This document shows, piece by piece, positions 1 through 33,476 of a stretch of DNA of 33,476 bases (its first letter is position 1; each line of letters starts with the position of its first letter). The notes below the pieces were generated by a model. It ran no database searches and was not told where the DNA came from. It was given only the letters and a program-made list of their open reading frames with translations. The translations under genes were made by a program, and so were the position numbers. Source of the stretch: a virus; the IMG/VR virus record IMGVR_UViG_3300032309_000791, positions 1 to 33,476 of that record. One strand, given 5' to 3'.

Positions 1-125
1 CGTGCATCCCTTGCCGTATCAGTCATGTTTATTGGAGCAGATGTATTATGCGCTTGGTCAACTTGGCGGCGAGCCTTACGACCACCGTACTTAAGTGTTT
101 CAGCAGTTCTTGGGCGATTACGCAT
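1..125 (-). CDS. Hypothetical protein, partial (runs off the left edge)
   Basis: An ATG at 125-123 shares one base with the TAA stop of the upstream gene (TAATG arrangement), and the frame stays open to the window edge. Forty-one codons are visible, starting MRNRPRTAETLKYGG and rich in Arg and Lys. The one-base overlap is the same coupling used elsewhere in this genome, which is the main reason to accept it as a gene. I do not recognise the family. The C-terminal part is missing from the window. Confidence 0.6.
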   Translation of the reverse strand, partial: MRNRPRTAETLKYGGRKARRQVDQAHNTSAPINMTDTARDA

Positions 126-673
126 TACTTACCCATTCGCTTGCGGTTTTGACCTTGGCGATATGCCTGCTCACCTTTAGCGCCACCTGCAAGGTATGCA
201 GATTCGCTACCAGATGGGTTTTCCGCAAAGGAATCACCGTCTTTAAGACCAAGCATTTTGTTATTTCCCATGCGCTTTGTTTCTGCTGCTTTAGCAACTT
301 CAAAAGATTGTCCTGCGGCTTTTGACTCAGCCATTACTTTAGGACTGTTTACATTCTTCAAAGCCTTTGCAGACTTTTTCTTGTCCTTAAGAATTGCCTT
401 ACCTTCTGGGGATGAAGGCTCATGGTACGTGGTGTATTCAGCACCAATCTTTACACGCTTGCGATCTGCATCAGATTGAAGAATACTTGGGCCACCATTA
501 CCTGTAGAAGCAGCATCACGGTCTGCTCGGCGCTGAGTCATTGCCCCAGTGGTATTCTGACTATCGTCACGCACCGTGTGAGTATCTGGCTTTGCACCCA
601 CTCGTGGGCGGTGTGCGCCACTGTTTGCGTACGGGGTGATCCCGTTTACCTTGTCACGATTAAACCAGCCCAT
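125..673 (-). CDS. Hypothetical basic, low-complexity protein (182 aa)
   Basis: The frame is open from an ATG with a GAGG Shine-Dalgarno 6-7 nt upstream and starts just 3 nt after the SpoVS-like gene. The product is rich in Lys, Arg, Ser, Gly and Ala, with few bulky hydrophobic residues, no membrane segment and no recognisable motif, so it is probably largely disordered. It could be a nucleic-acid-associated or virion-internal protein, but nothing in the sequence proves either. It follows recombination genes and precedes another unknown gene. I do not recognise a family. Confidence 0.8.
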   Translation of the reverse strand: MGWFNRDKVNGITPYANSGAHRPRVGAKPDTHTVRDDSQNTTGAMTQRRADRDAASTGNGGPSILQSDADRKRVKIGAEYTTYHEPSSPEGKAILKDKKKSAKALKNVNSPKVMAESKAAGQSFEVAKAAETKRMGNNKMLGLKDGDSFAENPSGSESAYLAGGAKGEQAYRQGQNRKRMGK

Positions 674-676
674 GTT

Positions 677-967
677 CTACCTCACTACGGGTTTGAAGGA
701 TATAGCGGAGATATTCTCTCCATTCTCTCCAATAATATCATCAAAGCCAACAACAAAAGATAGGTCAATACCACGTGGGGCAACAAAGCCTCGTGCGATA
801 GCACAGGCTTTAGCGGCTTGGTTTACAGCGCTTGCGCCAATAGCCCGAATCTTGGGCAAATGACCAGCCACAATAGAACGGGCAAGGATAGAACCCACAC
901 TCTGGGGGTTACTTGATCCTGATACTTTCAGGACATCTTCAACTTTTGTATTCAATTCTTGGGACAT
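677..967 (-). CDS. SpoVS-like nucleic-acid-binding protein (96 aa)
   Basis: The body of this protein matches the stage V sporulation protein S family almost end to end. It has VLKVSGSSNPQSVGSILA near residue 12, then IRAIGASAVNQAAKACAIAR and GFVAPRGIDL in mid-protein, and an ISFKPVVR C-terminus. SpoVS proteins are small (about 86-90 aa) with an Alba-like fold; in Bacillus they affect septation and spore coat assembly. Here it carries about ten extra N-terminal residues. The start is clear: AGGAG lies 5 nt before the ATG. It sits at the end of the recombination gene run, so a role binding phage or host nucleic acid is an inference. A hairpin spans its ribosome binding site (separate entry). 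Confidence 0.9.
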   Translation of the reverse strand: MSQELNTKVEDVLKVSGSSNPQSVGSILARSIVAGHLPKIRAIGASAVNQAAKACAIARGFVAPRGIDLSFVVGFDDIIGENGENISAISFKPVVR

Positions 968-1000
968 ATTGACTCCTAGTTAGGTAAACAGTTGTCCCAA
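959..1000 (-). promoter_or_regulatory. Inverted repeat framing the SpoVS-like gene start
   Basis: On the minus strand TTGGGACA (1000-993) is followed 26 nt later by its exact complement TGTCCCAA (966-959). The loop holds the AGGAG ribosome binding site. The second arm includes the TG of the start codon and the first codons of the gene. In RNA an 8-bp stem of this kind would place the start codon in the stem and the ribosome binding site in the loop. The repeat could equally be a protein operator. Function is inferred. Confidence 0.4.
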
Positions 1001-1009
1001 TAATATCAT

Positions 1010-1381
1010 TTATGCGTAACCAGCATCCTTGAGCAATTTAAGCATGTCTTCTAACGGCATAATTGCATAGGATTCACCAACAGCAGCAGCACCTTTTCCT
1101 GGTCGTTTAACCACCAATAAAGGTACTCCACAAGTCAATCTAGATGCCTGCTCCACAGTGGCATTGAGCCATTCACTTAGTTTGAATGACTTCTGATTCT
1201 TGCACTGAATGGCAAGTTCTTTGGCAGGTATCTCACGAGCCTGAACCACACCGTGGATGTCACCAGCATCATTCTCCCCAGCAAGGGCTGTGCGGCGAGC
1301 ATTACAGAAATCTTGCTCTTTGAGGTAGTTAACAATAAGGGTTTCAAACGATGTCCCTTTTGCTTTGTGTTTATTTCCCAT
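1010..1381 (-). CDS. PD-(D/E)XK nuclease, Holliday junction resolvase-like (123 aa)
   Basis: The small size and motif order match archaeal Hjc-type and phage junction resolvases. There is a basic N-terminus, E13 in the first helix (GTSFETLI), then GDIHG with D41, and a third motif IQCKN with K61. The catalytic acidic position before C60 is Gln59 rather than Glu, which some PD-(D/E)XK families tolerate. Such enzymes cut branched DNA made during recombination and replication. It lies in a run with two other nucleases and the recombinase. The start has GGAG about 10 nt upstream. The fold is likely; the exact substrate is inferred. Confidence 0.7.
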   Translation of the reverse strand: MGNKHKAKGTSFETLIVNYLKEQDFCNARRTALAGENDAGDIHGVVQAREIPAKELAIQCKNQKSFKLSEWLNATVEQASRLTCGVPLLVVKRPGKGAAAVGESYAIMPLEDMLKLLKDAGYA

Positions 1382-1422
1382 CTGGGTCTATCTCCGAATT
1401 TTGGTGTGTGGGTACAAACTTT

Positions 1423-1893
1423 TTATGGCGTAAATCTGTGTTGGCGAAGTTCCTTGCCTGACATACCAATGCGGCGTGACAGTTCACGGGAAACTACTTG
1501 AGCACCACGTTCGCAGCGATCAAACACAGTGTCTACCAACTTACGGTACGCACGTTTCTGTGTGTGTACTTCAATCTGATCTTGGATCTTTGGGTCAACA
1601 TCTCGCTTGGCTTTAGCCACGGTAACCAAATCACCCTTAGCCTTGTCACCCCACTGCTCAATCAATACAGATGACTGTAGGTACTCAAGGATGTTGCGCT
1701 CACGTTCTTCTGAAATCTCAGCCTGAACTAGTTGAGCCTTGGCATAGACCAACCATGCCATAAAGTCGGTGTACAACTCCATAAGATCGGAGTCTCCGAT
1801 GTCTCCGATGTTACGAGGAAGTTCGGGAAGTAGTCCCTTTGGCTTTTCTGGTAACGGGAAGTTTTGTTTGAACAGTTCCATCTCTGGATTCAT
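1423..1893 (-). CDS. Hypothetical protein, helical (156 aa)
   Basis: The first 83 nt overlap the 3' end of the Cas4-like gene in another frame. The ATG at 1893 has GGAG 8 nt upstream, and the early segment GLLPELPRNIGDIGDSDLM reads like ordinary protein, so the long overlap looks real. The middle is acidic and helical with coiled-coil character. The C-terminal half is basic and ends near an RRIGMSGKELRQHRF segment that could be DNA-binding. I do not recognise the family. Its place among recombination genes suggests an accessory role, which is inference only. Confidence 0.8.
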   Translation of the reverse strand: MNPEMELFKQNFPLPEKPKGLLPELPRNIGDIGDSDLMELYTDFMAWLVYAKAQLVQAEISEERERNILEYLQSSVLIEQWGDKAKGDLVTVAKAKRDVDPKIQDQIEVHTQKRAYRKLVDTVFDRCERGAQVVSRELSRRIGMSGKELRQHRFTP

Positions 1894-2761
1894 CGTCTAG
1901 TCTCCAACATGTGTTTTTATAAGGACAGTATTTACAACCATTGCATGTAGGTTCTTCTGCCCACATTGGTCGCATTGGTGGAATATCTCCGTTTAATGCT
2001 GACATAAGTCGCTTGCAGTTGTCAAGCATTGGTTGCACTAATTCTGGAGTAAACCCAACTACAAACTCTTTGACTTCTTGTGTTGGTTTCCATTCGTATA
2101 GAAATGTCATTTGGTGGATACCAGTGCAATACATATACAACAAACCTTGACGTATATGGCTTGCAAAAGGTTGACGAATCTTTTTCCACAAACCATCAAG
2201 TGTTATTTCACTCTTTTGATATGCGTAATACAAATCGGGGGCTTCAAAACGAACTGAACCAAGGCCAACTGATTTAATCTCAATCAAAGTACGGCCTTGC
2301 TTATCGTTAACAATACCGTCAGCATGACCAAGAATGTGGTGTTCTTCGTTACTAATTGGAACTTCACGGTAAATAGGTTTTGGAGTTCCGCATGACGGAC
2401 ACTTCTCTGGACTCACCGCTTCCCATTTGTGGTTACAAATATCGTTCTTACATTGCCACAAACCTTCAAGAACACCAGCGTTGTTCAACCAGTCCTGCCA
2501 TTTAGCGTGAATATAGTGACCCTCAGCAAACACATTCAAGCGCTGAAACGAAAAGTTGTCTGGGTCTTTAGGGTGCTTCTTAATGGTGTACCAATTAGAA
2601 CGTGGACACCAATCACGCTTTGCTAAATCGCTTGGGTGAATGTGATCTGTATCCCGTGTGGACTCCTTGACATTACGATCTTTTAGGATCTGCATAGCCA
2701 CAGTAGGAAGCACACGACCATTCATGGTCAGCAACTTCTTGTAGTCATGCATCTCACTCAT
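1811..2761 (-). CDS. Cas4-like RecB-family exonuclease with Fe-S cluster motif (316 aa)
   Basis: The protein shows the Cas4/AddB-type plan: an early HPSDLAKRDWCPR segment with C52, GHADG with D148, EIKSV (E161, K163), a QGLLYMY motif near residue 205, and a C-terminal cysteine cluster (C273, C276, C279, C285). C52 with three of these would hold a 4Fe-4S cluster. It is probably a single-strand exonuclease that makes ends for the neighbouring recombinase. An extra four-cysteine zinc-ribbon-like insert (C104, C109, C120, C123) precedes the nuclease core. I chose the ATG at 2761 over a TTG three bases earlier because GGAGA is well spaced from it. There is no CRISPR context here. Confidence 0.85.
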   Translation of the reverse strand: MSEMHDYKKLLTMNGRVLPTVAMQILKDRNVKESTRDTDHIHPSDLAKRDWCPRSNWYTIKKHPKDPDNFSFQRLNVFAEGHYIHAKWQDWLNNAGVLEGLWQCKNDICNHKWEAVSPEKCPSCGTPKPIYREVPISNEEHHILGHADGIVNDKQGRTLIEIKSVGLGSVRFEAPDLYYAYQKSEITLDGLWKKIRQPFASHIRQGLLYMYCTGIHQMTFLYEWKPTQEVKEFVVGFTPELVQPMLDNCKRLMSALNGDIPPMRPMWAEEPTCNGCKYCPYKNTCWRLDDESRDGTVQTKLPVTRKAKGTTSRTSS

Positions 2762-3092
2762 CAATCATCTCCAAGAAATCGTCTTCGGGTATAACTACGT
2801 AGCGTCTGCCGCCAATATCAAACTGCAACACAGGAACTCTTTCCTCAATGATCGCTCGCTCACGTAACTCAACAAGGTCAAGAGCCTTAATAGTTATTTG
2901 AGTTAATCCTGTCGTGAGTTTGTTTTCAATGAGGAAGTTTTCCGAACGAACATCATTCTTGCGAAGCCAACCAGCACCAGAGCGAGCATTACGAGATCCC
3001 TTATACGCAGTAGCGGTTCGCTTCTCTTGTTTAACAGACGCTTTATTAATGTTTCTTCGGTCATCTGCTGGGTCCTTTCCTATAATCCTCAC
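2754..3092 (-). CDS. Small PD-(D/E)XK nuclease-like protein (112 aa)
   Basis: After a basic 40-residue N-terminus the core reads GAGWLRKNDVRSENFLIENK. D47 and E56-x-K58 fit the PD-(D/E)XK catalytic signature. The C-terminal half (PVLQFDIGGRRYVVIPEDDF) gives the expected strands and closing helix. Similar short proteins in phages are often labelled resolvase-like or restriction-endonuclease-like. The start codon is GTG, overlapping the recombinase stop as GTGA. Its 3' end overlaps the Cas4-like gene by 8 nt. A nicking or branch-processing role is inferred from the fold and neighbours. Confidence 0.65.
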   Translation of the reverse strand: MRIIGKDPADDRRNINKASVKQEKRTATAYKGSRNARSGAGWLRKNDVRSENFLIENKLTTGLTQITIKALDLVELRERAIIEERVPVLQFDIGGRRYVVIPEDDFLEMIDE

Positions 3093-4111
3093 CGTGCAAC
3101 ACCGTAGTGGGCTTCAACCTTGGCAATCAAATCTTTCTGCATGTCAAGGTCTTCACGGAATGCATCAAGCATCTTGTCTTTACCTTGCCAGCGACCCTCA
3201 CCAAATGAGTAGTACGCACCAGCACGAGTAATGATGTCAATAGCAATACCAATATTCAACATGTCTTTGAGAGTGTCGTAGTCACCTTTCTCAAATCCTT
3301 GTGTGTCTGCAAAATAGAAGTCAATGATCGCACTTTGGTTAGGGCGATAAGTCTTGTTCTTGAGTGTACGAGCCTTGATGGTTTGACCAACAACTTCATC
3401 TTTGTCTTTCAGCCATTCGTCACGCTTTACTTCAACACGGCAGAAGTAAGCAAAGTTCTTTGCCAACCCACCTGGTGTTGTGCGTGGGTCACCCCACATA
3501 ACACCAATCTTTTGTCTCCATTGGTTGATCATCAATCCAGTGCAGTTGCGCTCATCGGTAATAAGTGAACGCTTCTGTGCCTCTGATGACTTGCGGAAGA
3601 ACTTAGATGTAAGACGAGCACCAAGACCTACAGTGAACTCTTCCATCATCTTTTCAGATTCATCGTCTGGAACAAGTGCAGGTAGTGAGTCAATAACAAT
3701 CATGTCAACAGCACGATTAGCCATGACATTGATAACCAAGTTGTACGCCTGCTCCATGATGTTGGTTTCAACAATCCACAGACGTTCTAGGTCAACACCT
3801 ATAGACTCTGCATAATCAGGAACAAACTCTTCGGCAGCAATCCACAAAGCAATAAAGTCTGGGTTGAGTGCTTGGTTAGTTGCAATAGTTTTAAACGCAA
3901 GAGCGGTTTTACCAGATGACTCTTCACCAATGATTTCGCTCCATTGGTTTACGGGCCAACCACCACCAAGCATGAGGTCGTAGGACAAGATACCTGTAGA
4001 GATACGCTCTAACTTGCCACGGGTTTCACTACCCTTAACAATTGTTCCTGCACCATATTGTTTGTTAACCGAATTAATGATTGAAGACAGACTGTCCCAA
4101 TTGTTTTCCAC
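3089..4111 (-). CDS. RecA/UvsX-like recombinase (340 aa)
   Basis: This is a strand-exchange ATPase of the RecA family. It has Walker A GEESSGKT at residues 62-69, an AAEEF segment near 92-96, Walker B MIVIDSL with D141, and a DNA-binding-loop region around QWRQKIG (197-203) followed by RTTPGG. Length matches bacterial RecA and T4 UvsX. Translation starts at GTG (4111) with AGGAG 5 nt upstream. It heads a tight run with three nucleases, so it likely drives phage recombination and recombination-dependent replication or repair. It looks intact. It is closer in feel to phage recombinases than to a host recA. Confidence 0.93.
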   Translation of the reverse strand: MENNWDSLSSIINSVNKQYGAGTIVKGSETRGKLERISTGILSYDLMLGGGWPVNQWSEIIGEESSGKTALAFKTIATNQALNPDFIALWIAAEEFVPDYAESIGVDLERLWIVETNIMEQAYNLVINVMANRAVDMIVIDSLPALVPDDESEKMMEEFTVGLGARLTSKFFRKSSEAQKRSLITDERNCTGLMINQWRQKIGVMWGDPRTTPGGLAKNFAYFCRVEVKRDEWLKDKDEVVGQTIKARTLKNKTYRPNQSAIIDFYFADTQGFEKGDYDTLKDMLNIGIAIDIITRAGAYYSFGEGRWQGKDKMLDAFREDLDMQKDLIAKVEAHYGVAR

Positions 4112-4119
4112 GTATACTC

Positions 4120-4497
4120 CTATACCCAGTTTGATTGTTCACCTTGATCATACAGGGAGTTCCACCCACATTGAAAGCATCTTGGAGCAGGAACTTTTCC
4201 ACCTGCTGATGCATTTGATCTACTAAATACGTTACTACTTCCGCATCGTGGACAAGTTTGATTACCATCAACACGATGTGCTTCTCCACCTTTCCAAGAA
4301 CGAATGGCAGTACCCATGTCAGTTTGACCGTTAGGATCAGCCTGTTGAGCAACCTGTGTTTGATGCTGTAACGGCGACTGCATTACACGTTGTTGCGCTT
4401 GCTGTTGTAGTGCAGGCAAAACTACTCGCTCAGACGGTAACGCCCTACGTTCTTCTTGGGGTGCGTTGTTTAACTTCCTATCCCACCAACTGCTCAT
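4120..4497 (-). CDS. Zinc-ribbon protein of unknown function (125 aa)
   Basis: The N-terminal half is Gln-rich and probably disordered. The C-terminal half carries CPRCGS and, about 23 residues on, CFQCGW, a pair of CxxC knuckles typical of a zinc ribbon. The ATG has AGGA 7 nt upstream. It lies between a small acidic protein and the recombinase. A zinc ribbon here could bind nucleic acid or another protein; the sequence does not say which. I do not recognise a named family. Confidence 0.8.
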   Translation of the reverse strand: MSSWWDRKLNNAPQEERRALPSERVVLPALQQQAQQRVMQSPLQHQTQVAQQADPNGQTDMGTAIRSWKGGEAHRVDGNQTCPRCGSSNVFSRSNASAGGKVPAPRCFQCGWNSLYDQGEQSNWV

Positions 4498-4507
4498 TAT
4501 TGTTTCC

Positions 4508-4858
4508 TTATTCTAACGGAGAGATTATCGCAATCATTTGATTTTCTAATAGTTTTTGAACAAGTGCCATTCCATAAGAAATTAACACATTCTTTGAACT
4601 TTCAACCGCAGCCAAAGGTGGTAATTCCTCGTCATCTAGGCTAGTGGTTAGAACCTCTGTAAACCAATCAACTGACTCAGCAATCTCATCAAAGATTCCA
4701 AAATCATGTAGGAGTTCCCACTGCTCATCAATCTGTTGTTGCTCTAATTCCTGAACATCTTCAGAAGATGGGGTAAAGCCTAACTTTACAGCAACGTCTT
4801 GTCCTGATGGAATGGAAAGCATAAGACAGAAGTTTCTCTTCTCAGTAATAAGATTCAT
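4508..4858 (-). CDS. Hypothetical acidic protein (116 aa)
   Basis: The ATG at 4858 overlaps the DNA polymerase stop as ATGA. A TTG lies 21 nt further upstream in frame, but the ATG has GGAGG and AGGA sequences ahead of it and is the better start. The product begins MNLITEKRNFCLML and is rich in Glu, Asp and Leu after residue 25, suggesting a helical acidic protein. It has no recognisable motif. Its coupling to the polymerase suggests a replication accessory or regulator, but that is only inference. Confidence 0.8.
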   Translation of the reverse strand: MNLITEKRNFCLMLSIPSGQDVAVKLGFTPSSEDVQELEQQQIDEQWELLHDFGIFDEIAESVDWFTEVLTTSLDDEELPPLAAVESSKNVLISYGMALVQKLLENQMIAIISPLE

Positions 4859-6906
4859 TTTCCTTTTGCCTCCGACCAATTAGTTGCTGCATGACACGAC
4901 ACTTTAAGTGTGACCCCCATAATACTCCTATCGTGACCCATCGCAGTAACTAGGGTGGACATTGCAGAGATTTCGTCTTCTTCTGGGGCAATTGCTACAA
5001 GTTCGTCATGCACTTGTACAAGCATCCTTGCCTGTGTCCCTGTAAAAGCCTTGTCCACATCAATCATGGCTTGCTTACAGATATCTGCGGCGCTTCCCTG
5101 AATAATGGCGTTAATGGCTTGGCGTTGTGCTCGTGACTGTGTAAACGAATCTTTTGATAACAACTCTGGAAGCCTACGCCTGCGACCACTAATCGTGGAC
5201 ACATAACCAGAACGAACAGCCTTGGTAATAGCAATCTGCTTCCACCTAGTCAACCCAGCAAAACTCTTGTAGTAGTTATCAAGTATCGACATAGCGTGTT
5301 CTTCTTCAATACCTGTTTGTAGGGCAAGTTTCTTATGACCACCACCGTATGCGGTGAGGAAGTTAACACCTTTACCAATCTGTCGTTCTTCAGACGTTAC
5401 CTCTTCTAAAGGCTTCTTAAACACGGCAGCCGCAGTAGCGGCGTGAATGTCTTCGTTGTGTTTAAAAATATGAAGCAACCGTTCATCTTGACTAAACATT
5501 GCCATGACTCGGAGTTCAATCTGGTCGTAGTCAGCCACCAACATGGTGTACTTATCTGGTGGTACAAACAAACTACGGATGGTGGAGTCTCGTGGGATGT
5601 TCTGCAAGTTTGGATTAGATGAAGACAACCGACCAGTGGCGGCTCGGTGCATGTTAAACGATGGGTGCAACTTGCCGTTGTTTAACTTAGGTATAAGACC
5701 ATCAACATATGTTGATTTCATCTTCCCAAGTTCTGACCATTGCAATAAAAGTGGGATCAAGGGATGCTTGCCTTTAAGTTTCTCAAGAGCATCCGCATCA
5801 ACTGATGGAACTCCCTTAGCGGTCTTCTTAGTTGGCTTAAGACCTAGGCCACCTGCTCGCTTACCTGTAAACAAGTACGTTTGTTTGTCCTTATTAGAGT
5901 CTGGGTTAAACCCTGCGTAGGAGTTGTCTACAATGTCCAGTAGGCACTCACGCATCTTGGCATCCAGTTCTTTCCTCAATAACTTAAGTGAGGCTGAGTT
6001 AACTGTAATCCCTTCTTCTTCCATACACATGAGCACCCGAAGAACTTCAGACTCTTGCTGAATGGCTGGCTGTAAATCTTCAATAAGGTTTAACTTAGAA
6101 CGCAACTTAGAGTAAAGCAACCATGTCCAACGAGCATCTAAGTGAACGTACTTAGCCGCAGAACTAAAGGGAACAGTGTTAATAACAGCACCAAGTTTTC
6201 CTTCCTTGGCGTAAGCATCATGCCCACCAAAGTTCTGGGCAATTAAGTTAGTCAACGAAAACGATTGTGAGTTCTCATTCTCTAGATGTTGAAGAATCAT
6301 CGTGTCCATGTATGGACCTGGTGGTAACTCTCCGTAGTACTTCTTAATAGAGCGAGCGTCAAACTTTACGTTGTGACCAACCTTTACAAGGTCGCTAAAA
6401 AATATTGGGCGCAACGCTTCAAAAACTTCATAGCGAGATAACTGCGCTGGTGGGTCTGAATAGACACCTGGAATCACATATTTGGCTTTAGCCATTGACT
6501 CCTTACCGCTTGCTGTTACCTTGCGATATCCAGATGGTGGGATGGTTGTACCGTCACCACGTTCTTCTGGAATAACTATCTCACCAAGCAAATGACCCAT
6601 AGGTATAGCCCATGAGTGACCGTAGGTAGCAATGCCAATCCACAACACCTCGTTACGTAGAGGGTCTAGTGCTAAATCTTTTAAGTATCGTTGGCGAATT
6701 GCTTCCGTTGATGAGGCAACAATTGAATCCGTAGGGTTCTTGAGCGTTGCAATGTGATCTTTACACTCTTTCAAGAAAAGTGTATTGATATCATCATGGC
6801 GCTCAATAACCCCACGGGACTCAATGTCAAAGGCAAATTCCCCTGCCTTTGTAACTATCTCAACAAGTTTGTGCAACTCTTCAACGGTGTGAACCGTCTG
6901 TTGCAT
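4855..6906 (-). CDS. Family A DNA polymerase with 3'-5' exonuclease (683 aa)
   Basis: This is the replicative or repair polymerase of the phage. The proofreading domain shows FDIES (D27, E29), GHNVKFD (179-183) and YxxxD (253-257). The polymerase domain has TGRLSSSNPNLQNIP (424-438), motif A around D459, motif B R508-x3-K512-x7-Y520-G, and motif C QVHDE (631-635). There is no 5' nuclease domain, as in Klenow-like phage enzymes. The residue matching E. coli Phe762 is Phe516. The gene starts 5 nt after the SSB stop with no clear ribosome site, so it is probably translationally coupled. All catalytic residues are present. Confidence 0.96.
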   Translation of the reverse strand: MQQTVHTVEELHKLVEIVTKAGEFAFDIESRGVIERHDDINTLFLKECKDHIATLKNPTDSIVASSTEAIRQRYLKDLALDPLRNEVLWIGIATYGHSWAIPMGHLLGEIVIPEERGDGTTIPPSGYRKVTASGKESMAKAKYVIPGVYSDPPAQLSRYEVFEALRPIFFSDLVKVGHNVKFDARSIKKYYGELPPGPYMDTMILQHLENENSQSFSLTNLIAQNFGGHDAYAKEGKLGAVINTVPFSSAAKYVHLDARWTWLLYSKLRSKLNLIEDLQPAIQQESEVLRVLMCMEEEGITVNSASLKLLRKELDAKMRECLLDIVDNSYAGFNPDSNKDKQTYLFTGKRAGGLGLKPTKKTAKGVPSVDADALEKLKGKHPLIPLLLQWSELGKMKSTYVDGLIPKLNNGKLHPSFNMHRAATGRLSSSNPNLQNIPRDSTIRSLFVPPDKYTMLVADYDQIELRVMAMFSQDERLLHIFKHNEDIHAATAAAVFKKPLEEVTSEERQIGKGVNFLTAYGGGHKKLALQTGIEEEHAMSILDNYYKSFAGLTRWKQIAITKAVRSGYVSTISGRRRRLPELLSKDSFTQSRAQRQAINAIIQGSAADICKQAMIDVDKAFTGTQARMLVQVHDELVAIAPEEDEISAMSTLVTAMGHDRSIMGVTLKVSCHAATNWSEAKGK

Positions 6907-6911
6907 AAAGA

Positions 6912-7592
6912 TTATTGAGCGTCAAGAATGTCTGTTGCTACTTCCAACAGTTCTGTGCGAGTAGGGATCTTGATGATGCTTGGATCGTAAGCATTGTTGT
7001 TCAACACCTTCATGGTGTCTTCATCAAATGCTTTGAGATTCCATTCCTCAAGGTCACGCTCACGTACCATCTGCAAGATGGTCTGTGTCTGTGCTCCCTT
7101 GCCAGTCTTGGATACTGCCCAATAGTTCTTGGACAAAGGTCCTTGACGTGGGTCAAGGTGGAAGTTCTTTAGTTGGTCAATCAGACGAACGCCAACTTCA
7201 AACGACTTAACAATTGCTTCTTCTTCATTGCTAAGGACTGCAATGTTGAATGCAAACTTCGTGCTTGGGCGATTGCCTGCATCACAAAGTGGGCAACCAT
7301 TTGGATCGTCATGCAAGCAGACAAAAGACTTCTGGCCTTGACGACCATCAATCCAGTGTGTGCGGAACGATGCGTATGGTTCGTCTTCCAAGAACTTGAT
7401 GACTTGTGTGTCTTCAGTTACCTTGAAGCGCTGTGCGTACGGTGAGGATGCTTCCTGAACACGGTCTGCTGCACCCCAACCACGCTTGATTGATCGTGCT
7501 GCTGGTGCTTCAGTTGCGTCTGTTTGCTTTGCTTTTACTGGCGATGCAATTTCTTGCTCGTCATCTTCATATTCGTCATAACGGTTTGACAT
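6912..7592 (-). CDS. Single-stranded DNA-binding protein, gp32-like (226 aa)
   Basis: The protein has an acidic, low-complexity N-terminus, then a basic KRGWGAADR segment and an OB-fold-like core (VIKFLEDEPYASF...). It holds a C92, H94, C100, C103 set around NGCPLCDAG, reminiscent of the zinc site in T4 gp32. It lies directly before the polymerase, where phage SSBs often sit. It would coat single-stranded DNA at the fork and aid recombination. The usual acidic tail of SSBs is at the C-terminus; here the strongest acidic run is N-terminal. AAGG 7 nt ahead of the ATG supports the start. The call rests on motif and context. Confidence 0.65.
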   Translation of the reverse strand: MSNRYDEYEDDEQEIASPVKAKQTDATEAPAARSIKRGWGAADRVQEASSPYAQRFKVTEDTQVIKFLEDEPYASFRTHWIDGRQGQKSFVCLHDDPNGCPLCDAGNRPSTKFAFNIAVLSNEEEAIVKSFEVGVRLIDQLKNFHLDPRQGPLSKNYWAVSKTGKGAQTQTILQMVRERDLEEWNLKAFDEDTMKVLNNNAYDPSIIKIPTRTELLEVATDILDAQ

Positions 7593-7614
7593 GATGTACC
7601 TTGCTTTCGTGTGT

Positions 7615-8055
7615 TTAATTTGACCAGTGTGTATGTATGTGTTTTTTGAATGCTACCCAATCTACATTCTGTCCTCGTGCTTTATTGAGTCCAAAATGAT
7701 CAACTGCGTATAGCAGTAACTCTACCTGACTTCGGCTGTAAAGCCTACGCCCCTTGGAACTTTTTCCAGGAATTTGATTCCCCTCTGGAGGAGAAGTCCG
7801 AAACTTTGGAACAGGAATAATCCCATCATGTTCCCAGTGTCGTAACGTATCTGGTTTTCTTCCAAGTGCTTTGGCAACCTCCCCGATTGTGTAGAAGGCC
7901 ACCTTTTCTCCACGCACCTGGTAGTACGTTGCGTGAAGAAATTCAAAAGGATCTTCTTCCTTACTCTTTTTAGTTTCCGCCCTGTTTTTAGGCGGCTTCT
8001 TTCCAGGGTAGTTAGGAAGATCCTCAAGAAAACTATCTAAGCCTTGAGCGCCCAT
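7615..8055 (-). CDS. MerR-like helix-turn-helix DNA-binding protein (146 aa)
   Basis: From about residue 54 the protein reads FYTIGEVAKALGRKPDTLRHW followed by a GIIPVPKFR wing and RRLYSRSQVELL. This is the classic winged-helix pattern of MerR/excisionase-type proteins. A basic, disordered N-terminus of about 50 residues precedes it. No long dimerisation coil or ligand-binding domain follows, so it is not a standard MerR metal or drug sensor. It may regulate phage promoters or act at the origin. It overlaps the preceding gene by 19 nt and has only a weak ribosome site, suggesting coupling. Confidence 0.8.
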   Translation of the reverse strand: MGAQGLDSFLEDLPNYPGKKPPKNRAETKKSKEEDPFEFLHATYYQVRGEKVAFYTIGEVAKALGRKPDTLRHWEHDGIIPVPKFRTSPPEGNQIPGKSSKGRRLYSRSQVELLLYAVDHFGLNKARGQNVDWVAFKKHIHTHWSN

Positions 8056-8456
8056 GTTTCTTTCTCAACATAAAACGTCTTAACTTTCTCTTGAATGTTT
8101 TCGTCATTCCAAGCAAGACCAAGCAACTTGTCCTCACTAAGAACTTCAATAACTTCTTTTACAGTGTCCCAATGACCGTTCTCCTTAGCCCATGCTTCAG
8201 CAGCACTGGTGTTAAACGATTTGGATACACGGCGCTCACGCTTAAGTTCTACATCTCCCAAGTCAATCCAGATGTTTCCTTTTTCATCTGGGTTACCGTG
8301 AGCAACAAGCATCTCAGTTAGTTCTGCTTTAAGAGCGTCTGCTCTTTTCTGAACTTGATCAAGCATTGACTTGTGGTTCTTGTAATCCTCAACCACTCGC
8401 CGTGCATGCGCTTCATTAAATTCTGATGCTGGTGTCTCTCTTACAATCTTTGCCAT
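8037..8456 (-). CDS. Hypothetical protein with N-terminal coiled coil (139 aa)
   Basis: It starts 1 nt after the SNF2-like helicase stop, with GAGG 6 nt upstream of the ATG. Residues 15-50 are a charged helix likely to form a coiled coil. The rest alternates strands and helices (GNIWIDLGDVELKRERR, then VEKETWALKA at the end). The layout loosely recalls phage Gp157 or Gam-like proteins, but I cannot confirm this. The replication context suggests a DNA-metabolism accessory. Confidence 0.75.
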   Translation of the reverse strand: MAKIVRETPASEFNEAHARRVVEDYKNHKSMLDQVQKRADALKAELTEMLVAHGNPDEKGNIWIDLGDVELKRERRVSKSFNTSAAEAWAKENGHWDTVKEVIEVLSEDKLLGLAWNDENIQEKVKTFYVEKETWALKA

Positions 8457-8457
8457 G

Positions 8458-10002
8458 TTATACCTCGCTGTTTGTTAAGAACGAAGACAGTGCGCCTAAG
8501 TTCAGTTGAAAGTTTCCCTTGTGGTCATGACCACCATCAACGAATGCTTTGTTGATGTTTCTTTTCTCTTGCAACATTTCGTATTGCCTCTCTTCAATAC
8601 TCCCCTTCATTACGAATGAGACTATGTTAACGTGCGGAAACTCAGATGACAACCTGATAATTCTGGCCTCTCGTTGGTCTAGTTTTCCAGCGCTCCAAGG
8701 AAGGTCATAGGAAATCAAATAGTTAGCCACAGGTAAGTCCACCCCGTAGCCACCAGCATCCGATGATAAGAACAAACGGGTGTTTGGATCGTTAGCAAAC
8801 TGTTGTTTTGCTCTGTCTCTAGACATCATATCCATACCACCCATAAACAAAACGCTGTTGGTTAGTCCTTTTGTAGCGTTTTGAATTAGTCGTAAATTGT
8901 TTTTAAAGAACGAAAACAATACAACTTTATTCTTTGGATCTTCATTTAAAACATCTTCAATGTACTGAAGCACTGCATCTAACTTAGGGGTGTTAAACCT
9001 CTCTGGAATAAGACCCTGTGCTACAACTTGAGAAGCATGCTTACTACCTTGATCGTTATTGTCGTCTAGATATTGCTCTGCGGATATCTTTACCAGTTCT
9101 GGGTTATCACAGAACATACGTAGGGTAGTCAATCTGGACATGACATCCCCCTGTGCTTCCATGTTCTTATTGTTTCCGTAATAGTGCGCCCACAAATCAA
9201 ACCCTCTGCCATGTTGGGTTATTGCTTTTTGAATAGAATCAAGCAAGTCATTAGACAACTTCCTATACACAGCAGCACCTGCGGAATCAAATGGTACTGG
9301 AATGAAGTGGTTGATTACTTGGGGCAACTGGTCTTGAATATCTTCACGAGTTTTGCGGACCATTACGTCTTGCATACTTTCATTTAGAGCCTTAAGATTT
9401 CGATATCTGCTTGGCTTACCAAAATGATCACGCACAATAAAGGTGCGGTCAAACACTTCAAACTTCCCAAGTACTGCTGGGTCAACAAACTCCATAATAG
9501 AAAACAATTCTTCTGGGCGATTCTCAATAGGCTGACCAGTGAGCGCAAACCTGTAATGGTATTTCTTACCTATGCGCTTAATGAGCCTAGAACGCTTGGC
9601 TCTTGGGGTCTTAATCATGGTTGCTTCGTCAACCACAATTGCATCAAACTTATGTTTTTCAAAATGAGCCAAGTCGTTAACTAATGATTCAGGGTTAACA
9701 ACAACGTACTTTGCGCTGAGTGCGTTACGCCATTCTTTCTTTCTAGCGGCAGCAGAACCATCAATAACAACGACATCAGAATCAGTAAACTTTTTAATTT
9801 CTCTAGCCCATTGATACTTCAATGCAGATGGGACTACCACAATTACTTTCTTTATCTCACCAGACTCAAACAACTTTTCTAGTGCAGCAATAGTAGTAAC
9901 AGTTTTACCAGCACCCATCACTAGGGCTAACAACATTTGACCACGGTCAACCATGAGTTCGGTTGCCTCTTCTTGAAACGGATAAAGTTTCCCTTTAAAC
10001 AT
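8458..10002 (-). CDS. SNF2/SF2-type DNA helicase or translocase (514 aa)
   Basis: The helicase motifs appear in order: MGAGKT (29-34, Walker A), VVVPSALKYQW (motif Ia), DEAT (125-128), ALTGQPIEN (153-161, motif III), LSSDAGGYGVDL (412-423, motif V) and QREARIIRL (443-451, motif VI). Motif III and the spacing are SNF2-like. Motif VI departs from the usual RxHRIGQ ending. Phage members of this group are thought to remodel forks or branched DNA. The gene overlaps the primase gene by 8 nt and belongs to the same operon. There is no extra nuclease or DNA-binding domain. Confidence 0.92.
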   Translation of the reverse strand: MFKGKLYPFQEEATELMVDRGQMLLALVMGAGKTVTTIAALEKLFESGEIKKVIVVVPSALKYQWAREIKKFTDSDVVVIDGSAAARKKEWRNALSAKYVVVNPESLVNDLAHFEKHKFDAIVVDEATMIKTPRAKRSRLIKRIGKKYHYRFALTGQPIENRPEELFSIMEFVDPAVLGKFEVFDRTFIVRDHFGKPSRYRNLKALNESMQDVMVRKTREDIQDQLPQVINHFIPVPFDSAGAAVYRKLSNDLLDSIQKAITQHGRGFDLWAHYYGNNKNMEAQGDVMSRLTTLRMFCDNPELVKISAEQYLDDNNDQGSKHASQVVAQGLIPERFNTPKLDAVLQYIEDVLNEDPKNKVVLFSFFKNNLRLIQNATKGLTNSVLFMGGMDMMSRDRAKQQFANDPNTRLFLSSDAGGYGVDLPVANYLISYDLPWSAGKLDQREARIIRLSSEFPHVNIVSFVMKGSIEERQYEMLQEKRNINKAFVDGGHDHKGNFQLNLGALSSFLTNSEV

Positions 10003-10930
10003 TTATCCACCAAGGTATTACTGATGCTTGCTTTATTGCCGTTAGCGTTTCGTCTTGAGTCATTTCACCGATGTCTTTTGCGTTCGTGTGTGCGTAGTGT
10101 ATATATTTTACACCATACCTAAACGCTGGTAACTGCTTTGTAATACGTTTTGCAGACTCAATCCCTGCCTCATCATTATCCATAGCAATAATTAACCCGT
10201 CAGCATGTTCGGATAGAAGACGTATCTGGGCCTTACTTACGTGTGCTCCAAAAGTTGCCACGGCACTTACCCCATCCATAACAGTGTCAACCCTGACTAC
10301 ATCTAACGGGGACTCAACAACCATTACAATCTTTTGAGAAACTTTGTCTAGGCCAAATAGCGTATCTGACTTCTTAATCCCGATTGGGTAGTTGCGAACC
10401 TGTGATGGTTCTTTCTCTTGCCACCCAAGCAATTCACCAAACGAAGAAACTATGGGAAGAATCCATGCTTGTTTCTTCTCATCAAACCTAACCCCATACT
10501 TCCTTGCAGACGCTCTATCAAGACCACGAGTCCACAACCAGTTGTCAGAGGGCGCTGGAAAAGAACTAAACACTTTCCAATCTACTTCTGGCTTTAACTC
10601 AGCAACAGGTTCTGTTGTCAATCTTTCAAGACCAGAGTTAATCAAGAAAGTATGTACAGCAATAATGCTGTCTGGCTCACCAGTAAGTTCTGAAACAAGG
10701 GTTGACAATGTTCCTTTAGCACCACAGGAATAACAAATCCACAAACCAGTGTTTGCATTCATTGACCACGATGGTGACCTATCTTCTTTACCAGTTCGTG
10801 CAGCGTGTACAGGACAACACCCAGATATTTCCTTCTCACCTACACGCTTTATGGTTACTCCTAACTGAGTTAGGACACCAGCAATATCAGTAGTACCAGT
10901 TGTCATTGTCCGAGTCATTATCATCCCCAT
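9995..10930 (-). CDS. DnaG-like DNA primase (CHC2 zinc finger plus TOPRIM, 311 aa)
   Basis: Residues 39-69 form a zinc site (C39-x2-H42, C66-x2-C69). A TOPRIM core follows with VESPLD (E206) and MDNDEAG (D251, D253). It therefore lays RNA primers, probably with the DnaB-like helicase whose gene it overlaps by 44 nt. At 311 aa it is short for a primase: there is no helicase domain and only a small C-terminal region. Several in-frame ATGs lie at the start. AGGAG is 3 nt before the first and 9 nt before the one at 10924, so the true start may be two codons later. Confidence 0.9.
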   Translation of the reverse strand: MGMIMTRTMTTGTTDIAGVLTQLGVTIKRVGEKEISGCCPVHAARTGKEDRSPSWSMNANTGLWICYSCGAKGTLSTLVSELTGEPDSIIAVHTFLINSGLERLTTEPVAELKPEVDWKVFSSFPAPSDNWLWTRGLDRASARKYGVRFDEKKQAWILPIVSSFGELLGWQEKEPSQVRNYPIGIKKSDTLFGLDKVSQKIVMVVESPLDVVRVDTVMDGVSAVATFGAHVSKAQIRLLSEHADGLIIAMDNDEAGIESAKRITKQLPAFRYGVKYIHYAHTNAKDIGEMTQDETLTAIKQASVIPWWINV

Positions 10931-12152
10931 CTTCTCCTACCTCTGTAAAGTCCATGTTGTTCCAGTCCCAGTTAATTCTGATCTCTCCTTGTGGGGCTGA
11001 ACGTGCAATGACTACACGAATGATTCCTTGGTTCTCAATATCTGGATCAGACTCAACTGCAATAACAAGGTCTGAGTCTTGAGCAAATGACGAGGTGTAA
11101 CCAATTGAGTCAACCGTTACCTTGCGTGACTTCTTGTTACCCAACTTCCATGAAAGAACCTGGGTAGTCCCAACAATTGGAATGTCAGCAGTCTGTGCAA
11201 GACGCTTTAAAGACCGAGTGATGTTTGTGAGCGCCTGTGGCGAACCCTTTGGTTCTCCTTGCTCGTCATCCATTAGGTACACACCGTCAACAAAAAGAAT
11301 GTCTGGCTTGTACTCTTGCACCTTTGCCGCAAGTGAACTAACGGTGGTGAGTGATGATGTGTCCTCAGTGATAACAAACGGATGCATGTTCTTACGCATA
11401 CGCAAAGTATTACGAACACGCTCAAACTCTTCGTCAGAAAGACTTGCTCGCAAGATGTTGCTGTATGGAACTTTGGCAACAATCGCATCGTAACGTGCCG
11501 CTTGTTCTTCTGCTGACATTTCAAACGAAACAAAAAGTGGGCGTTTACCGTGGATGTGGGCTGCGTTAGCCATCATCAACGTCATCAACGACTTACCTTT
11601 CTTTGCTTCACCAACAAATGTAATCAACTGTTGTGGGCGAAGACCCGAAGTGATTCTGTCAAGACCTTGAATACCTGTAGGAATACCACGAATAGCATTA
11701 GGCATCTTACGTAGTTCGTCATATTTTGAAACACGTTCTTCCCACTGCTCAATAAGGTTTACATCTCGTAGGCGAGCAACATCTGCTCCAGCCTTCTGTA
11801 CACCTGCGGCAAGCAACTTAAACGCTTCACTTGTGTCCCCAGCATTGAGTGCAGGCATCGCTGCTGACATGGCCTCAACAAGATTGCGCTGGCGGTAACT
11901 TGCATAGAGTTCATCTACCAATGCGGTAAACGGTTCTGGTTTAGCATCAATTACTTTGATGTCTCCAAACTCCATACCAAGCGCACGTTCAGTTGGAACT
12001 GACCCATGATTACGCCAGTATGAAGTAATCCATGTCCAGACATTCCCCCACTCTTTAGTGAAGTGTTCAGTCTTTACGCCATGCTTTAACGGAAAGGAAA
12101 TGTCTTGGTCTTGAATGACCTTACTGATTAGCAATTGTTCTGCACTAGCCAT
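10887..12152 (-). CDS. Replicative DNA helicase, DnaB-like (421 aa)
   Basis: The C-terminal RecA-fold domain carries GEAKKGKS (about 181-188, Walker A), SFEMSAEEQAAR and FVDGVYLM (Walker B, about 287-294). The sensor strand reads IPIVGTTQ, matching DnaB/gp41 ring helicases. An N-terminal helical domain precedes it. It would unwind the fork and recruit the neighbouring primase. I chose the ATG at 12152, which overlaps the previous stop as TAATG, over a GTG twelve bases upstream. The C-terminus is an acidic Asp/Asn-rich tail overlapping the primase gene. Confidence 0.93.
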   Translation of the reverse strand: MASAEQLLISKVIQDQDISFPLKHGVKTEHFTKEWGNVWTWITSYWRNHGSVPTERALGMEFGDIKVIDAKPEPFTALVDELYASYRQRNLVEAMSAAMPALNAGDTSEAFKLLAAGVQKAGADVARLRDVNLIEQWEERVSKYDELRKMPNAIRGIPTGIQGLDRITSGLRPQQLITFVGEAKKGKSLMTLMMANAAHIHGKRPLFVSFEMSAEEQAARYDAIVAKVPYSNILRASLSDEEFERVRNTLRMRKNMHPFVITEDTSSLTTVSSLAAKVQEYKPDILFVDGVYLMDDEQGEPKGSPQALTNITRSLKRLAQTADIPIVGTTQVLSWKLGNKKSRKVTVDSIGYTSSFAQDSDLVIAVESDPDIENQGIIRVVIARSAPQGEIRINWDWNNMDFTEVGEDGDDNDSDNDNWYY

Positions 12153-12592
12153 TAGGAAGACCACGCAGTCTTTGGTGAGACTACGGTTGCCCTAAGCCCA
12201 ATAAGTTTGTAGTGCTCCTGATCTGCAACATATATCTGCGTGATACCACGATTGATGCTGAGGTCATAAGCAAGTTCTTTGATGTCTTGAAATGAAACCA
12301 CGTTAGTTGAAATCCCCTTCTTAATTAACCACCTGTCAATCGCATCAGCGACTGGCGGAGGAAGCAGTGTATAAACCTCTGTACCGATACCCAACCTGTT
12401 TATTGAATCACTAAGAGATTTGATTGGGAGAGTATTTGGTTCCCACATTCTTAGGTACTGATCCCATTTTTCATTTCTCAAAAAGTATGCGGCTTTTATC
12501 TTTGCGATACCTTCAGGCTCTGAAGCAAGCACACCTTCAAACATTGTTGCTTGCGACTTTTGTGAAAACGATGACAGGTCATTTCGTTCCAT
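12152..12592 (-). CDS. Hypothetical protein between loader and helicase genes (146 aa)
   Basis: The ATG at 12592 overlaps the loader gene by 14 nt, and the stop overlaps the DnaB-like start as TAATG. An in-frame extension further upstream would run deep into the loader gene and is unlikely. The N-terminus is polar. The middle (KAAYFLRNEKWDQYLRMWE) and a C-terminal alpha/beta stretch (ITQIYVADQEHYKLIG) look structured. I do not recognise the family. Its position suggests a replisome assembly role, which is inference. Confidence 0.8.
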   Translation of the reverse strand: MERNDLSSFSQKSQATMFEGVLASEPEGIAKIKAAYFLRNEKWDQYLRMWEPNTLPIKSLSDSINRLGIGTEVYTLLPPPVADAIDRWLIKKGISTNVVSFQDIKELAYDLSINRGITQIYVADQEHYKLIGLRATVVSPKTAWSS

Positions 12593-13232
12593 ACTGAGTA
12601 ATTCGGTAATCCTTTCCTTCAAATGGAATCTGCAAGGTTGAGTCCTGGAGTATTGAAGATAGCCGTGGACCGTAAATTTTAGACAACGAAGCAATGCTGT
12701 ACTCCGATGTAACGATTGTGATCAGTTTCTGCTCGTACCTACTGTTAAACAATGATACAAGAGCACCCTTTGTAAATTCAGTCTTCTTTTCGCTACCAAG
12801 CCCGTCAATAACTACAACGTCATAGACAGCGTTTAAATACTTTAGCAAGTACTCATCACCGTATTCCATCGGGAGTTCACCATCATTGCGAATCTCATCG
12901 TAAGATGCCTCAACAAACTTCTCAGCAGTAATAAAGAAACCACCAAGTTTGTGCTTCTCCAATAACTCAGATAGCAAACCTGCGGCAAGATGAGTCTTAC
13001 CAGTACCAGTGGAACCGCACAGATACAAACCTTCACCATTCAAACGGTTCTCTTCAAAGTTTCCCATCCATCCACGAATGGCTTTAACAACTCCCCAACT
13101 ACCTACTTCTTCATCGTAGTTGTCTAAAGTTTTTTCAATGTATCGGCGTGGTATGTGTGCGTTATCCACACGTTCTTTTGGTTGTCGGTTGCGCCAGTAC
13201 CGAGAACCGTGCCACTCAGTATTCATCGTCAT
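12579..13232 (-). CDS. DnaC-like helicase loader ATPase (217 aa)
   Basis: This is an AAA+ protein with Walker A GSTGTGKTH (residues 73-81), Walker B VVVIDGLGSE (D143) and a later SEYSIASLSKIYGPRLSSI segment carrying the sensor and arginine-finger region. That is the DnaC/IstB arrangement. Its N-terminus would bind the helicase. In context (initiator, loader, helicase, primase) it most likely loads the DnaB-like ring at the origin. The ATG at 13232 has AAGGA 9 nt upstream; a second in-frame ATG lies at 13226. Confidence 0.9.
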   Translation of the reverse strand: MTMNTEWHGSRYWRNRQPKERVDNAHIPRRYIEKTLDNYDEEVGSWGVVKAIRGWMGNFEENRLNGEGLYLCGSTGTGKTHLAAGLLSELLEKHKLGGFFITAEKFVEASYDEIRNDGELPMEYGDEYLLKYLNAVYDVVVIDGLGSEKKTEFTKGALVSLFNSRYEQKLITIVTSEYSIASLSKIYGPRLSSILQDSTLQIPFEGKDYRITQYGTK

Positions 13233-13458
13233 CAATCAAAGTCCTTTCAACGCTCTTCTTATTTTCTTTGTAATACTTTTTTACGTAGTCTTTCATTGCT
13301 TGCAAATCAACTTGTGTTTGAACAAGCCAAGTTTCTGCTGATTCCCAATCACGCCACTGAAGAGCGATGTCGTACTCATGTCGTGATTCAAGATAATCAA
13401 CCATGATGTTGATTGCTTTCTTTTCACCCCTCAAGGTACTTCTCCAATCGTGGATCAA
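13216..13458 (-). CDS. Hypothetical small helical protein (80 aa)
   Basis: The protein is charged and aromatic (SRHEYDIALQWRDWESAETWL) and ends in a Lys-rich helix plus an acidic tail. It overlaps its neighbours at both ends: 35 nt with the upstream gene and 17 nt with the loader gene. The start is uncertain. The ATG at 13458 has only a weak ribosome site, whereas a TTG at 13434 has a well spaced GGAG. I do not recognise a family. Confidence 0.7.
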   Translation of the reverse strand: MIHDWRSTLRGEKKAINIMVDYLESRHEYDIALQWRDWESAETWLVQTQVDLQAMKDYVKKYYKENKKSVERTLIDDDEY

Positions 13459-13831
13459 ACTTCATCTCTTCAGAAGTGGACTGCACTGTACTACCTTGAA
13501 CACGCTTAAACAACTCACCTCGTCTGGCAGCAAACGCTCTCCAAGGTGTCTCTTGTTCTTTTAACGGTGTGCGCTTAATGTCATCAGCAAACAAATCAAT
13601 CATCTGATATATCTGATCATGTGTAACTGAGTCTGCAATCATGGTGCTAAAGATTTTCATCATGGCTGGCCCGTTAACTGGAGCGTTTAATGACATGGAC
13701 ATACCAGTCGTGCGGTCTTGAAGGTACATAACTAACTTTTTGAGGCTTGGACCTTTTTGTGGTTCAACCTTCGGCTTGTCTTCGTCAGCGCCGATTACCT
13801 TAACATCCCAGTCATCGTGTTTCTTTTTCAT
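13424..13831 (-). CDS. Hypothetical protein downstream of the initiator (135 aa)
   Basis: The ATG at 13831 overlaps the stop of the winged-helix gene as ATGA and has GGAG 5 nt upstream, so I prefer it to a start eleven codons earlier. The first 35 residues are highly charged and probably disordered. The remainder is helical (KKLVMYLQDRTTGMSM, then DQIYQMIDLFADDI). Some phages place a helicase-interacting protein here, but I see no motif that proves this. Confidence 0.8.
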   Translation of the reverse strand: MKKKHDDWDVKVIGADEDKPKVEPQKGPSLKKLVMYLQDRTTGMSMSLNAPVNGPAMMKIFSTMIADSVTHDQIYQMIDLFADDIKRTPLKEQETPWRAFAARRGELFKRVQGSTVQSTSEEMKFDPRLEKYLEG

Positions 13832-14343
13832 TCCGACTCCAAGTTTTTTATCTGGCGCATCCACCTAGGGTCTTGAAGCATAAACGTAGGAATTTTTCCA
13901 TCCTTTTTTCTGGCCCCCTCTAGAGAATGATTAGTCTCTATAGATTGGGTGTCACGGGAGTCACCCTCCGAGGGTGTCTCTGGAGTCACTAGGGGGGTGA
14001 CACTGGAGACACTATGGGGGGTGTCCCTGGAGACACCCTCCCTTGATTTAGGGTTGTTAAAATCCACGGTGTACAAGTTGGTTTTATTGTTGCCACCTTT
14101 AGCCCTGCGAATGGTCTTTCGTAGTACCCCCGAAGACTCAATGCGCTTCATGGCACGGAGTATTGTTCTCCTGTTTAATCCAGTCTTTTCAGCCAGATGG
14201 TCGTAAGACGTTGTGAACTGCTGAGTCTCATTGTCCATGTACTTCATTGCATTTATCAATACGCATAAAGCGATTGGATCATTTCCAATGTATTCCATGA
14301 CCCAACTTGGGATCGGGATAAATGTTCCACTAAACTTTGCCAT
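13828..14343 (-). CDS. Winged-helix replication initiator candidate (171 aa)
   Basis: Residues 1-95 form a winged helix-turn-helix: TSYDHLAEKTGLNRRTILRAM is the recognition region and LRKTIRRAKGGNNKTNLY the wing. This is the plan of phage replisome organisers such as lambda O and DnaD-like starters. Residues 103-133 are a Ser/Thr/Pro-rich linker encoded by four DNA repeats (separate entry). A short C-terminal segment (IPTFMLQDPRWMRQIKNLE) could contact the helicase loader. GAGGAG precedes the ATG, and the gene opens the replication operon. A transcription-regulator role is the main alternative. The repeats inside the gene favour initiation. Confidence 0.75.
   Translation of the reverse strand: MAKFSGTFIPIPSWVMEYIGNDPIALCVLINAMKYMDNETQQFTTSYDHLAEKTGLNRRTILRAMKRIESSGVLRKTIRRAKGGNNKTNLYTVDFNNPKSREGVSRDTPHSVSSVTPLVTPETPSEGDSRDTQSIETNHSLEGARKKDGKIPTFMLQDPRWMRQIKNLESE
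13881..14036. other. Putative phage replication origin (iterons plus T-tract region)
   Basis: Next to the iterons, on the downstream side with respect to the gene, 13881-13910 holds two T-tracts (TTTTT and TTTTTT). A 6-bp inverted repeat, TAGAGA (13921-13926) and TCTCTA (13935-13940), lies between the tracts and the iterons. Lambda has the same order inside gene O: palindromic iterons, then an A/T-rich unwinding element. The surrounding genes are initiator, loader, helicase and primase. No melting or binding data exist here, so this is inference from layout. Confidence 0.6.
13947..14036. repeat. Four 18-bp iterons inside the initiator gene
   Basis: Four units align without gaps: 13947-13964, 13972-13989, 13995-14012 and 14019-14036. 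The consensus is GGGTGWCNCKGGAGWCAC with 14 of 18 positions invariant. Each unit is an interrupted palindrome, GTGWC-N6-GWCAC, suited to a dimeric protein. Start-to-start spacings are 25, 23 and 24 bp, so unit 2 is out of codon phase with the others. The conservation therefore acts on DNA, not on the encoded linker. The pattern is that of replication iterons. Confidence 0.8.
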
Positions 14344-14382
14344 ACTTGTCTCCTCTTGTTTGTTGTGTTACGCTTTGTTTAC

Positions 14383-14404
14383 GGAAGGAAACCTTCATCC
14401 TTCC
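14383..14404 (-). promoter_or_regulatory. Nested inverted repeat upstream of the initiator gene
   Basis: GGAAGGA (14383-14389) and TCCTTCC (14398-14404) can form a 7-bp stem. Within the same bases GAAGG (14384-14388) and CCTTC (14392-14396) form a smaller competing stem. The two structures exclude each other. The site lies about 40 nt before the initiator start codon. It may be a leader-RNA switch or an operator; function is not shown. Confidence 0.35.
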
Positions 14405-14448
14405 TGCCACTCCGCTCCCCTTTCTGGCGGAATTGGCTTTATGGGATT

Positions 14449-14487
14449 GAGGGCGGTGGGTTTTTCTCTTCTTTGCCCACCGCTCTC
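14449..14487 (-). terminator. Stem-loop after the last gene of the virion module
   Basis: GAGGGCGGTGGG (14449-14460) and CCCACCGCTCTC (14476-14487) form a 12-position stem, with one imperfect pair and a 15-nt loop, starting 2 nt past the upstream gene's stop. No U-run follows on the minus strand, so it is not a standard intrinsic terminator. It may act with other factors or protect the 3' end of the late transcript. Confidence 0.4.
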
Positions 14488-14489
14488 TC

Positions 14490-15062
14490 CTATAACTGCT
14501 CAGTCTTTATAGAACCGTCAGAGTAAACCGTAATGTGCATTACAGGCTTTCTGACGGTTGGGGAATCCACAATGCGTGGGGTAGACACCACCTCTAGTTT
14601 TGGTGCATCCTGGGGCTTCCTAGGGGCCTCTGGGGTGCTATCTACGGTCAGTGGGGCAAGACCATTTGTCAACTCCAAGCAACTCAGGTTGCGGTCATGC
14701 GCTCCAAAAACTAAACTCTGAGTAAGGTCTGTTGCTTCCTTAGTCTCGTCTTCGTCATACAGGACAAGGACTGCTAGTGAATTCTCTGAACGAGTTTGGG
14801 CTTGAAAAAAAGCGTCTTCTACAAGGCTGTCTACCTTGACAATTGAATCGGAAGCCTGACCAACTGCTGGGGGAACTTTTCCAGATTCTGTATAGACCGT
14901 GAACTTTGCACTGTGGTCAATCATCCAGTCAAGGACTCGTGCCTGACCTGCGGTTGGTTTACCTGTCCACAAGATGTGAAACCAACTTCCTTTAAGGTCA
15001 CTAAGACTAGATTCAATTACGTTTGCTGATGCGTTACCAGTACCACCGATTAAGTAATCCAT
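14490..15062 (-). CDS. Hypothetical alpha/beta protein (190 aa)
   Basis: The first 130 residues alternate strands and helices (WFHILWTG, then FTVYTESG, then SLAVLVLYDEDE) in a Rossmann-like rhythm. The start reads LIGGTGNAS, but there is no full nucleotide-binding motif. From about residue 135 the chain is Pro-rich and linker-like, ending in a short strand. AAGGA 6 nt before the ATG supports the start. It is the last gene before the long gap. I do not recognise the family and cannot assign it to lysis, virion or replication. Confidence 0.8.
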   Translation of the reverse strand: MDYLIGGTGNASANVIESSLSDLKGSWFHILWTGKPTAGQARVLDWMIDHSAKFTVYTESGKVPPAVGQASDSIVKVDSLVEDAFFQAQTRSENSLAVLVLYDEDETKEATDLTQSLVFGAHDRNLSCLELTNGLAPLTVDSTPEAPRKPQDAPKLEVVSTPRIVDSPTVRKPVMHITVYSDGSIKTEQL

Positions 15063-15071
15063 GTTCTTTCC

Positions 15072-15326
15072 TTATTTGATTGAGCGTTTAAACGACATGT
15101 CCCCTATTAGAGTCAGCAAGCGTAGCAGGGTGTGTACCGTTCCTGCAAGTGTCGCTACTGCTAAACCTGCTAACCATCGGTCATCAAAAGGAACGATAAA
15201 GATTGAAGCGTAAGACAAAACTGTTCCTACCAACACCTTGACCCACGGCATTGCTTCCCGTGGAGAAATTGCTTCAAGTATTTGAACTGCTTTGTAAACG
15301 GCTAATGCACAGATTATGTAGTTCAT
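15072..15326 (-). CDS. Small membrane protein, holin candidate (84 aa)
   Basis: Three hydrophobic segments (about residues 1-18, 27-46 and 50-75) and a basic C-terminus (SFKRSIK) fit a small holin-like inner-membrane protein. The ATG at 15326 overlaps the stop of the gpI-like gene as ATGA and has AGGA 5 nt upstream. Its place directly after the tail genes is common for holins. However, no endolysin gene is adjacent, so a lysis role is inferred. Another membrane function is possible. Confidence 0.75.
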   Translation of the reverse strand: MNYIICALAVYKAVQILEAISPREAMPWVKVLVGTVLSYASIFIVPFDDRWLAGLAVATLAGTVHTLLRLLTLIGDMSFKRSIK

Positions 15327-16951
15327 TCTTTTCCTGGAATCCAATCGTATACAACTTCGTATCCTGTAAGACCTTTAATCAATACTGTAACTGGAATGAG
15401 GGTCGGCAACAACTTGTTAATTGCGTTTTTTGTTTTCTGTTTGTTTGTAGTGTACAAAGAATAAGAAGCGTATTGACTACCACTCCAAGCGTAGTCAGCA
15501 AAGTTGTTTTGATAAATAAACCCACCAAAGTCTGAGTCACCGTTGAAGAATGTTCCATAAGTTTTTGGTTCAACCATCCACTCTGAAACTGTCATGGTTT
15601 GCCCAGCGTTTAACTTAAACAGCATTACTGGATATGCCATAGCACTAGCGCTATCTGGCATAAGAGTTACACGGCGGCCTGTGGGTGAAAGGTTCACTGG
15701 GATTAAAGAATCAGTTTGTTCGGCTGTGTTCCATGTTGCCCACCCAGCAGATGCTGACCAGTATGAACCGTACACAGATCCATTACCAGATACTTTCATA
15801 GAAGACCAGTAATCTGTTTCTGCATCTACAGGTACGGCTACCATTGAGGTAAGGGCAAATTGTGCTGAAGCACCGCTTGTGTTTGTAACTGTGAGAACTT
15901 CATTTGATTTGGTGTACGAGCATGATGCAGTAGAAGAACTAAATTCCCATTTTTTAACCCCTGTTTCAATTACAAACAATGAGTCAGCAACAAGGTTTAC
16001 CTTTTCGGAGTACACACGGAAGGTGTATCGGGGGTCTGTAGTGTTTTCAATTACATCAACTTGGCAACCACTTAGCGCCGTAATGTATTGTGCTGCTGCT
16101 TCAATAGTTCCTTTACGTAAACGGTAGTAACCAATGTCTTGGATGATCTGGCGGATACGTGAAGTACCGATTTCTTCTGGTGTTATTTCCAAACCAAGCA
16201 TGTTTGTTAGATGTGAAATTGATGTTGATTCATTTAACGAAGGGTCATACCCAGTCATAACTGCATCAATAAGGGTTTGTGTTCTATCCATTTCAAAACC
16301 AAAAATTGAAATGAACCTACGGAATTGTCCTTGACCTTGGTTGTACGGGTCAATATCTGCCCCAGATGTATCCGAAGAACGAAGATACTCAGGAATTCTT
16401 TTCCATAACTTGTCAGTTGATCCGTGGTTATAAGGAACTAATTCTTGTAATGTCGCTACACGTTCGTACCAACTAACACCAGTAGGTCCAGTTCCATTTT
16501 GGTTCCAATGCAAGAACAATGAATAGTAAGCCCATCTGCCTTGAGGAAGATCATGGTGTTCCACAGCCCAAACAATGTCGTCATACTGTTGTGCTTTAAT
16601 TACGATACCATCAGCGACAGTTTCTGGAGCACCATTTTTTCCGTAGACAACTACAATTTCATATATTCCAGACTCACCAGATCCATTTTCAGAAGGGTTG
16701 TTCATTCCAAATTGTGACCATTCCAAATTAATTGTTGCGTAGTCAACCGCAGTAGCAGTAAAAGTTGCGTTGACAACTAGTTCTCCAGTTGCTGCAATGA
16801 ACCCATCAGCACGTAGTGCGTTGTCTGATGTATCTCTAGTTAGTCCAGTTGGTGCTGTTGTATCCGTACCACGAAGGTACGAACCAAATGGGTTAGAGTC
16901 AGGCGCACCAACGGTGTCTTGCCTACGAACACGGAACGAGGTGTATGCCAT
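15323..16951 (-). CDS. Baseplate/tail protein I-like with inserted binding domains (542 aa)
   Basis: The gpI-like core (about 180-303) contains KLWKRIPEYLRSSD, FRRFISIFGFEMDRTQTLID and GYYRLRKGTIEAAAQYI, the signature of P2 gpI-type baseplate proteins that join fibres to the baseplate. An Ig/FN3-like region (about 68-170) precedes it. A beta-rich segment (about 315-500) reads like a carbohydrate-binding jelly roll, with YWSSMKVSGNGS and EPKTYGTFFNGD. The last residues (LIPVTVLIKG) return to the gpI pattern. It probably contributes to host recognition. It starts 1 nt after the J-like gene's stop. Confidence 0.8.
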   Translation of the reverse strand: MAYTSFRVRRQDTVGAPDSNPFGSYLRGTDTTAPTGLTRDTSDNALRADGFIAATGELVVNATFTATAVDYATINLEWSQFGMNNPSENGSGESGIYEIVVVYGKNGAPETVADGIVIKAQQYDDIVWAVEHHDLPQGRWAYYSLFLHWNQNGTGPTGVSWYERVATLQELVPYNHGSTDKLWKRIPEYLRSSDTSGADIDPYNQGQGQFRRFISIFGFEMDRTQTLIDAVMTGYDPSLNESTSISHLTNMLGLEITPEEIGTSRIRQIIQDIGYYRLRKGTIEAAAQYITALSGCQVDVIENTTDPRYTFRVYSEKVNLVADSLFVIETGVKKWEFSSSTASCSYTKSNEVLTVTNTSGASAQFALTSMVAVPVDAETDYWSSMKVSGNGSVYGSYWSASAGWATWNTAEQTDSLIPVNLSPTGRRVTLMPDSASAMAYPVMLFKLNAGQTMTVSEWMVEPKTYGTFFNGDSDFGGFIYQNNFADYAWSGSQYASYSLYTTNKQKTKNAINKLLPTLIPVTVLIKGLTGYEVVYDWIPGKE

Positions 16952-16952
16952 A

Positions 16953-18764
16953 TTATGCCGTTACAATTCCGCCACTAGATGTAATTACCAACGAAGATAA
17001 CAATAAAAGTGTTCCAGTTGTAGTTGTAACACCTTTAACGCTTGGGCTAATTCCAACAGTGTCAATTGTGTTTGGACTACTTGTTGTGGTGAATTGATTA
17101 ATGGTTACGTAATCAACTCCAGATACATCAAGTATTGTCCTATACAAAGTTCCTAAAGTTACCACCTGGTCAAATGAAACATTTGAAAAAGAGAACAAAT
17201 CTTTAATTGCGTTTGTTACATCATCTTCAACGCTTTGTTTAACATATGTTGGCATTACGTTTAATGTAATGTCAATATTTACAGGTGTTAAAGTTACTGT
17301 TGGCATAACTACAGAGTTAACACCAATCATTTGACGTGGATTGATGTAGTCATATACTTGCGTACGAGTAAACGCATCTACATAAAGTGGTGATGTTGTT
17401 GGTGATACATCTAGTGTTCCGTCATAAATTGCTTGGTCAGTGAGTGCGTATATTCTAATGTTGTCGTTACGCCATAAAGCAGTAGCAGAGTTAACTGCAA
17501 TAGATGCGGTGTTTGAGTACCCATCATCTATTGCATAAGCCAATGTTGTTGCTGATGCCGTAGTTAGTTGGAAAGAACCATCGTATGGTTCTCCTAACCC
17601 AGAAACGCCAATAATATTAGAAACTGTAAGTCCATGTGCTGATGCTGTCTTAAGAATTACATAGTCATTAGTAATTTGTTTAGACGTAATAAGACCCTGG
17701 TAGGAAACACTTGCACTCACAGAAGCAGTTGCTTTTACAACGCTAGGAACACGAAGAGTTAAATCGCTGTAGTCGTTTAAGGACACAGCACGGTCTTGTG
17801 AACGGAACGATGCTGGGATGTTATTTTGAAGTGATGCAATGCTTTCACTATCAGAACCACCAAATGCTTTAGTTGTGTTTGGAGTAATTTCAATACCATC
17901 ATAGGTAGGTCCATAAATGTTGTTAAGTGATTCAAAACCTTGTACAGCGTTTACGTCTACGTTTCCAGCAGCACCACGACTACGCCTGTACACAATACGA
18001 ACAAGTGCGTTTGTGGTTGGGATTTTTCCGTGTACTGAGTTACCGAATACAATTGTGGATGAATCATCAGCAGCAAGAGATACAGCAAATACTAAGTCTG
18101 AGTTTGTTGCCTCAATTAAACGATCAACTTTGCTATAAGTTACTTCAGCGCCGTTAGTTCCTTCAGCAATGTATACCTCAACCGAAGAATCAATTACACC
18201 CGTGTATGACAATGTGTATTGTTGTGATACCCGACCATCACTGGTAAATGATTCCTCAAATAACTCGCCTTCAGTAAGGTTTAGATTTACTGGTTCTGTT
18301 TTTTGGTATGTTGCATACCCAGATATAGCAGCACCAGTTGAGTTAAACGCAATAGCAGTATCAGATGTAAACACAACATCGTCAGCAGTATCCAACAGTG
18401 GTTTAGCCAAAAACCGTGTGTACTTTGGTATGAGGATGGGGGTAGCGTCTGTGGCCGAAGAATTTGTTGCGTCTAAAACAATGTTTGTCGCTGCTGCGGT
18501 CCTACCTGCTGGTGTGTAGTCCAACAAGTTAGCAATTGCCAAAATACTTTCACGTTGTGTTGCTGTTTCTAAGAACGATTCTTGAGCAGCACGATCAATA
18601 TAGTAATGAAGAATGTCTCCCATATAAGCCCAAAGGTCTACAAGTAACATACCGAAGTCAGATGAATCACGGGATGTCCATTCTGGTAGAACTTGTTCAG
18701 CACGTGCCAAAAGGTCAGTTTTAATTGAGAAGTAATCTCGGCTTGTGTAATCAAATGTGGTCAT
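16953..18764 (-). CDS. Baseplate J-like protein (603 aa)
   Basis: The N-terminus (FDYTSRDYFSIKTDLL, then DFGMLLVDLWAYMGDILHYYID) is the hallmark of J/gp6-like wedge proteins in contractile phages and injection systems. The central part contains the family segment FGNSVHGKIPTTNALVRIVYR, and the end carries conserved beta/alpha repeats (VTLTPVNIDITLNVMPTY). It forms the baseplate wedge with the gp25-like and gpI-like proteins beside it. It is longer than P2 gpJ, with an extra middle domain (roughly 380-450). It overlaps the gp25-like gene as ATGA. Confidence 0.93.
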   Translation of the reverse strand: MTTFDYTSRDYFSIKTDLLARAEQVLPEWTSRDSSDFGMLLVDLWAYMGDILHYYIDRAAQESFLETATQRESILAIANLLDYTPAGRTAAATNIVLDATNSSATDATPILIPKYTRFLAKPLLDTADDVVFTSDTAIAFNSTGAAISGYATYQKTEPVNLNLTEGELFEESFTSDGRVSQQYTLSYTGVIDSSVEVYIAEGTNGAEVTYSKVDRLIEATNSDLVFAVSLAADDSSTIVFGNSVHGKIPTTNALVRIVYRRSRGAAGNVDVNAVQGFESLNNIYGPTYDGIEITPNTTKAFGGSDSESIASLQNNIPASFRSQDRAVSLNDYSDLTLRVPSVVKATASVSASVSYQGLITSKQITNDYVILKTASAHGLTVSNIIGVSGLGEPYDGSFQLTTASATTLAYAIDDGYSNTASIAVNSATALWRNDNIRIYALTDQAIYDGTLDVSPTTSPLYVDAFTRTQVYDYINPRQMIGVNSVVMPTVTLTPVNIDITLNVMPTYVKQSVEDDVTNAIKDLFSFSNVSFDQVVTLGTLYRTILDVSGVDYVTINQFTTTSSPNTIDTVGISPSVKGVTTTTGTLLLLSSLVITSSGGIVTA

Positions 18765-19171
18765 AATGGGCTTTCCTCAGTCAATGAAAGGGGGGATACA
18801 AGGTCTATTTGGGTACTTCGCACCCCACCAATTGGCAATTTATACTGTACATCAATAAGCATTGTGTTCTCGTTTGAGCCATTACGCTCAGAGTACCCAC
18901 CAGGGATCATACGCATATCAAGTATCGCTGCCCCAGAAATATGCTTTTGTAATTCTCGTAATGTCTCCATTTTAAATTCAGAAAATATCATTGAATCAAA
19001 GTTTTCATATACAAGCATTTGACTGTTAGCACCATAAGCAGATGACATAGGTCGTTCATATGTGTTTGTCAATATATAGTTTGCTACCTTTTGTGAGGTA
19101 ACAGACGATGCCTCAGTAACTACTGCAATTTTTCCAGAGGGTGCTATTGAAAATGGTTCTTTAATAATCAT
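18761..19171 (-). CDS. gp25-like baseplate wedge protein (136 aa)
   Basis: Length and pattern match the T4 gp25/P2 gpW family. There is an N-terminal region leading to QKVANYILTNTYERPM, then the conserved helix around FSEFKMETLRELQKHI, a central strand, and a final strand region (NTMLIDVQYKLP). It nucleates sheath assembly in the wedge. The order with the J-like gene directly downstream is the standard one. It begins 2 nt after the OB-fold gene ends. Confidence 0.9.
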   Translation of the reverse strand: MIIKEPFSIAPSGKIAVVTEASSVTSQKVANYILTNTYERPMSSAYGANSQMLVYENFDSMIFSEFKMETLRELQKHISGAAILDMRMIPGGYSERNGSNENTMLIDVQYKLPIGGVRSTQIDLVSPLSLTEESPL

Positions 19172-19173
19172 AA

Positions 19174-19401
19174 CTATCCTGTCGGTTTTATATTAATAAT
19201 AAATACGTTTGTAAAGTGTTCGTCATCTGCGCCAACTACAACTTGGTCACCAACTGCTGGTACATCCCAAGGTGCTGACCTACCGTAATACGAGATTGGA
19301 ACAGTTACATCTGGTCCAAACTTTGAAGGTATACGGACTTTTATTTCTCCAGTACTTGCATTTGAATACGCAACTACAGCACGGTACAAATTAGTAGACA
19401 T
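19174..19401 (-). CDS. Baseplate spike/hub OB-fold protein (75 aa)
   Basis: This short all-beta protein has strands such as YRAVVAYSNASTGEIKVRIP and VGDQVVVGADDEHFTNVFII. This is the OB-fold pattern found in gpV/gp5 N-terminal and VgrG-type proteins. It follows the gpD-like hub gene with an 11-nt overlap, as expected for the spike component. It lacks a lysozyme domain and a long beta-helix, so it is either a hub adaptor or a minimal spike. A separate spike tip might lie elsewhere. Confidence 0.75.
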   Translation of the reverse strand: MSTNLYRAVVAYSNASTGEIKVRIPSKFGPDVTVPISYYGRSAPWDVPAVGDQVVVGADDEHFTNVFIINIKPTG

Positions 19402-20554
19402 AAGAAAATTCCTTTTGGGTTATCCATGTGTTATTAACCAATCGTGACCCTGGATGTTTTTTATACGTTTTTCCAGAACCAAGGGTCATAGAAGCAGCGT
19501 TAGTTGAATCTGTTTTTATATGTAAATGTGTTAAGTAATGATCAGTGTTTATTACATGCCTTACTTCTTCTACAAACCAGTAACCATCAAATTCCGATTG
19601 GTATTTATTAACAATAACAAGTGACCCAGGGAATACTGTAGAAATACCCAGTGCAGTAACATCAGCATGTAGAGGAACGGATTGTTTTATGTATCCGTCT
19701 GCGTATTGTCGCAACGCTTCTTTAGATACAGCGTTCATGGTTACTTCTTGAGTAAACCTACGGTTTACTTTTTTACCTAAGCCACTTCCAACATTGTTTT
19801 TAGTTGAATACTCAACATTCTTTCCTTTTGCATCTAGTGTTTTTATAACATAGTTATGGCTAGAACCGTGTGGTGTAACATCACCAAATGTTCCTTTAAA
19901 CTCCAAAATGTTTCCTGGGTTTCGTTCTGAACCTTTGTCTGCTTCTAATGAATTTAAAATAGTGACTGGCAAGGAACGATAATACGAAGAAAAAGGGTCG
20001 TATACAGATATATGTGTATCAGTAACTGTGACGTAATAACCAAGTTGCTTTGCTGTACTTACAAGAACTTCCCAATCTGATTTAGAAGATTGATCTATTG
20101 ATGGAATTACAAAGTTATTGTTTGGTACTGAGTAAGAAAAGTTATATCGGTTGGCAATAGTTTTAACTAACTTAGGCAAAGTAATATCTTTATAAACAAC
20201 AGACCTAGTTGGCTTCATGTTATAACTAACACCAAAGCAAACCACTTTTGCTTCTTGAATGCGTGAGTCGTTTACAAGGCCCATACGTGTATATGAGTTA
20301 GCCTCAACGTAGGCAACATACCCATGAAACTCTTTAATGTTTGCTTCGTTATTTCCAAACTTAATGTATACAGGTAATCCTGAGTACGCAGTTACAGCCT
20401 GTGGAGGAAACCCTGAATAAGTTAAGGTAGCCATATCGTGTTTGTTTTCAGAGAAAACAATTTCTGTAGAAACAACGTCAGCAACTGGTACTGTTCCGCC
20501 AACCACTTCAATCTCAATGATTGGGGCATCTTTATACGCATCCCTTCTAATCAT
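19391..20554 (-). CDS. gpD-like baseplate hub protein (387 aa)
   Basis: The N-terminus (IEIEVVGGTVPVADVVSTEI) and the segment KVVCFGVSYNMKPTRSVVYK resemble the late control D/gp27 fold. So does ITLPKLVKTIANRYNFSYSV and the domain boundary around DWEVLVSTAKQLGYYV. In P2 this is gpD and in VgrG the first domain; it joins the tail tube to the spike. Size matches gpD (about 387 aa). It is read after the LysM gene with an ATGA overlap and just before the OB-fold gene, which fits hub assembly. Confidence 0.88.
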   Translation of the reverse strand: MIRRDAYKDAPIIEIEVVGGTVPVADVVSTEIVFSENKHDMATLTYSGFPPQAVTAYSGLPVYIKFGNNEANIKEFHGYVAYVEANSYTRMGLVNDSRIQEAKVVCFGVSYNMKPTRSVVYKDITLPKLVKTIANRYNFSYSVPNNNFVIPSIDQSSKSDWEVLVSTAKQLGYYVTVTDTHISVYDPFSSYYRSLPVTILNSLEADKGSERNPGNILEFKGTFGDVTPHGSSHNYVIKTLDAKGKNVEYSTKNNVGSGLGKKVNRRFTQEVTMNAVSKEALRQYADGYIKQSVPLHADVTALGISTVFPGSLVIVNKYQSEFDGYWFVEEVRHVINTDHYLTHLHIKTDSTNAASMTLGSGKTYKKHPGSRLVNNTWITQKEFSYVY

Positions 20555-20799
20555 TGCGGAATACGGATAACCATCCCTGGTTCTAAATCTAAAGGAAATT
20601 GTACTTGTGGATTAAGGTCTGCGATTCTCCACCACAATGATGAATCACCATAGATTTCTGCTGCAATAGATTCAATTGTGTCTTTCATTCTTACTGTGTA
20701 CTTTTGAACATAGACATCACGGACTTCTTTACGTTCAGCAGTACGCAATCCATTTAAGTTGACATCTGCGTAGGTATAGCGAGAAAGAACTGTAATCAT
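20551..20799 (-). CDS. LysM-domain tail protein, gpX-like (82 aa)
   Basis: Residues 31-81 form a LysM module (YTVRMKDTIESIAAEIYGDSSLWWRIADLN, broken here: YTVRMKDTIESIAAEIYG then LWWRIADLN), ending PGMVIRIP. P2 gpX and similar small baseplate proteins have this layout, with a short N-terminal strand region. In the tail it is thought to bind other baseplate parts rather than peptidoglycan. The ATG overlaps the previous gene's stop (TGATG), and its own stop overlaps the hub gene (ATGA). Confidence 0.85.
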   Translation of the reverse strand: MITVLSRYTYADVNLNGLRTAERKEVRDVYVQKYTVRMKDTIESIAAEIYGDSSLWWRIADLNPQVQFPLDLEPGMVIRIPQ

Positions 20800-22625
20800 C
20801 AGTTAATCCTTTTCTTTTCAAGGTACGCAGGGGACAACGACACTGATTCCCATAGTCGCTCATCCCCTGCCTCAAGACCCCTGTATGACTTAACTATTTT
20901 TTGTGGAGCGTATAAGGTTTGACCACCACGTGTTACTTTAATGTTTATTTCAAGATCAACATTAAACTTGTCTTGGTTAAATGGTATTGGCAAGTTAGCA
21001 ATTGGGCGTTCCCATTTATAGTGCGCTTCGTAATCATCATCACTTGCCAAACCAAAATAACAAGTGTCTGAGAAGGTATTACTTACATCATATTTTGTAT
21101 GAAAGTCTTGACAACTTAATGTAAATGGAGAACTAGACGTACCCCAAGACGATAGTGATATGCCACCAGTTGCTGCTGGTGGTGGAGCACCAGTTTTGTA
21201 TGTCCAACTACCACCAGCACTTGTTGGAATTGTTGACCTAGAGTTTGAAGCACCATCTACGTAAGAATGCCACCAAATCTTTATTCTTCCAGAAAAAGTA
21301 ATTGATAATCCACCACCAGTTTTACCTTTTGCAGTTGCTGCTTGGTAGAAGTCATGTCCTTTTTGTGAAACTTCAGAAGTGAAGTTAAAGATTTGGTCAT
21401 TCTTTGCATTGTTAAAGATTGAGTCAATCAGACTTCTAGGTCCATTTTTTCCTTCTTGCCAATAAACTGTTCTAAAGAAGTTTTCCATTCCTTGTTGGGT
21501 TTGGGCAACAATTGCTTTGTCTGCTGCTGTCTGTGTCCCAGTAACAACTGGAGCACCAGTCCCTGGGTCTGATGAAACATCCAGTGTTGACAAGAACGTA
21601 TTCTTTTGGGCAAAGCCAAAGTACAGTGCTTGTATTTGCAAACCTACAAGAGCCTGAGTAGGAACCATGTTTGGTGTGAACTTGTTAAATACGACCTGGC
21701 TACTCATTACAAAGCCTTCAATCATAAACAATTCAGATATCAATAAACGAATAGGTGTTGGAACCAAGAACGCTTTGTTACCCATGTTTGAAGCAAACGG
21801 TCCTAATTTTGCAGAATTAAATCCTGACGCAGCATCAGTGCTTGATGTATCTGTTTCATCTTTTCCTGTAGTGCTATTACCAGTTGAGGTAGTTTTAAAT
21901 GCTGATGCATTTTCAATTAAGTCTTGTGCTATACCTTGACCAATAATGTCATCAAGAATTTTAAGGTCTGCAAGAACACCTATTTCGGTAACCCATTTTG
22001 GATCATACTGTTCTGTAATGTAGGCTGCTGGATTAGTTGCAATGTTACTGGTTTCGTAAGAATTACCTTTAAGTAACTTCCCATCTTCCCCACGGTACAT
22101 ATTTGTAGCAACTTCTGCTTCACGGTTAAATAGCAATTCAATTGAGAATGTTGATTGACCAGGAATAGGTTGAGCAAGTTGGTCTGGGCTTTGGTTAAAA
22201 AAGAACTGCATGTCGTAGTTTGCTTGAACACTGCGACTAATTGTTTGTGGGTTGAATTGAAAGTTGCAACGCAAGGTGTCTAAGGTTGGAGAACCTTTTA
22301 CATGGTTGTAGTACTCAGTAAGTCTACGAATATACCCACGTTTAATTCCAAGTTTTGTTGAATCTGTATTGCTGTCATTTAAGGTAGCAATACGCTCTGC
22401 TGGTGTTGGGTATATGAATGGGGGATTTTTCTTTGAATATTGTGTATCTTCAGTAGCCTGTTCTCCCCATTTGATATCACTTTTAACACCAGCAGAGGGT
22501 GGTGGCGATGGTGATGTGACCTTACCAGCAGCCTTAATTGCGGCAGGACCTTTACCTTGTGCTTTTGCAGCGATGGATGCCCAACGTGCTGCTTGTGCAT
22601 CAATTGCTTTTTGATTGTCAGACAT
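20799..22625 (-). CDS. Tail tube/baseplate junction protein, CIS-tube-like (608 aa)
   Basis: A region near residues 115-175 (LRCNFQFNPQTISRSVQ, then GQSTFSIELLFNRE) resembles the contractile injection system tube-type domain found in eCIS and phage tube-initiator proteins. The protein is otherwise Ser/Thr/Gly-rich with a Pro-rich N-terminus. Genes for such proteins sit between the tape measure and the hub, as here, and are thought to cap the tube at the baseplate. At 608 aa it is larger than stand-alone tube initiators. The exact role is inferred. Confidence 0.6.
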   Translation of the reverse strand: MSDNQKAIDAQAARWASIAAKAQGKGPAAIKAAGKVTSPSPPPSAGVKSDIKWGEQATEDTQYSKKNPPFIYPTPAERIATLNDSNTDSTKLGIKRGYIRRLTEYYNHVKGSPTLDTLRCNFQFNPQTISRSVQANYDMQFFFNQSPDQLAQPIPGQSTFSIELLFNREAEVATNMYRGEDGKLLKGNSYETSNIATNPAAYITEQYDPKWVTEIGVLADLKILDDIIGQGIAQDLIENASAFKTTSTGNSTTGKDETDTSSTDAASGFNSAKLGPFASNMGNKAFLVPTPIRLLISELFMIEGFVMSSQVVFNKFTPNMVPTQALVGLQIQALYFGFAQKNTFLSTLDVSSDPGTGAPVVTGTQTAADKAIVAQTQQGMENFFRTVYWQEGKNGPRSLIDSIFNNAKNDQIFNFTSEVSQKGHDFYQAATAKGKTGGGLSITFSGRIKIWWHSYVDGASNSRSTIPTSAGGSWTYKTGAPPPAATGGISLSSWGTSSSPFTLSCQDFHTKYDVSNTFSDTCYFGLASDDDYEAHYKWERPIANLPIPFNQDKFNVDLEINIKVTRGGQTLYAPQKIVKSYRGLEAGDERLWESVSLSPAYLEKKRIN

Positions 22626-25360
22626 TAGTTAGTCCTCATTGCTTGTTTTTTAAGTTCTGTTTCAACCATCTTGATGAGATGTTCGGACAATTTACGTGCA
22701 TCTCTTTCTGAACCACCACCACCAGTTAAGTTAATTACTGGGGCAATACTTATGTGGGTATCTCCACCTACTGCAACATTGGTTGAACCAGAGCGAGTTG
22801 GTGCTCCCATTGGCATAGGGTCACCTTTATCAACACCAGCAGACTTTGCGGCAGCCTGTGCTCGTGGCATCCAATCACCAGTTTTGGCTAAAGCATCACC
22901 TTTAATACCCCAAGGCGCTAGGTTTTTACTAACACCACCACTAAGAATCCATGCTGCTTTTATGTTTGTTTCTGGATCAAACAAATCTTCGTACTTGCTA
23001 ATATTAAATTTCTTTAGACGATCAGGCCCAAGTTTTCCAAGCATGTTGATTTGGAAAAGACCATACGAGTTATCTGGAGGTTTTCCGTTGTGTGCTCCTG
23101 GCCTCCAATTAGATTCACGACCAGCAATAGCAAGCATGTTTACTAGGTGGTCGCCACGAAATCCTCGCTTATACAAAAGTTTTGCAAGGTCTTCTCCCTT
23201 TATTGCACCAGCAGAAAGGGTATAACTTGTTTGGTTAGTTTGTAATGTTGAATCAACATTAGTGTTTCCCGAATACTTTGAGTACTTAGTACTAACACTA
23301 GTTACTTGATTTCTACTTTGGAGAACACTCATTTGCTCAACAGTACCAAGTCCTTGATATGCATCATAGGTTGTTGGTTTATTTGAAACACTTTGTGATT
23401 GGTATTTATCTCCAACAACATCAGAGCCGATTGGCTGTCCTGTAGCGTTATCTATTGCTACAGCACCACGGGAAGAACCAGCAGGCATACCCCATTGAGC
23501 GCCACCTTTTTCATAATCAAATCGTGAGTTAGGAAGTTCTGCTGGCTGTACGTGCCAAGGCTCACCGTTGACACCACCAAATGTTTTAAGACCATACCTT
23601 CCAGCATTTTCTTGTACCCAATCAAGATCACCTACAAGGTCAGCAGCAAGACCAATTTCGTGCATGGAGTGTCCTGGTGGGGTTGCAGGAGCACCAGATA
23701 CACGCTTCCAGTTTTCACCTTCCCAATTAACTTCACCGTTAGGATCTTTCTTATATCGTGAAAGAAACAACTGACGCTGTTCTGATTCAGAACGAGAACC
23801 CTGACCAATACCTACGTTTGGGTTGTCTGCAATCATTTGGAACAAACGATCCCTAAACTTAGAGTTCAATCCTCGTACAGTACCGCTATTCTGCATTTGG
23901 TTAAACGAGATTCGGCTCTTTCCATATGTTGGAACCATCGTGTTACCAGCAGGCATGCTTCCGTCACCCATAGCCAGTTGTCCACCAAGCATCATTAGTG
24001 GGACACCAAAGGCTGCGCCAGCACCAGTCATTGAAGCAATACCACCACCAAGCATCATGGCAGCGCCAATTCCTTTTCGTGCTAGTCCACCTTTAGTACT
24101 AATTCCAACACCAACTATTCCACGGAGTTTGTGTTCAAAATCTGCCAATGCTTTTGTTGTTGCTTGAATACCCTTTTCCATTTTGGCGTAGTTATCAGCC
24201 TGATCTTTATAAAACTGCTCATCACGCTTATCTTTAACCATTGTGGTCTTCTCTGCTTGAGTAGCAAAGTTATCCTCAATGCCCATCAACTTACGTTGGG
24301 CGGCGCTTGATGGGTCGTAGTCACCCTTTCCACCTTTACTGCGGTAGGTGTTATTTCCTTCAGCATAATCAAATACCAAGTTTTGAATGTCTTCACTAAC
24401 ACCCATTGCAGACAAACGAGTACGTGTTACCGAACCGCTCTGCCTTGCGCCTTTAACTAACGTAGGGTTAGAAAGCAAACCAGAGTTTCTTGCAATGTCT
24501 TTTACAACTTGGTCTATTGAACGCTGTTTACCACCAGGTCCATAAAGACCAGTACCAAGCATCATGGTCATGCGGTTGTTGGTTTGTGCAGAGCCAAGGT
24601 TTTGAGCCATACCTGCAATGTCACCTGTGCTTAGTGAGAACCCAGACAACGCACGAAGACCTTCAACTCCAGCCACGTTTTGTTGGGCGTTAATACCAGT
24701 TTGTGCTTGAAGTGCAAGTAGTGTGTTAATCCCACCTTCACCAAGCATTCTTCCAGTCATTGGTTGACGAACTTGGGATTGGTATTGTTGTTGACTAATA
24801 CCCATTACTTGCTGATAATAAACACCCAACTTGTCAGCGCTTTGTGCTTTTGCATAACCAGAGTTAGTGCGAGCATCCATTGCTTGTAGTGCTGTTGATA
24901 GTATTTGGGTTAGTCCAGCAAATGCTCCAGAACCACGCACTGGTCCGTCATCTACCCCACCGTATCCACCACCACTAGGGCCTGCTGGAGATGGAAGTAC
25001 AAACGTATTTCGTGGAGCATAAATTTGTGGAGCAGAGATTGCGTTTGCGCTGGTGTTGTTTAGAAATGGGTTTACAACAGCACTGTATTGAGTCTTACCC
25101 CCACCAGCAGCAGCACCACCTGAAAGGTTTGAAAGGTTTAGTCCTGCAATCTTGGCAAGTGTTCTGTAAGTAGTATCTAACTTAGTGTTAATTGAAGCAA
25201 GGTTTTGATTCAAATACATAAAAGATGATTTAATATCTTTTACGTTTGTAGACATTTCCTTTAAAGACTGGTTGTCTATTTTAAAGCGAGCACGAATATC
25301 GGCAGCAGCGCTGCCTCGTGGGATTGACCCTCGCCCTCCAGTTAAATCATTTTCAGCCAT
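22625..25360 (-). CDS. Tape measure protein with two peptidoglycan hydrolase domains (911 aa)
   Basis: The N-terminal 400 residues are Gln/Ala-rich and helical, as in tape measures. A Gly-rich hydrophobic segment (about 430-463) could insert into membrane. Residues 498-610 form an M15 D-Ala-D-Ala carboxypeptidase-like domain (S565-x-H567-x3-G570-x3-D574, then W602-H603). Residues 720-840 form a lysozyme-like/SLT domain (GRESNW with E749, then SYGLFQINM). The protein would set tail length and then cut the wall during DNA entry. The ATG overlaps the stop of the preceding open frame (TAATG). Confidence 0.9.
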   Translation of the reverse strand: MAENDLTGGRGSIPRGSAAADIRARFKIDNQSLKEMSTNVKDIKSSFMYLNQNLASINTKLDTTYRTLAKIAGLNLSNLSGGAAAGGGKTQYSAVVNPFLNNTSANAISAPQIYAPRNTFVLPSPAGPSGGGYGGVDDGPVRGSGAFAGLTQILSTALQAMDARTNSGYAKAQSADKLGVYYQQVMGISQQQYQSQVRQPMTGRMLGEGGINTLLALQAQTGINAQQNVAGVEGLRALSGFSLSTGDIAGMAQNLGSAQTNNRMTMMLGTGLYGPGGKQRSIDQVVKDIARNSGLLSNPTLVKGARQSGSVTRTRLSAMGVSEDIQNLVFDYAEGNNTYRSKGGKGDYDPSSAAQRKLMGIEDNFATQAEKTTMVKDKRDEQFYKDQADNYAKMEKGIQATTKALADFEHKLRGIVGVGISTKGGLARKGIGAAMMLGGGIASMTGAGAAFGVPLMMLGGQLAMGDGSMPAGNTMVPTYGKSRISFNQMQNSGTVRGLNSKFRDRLFQMIADNPNVGIGQGSRSESEQRQLFLSRYKKDPNGEVNWEGENWKRVSGAPATPPGHSMHEIGLAADLVGDLDWVQENAGRYGLKTFGGVNGEPWHVQPAELPNSRFDYEKGGAQWGMPAGSSRGAVAIDNATGQPIGSDVVGDKYQSQSVSNKPTTYDAYQGLGTVEQMSVLQSRNQVTSVSTKYSKYSGNTNVDSTLQTNQTSYTLSAGAIKGEDLAKLLYKRGFRGDHLVNMLAIAGRESNWRPGAHNGKPPDNSYGLFQINMLGKLGPDRLKKFNISKYEDLFDPETNIKAAWILSGGVSKNLAPWGIKGDALAKTGDWMPRAQAAAKSAGVDKGDPMPMGAPTRSGSTNVAVGGDTHISIAPVINLTGGGGSERDARKLSEHLIKMVETELKKQAMRTN

Positions 25361-25530
25361 TACGACTCCTGTTTACGCCATCTACTCATTGCTGACCAGT
25401 AAGTTCTTTGCCTTACAGTCATCGTTTTTATATCGTTGAGCGAGAAGCCCTTGTAGACAGATGCAATTGAATCGTATTCCCAATATGTTACTACTAAATT
25501 AGCCGAATAGAAGTGAGGCCCAGTTGAGCA
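25360..25530 (-). CDS. Start-less open frame, likely frameshift extension of the gp26-like gene (up to 56 codons)
   Basis: Between the gp26-like stop (25499-25501) and the tape measure start lies an open frame in the +1 (or -2) phase. It encodes the segments VVTYWEYDSIASVYKGF and DIKTMTVRQRTYWSAMSRW. It overlaps the end of the gp26-like gene by about 29 nt and ends in a TAA overlapping the tape measure ATG (TAATG). No ATG, GTG or TTG occurs before mid-frame, so frameshifting is the simplest way to express it. Its place, between tube and tape measure, is that of lambda gpT and similar extensions. No classic slippery heptamer is visible; CTT-C at 25513-25510 is a possible +1 site. Confidence 0.7.
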   Translation of the reverse strand, partial: CSTGPHFYSANLVVTYWEYDSIASVYKGFSLNDIKTMTVRQRTYWSAMSRWRKQES

Positions 25531-26293
25531 TTACAGGGAATTGCTTTTCGCAATGGGCGCAGTGGGCTTCCACCTCCTTGATTTCTGGGCCAGGTTGTGC
25601 TTCTAATAGGGCTTCAATAATCTTTGCTCGGTCTTTCATACCTAACTTTTTTGCCCAAGCCAATGGGTTTGCTGGCTTGCTACCGTCTTCCCAAACGGCA
25701 CAACGGGAAATAAGAATGGTATTTTGCTCAGGTACTGTCTTAGCCTTAACGCTTACATATTGTGTATCTGCACCAGAAACCAATCGGAAACTTTGTGATG
25801 TCCCGTCACGCATAACAACGGTTACACCGTCACGTACTGAATTTGATCCTTGTTTAATTGGGAATTCAGAAACATTGATATGGACATCGTTTGACTTTTC
25901 ACAATGTGGGCAAAACATTTGGTACTCACGGTTTTCACCGTACGTTGCTTTTACCGTAGCCAAGAACAACATGTCTCGGTCACCAATAATTAGGTTGTCA
26001 ATAACCGATGGGTTATCTTCAACTTTGATGTTTCCAATACTGGCAACACTGCGCTTAAGCAATGCTGACATGTACTTAGCGTACAAATAGTCATCATCGG
26101 ACTCCATTGAAGCAAGGGCTTCCTCGTCTTCACCAGTAAGTTCTTTTACTGTAGCGAGTGTTTCCCACTCCTTAGTTTCAGGGTTTTGAACACCCCTGAA
26201 CAACTCAATGGTCGTTTCAGGGGCGTTCTCAATCCGTGGAACTGGGTCCGTCATTGCGGCGTTTACTGCTGCTGCTTCCGATTGTGTAGACAT
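25499..26293 (-). CDS. gp26-like baseplate/tail assembly chaperone with zinc knuckles (264 aa)
   Basis: The protein resembles the T4 gp26 baseplate family: an acidic N-terminal half (ELTGEDEEALASMES), then a CPHCEKSND zinc knuckle (C128, C131), a beta region, a helical segment (DRAKIIEALLE) and a second knuckle CAHCEK (C245, C248). It sits between tube and tape measure, exactly where tail assembly chaperones are found, and is followed by a frame-shifted extension. It therefore probably guides tape measure and tube assembly. AGGAG precedes the ATG. Confidence 0.8.
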   Translation of the reverse strand: MSTQSEAAAVNAAMTDPVPRIENAPETTIELFRGVQNPETKEWETLATVKELTGEDEEALASMESDDDYLYAKYMSALLKRSVASIGNIKVEDNPSVIDNLIIGDRDMLFLATVKATYGENREYQMFCPHCEKSNDVHINVSEFPIKQGSNSVRDGVTVVMRDGTSQSFRLVSGADTQYVSVKAKTVPEQNTILISRCAVWEDGSKPANPLAWAKKLGMKDRAKIIEALLEAQPGPEIKEVEAHCAHCEKQFPVMLNWASLLFG

Positions 26294-26321
26294 TTATTCT
26301 CCTAGTTATTAAATATGTTAT

Positions 26322-26966
26322 TTAGTTATATGCGTCAATATTTGCAATCTCATCTTGCTTCCATGCAACATGGAAACCTTCGTGGTGCATAACCATTGAC
26401 TGTACCATGATTCCGTTGTCACCAGCGTTGAGGTCGCTGAGTGCATACGTTCCAGGCCATGCGTTGAACAATTTGTAAGCCAACTTTACGTTTCCTGGCT
26501 TAATGTTTACTGAGCCACCATCGCCACTGTCGTACGAGTAGTTGGTGTCTCCACCTTGTACTTGACCAGTAAATGGGTGATCGTAAATCTTTACAATGAT
26601 GTTGCAACGGTAATTAGCGTCATCACCAATTGATCCACCATCAAATCCGCCTACACCACCGCTAACCCATGCATGCATGAACTTTTGCCATTTCCAAAGA
26701 GCATCTTGGTTAGCAAACGCACCTCGTGCAAATGATACTGGTGGGAAGTCAGTAAGACCGATCATCTTGTGGGTGTGTGTATTCATACCACCCTCACGGT
26801 AAGGGATTACTTCGTTGTTAACGGCAAGACCGCCCATTGAAGCGAATCCTAGGTCACCAATACCAGTTACCAACTGCTTGAGTCGGTCATCCAACGGAAC
26901 AAAGTTAACAGTGAACTTAAAGTTACGTAGTGGATCAGTGCGTGTTGTTTTTGCTTGTAATGCCAT
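26322..26966 (-). CDS. Tail tube protein, gp19-like (214 aa)
   Basis: The start (TDPLRNFKFTVNFVPLD), then FASMGGLAVNNEVIPYREGG, and the C-terminal MVMHHEGFHVAW are typical of T4 gp19-like tail tube proteins. These form stacked hexamer rings inside the sheath. The gene directly follows the sheath gene, as usual, with AGGAG before its ATG. Length is somewhat above T4 gp19 (163 aa), with a Gly-rich insert around residues 100-150. Confidence 0.92.
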   Translation of the reverse strand: MALQAKTTRTDPLRNFKFTVNFVPLDDRLKQLVTGIGDLGFASMGGLAVNNEVIPYREGGMNTHTHKMIGLTDFPPVSFARGAFANQDALWKWQKFMHAWVSGGVGGFDGGSIGDDANYRCNIIVKIYDHPFTGQVQGGDTNYSYDSGDGGSVNIKPGNVKLAYKLFNAWPGTYALSDLNAGDNGIMVQSMVMHHEGFHVAWKQDEIANIDAYN

Positions 26967-26974
26967 GATTTCTC

Positions 26975-28522
26975 CTAGGCGTTAGTAGTTACGGATGAAC
27001 CACCAGTCCACTGACTGATAGTAATTACAATGAATTCAGCAGGAGACTGCAAAGCGACTCCGATAGTTACGTTTACTTTTCCGTCTTCAATATCTGCTTG
27101 CGTGTTGTTTGTTGAGTTACAAATTACGTAGAATGCTTCGCTAGTCGTCTTACCTTTAAGACCCCCAGTTCCCCAGAAGGTGGTAAGAAGAGCCGAAACA
27201 CGAACAGTGATGTCTGACCACAAACGCTGATCGTTTGGCTCAAACAAAGCAAACTGTGTCTTAGCCTTAACAGCATCCTTAAGGTAGTTCAACGAACGGC
27301 GAACCGTGATGTACTTTTCAGAAGTGTTACGGGCAAGAGTACGTGAACCGTTGATGATTACACCAACACCAGGTACTACGTTAAACAAGTTAATTTGACT
27401 TTCCTTGTAAACAGTTCCTTGCTGAGTTTCGGTGAGGTTTCCAACAAGACCGTATACGTTACGGATGTCCAATGAGTAACCAGCAGGTGCTTTTGAAACA
27501 CCACGGGCGATCTCTGAGCGAACCATTGCACCAACTACTGCACCACCAGCATAGGTGTTGCGGATTGCAGCAGCACCAGTTTTCTTAGGATCAAACATCT
27601 TAAGTGCTGGTCCGTAAACTGCTGCGTAACTTGACTTGGTGTATCCCGATACAGCACTCTGCAATTGATCTGCTGTTGTAGCGGTGAGTGGGGTGTCAAC
27701 AATAAGCATTGAGTTTCCACGTGTTTGCATTACCGTAATGGCATTGTTAATAATTGTTGATGAGGTTTGACCTACCAAGTTAAACAATAGTCCAGATGTA
27801 ATTGTTTCATGAGACTCAACAGCGTTTTCCCAGTCAGTTGCATCAATTGAGCCTGCACCCTCAGAACCGTTTGTAAAGGATGTTGTTGCAACATAATCGT
27901 TAGCAGCAATCCCAGTTACGGTAAGGGCGGCTCCAGCAGCAACAGTTGCTACTGTTGATGCACTTACGTATGATGAGTAAAGATCAAGAACTGTATCAAT
28001 GTACCGAACATTTTCTGGATCAACGGACAGGTTGTTCCAGCGTTCTACTTCAACACTGTCCAACTTTACAGTAAGGGTAAACAACGAATTCTTGGTGACC
28101 TTTGGGGTTGTTTCTGGAGTAGTTAATGTTTCTGGATCAAAGGTGTAATCAACAGTTAGGTCGTTACCCCATGAACCTGCTGATTTAGTTACCAACAGAA
28201 CAAGGTTTCCAAGACTTCCACCAGTTGGCGTGGCAGTCAATGCACTCTGTGCAATTGTTGCGGTTGCGTCAATAACACGAGTAACGTATGCAGTTTGACC
28301 ACCGTTAGCGAAGTAGTGGTAAACGGCGTAACCTAGATCATAGGCATTGCTCAAATCACCGAACAAACTTGTGTACTGGTTCCATGACGTAATCAGTGTT
28401 GGGGTGGTCGGACCACGGTCTGCAAGACCAACAAATGCAGCAGCAGTTGGTCCGTTGGTTGTTTGAATGTTAGTTGCAAACGTACCTTCCTGTACGTATA
28501 CTCCTGGGCGTTCGTATGCCAT
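26975..28522 (-). CDS. Tail sheath protein (515 aa)
   Basis: The protein begins MAYERPGVYVQE, followed by TNGPTAAAFVGLADRGP and YFANGGQTAYVTRV, the standard start of sheath proteins in contractile tails. The C-terminal part contains SEKYITVRRSLNYLKDAVK and ends in TVGVALQSPAEFIVITISQ, the conserved sheath core. It forms the contractile outer tube. AGGAG lies about 6 nt before the ATG. The central variable domain (roughly residues 110-230) is Thr-rich. Confidence 0.97.
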   Translation of the reverse strand: MAYERPGVYVQEGTFATNIQTTNGPTAAAFVGLADRGPTTPTLITSWNQYTSLFGDLSNAYDLGYAVYHYFANGGQTAYVTRVIDATATIAQSALTATPTGGSLGNLVLLVTKSAGSWGNDLTVDYTFDPETLTTPETTPKVTKNSLFTLTVKLDSVEVERWNNLSVDPENVRYIDTVLDLYSSYVSASTVATVAAGAALTVTGIAANDYVATTSFTNGSEGAGSIDATDWENAVESHETITSGLLFNLVGQTSSTIINNAITVMQTRGNSMLIVDTPLTATTADQLQSAVSGYTKSSYAAVYGPALKMFDPKKTGAAAIRNTYAGGAVVGAMVRSEIARGVSKAPAGYSLDIRNVYGLVGNLTETQQGTVYKESQINLFNVVPGVGVIINGSRTLARNTSEKYITVRRSLNYLKDAVKAKTQFALFEPNDQRLWSDITVRVSALLTTFWGTGGLKGKTTSEAFYVICNSTNNTQADIEDGKVNVTIGVALQSPAEFIVITISQWTGGSSVTTNA

Positions 28523-28557
28523 TATTGCTCCTAAAAGTTAGAGGGAATTAAAAAAAC

Positions 28558-29244
28558 TTACGGGTTAAAAACATAGGTCTGAGGGATAATTGTACTACTA
28601 ATTTCTTGCACGGATTGAGTTCCTTGCAGTTGATCAAGCGTTAGATGCGTGATCTCTGCTGACATCTTGAGAGTTAATACCTTACGGAATATGCGCTTTC
28701 GGTAACCCGACTCCATATCCAGTAAGTCTGCGTTGGTCCAGTCAAGTAGGTCAAAACGGCGAACCGTATTGTCTGCTTGTATTTGGATAGAGTTCCAACG
28801 AAATGGGGCAACCCTAGACATGATCCCAGCAGATAACTGACGGTCATGTAGGGCAGAACGTGAATAAATAGACACCTGGTAGAGTAAGTCTACGGGGATG
28901 AAATCATCTGCTATAACAAACTGCCCAGCCGATGCAGAGGTAGCACTTGCTGAAATGTGATCAGCCTCGCTAGGCCAGTAGTCAAAGAATGCTGGGTGGT
29001 CTACGAACATGTCGCTTTCTGTGGTGTCTGCGTAGATAAGGACATCAGAATGCTGACGCTCGGTAGCGTGAAGAACGTCAATAAGTTCAATAGTGACAAA
29101 TGGGTATTCTCGCTCTGTTTCCCCTTCTGGGTATCGGAAGAAAACCTTTACTGGGCGGCGAGCATTACGATCATCGGTTACGTATAAGCCACTAAAACGA
29201 AGTTTAATAGCCTCGTCTTCGGCAAGGAGAAAACCAGTTCTCAT
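28558..29244 (-). CDS. Neck/tail terminator-like hypothetical protein (228 aa)
   Basis: The gene lies directly upstream of the sheath and overlaps the previous gene as ATGA. The protein shows VFFRYPEGETEREYPFVTIEL early and a VDLLYQVSIYSRSALHDRQL segment in the middle, which recalls tail terminator/tail completion proteins that cap the tail tube. It is longer than most terminators. The assignment rests mainly on position and general pattern. Confidence 0.55.
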   Translation of the reverse strand: MRTGFLLAEDEAIKLRFSGLYVTDDRNARRPVKVFFRYPEGETEREYPFVTIELIDVLHATERQHSDVLIYADTTESDMFVDHPAFFDYWPSEADHISASATSASAGQFVIADDFIPVDLLYQVSIYSRSALHDRQLSAGIMSRVAPFRWNSIQIQADNTVRRFDLLDWTNADLLDMESGYRKRIFRKVLTLKMSAEITHLTLDQLQGTQSVQEISSTIIPQTYVFNP

Positions 29245-29657
29245 ATTCCGCCGTTTGTTCCTGTGAGTTTATCTAGGTCTTTGTTGATGCGCTTGGTCAA
29301 ACGGGCAGCACCTTGAATGCATTGTTTACGCAGTATTGACCTAGCAGGGGGGCCGAACTCTAAAGCCGTGGCTTTTTGTCTAGATTCTCCAGTTACCTTA
29401 TAGGAGAAGGTTTTATCTGATTTGTTGTAAGTGATATTAAAGTCATTTACTAATTCAGCATACTGGGCTTCATCGGTGATCAAGGCTTCTTTGGCTACCT
29501 TGACTTCAGCCTCAACTGCTCGGTTTACAATCTCGCCTAGGTATTCTTCTAGGTTTAGCATTAAATCACCGTAAAAAGCAATGGGTGAAGCGGTTCCCTG
29601 AACGTACTTATGCGTAGCAGAACTAAGGTTAATCTTGGTTTTAGGTTTGCCAGCCAT
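29241..29657 (-). CDS. Head-tail joining protein candidate, HK97 gp10-like position (138 aa)
   Basis: The ATG at 29657 has AAGGAG 5 nt upstream; a GTG two codons earlier falls in that ribosome site and is unlikely. The middle is a helix (LEEYLGEIVNRAVEAEVKVAKE) followed by strands and a LEFGPPARSILR segment. The G-P-P-A run after a helix is a feature of HK97 gp10-like neck proteins. It lies between a connector-like gene and the terminator-like gene, as expected for a neck protein. Confidence 0.55.
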   Translation of the reverse strand: MAGKPKTKINLSSATHKYVQGTASPIAFYGDLMLNLEEYLGEIVNRAVEAEVKVAKEALITDEAQYAELVNDFNITYNKSDKTFSYKVTGESRQKATALEFGPPARSILRKQCIQGAARLTKRINKDLDKLTGTNGGI

Positions 29658-29685
29658 AGGCACTCCTTAGTTCTAGGCGATGTTT

Positions 29686-29703
29686 GCATGCCGCACGGCA
29701 TGC
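29686..29703. repeat. 18-bp perfect hairpin between neck genes
   Basis: GCATGCCG (29686-29693) and CGGCATGC (29696-29703) are exact complements separated by only CA. The repeat lies in the 50-nt gap between two neck genes. No T-run follows on the minus strand (AAACATCG comes next), so it does not look like an intrinsic terminator for this operon. It could be an RNA processing site or a protein-binding palindrome. Confidence 0.6.
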
Positions 29704-29707
29704 TTTA

Positions 29708-30241
29708 TTAGTTTACCAGGAATGTAGGGAGTGCTGAAGGCCAAGGAAGGTCATTGACTGACATCTCCCCTGGACCTGGATCAAATGGCATTTCTTGATC
29801 AATATAAACTTCAATGCCTTCAACAACAATTAACACATCATCAGATGCACGACCTCTTACTCGGTACATTGACACTGCGTAATAACGACCATCATAAAAG
29901 AACATGTCATTTAAATGGTTTTGGTATTCAAATGGATTAGTTAGACCAGCATCACGAGCATCTTGAATAGACAATACGGCGTTTACAATTTGAACAGGCT
30001 GGCGACCTTCAGGGATTGCTCTCTTGGTGTCTTCAGTTTCTGTAACCATAAGTACAGGAAGGGTTATCCCTTTTGCGTAAGTCTTTCCACCTGCTCCAGC
30101 ATTTCCTTCGTCATAGATATCGTCAATAGTGCTTCCAGATTCAAAGTCAATAAACTCAAACCAGGTGATGTGCTCACCTACATGGCGGTGGTATTGCCGA
30201 TAATGCTTTCGTATTTGCCCAAGTTCTCTACGGGAGTCCAT
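29708..30241 (-). CDS. Hypothetical head-tail connector protein (177 aa)
   Basis: The protein has a basic start (RRELGQIRKHYRQYHRHVG), an acidic/beta middle (ITWFEFIDFESGSTIDDIYDE), and a C-terminal beta region with DGRYYAVSMYRVRG and IVVEGIEVYIDQE. Position, after a neck-like gene and before the HK97 gp10-like candidate, suggests a head completion or connector role. I cannot confirm a family. It starts 3 nt after the preceding stop. Confidence 0.75.
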   Translation of the reverse strand: MDSRRELGQIRKHYRQYHRHVGEHITWFEFIDFESGSTIDDIYDEGNAGAGGKTYAKGITLPVLMVTETEDTKRAIPEGRQPVQIVNAVLSIQDARDAGLTNPFEYQNHLNDMFFYDGRYYAVSMYRVRGRASDDVLIVVEGIEVYIDQEMPFDPGPGEMSVNDLPWPSALPTFLVN

Positions 30242-30244
30242 GAG

Positions 30245-31081
30245 TTACCAGCCAACGACTGCTGCGGTTGAATTCCCCTGTGGAGGTTCTAGTTCAAGGT
30301 ATACGTTTTCACGCATAGGTTCTTGAGTATCTTCAATAACAATATCTCCATGATTAATTTCAGGCCATTGACGCTCAAGTGGGTTCATGTCGCCAAGTTC
30401 ACGAGCACGGTAGATAGGTACAAGGTATCCAGTTGTACGAGATACACGGCGAAGATTCATGATCTCAATACGCTCAAGACCGATGTTTAGAGCACGAGCC
30501 TGCTGCTGATAGTTACGGGTCCAATAATCCAACATGGATTGAACCATTCGGAAACGCTGGCTGGCAGGGATATGCACGGACTCTGAAGTCGTTACGTCAA
30601 TGTCACGGCTGTATTCAGTAAGCAAACCCCATAAGGTTTCAACCACAGTAGCCATTCCAATGGTGTCATAAATAATTGGCGTAAAGTTCTCTAAGTGAAC
30701 ATCAATGTTGTAGGTGTGCTGCTCAATAGCATGTGCAGCAAAATACTCAAGGTCTTTAGGGAGTACCCATTCAAAGTAATACCCTTCAACCATTACCTTT
30801 GTATTTGCTGGAAGTGAGCGGTTAAAACGAAGAATACCGTTACGTTCATCCAACGAATAATAGGTTGATGCACTAGTATTTGAGGTAACTTCTACAGGGT
30901 CATTTCCTGATGTGTATGTAGCCACCCATAGGCTTTCAGCCTGGATGTTTGGGCTACCCAGTTCGTAAGTACGACCAATGGCATCAAAAGATACTTGAAA
31001 GAATTTAGGGTAATCACGAAGGAACGTACGAGCAATTCTCGTAATTTTATCCATTGTTTCTTGAGTGTAGTTAGCGTACAT
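30245..31081 (-). CDS. Hypothetical neck/adaptor protein (278 aa)
   Basis: The protein opens with a helix (MDKITRIARTFLRDYPKFFQV), then a beta stretch (YYSLDERNGILRFNRSLP), and a helical middle (LEYFAAHAIEQHTYNIDVHL). The end is beta- and Pro-rich. It lies in the cluster between capsid and tail, where adaptor proteins are encoded. The start has no good ribosome site (TTTATCT precedes the ATG), so the start is less certain. I do not recognise a named family. Confidence 0.75.
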   Translation of the reverse strand: MYANYTQETMDKITRIARTFLRDYPKFFQVSFDAIGRTYELGSPNIQAESLWVATYTSGNDPVEVTSNTSASTYYSLDERNGILRFNRSLPANTKVMVEGYYFEWVLPKDLEYFAAHAIEQHTYNIDVHLENFTPIIYDTIGMATVVETLWGLLTEYSRDIDVTTSESVHIPASQRFRMVQSMLDYWTRNYQQQARALNIGLERIEIMNLRRVSRTTGYLVPIYRARELGDMNPLERQWPEINHGDIVIEDTQEPMRENVYLELEPPQGNSTAAVVGW

Positions 31082-31093
31082 AGATAAAGTTTA

Positions 31094-31261
31094 CTATTGA
31101 TCCGCAGAGCCTGTGCCAGGAACTGTCTTCTGCAAGTCTTGACCAATCGCAGGTTGTTGTTCACGAAAACGTGGGATGTGAACTCTACGAATTCTTGTAA
31201 TGTCTAATACAGAACCAGCAGGTTTAGGTAACTCTGATACGTAAGGCTCTCTTGCAGCCAT
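31094..31261 (-). CDS. Small hypothetical protein (55 aa)
   Basis: The ATG (31261-31259) overlaps the TAA of the gene upstream (TAATG), and the frame ends in TAG at 31094, 12 nt before the next gene. It begins MAAREPYVSELPKPAGS and contains LDITRIRRVHIPRFREQQ, so it is basic in the middle. Coupling and the otherwise empty interval support it. There is no recognisable family. A short peptide inside the head/neck cluster could be a virion or assembly factor. Confidence 0.65.
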   Translation of the reverse strand: MAAREPYVSELPKPAGSVLDITRIRRVHIPRFREQQPAIGQDLQKTVPGTGSADQ

Positions 31262-31905
31262 TAGATACCTGCAAACAAAAATGGGTGAAGTGGATCTTCA
31301 CGTACTCCTTCATACTTAGCAAGGTTTTGCCAAGCGCTATCTACGTATACGTATAACGATGATTGTTCAGTTGCAGGTGCTGTACCTGTACGAATGTACA
31401 AGTCACCTTGATCTGCTGCTTCAGATGGGATACCAGTACCAGTTCTATGTGCCATGTTTAAGAACATGCGCTTATCAACAACACTCAATGTATTAAGTGT
31501 TAAACCAGACTTCCTGTAGATTGCATACAAAGGAAGTTGGCTAGATGAAAGTGTTGGGAAGATTGGGTTAGTTGAACTAGCCGTTCCTTTAACTACACCA
31601 TATTGGAAAGTGTTTGCATCAATACGGGTTACAACAAGTATGTCAAATCTTGCATCTGCTTCAGGGGCATCAAAAACTACGGTGCTTGCTGACACATACC
31701 CGTAATGATTATTTACATAAACATATGAAGCAGTTAACGCAGCAGAACCGTTGTCTGCTGAATAGACAGTAATGTCTGCACCAGAAAGTACACCGTAGTT
31801 GTGATTACCAAGGATTTTAAAATCAAGAGAATCTGGTTCTGCTTGATCAAGGCTCTGGATTGTTACTCCGTACTCGCTTGCATTAGGTACTGTAAATCCA
31901 GCCAT
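31261..31905 (-). CDS. Hypothetical beta-rich structural protein (214 aa)
   Basis: The composition is beta-rich, with many Ser/Thr/Tyr/Val residues (SGADITVYSADNGSAALTAS, then TPLSSSQLPLYAIYRKSG-like stretches). It has repeated YVYVN- and YVYVDS-type strands and a late GDLYIRTGTAP motif. This suggests a surface-exposed decoration, fibre or head-spike protein. It lies between a small head gene and the neck genes. I cannot name a family, and the fibre idea is inference. Confidence 0.7.
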   Translation of the reverse strand: MAGFTVPNASEYGVTIQSLDQAEPDSLDFKILGNHNYGVLSGADITVYSADNGSAALTASYVYVNNHYGYVSASTVVFDAPEADARFDILVVTRIDANTFQYGVVKGTASSTNPIFPTLSSSQLPLYAIYRKSGLTLNTLSVVDKRMFLNMAHRTGTGIPSEAADQGDLYIRTGTAPATEQSSLYVYVDSAWQNLAKYEGVREDPLHPFLFAGI

Positions 31906-31912
31906 TTAAACC

Positions 31913-32170
31913 TCAGAGGGTGTCGTAGATGTTGCCGTTCTTCTTTAGGTATTCAAACAATCCACGAGGAAGTTTATAACGATGACCGTCATTAAAGATC
32001 CAAGTGTCTTGACCCCAAAACATTGTCCAAGAACCTTTAACACGAGCGCTAACTTCACTGCTCTTTAATGAGGTTTCTTTTACTTCTGTATCAGGGATTT
32101 CCGAAACAAAAAGAACATCTTCTTCTTGCTCTACAAATTCTTGAACTACTGATTTCTTACGTGCTGCCAT
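31913..32170 (-). CDS. Small hypothetical head-region protein (85 aa)
   Basis: The ATG at 32170 has GGAG 7 nt upstream, whereas an in-frame TTG four codons earlier lies on that same site, so the ATG is preferred. The N-terminus is basic then acidic; the C-terminus reads SWTMFWGQDTWIFNDG and KLPRGLFEYLKKNGNIYDTL. It lies directly downstream of the capsid gene and its stem-loop. It may be a capsid accessory or head-tail protein. I do not recognise a family. Confidence 0.8.
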   Translation of the reverse strand: MAARKKSVVQEFVEQEEDVLFVSEIPDTEVKETSLKSSEVSARVKGSWTMFWGQDTWIFNDGHRYKLPRGLFEYLKKNGNIYDTL

Positions 32171-32192
32171 TTTATTCTCCAATTGAAAGGGG

Positions 32193-32225
32193 TTGGGGGA
32201 GTCGGGTTTTACCCCGACCCCCCAA
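32193..32225 (-). terminator. Strong GC-rich stem-loop after the capsid gene
   Basis: On the minus strand TTGGGGGGTCGGG pairs with CCCGACTCCCCCAA across a short TAAAA-type loop, giving a stem of about 12 bp with one bulge. It lies 15 nt past the capsid stop. Only a weak CCCCTTTC run follows, so termination may be partial. Attenuation after the capsid gene would keep capsid mRNA in excess over later genes, which is an inference. Confidence 0.55.
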
Positions 32226-32240
32226 TACTAGTTGACTTAA

Positions 32241-33320
32241 TTACGAGGAGGAAATTGATCCGCCCTTGGTGTTCAACAATACACGTGATTCATGCGTGAT
32301 CATGCCGAAGCCCCAAATTGCGTACCAAGCAAGTCCATGCTCACGACCGAAGTCAATTACGCCACCGTCACGGAGTTCAACTGGCAATGCGATTGCATGT
32401 CCAAATGCGTTGTCTCCAATCATGATTGCGTTGTACGAGTCTGCGTTCATTGCTTGCGTACCCGATGCTGAGTTGTCAATGTCTGCTGGACCTGTGTTCT
32501 TTGCAACCTGTGTGGTTTCAATGAATACTACGTCATACAGACGACCAATTTCACCAAGCATGAAGTTGCCAGGTGCAGCGTACTTGGTTACTTCAATGAA
32601 TTCAGGCCAGTCACGGAGCGCACGGCTCTGTGATGGGTGAACGAAGCAAACATAAGTGTCGCCAAGACGTGGGATGTTCTGACCAGCAAGAATTTCAACT
32701 GCATCCTTAATGGTTGCAGGTGAGAGGTAACCTGGGTTGCTTGCGTCACCCAATACACCACCATCGTATGGGGCGATTGAACCACGAGTTGAACCAAGTG
32801 TCTTGCGACCAAACACTACGTTTGGTGGTACTGCTGCACCGCCACCGAATGGGATTGCGGTCTTGTACAAGGTGTTGCGAGCCTGAATGTCCATAGACTG
32901 TGCCATGTGACGACCAAGCAAGCGGCTTGACGATGCCATAACGTCATCAAATGATGCGTTAAGGAGCAACTCAGTAACTGCAAGAGCCTGACCTTGTTCA
33001 CCAACGGTGATTTGAATCTGTGATGCTGACAGAGCAACTGGCTCCATACGCACACCTTCATCAAGGGTTGCTCCTTCGGCCTGGTCTACTGCAAGGTTGC
33101 TGTAACGCATGAAGTTGATGGTCAAACCAGGCTGTACACCAAGTTCGGTCTTCTTCACTGCGAACTGCTCAAAGCGCAGAACAGGCATTGCCTGGAACAA
33201 GATTTCCTTGGACCAGATAGTTTGAATTGCTGGGGATAGAGCGGTGTCGCTACTGTAACCAGTTGAACTAATGTTCGCTGTTGCAGTAATCGCACCGCCT
33301 GTTGGTGCTGGAAATGCCAT
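32241..33320 (-). CDS. Major capsid protein, N4-gp56-like (359 aa)
   Basis: The protein matches the N4-gp56 family (HK97-like fold). It has LSPAIQTIWSKEILFQAMPV and FAVKKTELGVQPGLTINFMRY near the start, then VALSASQIQITVGEQGQALAVTELL (middle; quoted in part), VCFVHPSQSRALRDW and a C-terminal GLAWYAIWGFGMITHESRV segment. Length is typical. It forms the icosahedral shell. AAGGAG 6 nt before the ATG gives strong translation. It follows a scaffold-like gene and precedes the neck genes, as expected. Confidence 0.93.
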   Translation of the reverse strand: MAFPAPTGGAITATANISSTGYSSDTALSPAIQTIWSKEILFQAMPVLRFEQFAVKKTELGVQPGLTINFMRYSNLAVDQAEGATLDEGVRMEPVALSASQIQITVGEQGQALAVTELLLNASFDDVMASSSRLLGRHMAQSMDIQARNTLYKTAIPFGGGAAVPPNVVFGRKTLGSTRGSIAPYDGGVLGDASNPGYLSPATIKDAVEILAGQNIPRLGDTYVCFVHPSQSRALRDWPEFIEVTKYAAPGNFMLGEIGRLYDVVFIETTQVAKNTGPADIDNSASGTQAMNADSYNAIMIGDNAFGHAIALPVELRDGGVIDFGREHGLAWYAIWGFGMITHESRVLLNTKGGSISSS

Positions 33321-33352
33321 GAGTTACTCCTTAATGGCTAATGGATAATTAA

Positions 33353-33476
33353 CTAAAAACGACCTTTAGGTCGTGAACTTAAAAGCCTGTCTCGCATTTT
33401 AACATACTGATCCATTGTCATGTTTCGGATATCCTCCGCATTCAATGTTTGGTATTCCGTTTGAGTTTCCATTGGC
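33353..33476 (-). CDS. 3' end of a scaffold-like gene (partial)
   Basis: The frame reads from the right edge to a TAG at 33353 and encodes about 40 residues, ending YQTLNAEDIRNMTMDQYV then KMRDRLLSSRPKGRF. A charged, helical C-terminus ending in short basic residues just before the capsid gene is what one expects for a scaffolding protein. An ATG lies 4 nt inside the edge, so a 39-aa gene is formally possible, but an open frame continuing to the right is more likely. Confidence 0.65.
   Translation of the reverse strand, partial: PMETQTEYQTLNAEDIRNMTMDQYVKMRDRLLSSRPKGRF
33355..33374 (-). terminator. Intrinsic terminator within the last codons of the scaffold-like gene
   Basis: On the minus strand ACGACC-TAAA-GGTCGT forms a 6-bp stem with a tetraloop and is followed by a short run of U (TTTTT). 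It overlaps the final codons Arg-Pro-Lys-Gly-Arg-Phe and runs up to the stop codon. The capsid gene starts 33 nt further on. Terminators at this point let capsid mRNA levels differ from scaffold. The stem is short, so read-through is likely. Confidence 0.65.

Follow-up and report, generated by a model that had tools for sequence, protein, structure and literature searches.

A candidate replication origin in the linker codons of a phage winged-helix initiator gene with an apparently separate loader-side partner

Replication origins that lie inside the genes of their own initiators are known from phage lambda (PMC5043065) and from the RepA_N plasmids (PMC5703833). In lambda, dimers of the O protein bind the iterons (PMC5043065); the reference origin used here occupies positions 39034-39118 of NC_001416, inside O. 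In plasmid pSK41, the N-terminal winged helix of the initiator binds four Rep boxes located centrally in its own rep gene. The linker of RepA_N initiators is encoded by the origin, and in pSK41 that linker is dispensable in the protein (PMC5703833). The plasmid pPR9, which joins a phage-like HTH_36 N-terminus and its own origin to a pSK41-type C-terminus, replicates (PMC5703833). One paper on mycobacterial prophages considers an intragenic origin for its RepA phages and describes no repeated motifs in the region examined (PMC7157519). For the phage group studied here, no published account of the origin was found in a literature search limited largely to open-access journals; the genome of a Streptomyces phage used below for comparison, BRock, has been announced (PMC7453282). 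An intragenic origin is therefore not new in itself. What distinguishes the present locus is an apparent split of the initiator over two genes, together with apparent loss or fusion in relatives, and because of these features it appears to be a variation on the known plan rather than a plain further example.

The window, the whole stretch of DNA that was analyzed, is the 33,476-base virus record IMGVR_UViG_3300032309_000791 (positions 1-33,476). Gene calls and profile matches place all of its recognized genes on the minus strand. Identity between its capsid protein and the capsid proteins of six Streptomyces phage records, BRock and GiJojo among them, is 60.6-61.6%, and the helicase is 32-34% identical to the helicases of the same six records. 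Because both proteins resemble those of Streptomyces phages, an actinobacterial host is hinted at. The replication genes are as follows:

13828-14343, minus strand: winged-helix (HTH_36) replication initiator, 171 aa (Pfam, PHROG, AlphaFold model)
13424-13864, minus strand: small helical protein of 146 aa, probably the initiator's loader-side part (fusion in L047, match to BRock gp115)
12579-13235, minus strand: DnaC-like helicase loader (phrog_50, E 3e-40)
10887-12164, minus strand: DnaB-like replicative helicase (phrog_19, E 5.8e-63; DnaB_C, E 7.9e-31)
9995-10930, minus strand: DNA primase (phrog_47, E 4.7e-42; Toprim and zinc-ribbon domains)

The initiator gene heads this cluster, with loader, helicase, and primase downstream on the same strand. 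A first-pass annotation, made from the letters of the window, had proposed this arrangement, and Pfam and PHROG agree with it, with small ORFs interspersed: two separate the initiator from the loader, and one separates the loader from the helicase. The order of genes is identical in the relatives' loci that were examined.

Four interrupted palindromes of the form GTGWC-N6-GWCAC had been reported inside the linker codons of the winged-helix gene, and both a repeat search and a pattern search find them there. In gene order, they are:

14021-14036, minus strand: iteron 1, GTGTCTCCAGGGACAC (repeat and pattern search, relatives)
13997-14012, minus strand: iteron 2, GTGTCTCCAGTGTCAC (repeat and pattern search, relatives)
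13974-13989, minus strand: iteron 3, GTGACTCCAGAGACAC, in a reading frame that differs from that of the other three (repeat and pattern search, relatives)
13949-13964, minus strand: iteron 4, GTGACTCCCGTGACAC (repeat and pattern search, relatives)

Direct comparison of the four copies of the 18-mer GGGTGWCNCNGGAGWCAC gives 14 of 18 identical positions, and the spacing is 25, 23, and 24 on the plus strand (24, 23, and 25 in gene order), both as first described. The span originally given, 13881-14036, needs correction: the array itself covers 13949-14036, and the remainder is flank rather than repeats. With up to two mismatches allowed, the pattern GTGWCNCNGGAGWCAC has 8 matches in the window (four sites, each on both strands) versus 0.55 expected, and none of 100 shuffles reaches 8. 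The array is 88 bp long and occupies codons 103-132. Its first iteron begins at nucleotide 308 of the gene, and the protein terminates 39 aa beyond the array.

The initiator matches Pfam HTH_36 with an E-value of 6.7e-8 (32.7 bits; cut-off, 25), phrog_270 with 1.6e-16, and phrog_391 with 1.6e-11. In total, 13 PHROG families match it, the majority under the name replication initiation protein or O-like. The profile match covers the N-terminal domain, which places the protein among the HTH_36/PHROG 270-391 initiators. In the AlphaFold model, a winged helix spans approximately residues 11-95 (pLDDT 62-85 in ten-residue blocks). Residues 100-149, which hold the array codons, are predicted to be disordered (pLDDT below 50), and a C-terminal helix follows (mean pLDDT 60). 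The tail carries a DPxWxxQ motif, of which D158, P159, W161, and Q164 are invariant in 14 aligned sequences. A predicted disordered linker is the layout expected if almost any flexible sequence could serve as the linker while its DNA served as origin. When the PDB was searched by sequence with the winged-helix profile, no hit fell below E 0.03. By fold, the list includes 4pql, "N-Terminal domain of DNA binding protein" (Z 8.0, 101 residues aligned, rmsd 7.2), and 4pt7, "Structure of initiator" (Z 7.6, 100 aligned, rmsd 6.8). We take both to be structures of plasmid RepA proteins; equally high scores go to generic winged helices. Covariation between the recognition helix and the iterons was also considered. 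Residues 57, 59, and 62 covary only partly with iteron position 6 (NRR..L with T, GRS..I with A, SRT..I mixed), and no recognition code is claimed because two loci, L040 and L041, carry several iteron centers in one gene.

Conservation of the array was examined in relatives. A protein search identified nine IMG/VR loci, and repeating it with an alignment as the query recovered the identical nine. A search with the loader alignment gave 29 loci, 8 of them on contigs already found and 21 new. All of L029-L045, 17 of the new loci, have a winged-helix gene bearing the repeats upstream of the loader; the other four, L047-L050, have no match to the iteron pattern. Fifty pattern matches were obtained in a search of genome contigs, with no relative among them. 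The resulting set, window included, consists of 17 distinct genes and 16 distinct proteins with identities down to 47-49%; L009 ends before the array and was excluded from the counts. Every one of the 17 genes carries four copies at matching positions, some degenerate, with one strict copy of four in L005 and three of four in L040. The spacing on the gene strand is 24-23-25 in 15 genes and 30-23-25 in the remaining 2. Across the 68 copies, positions 1, 2, 5, 12, 15, and 16 are invariant, position 3 is kept in 67 and position 14 in 66, and the center is variable; positions 4 and 13 are complementary in only 53. Since the reading frame of copy 3 differs from that of the other copies, in the relatives as in the window, one DNA motif encodes different peptides.

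Codon choice was compared in pairs among six clade representatives, wherever the two shared an amino acid. In these pairs, which are not independent, codons are identical at 195/231 shared residues in the iterons (0.84), 33/38 in the spacers, 70/85 in the flank after iteron 4 (0.82), and 90/155 in the C-terminal tail. The value for the winged-helix part is 382/891 (0.43), with 0.37 expected from codon usage. Deep pairs alone give 109/131 for the iterons versus 189/480 for the winged-helix part, and shuffling synonymous codons reproduced the array in 0 of 60 trials for each of the six representatives. The first-pass annotation had argued that selection acts on the DNA and had suggested aligning relatives as a check. 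That alignment supports the argument: the out-of-frame copy and the repeat codons are retained and the spacing is kept while the linker peptide drifts, so selection appears to act on the DNA. Eight records, several of them fragments, were also scanned for GTGWCN6GWCAC. Six hold 3-4 strict matches clustered at the initiator gene and no cluster elsewhere. The record of L005, G003, with its degenerate copies, has one strict match at the gene, and the eighth, that of L049, lacks this type of gene and has no clustered match. All remaining matches, 0 to 4 per record, are single.

These data lead us to propose, with a probability of roughly 0.85, that the product of gene 13828-14343 is the part of a lambda-O/RepA-type initiator that recognizes the origin, and that the origin consists of the gene's own linker codons. 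In the proposed mechanism, a dimer of the winged-helix domain would read each pair of GTGWC half-sites, as O dimers do on the lambda iterons, and four such dimers on the 88-bp array would wrap or bend the DNA. The resulting strain could help to separate the strands of the conserved flank behind iteron 4, which is moderately rich in A+T. The flexible linker, the DPxWxxQ tail, and the 146-aa protein encoded at 13424-13864 would then bring the DnaC-like loader and the DnaB-like helicase to the opened strands, with the primase acting after helicase delivery.

A first alternative is that the repeats are an operator, to which the protein binds within its own gene, so that transcription of the replication genes is repressed or modulated, with replication starting elsewhere. 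Many winged-helix proteins act as repressors, CodY and CRP are among the PDB fold matches, and no skew step is seen at the gene. However, the array lies approximately 300 nucleotides inside the gene, the gene heads a replication cluster and has replication initiators as its closest profiles, and lambda and pSK41 use the identical layout as an origin. The two roles can coexist, and we regard an operator in place of an origin as improbable. Less probable still is a row of small mRNA hairpins controlling translation or decay. Every copy is an imperfect palindrome in the likely transcript, and a separate hairpin with covariation lies upstream of the gene (see below), but arm positions 4 and 13 are unpaired in 15 of the 68 copies, including three of the four in the window. 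The window also contains no Rfam match at the gathering threshold, which carries little weight for a new element. Palindromic repeat arrays also mark partition, packaging, and recombination sites, and such a site could have come to lie within the gene by chance. We consider this equally implausible, because the copies sit at the winged-helix gene in 7/7 records holding that gene and because other O-like genes with a different N-terminus have different repeats. That no tested neighbor was recognized as a partition or packaging gene is a weaker point, as several neighbors match no family. A repetitive linker peptide has next to no chance of explaining the DNA repeats: the linker peptides are loosely repetitive, but copy 3 encodes other residues in another frame, codon choice is kept at 0.84, and synonymous shuffles remove the pattern.

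The initiator looks to be split over two genes, with a probable loader-side part encoded separately, a point absent from the first-pass annotation. The product of ORF 13424-13864 has no Pfam or PHROG match. In L047, a single protein of 216 aa joins a winged helix to a homologue of this product (35/112 identical, E 6e-12), and the L049 protein aligns with it in the same way. L041's version of the 146-aa protein has no significant BLAST match to L047. No repeats were found around the fused winged-helix genes of L047 and L049, the two loci among L047-L050 that were translated, aligned, and searched for repeats. Neither HTH_36 nor phrog_270 finds a match in the Streptomyces phages BRock and GiJojo. 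BRock gp115 (L012:1706-2164, annotated as hypothetical), two genes upstream of the BRock loader, is found by the 146-aa profile (hhalign probability 86, E 5e-6) and not by plain BLAST, and it is probably a distant homologue of the product of ORF 13424-13864; GiJojo gp100 matches the profile only at E 0.003. A model of the 146-aa protein has no convincing match in the PDB, where the best Z is 5.5 and the second rank, a chain of the DnaB-lambda P complex, is tied with proteasome chains. It has no match among viral structures at E 0.001 or below. This small helical protein is, we infer, probably what serves the initiator on the loader side, and the recognition part would be the winged-helix gene together with its array, as a unit that was either gained or lost. 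Because L047-L050 have no iteron match and BRock and GiJojo lack HTH_36 and phrog_270, the array appears to be dispensable across the wider phage group.

The first-pass annotation had described the locus as lambda-like in layout, with an N-terminal winged helix, four repeats in linker codons, and a loader gene downstream, and this description holds. Lambda O likewise has an N-terminal DNA-binding domain, four palindromic iterons in its linker codons, a less stable flank, and a loader gene downstream. In the placement and conservation of its candidate iterons, inside the gene and behind the DNA-binding domain, the window gene resembles the lambda O family. The differences lie in the details. 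The first lambda iteron begins at nucleotide 349 of O, compared with 308 in the window gene; the lambda spacing is 20, 24, 23, compared with 24, 23, 25; and the iteron sequences differ. Lambda O belongs to Pfam Phage_rep_O (PF04492, E 5.7e-36), for which the window protein has no match up to E 0.01, HTH_36 being its own family. O is one protein of 299 aa that includes its C-terminal domain, whereas the window has 171 aa and a separate gene for the candidate domain, which has no match to lambda O. Gene P directly follows O in lambda; in the window, the DnaC-like loader comes after two small ORFs. The RepA_N plasmids offer a similar comparison. The four boxes central in the pSK41 rep gene appear to correspond to the four repeats in linker codons here, but the window protein has no PF06970 among its Pfam matches up to E 0.01. 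RepA_N proteins are single-gene plasmid initiators of Firmicutes, whereas the window belongs to a phage and apparently has the second part in another gene.

The view that the protein looks unrelated to that of lambda finds no support in that form. The O-like families phrog_678 and phrog_345 match the N-terminal parts of both lambda O and the window protein, and a direct profile comparison of the window protein with lambda O alone gives nothing. The layout had been ascribed to either convergence or a wider principle. Other O-like phage genes bear out the wider principle, which was already published, and convergence is not favored over descent: remote common descent of the DNA-binding domain with that of lambda O appears at least as likely.

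Among these O-like genes, ST64B sb42, PseuP_222 O, and Bumble gp39 match phrog_270 and phrog_391. HTH_36 is found in the Salmonella phage ST64B, the Pseudomonas phage PseuP_222, the Parageobacillus phage JGon-2020a, and the Arthrobacter phage Bumble, the last at 24.8 bits, just under the cut-off of 25. All four genes have repeats in the codons behind the winged helix. In ST64B and PseuP_222, whose proteins are 26-27% identical to the window protein, the copies also read GTG...CAC. However, the four proteins are full-length, at 272-312 aa compared with 171 aa, and have other iterons. Two linker repeats are visible in Klevey, but the synonymous-shuffle test failed (5/60 shuffles as good). The linker repeats of Bumble gp39 (L057:3265-3333) contain CCCTCAAAAC, ten bases common to a lambda iteron (ATCCCTCAAAACGAGGGA).

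A survey of such genes used two seeds. PseuP_222 O has at least 599 relatives, of which the best 80 were kept, and Bumble gp39 contributed one locus, giving 81 loci (L077-L157) with 60 distinct ORFs. Drawn in this way from the relatives of one seed, these ORFs are kin to one another and do not count as independent cases. An earlier shuffle test had covered 22 of the 80 loci, hand-picked for spread, so all 81 were taken here. At least three copies, beyond all 30 synonymous shuffles, are present in 57/60 distinct ORFs versus 4 of 90 controls, which were drawn from 200 ORFs of those loci. One of the four positive controls, L148, has a spacing that resembles the opposite strand of an initiator array. 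The three failures are L080, L157, and L077 (3/30 shuffles as good; 0/60 in the earlier test). Ten genes (L142-L147, L151, L153, L155, and L156) begin to match the seed only at residue 118, 126, 152, or 162, with 63-81% identity. These genes have another N-terminus and a different palindromic iteron near TCGGAAAAATATCCGA, in 5-6 copies. In all ten, then, a change of N-terminus goes along with a change of iteron. The plasmid pPR9 has been described as a natural hybrid of a comparable kind (PMC5703833).

One explanation, which we offer tentatively and rate at slightly less than an even chance, is that the winged helix and its intragenic iterons form a self-contained origin cassette that both encodes and contains its own target and is plugged onto different loader-side partners. 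Recombination could hardly part the protein from its site, so that a change in specificity would come about through exchange of the entire cassette. The cassette would occur as a separate gene in the window and as the front half of a longer protein in lambda-like and Pseudomonas phages, and it would be omitted, with the partner kept, in BRock and in L047 and L049, whose fused winged helix is array-less. If protein and site do change as one unit, natural swaps could be used to pair DNA-binding domains with iterons. The apparent split of the lambda/RepA plan suggests that the two jobs of an initiator, finding the site and calling the loader, are separable by gene. A phage group known here mainly from environmental contigs also gains a precisely placed, testable candidate origin.

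T-tracts and a small inverted repeat had been noted after the array, and the flank 13881-13944 does contain T-runs and a short imperfect repeat, CTCTAGAG...CTCTATAG, which an automatic repeat finder did not list. The conserved elements of this region are:

13917-13944, minus strand: conserved flank after iteron 4, with imperfect inverted repeat and core AGANTAATC (codon conservation)
13929-13937, minus strand: core AGANTAATC directly after iteron 4 (present in 16/16 aligned genes)

The flank is a candidate part of an unwinding region, and the core is possibly a host-factor or unwinding element. Within approximately 110 nucleotides after the array, the least stable 40-bp stretch lies at locus percentiles of 0.81-0.997 in seven genes. 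The window, at 0.90, is a weaker case than lambda, at 0.999, and its A+T-richness is modest. The loader gene contains one further element of interest:

13162-13170, plus strand: single, perfect DnaA box, TTATCCACA, within the loader gene

GC skew was considered as support for an origin and rejected. The raw skew seems to shift near the gene in the 98-kb relative and the third-position skew is suggestive, but a scan of four-fold sites in four contigs, run at spans of 10, 15, and 20 kb, did not pick out the gene. At the 10-kb span, the gene shows no step (ranks 112/175, 135/176, 113/194, and 46/170). Each contig was handled as circular; overlapping ends are present in G003 alone. This 98,060-base contig, which lies behind L005 (L051-L055, G003), is probably a complete, circularly assembled genome because its final 100 bases recur near its start.

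A search of 14300-14600 found no sigma-70 promoter-like or terminator-like site. Upstream of the initiator gene lies one additional structure:

14444-14490, minus strand: conserved hairpin with AAGAAG between its arms (folding and covariation in relatives)

Its loop is 121-133 nucleotides upstream of the initiator start codon. From clade to clade, the stem varies in both arms but AAGAAG is retained, and the folding energy of the surrounding segments is -20.4 to -27.1 kcal/mol across 16 sequences, the window among them. In nine aligned sequences, among which L040 and L041 are apparently misaligned for this count, 4 of 8 pairs have changed on both sides. Against the hairpin, 49/500 shuffles reach this number of doubly changed pairs and 492/500 reach the number of pair types. 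Its covariation score, 0.285, is higher than in any of the 500 shuffles or any slid version, and the hairpin may serve either as a control element in a leader RNA or as a second element of the origin.
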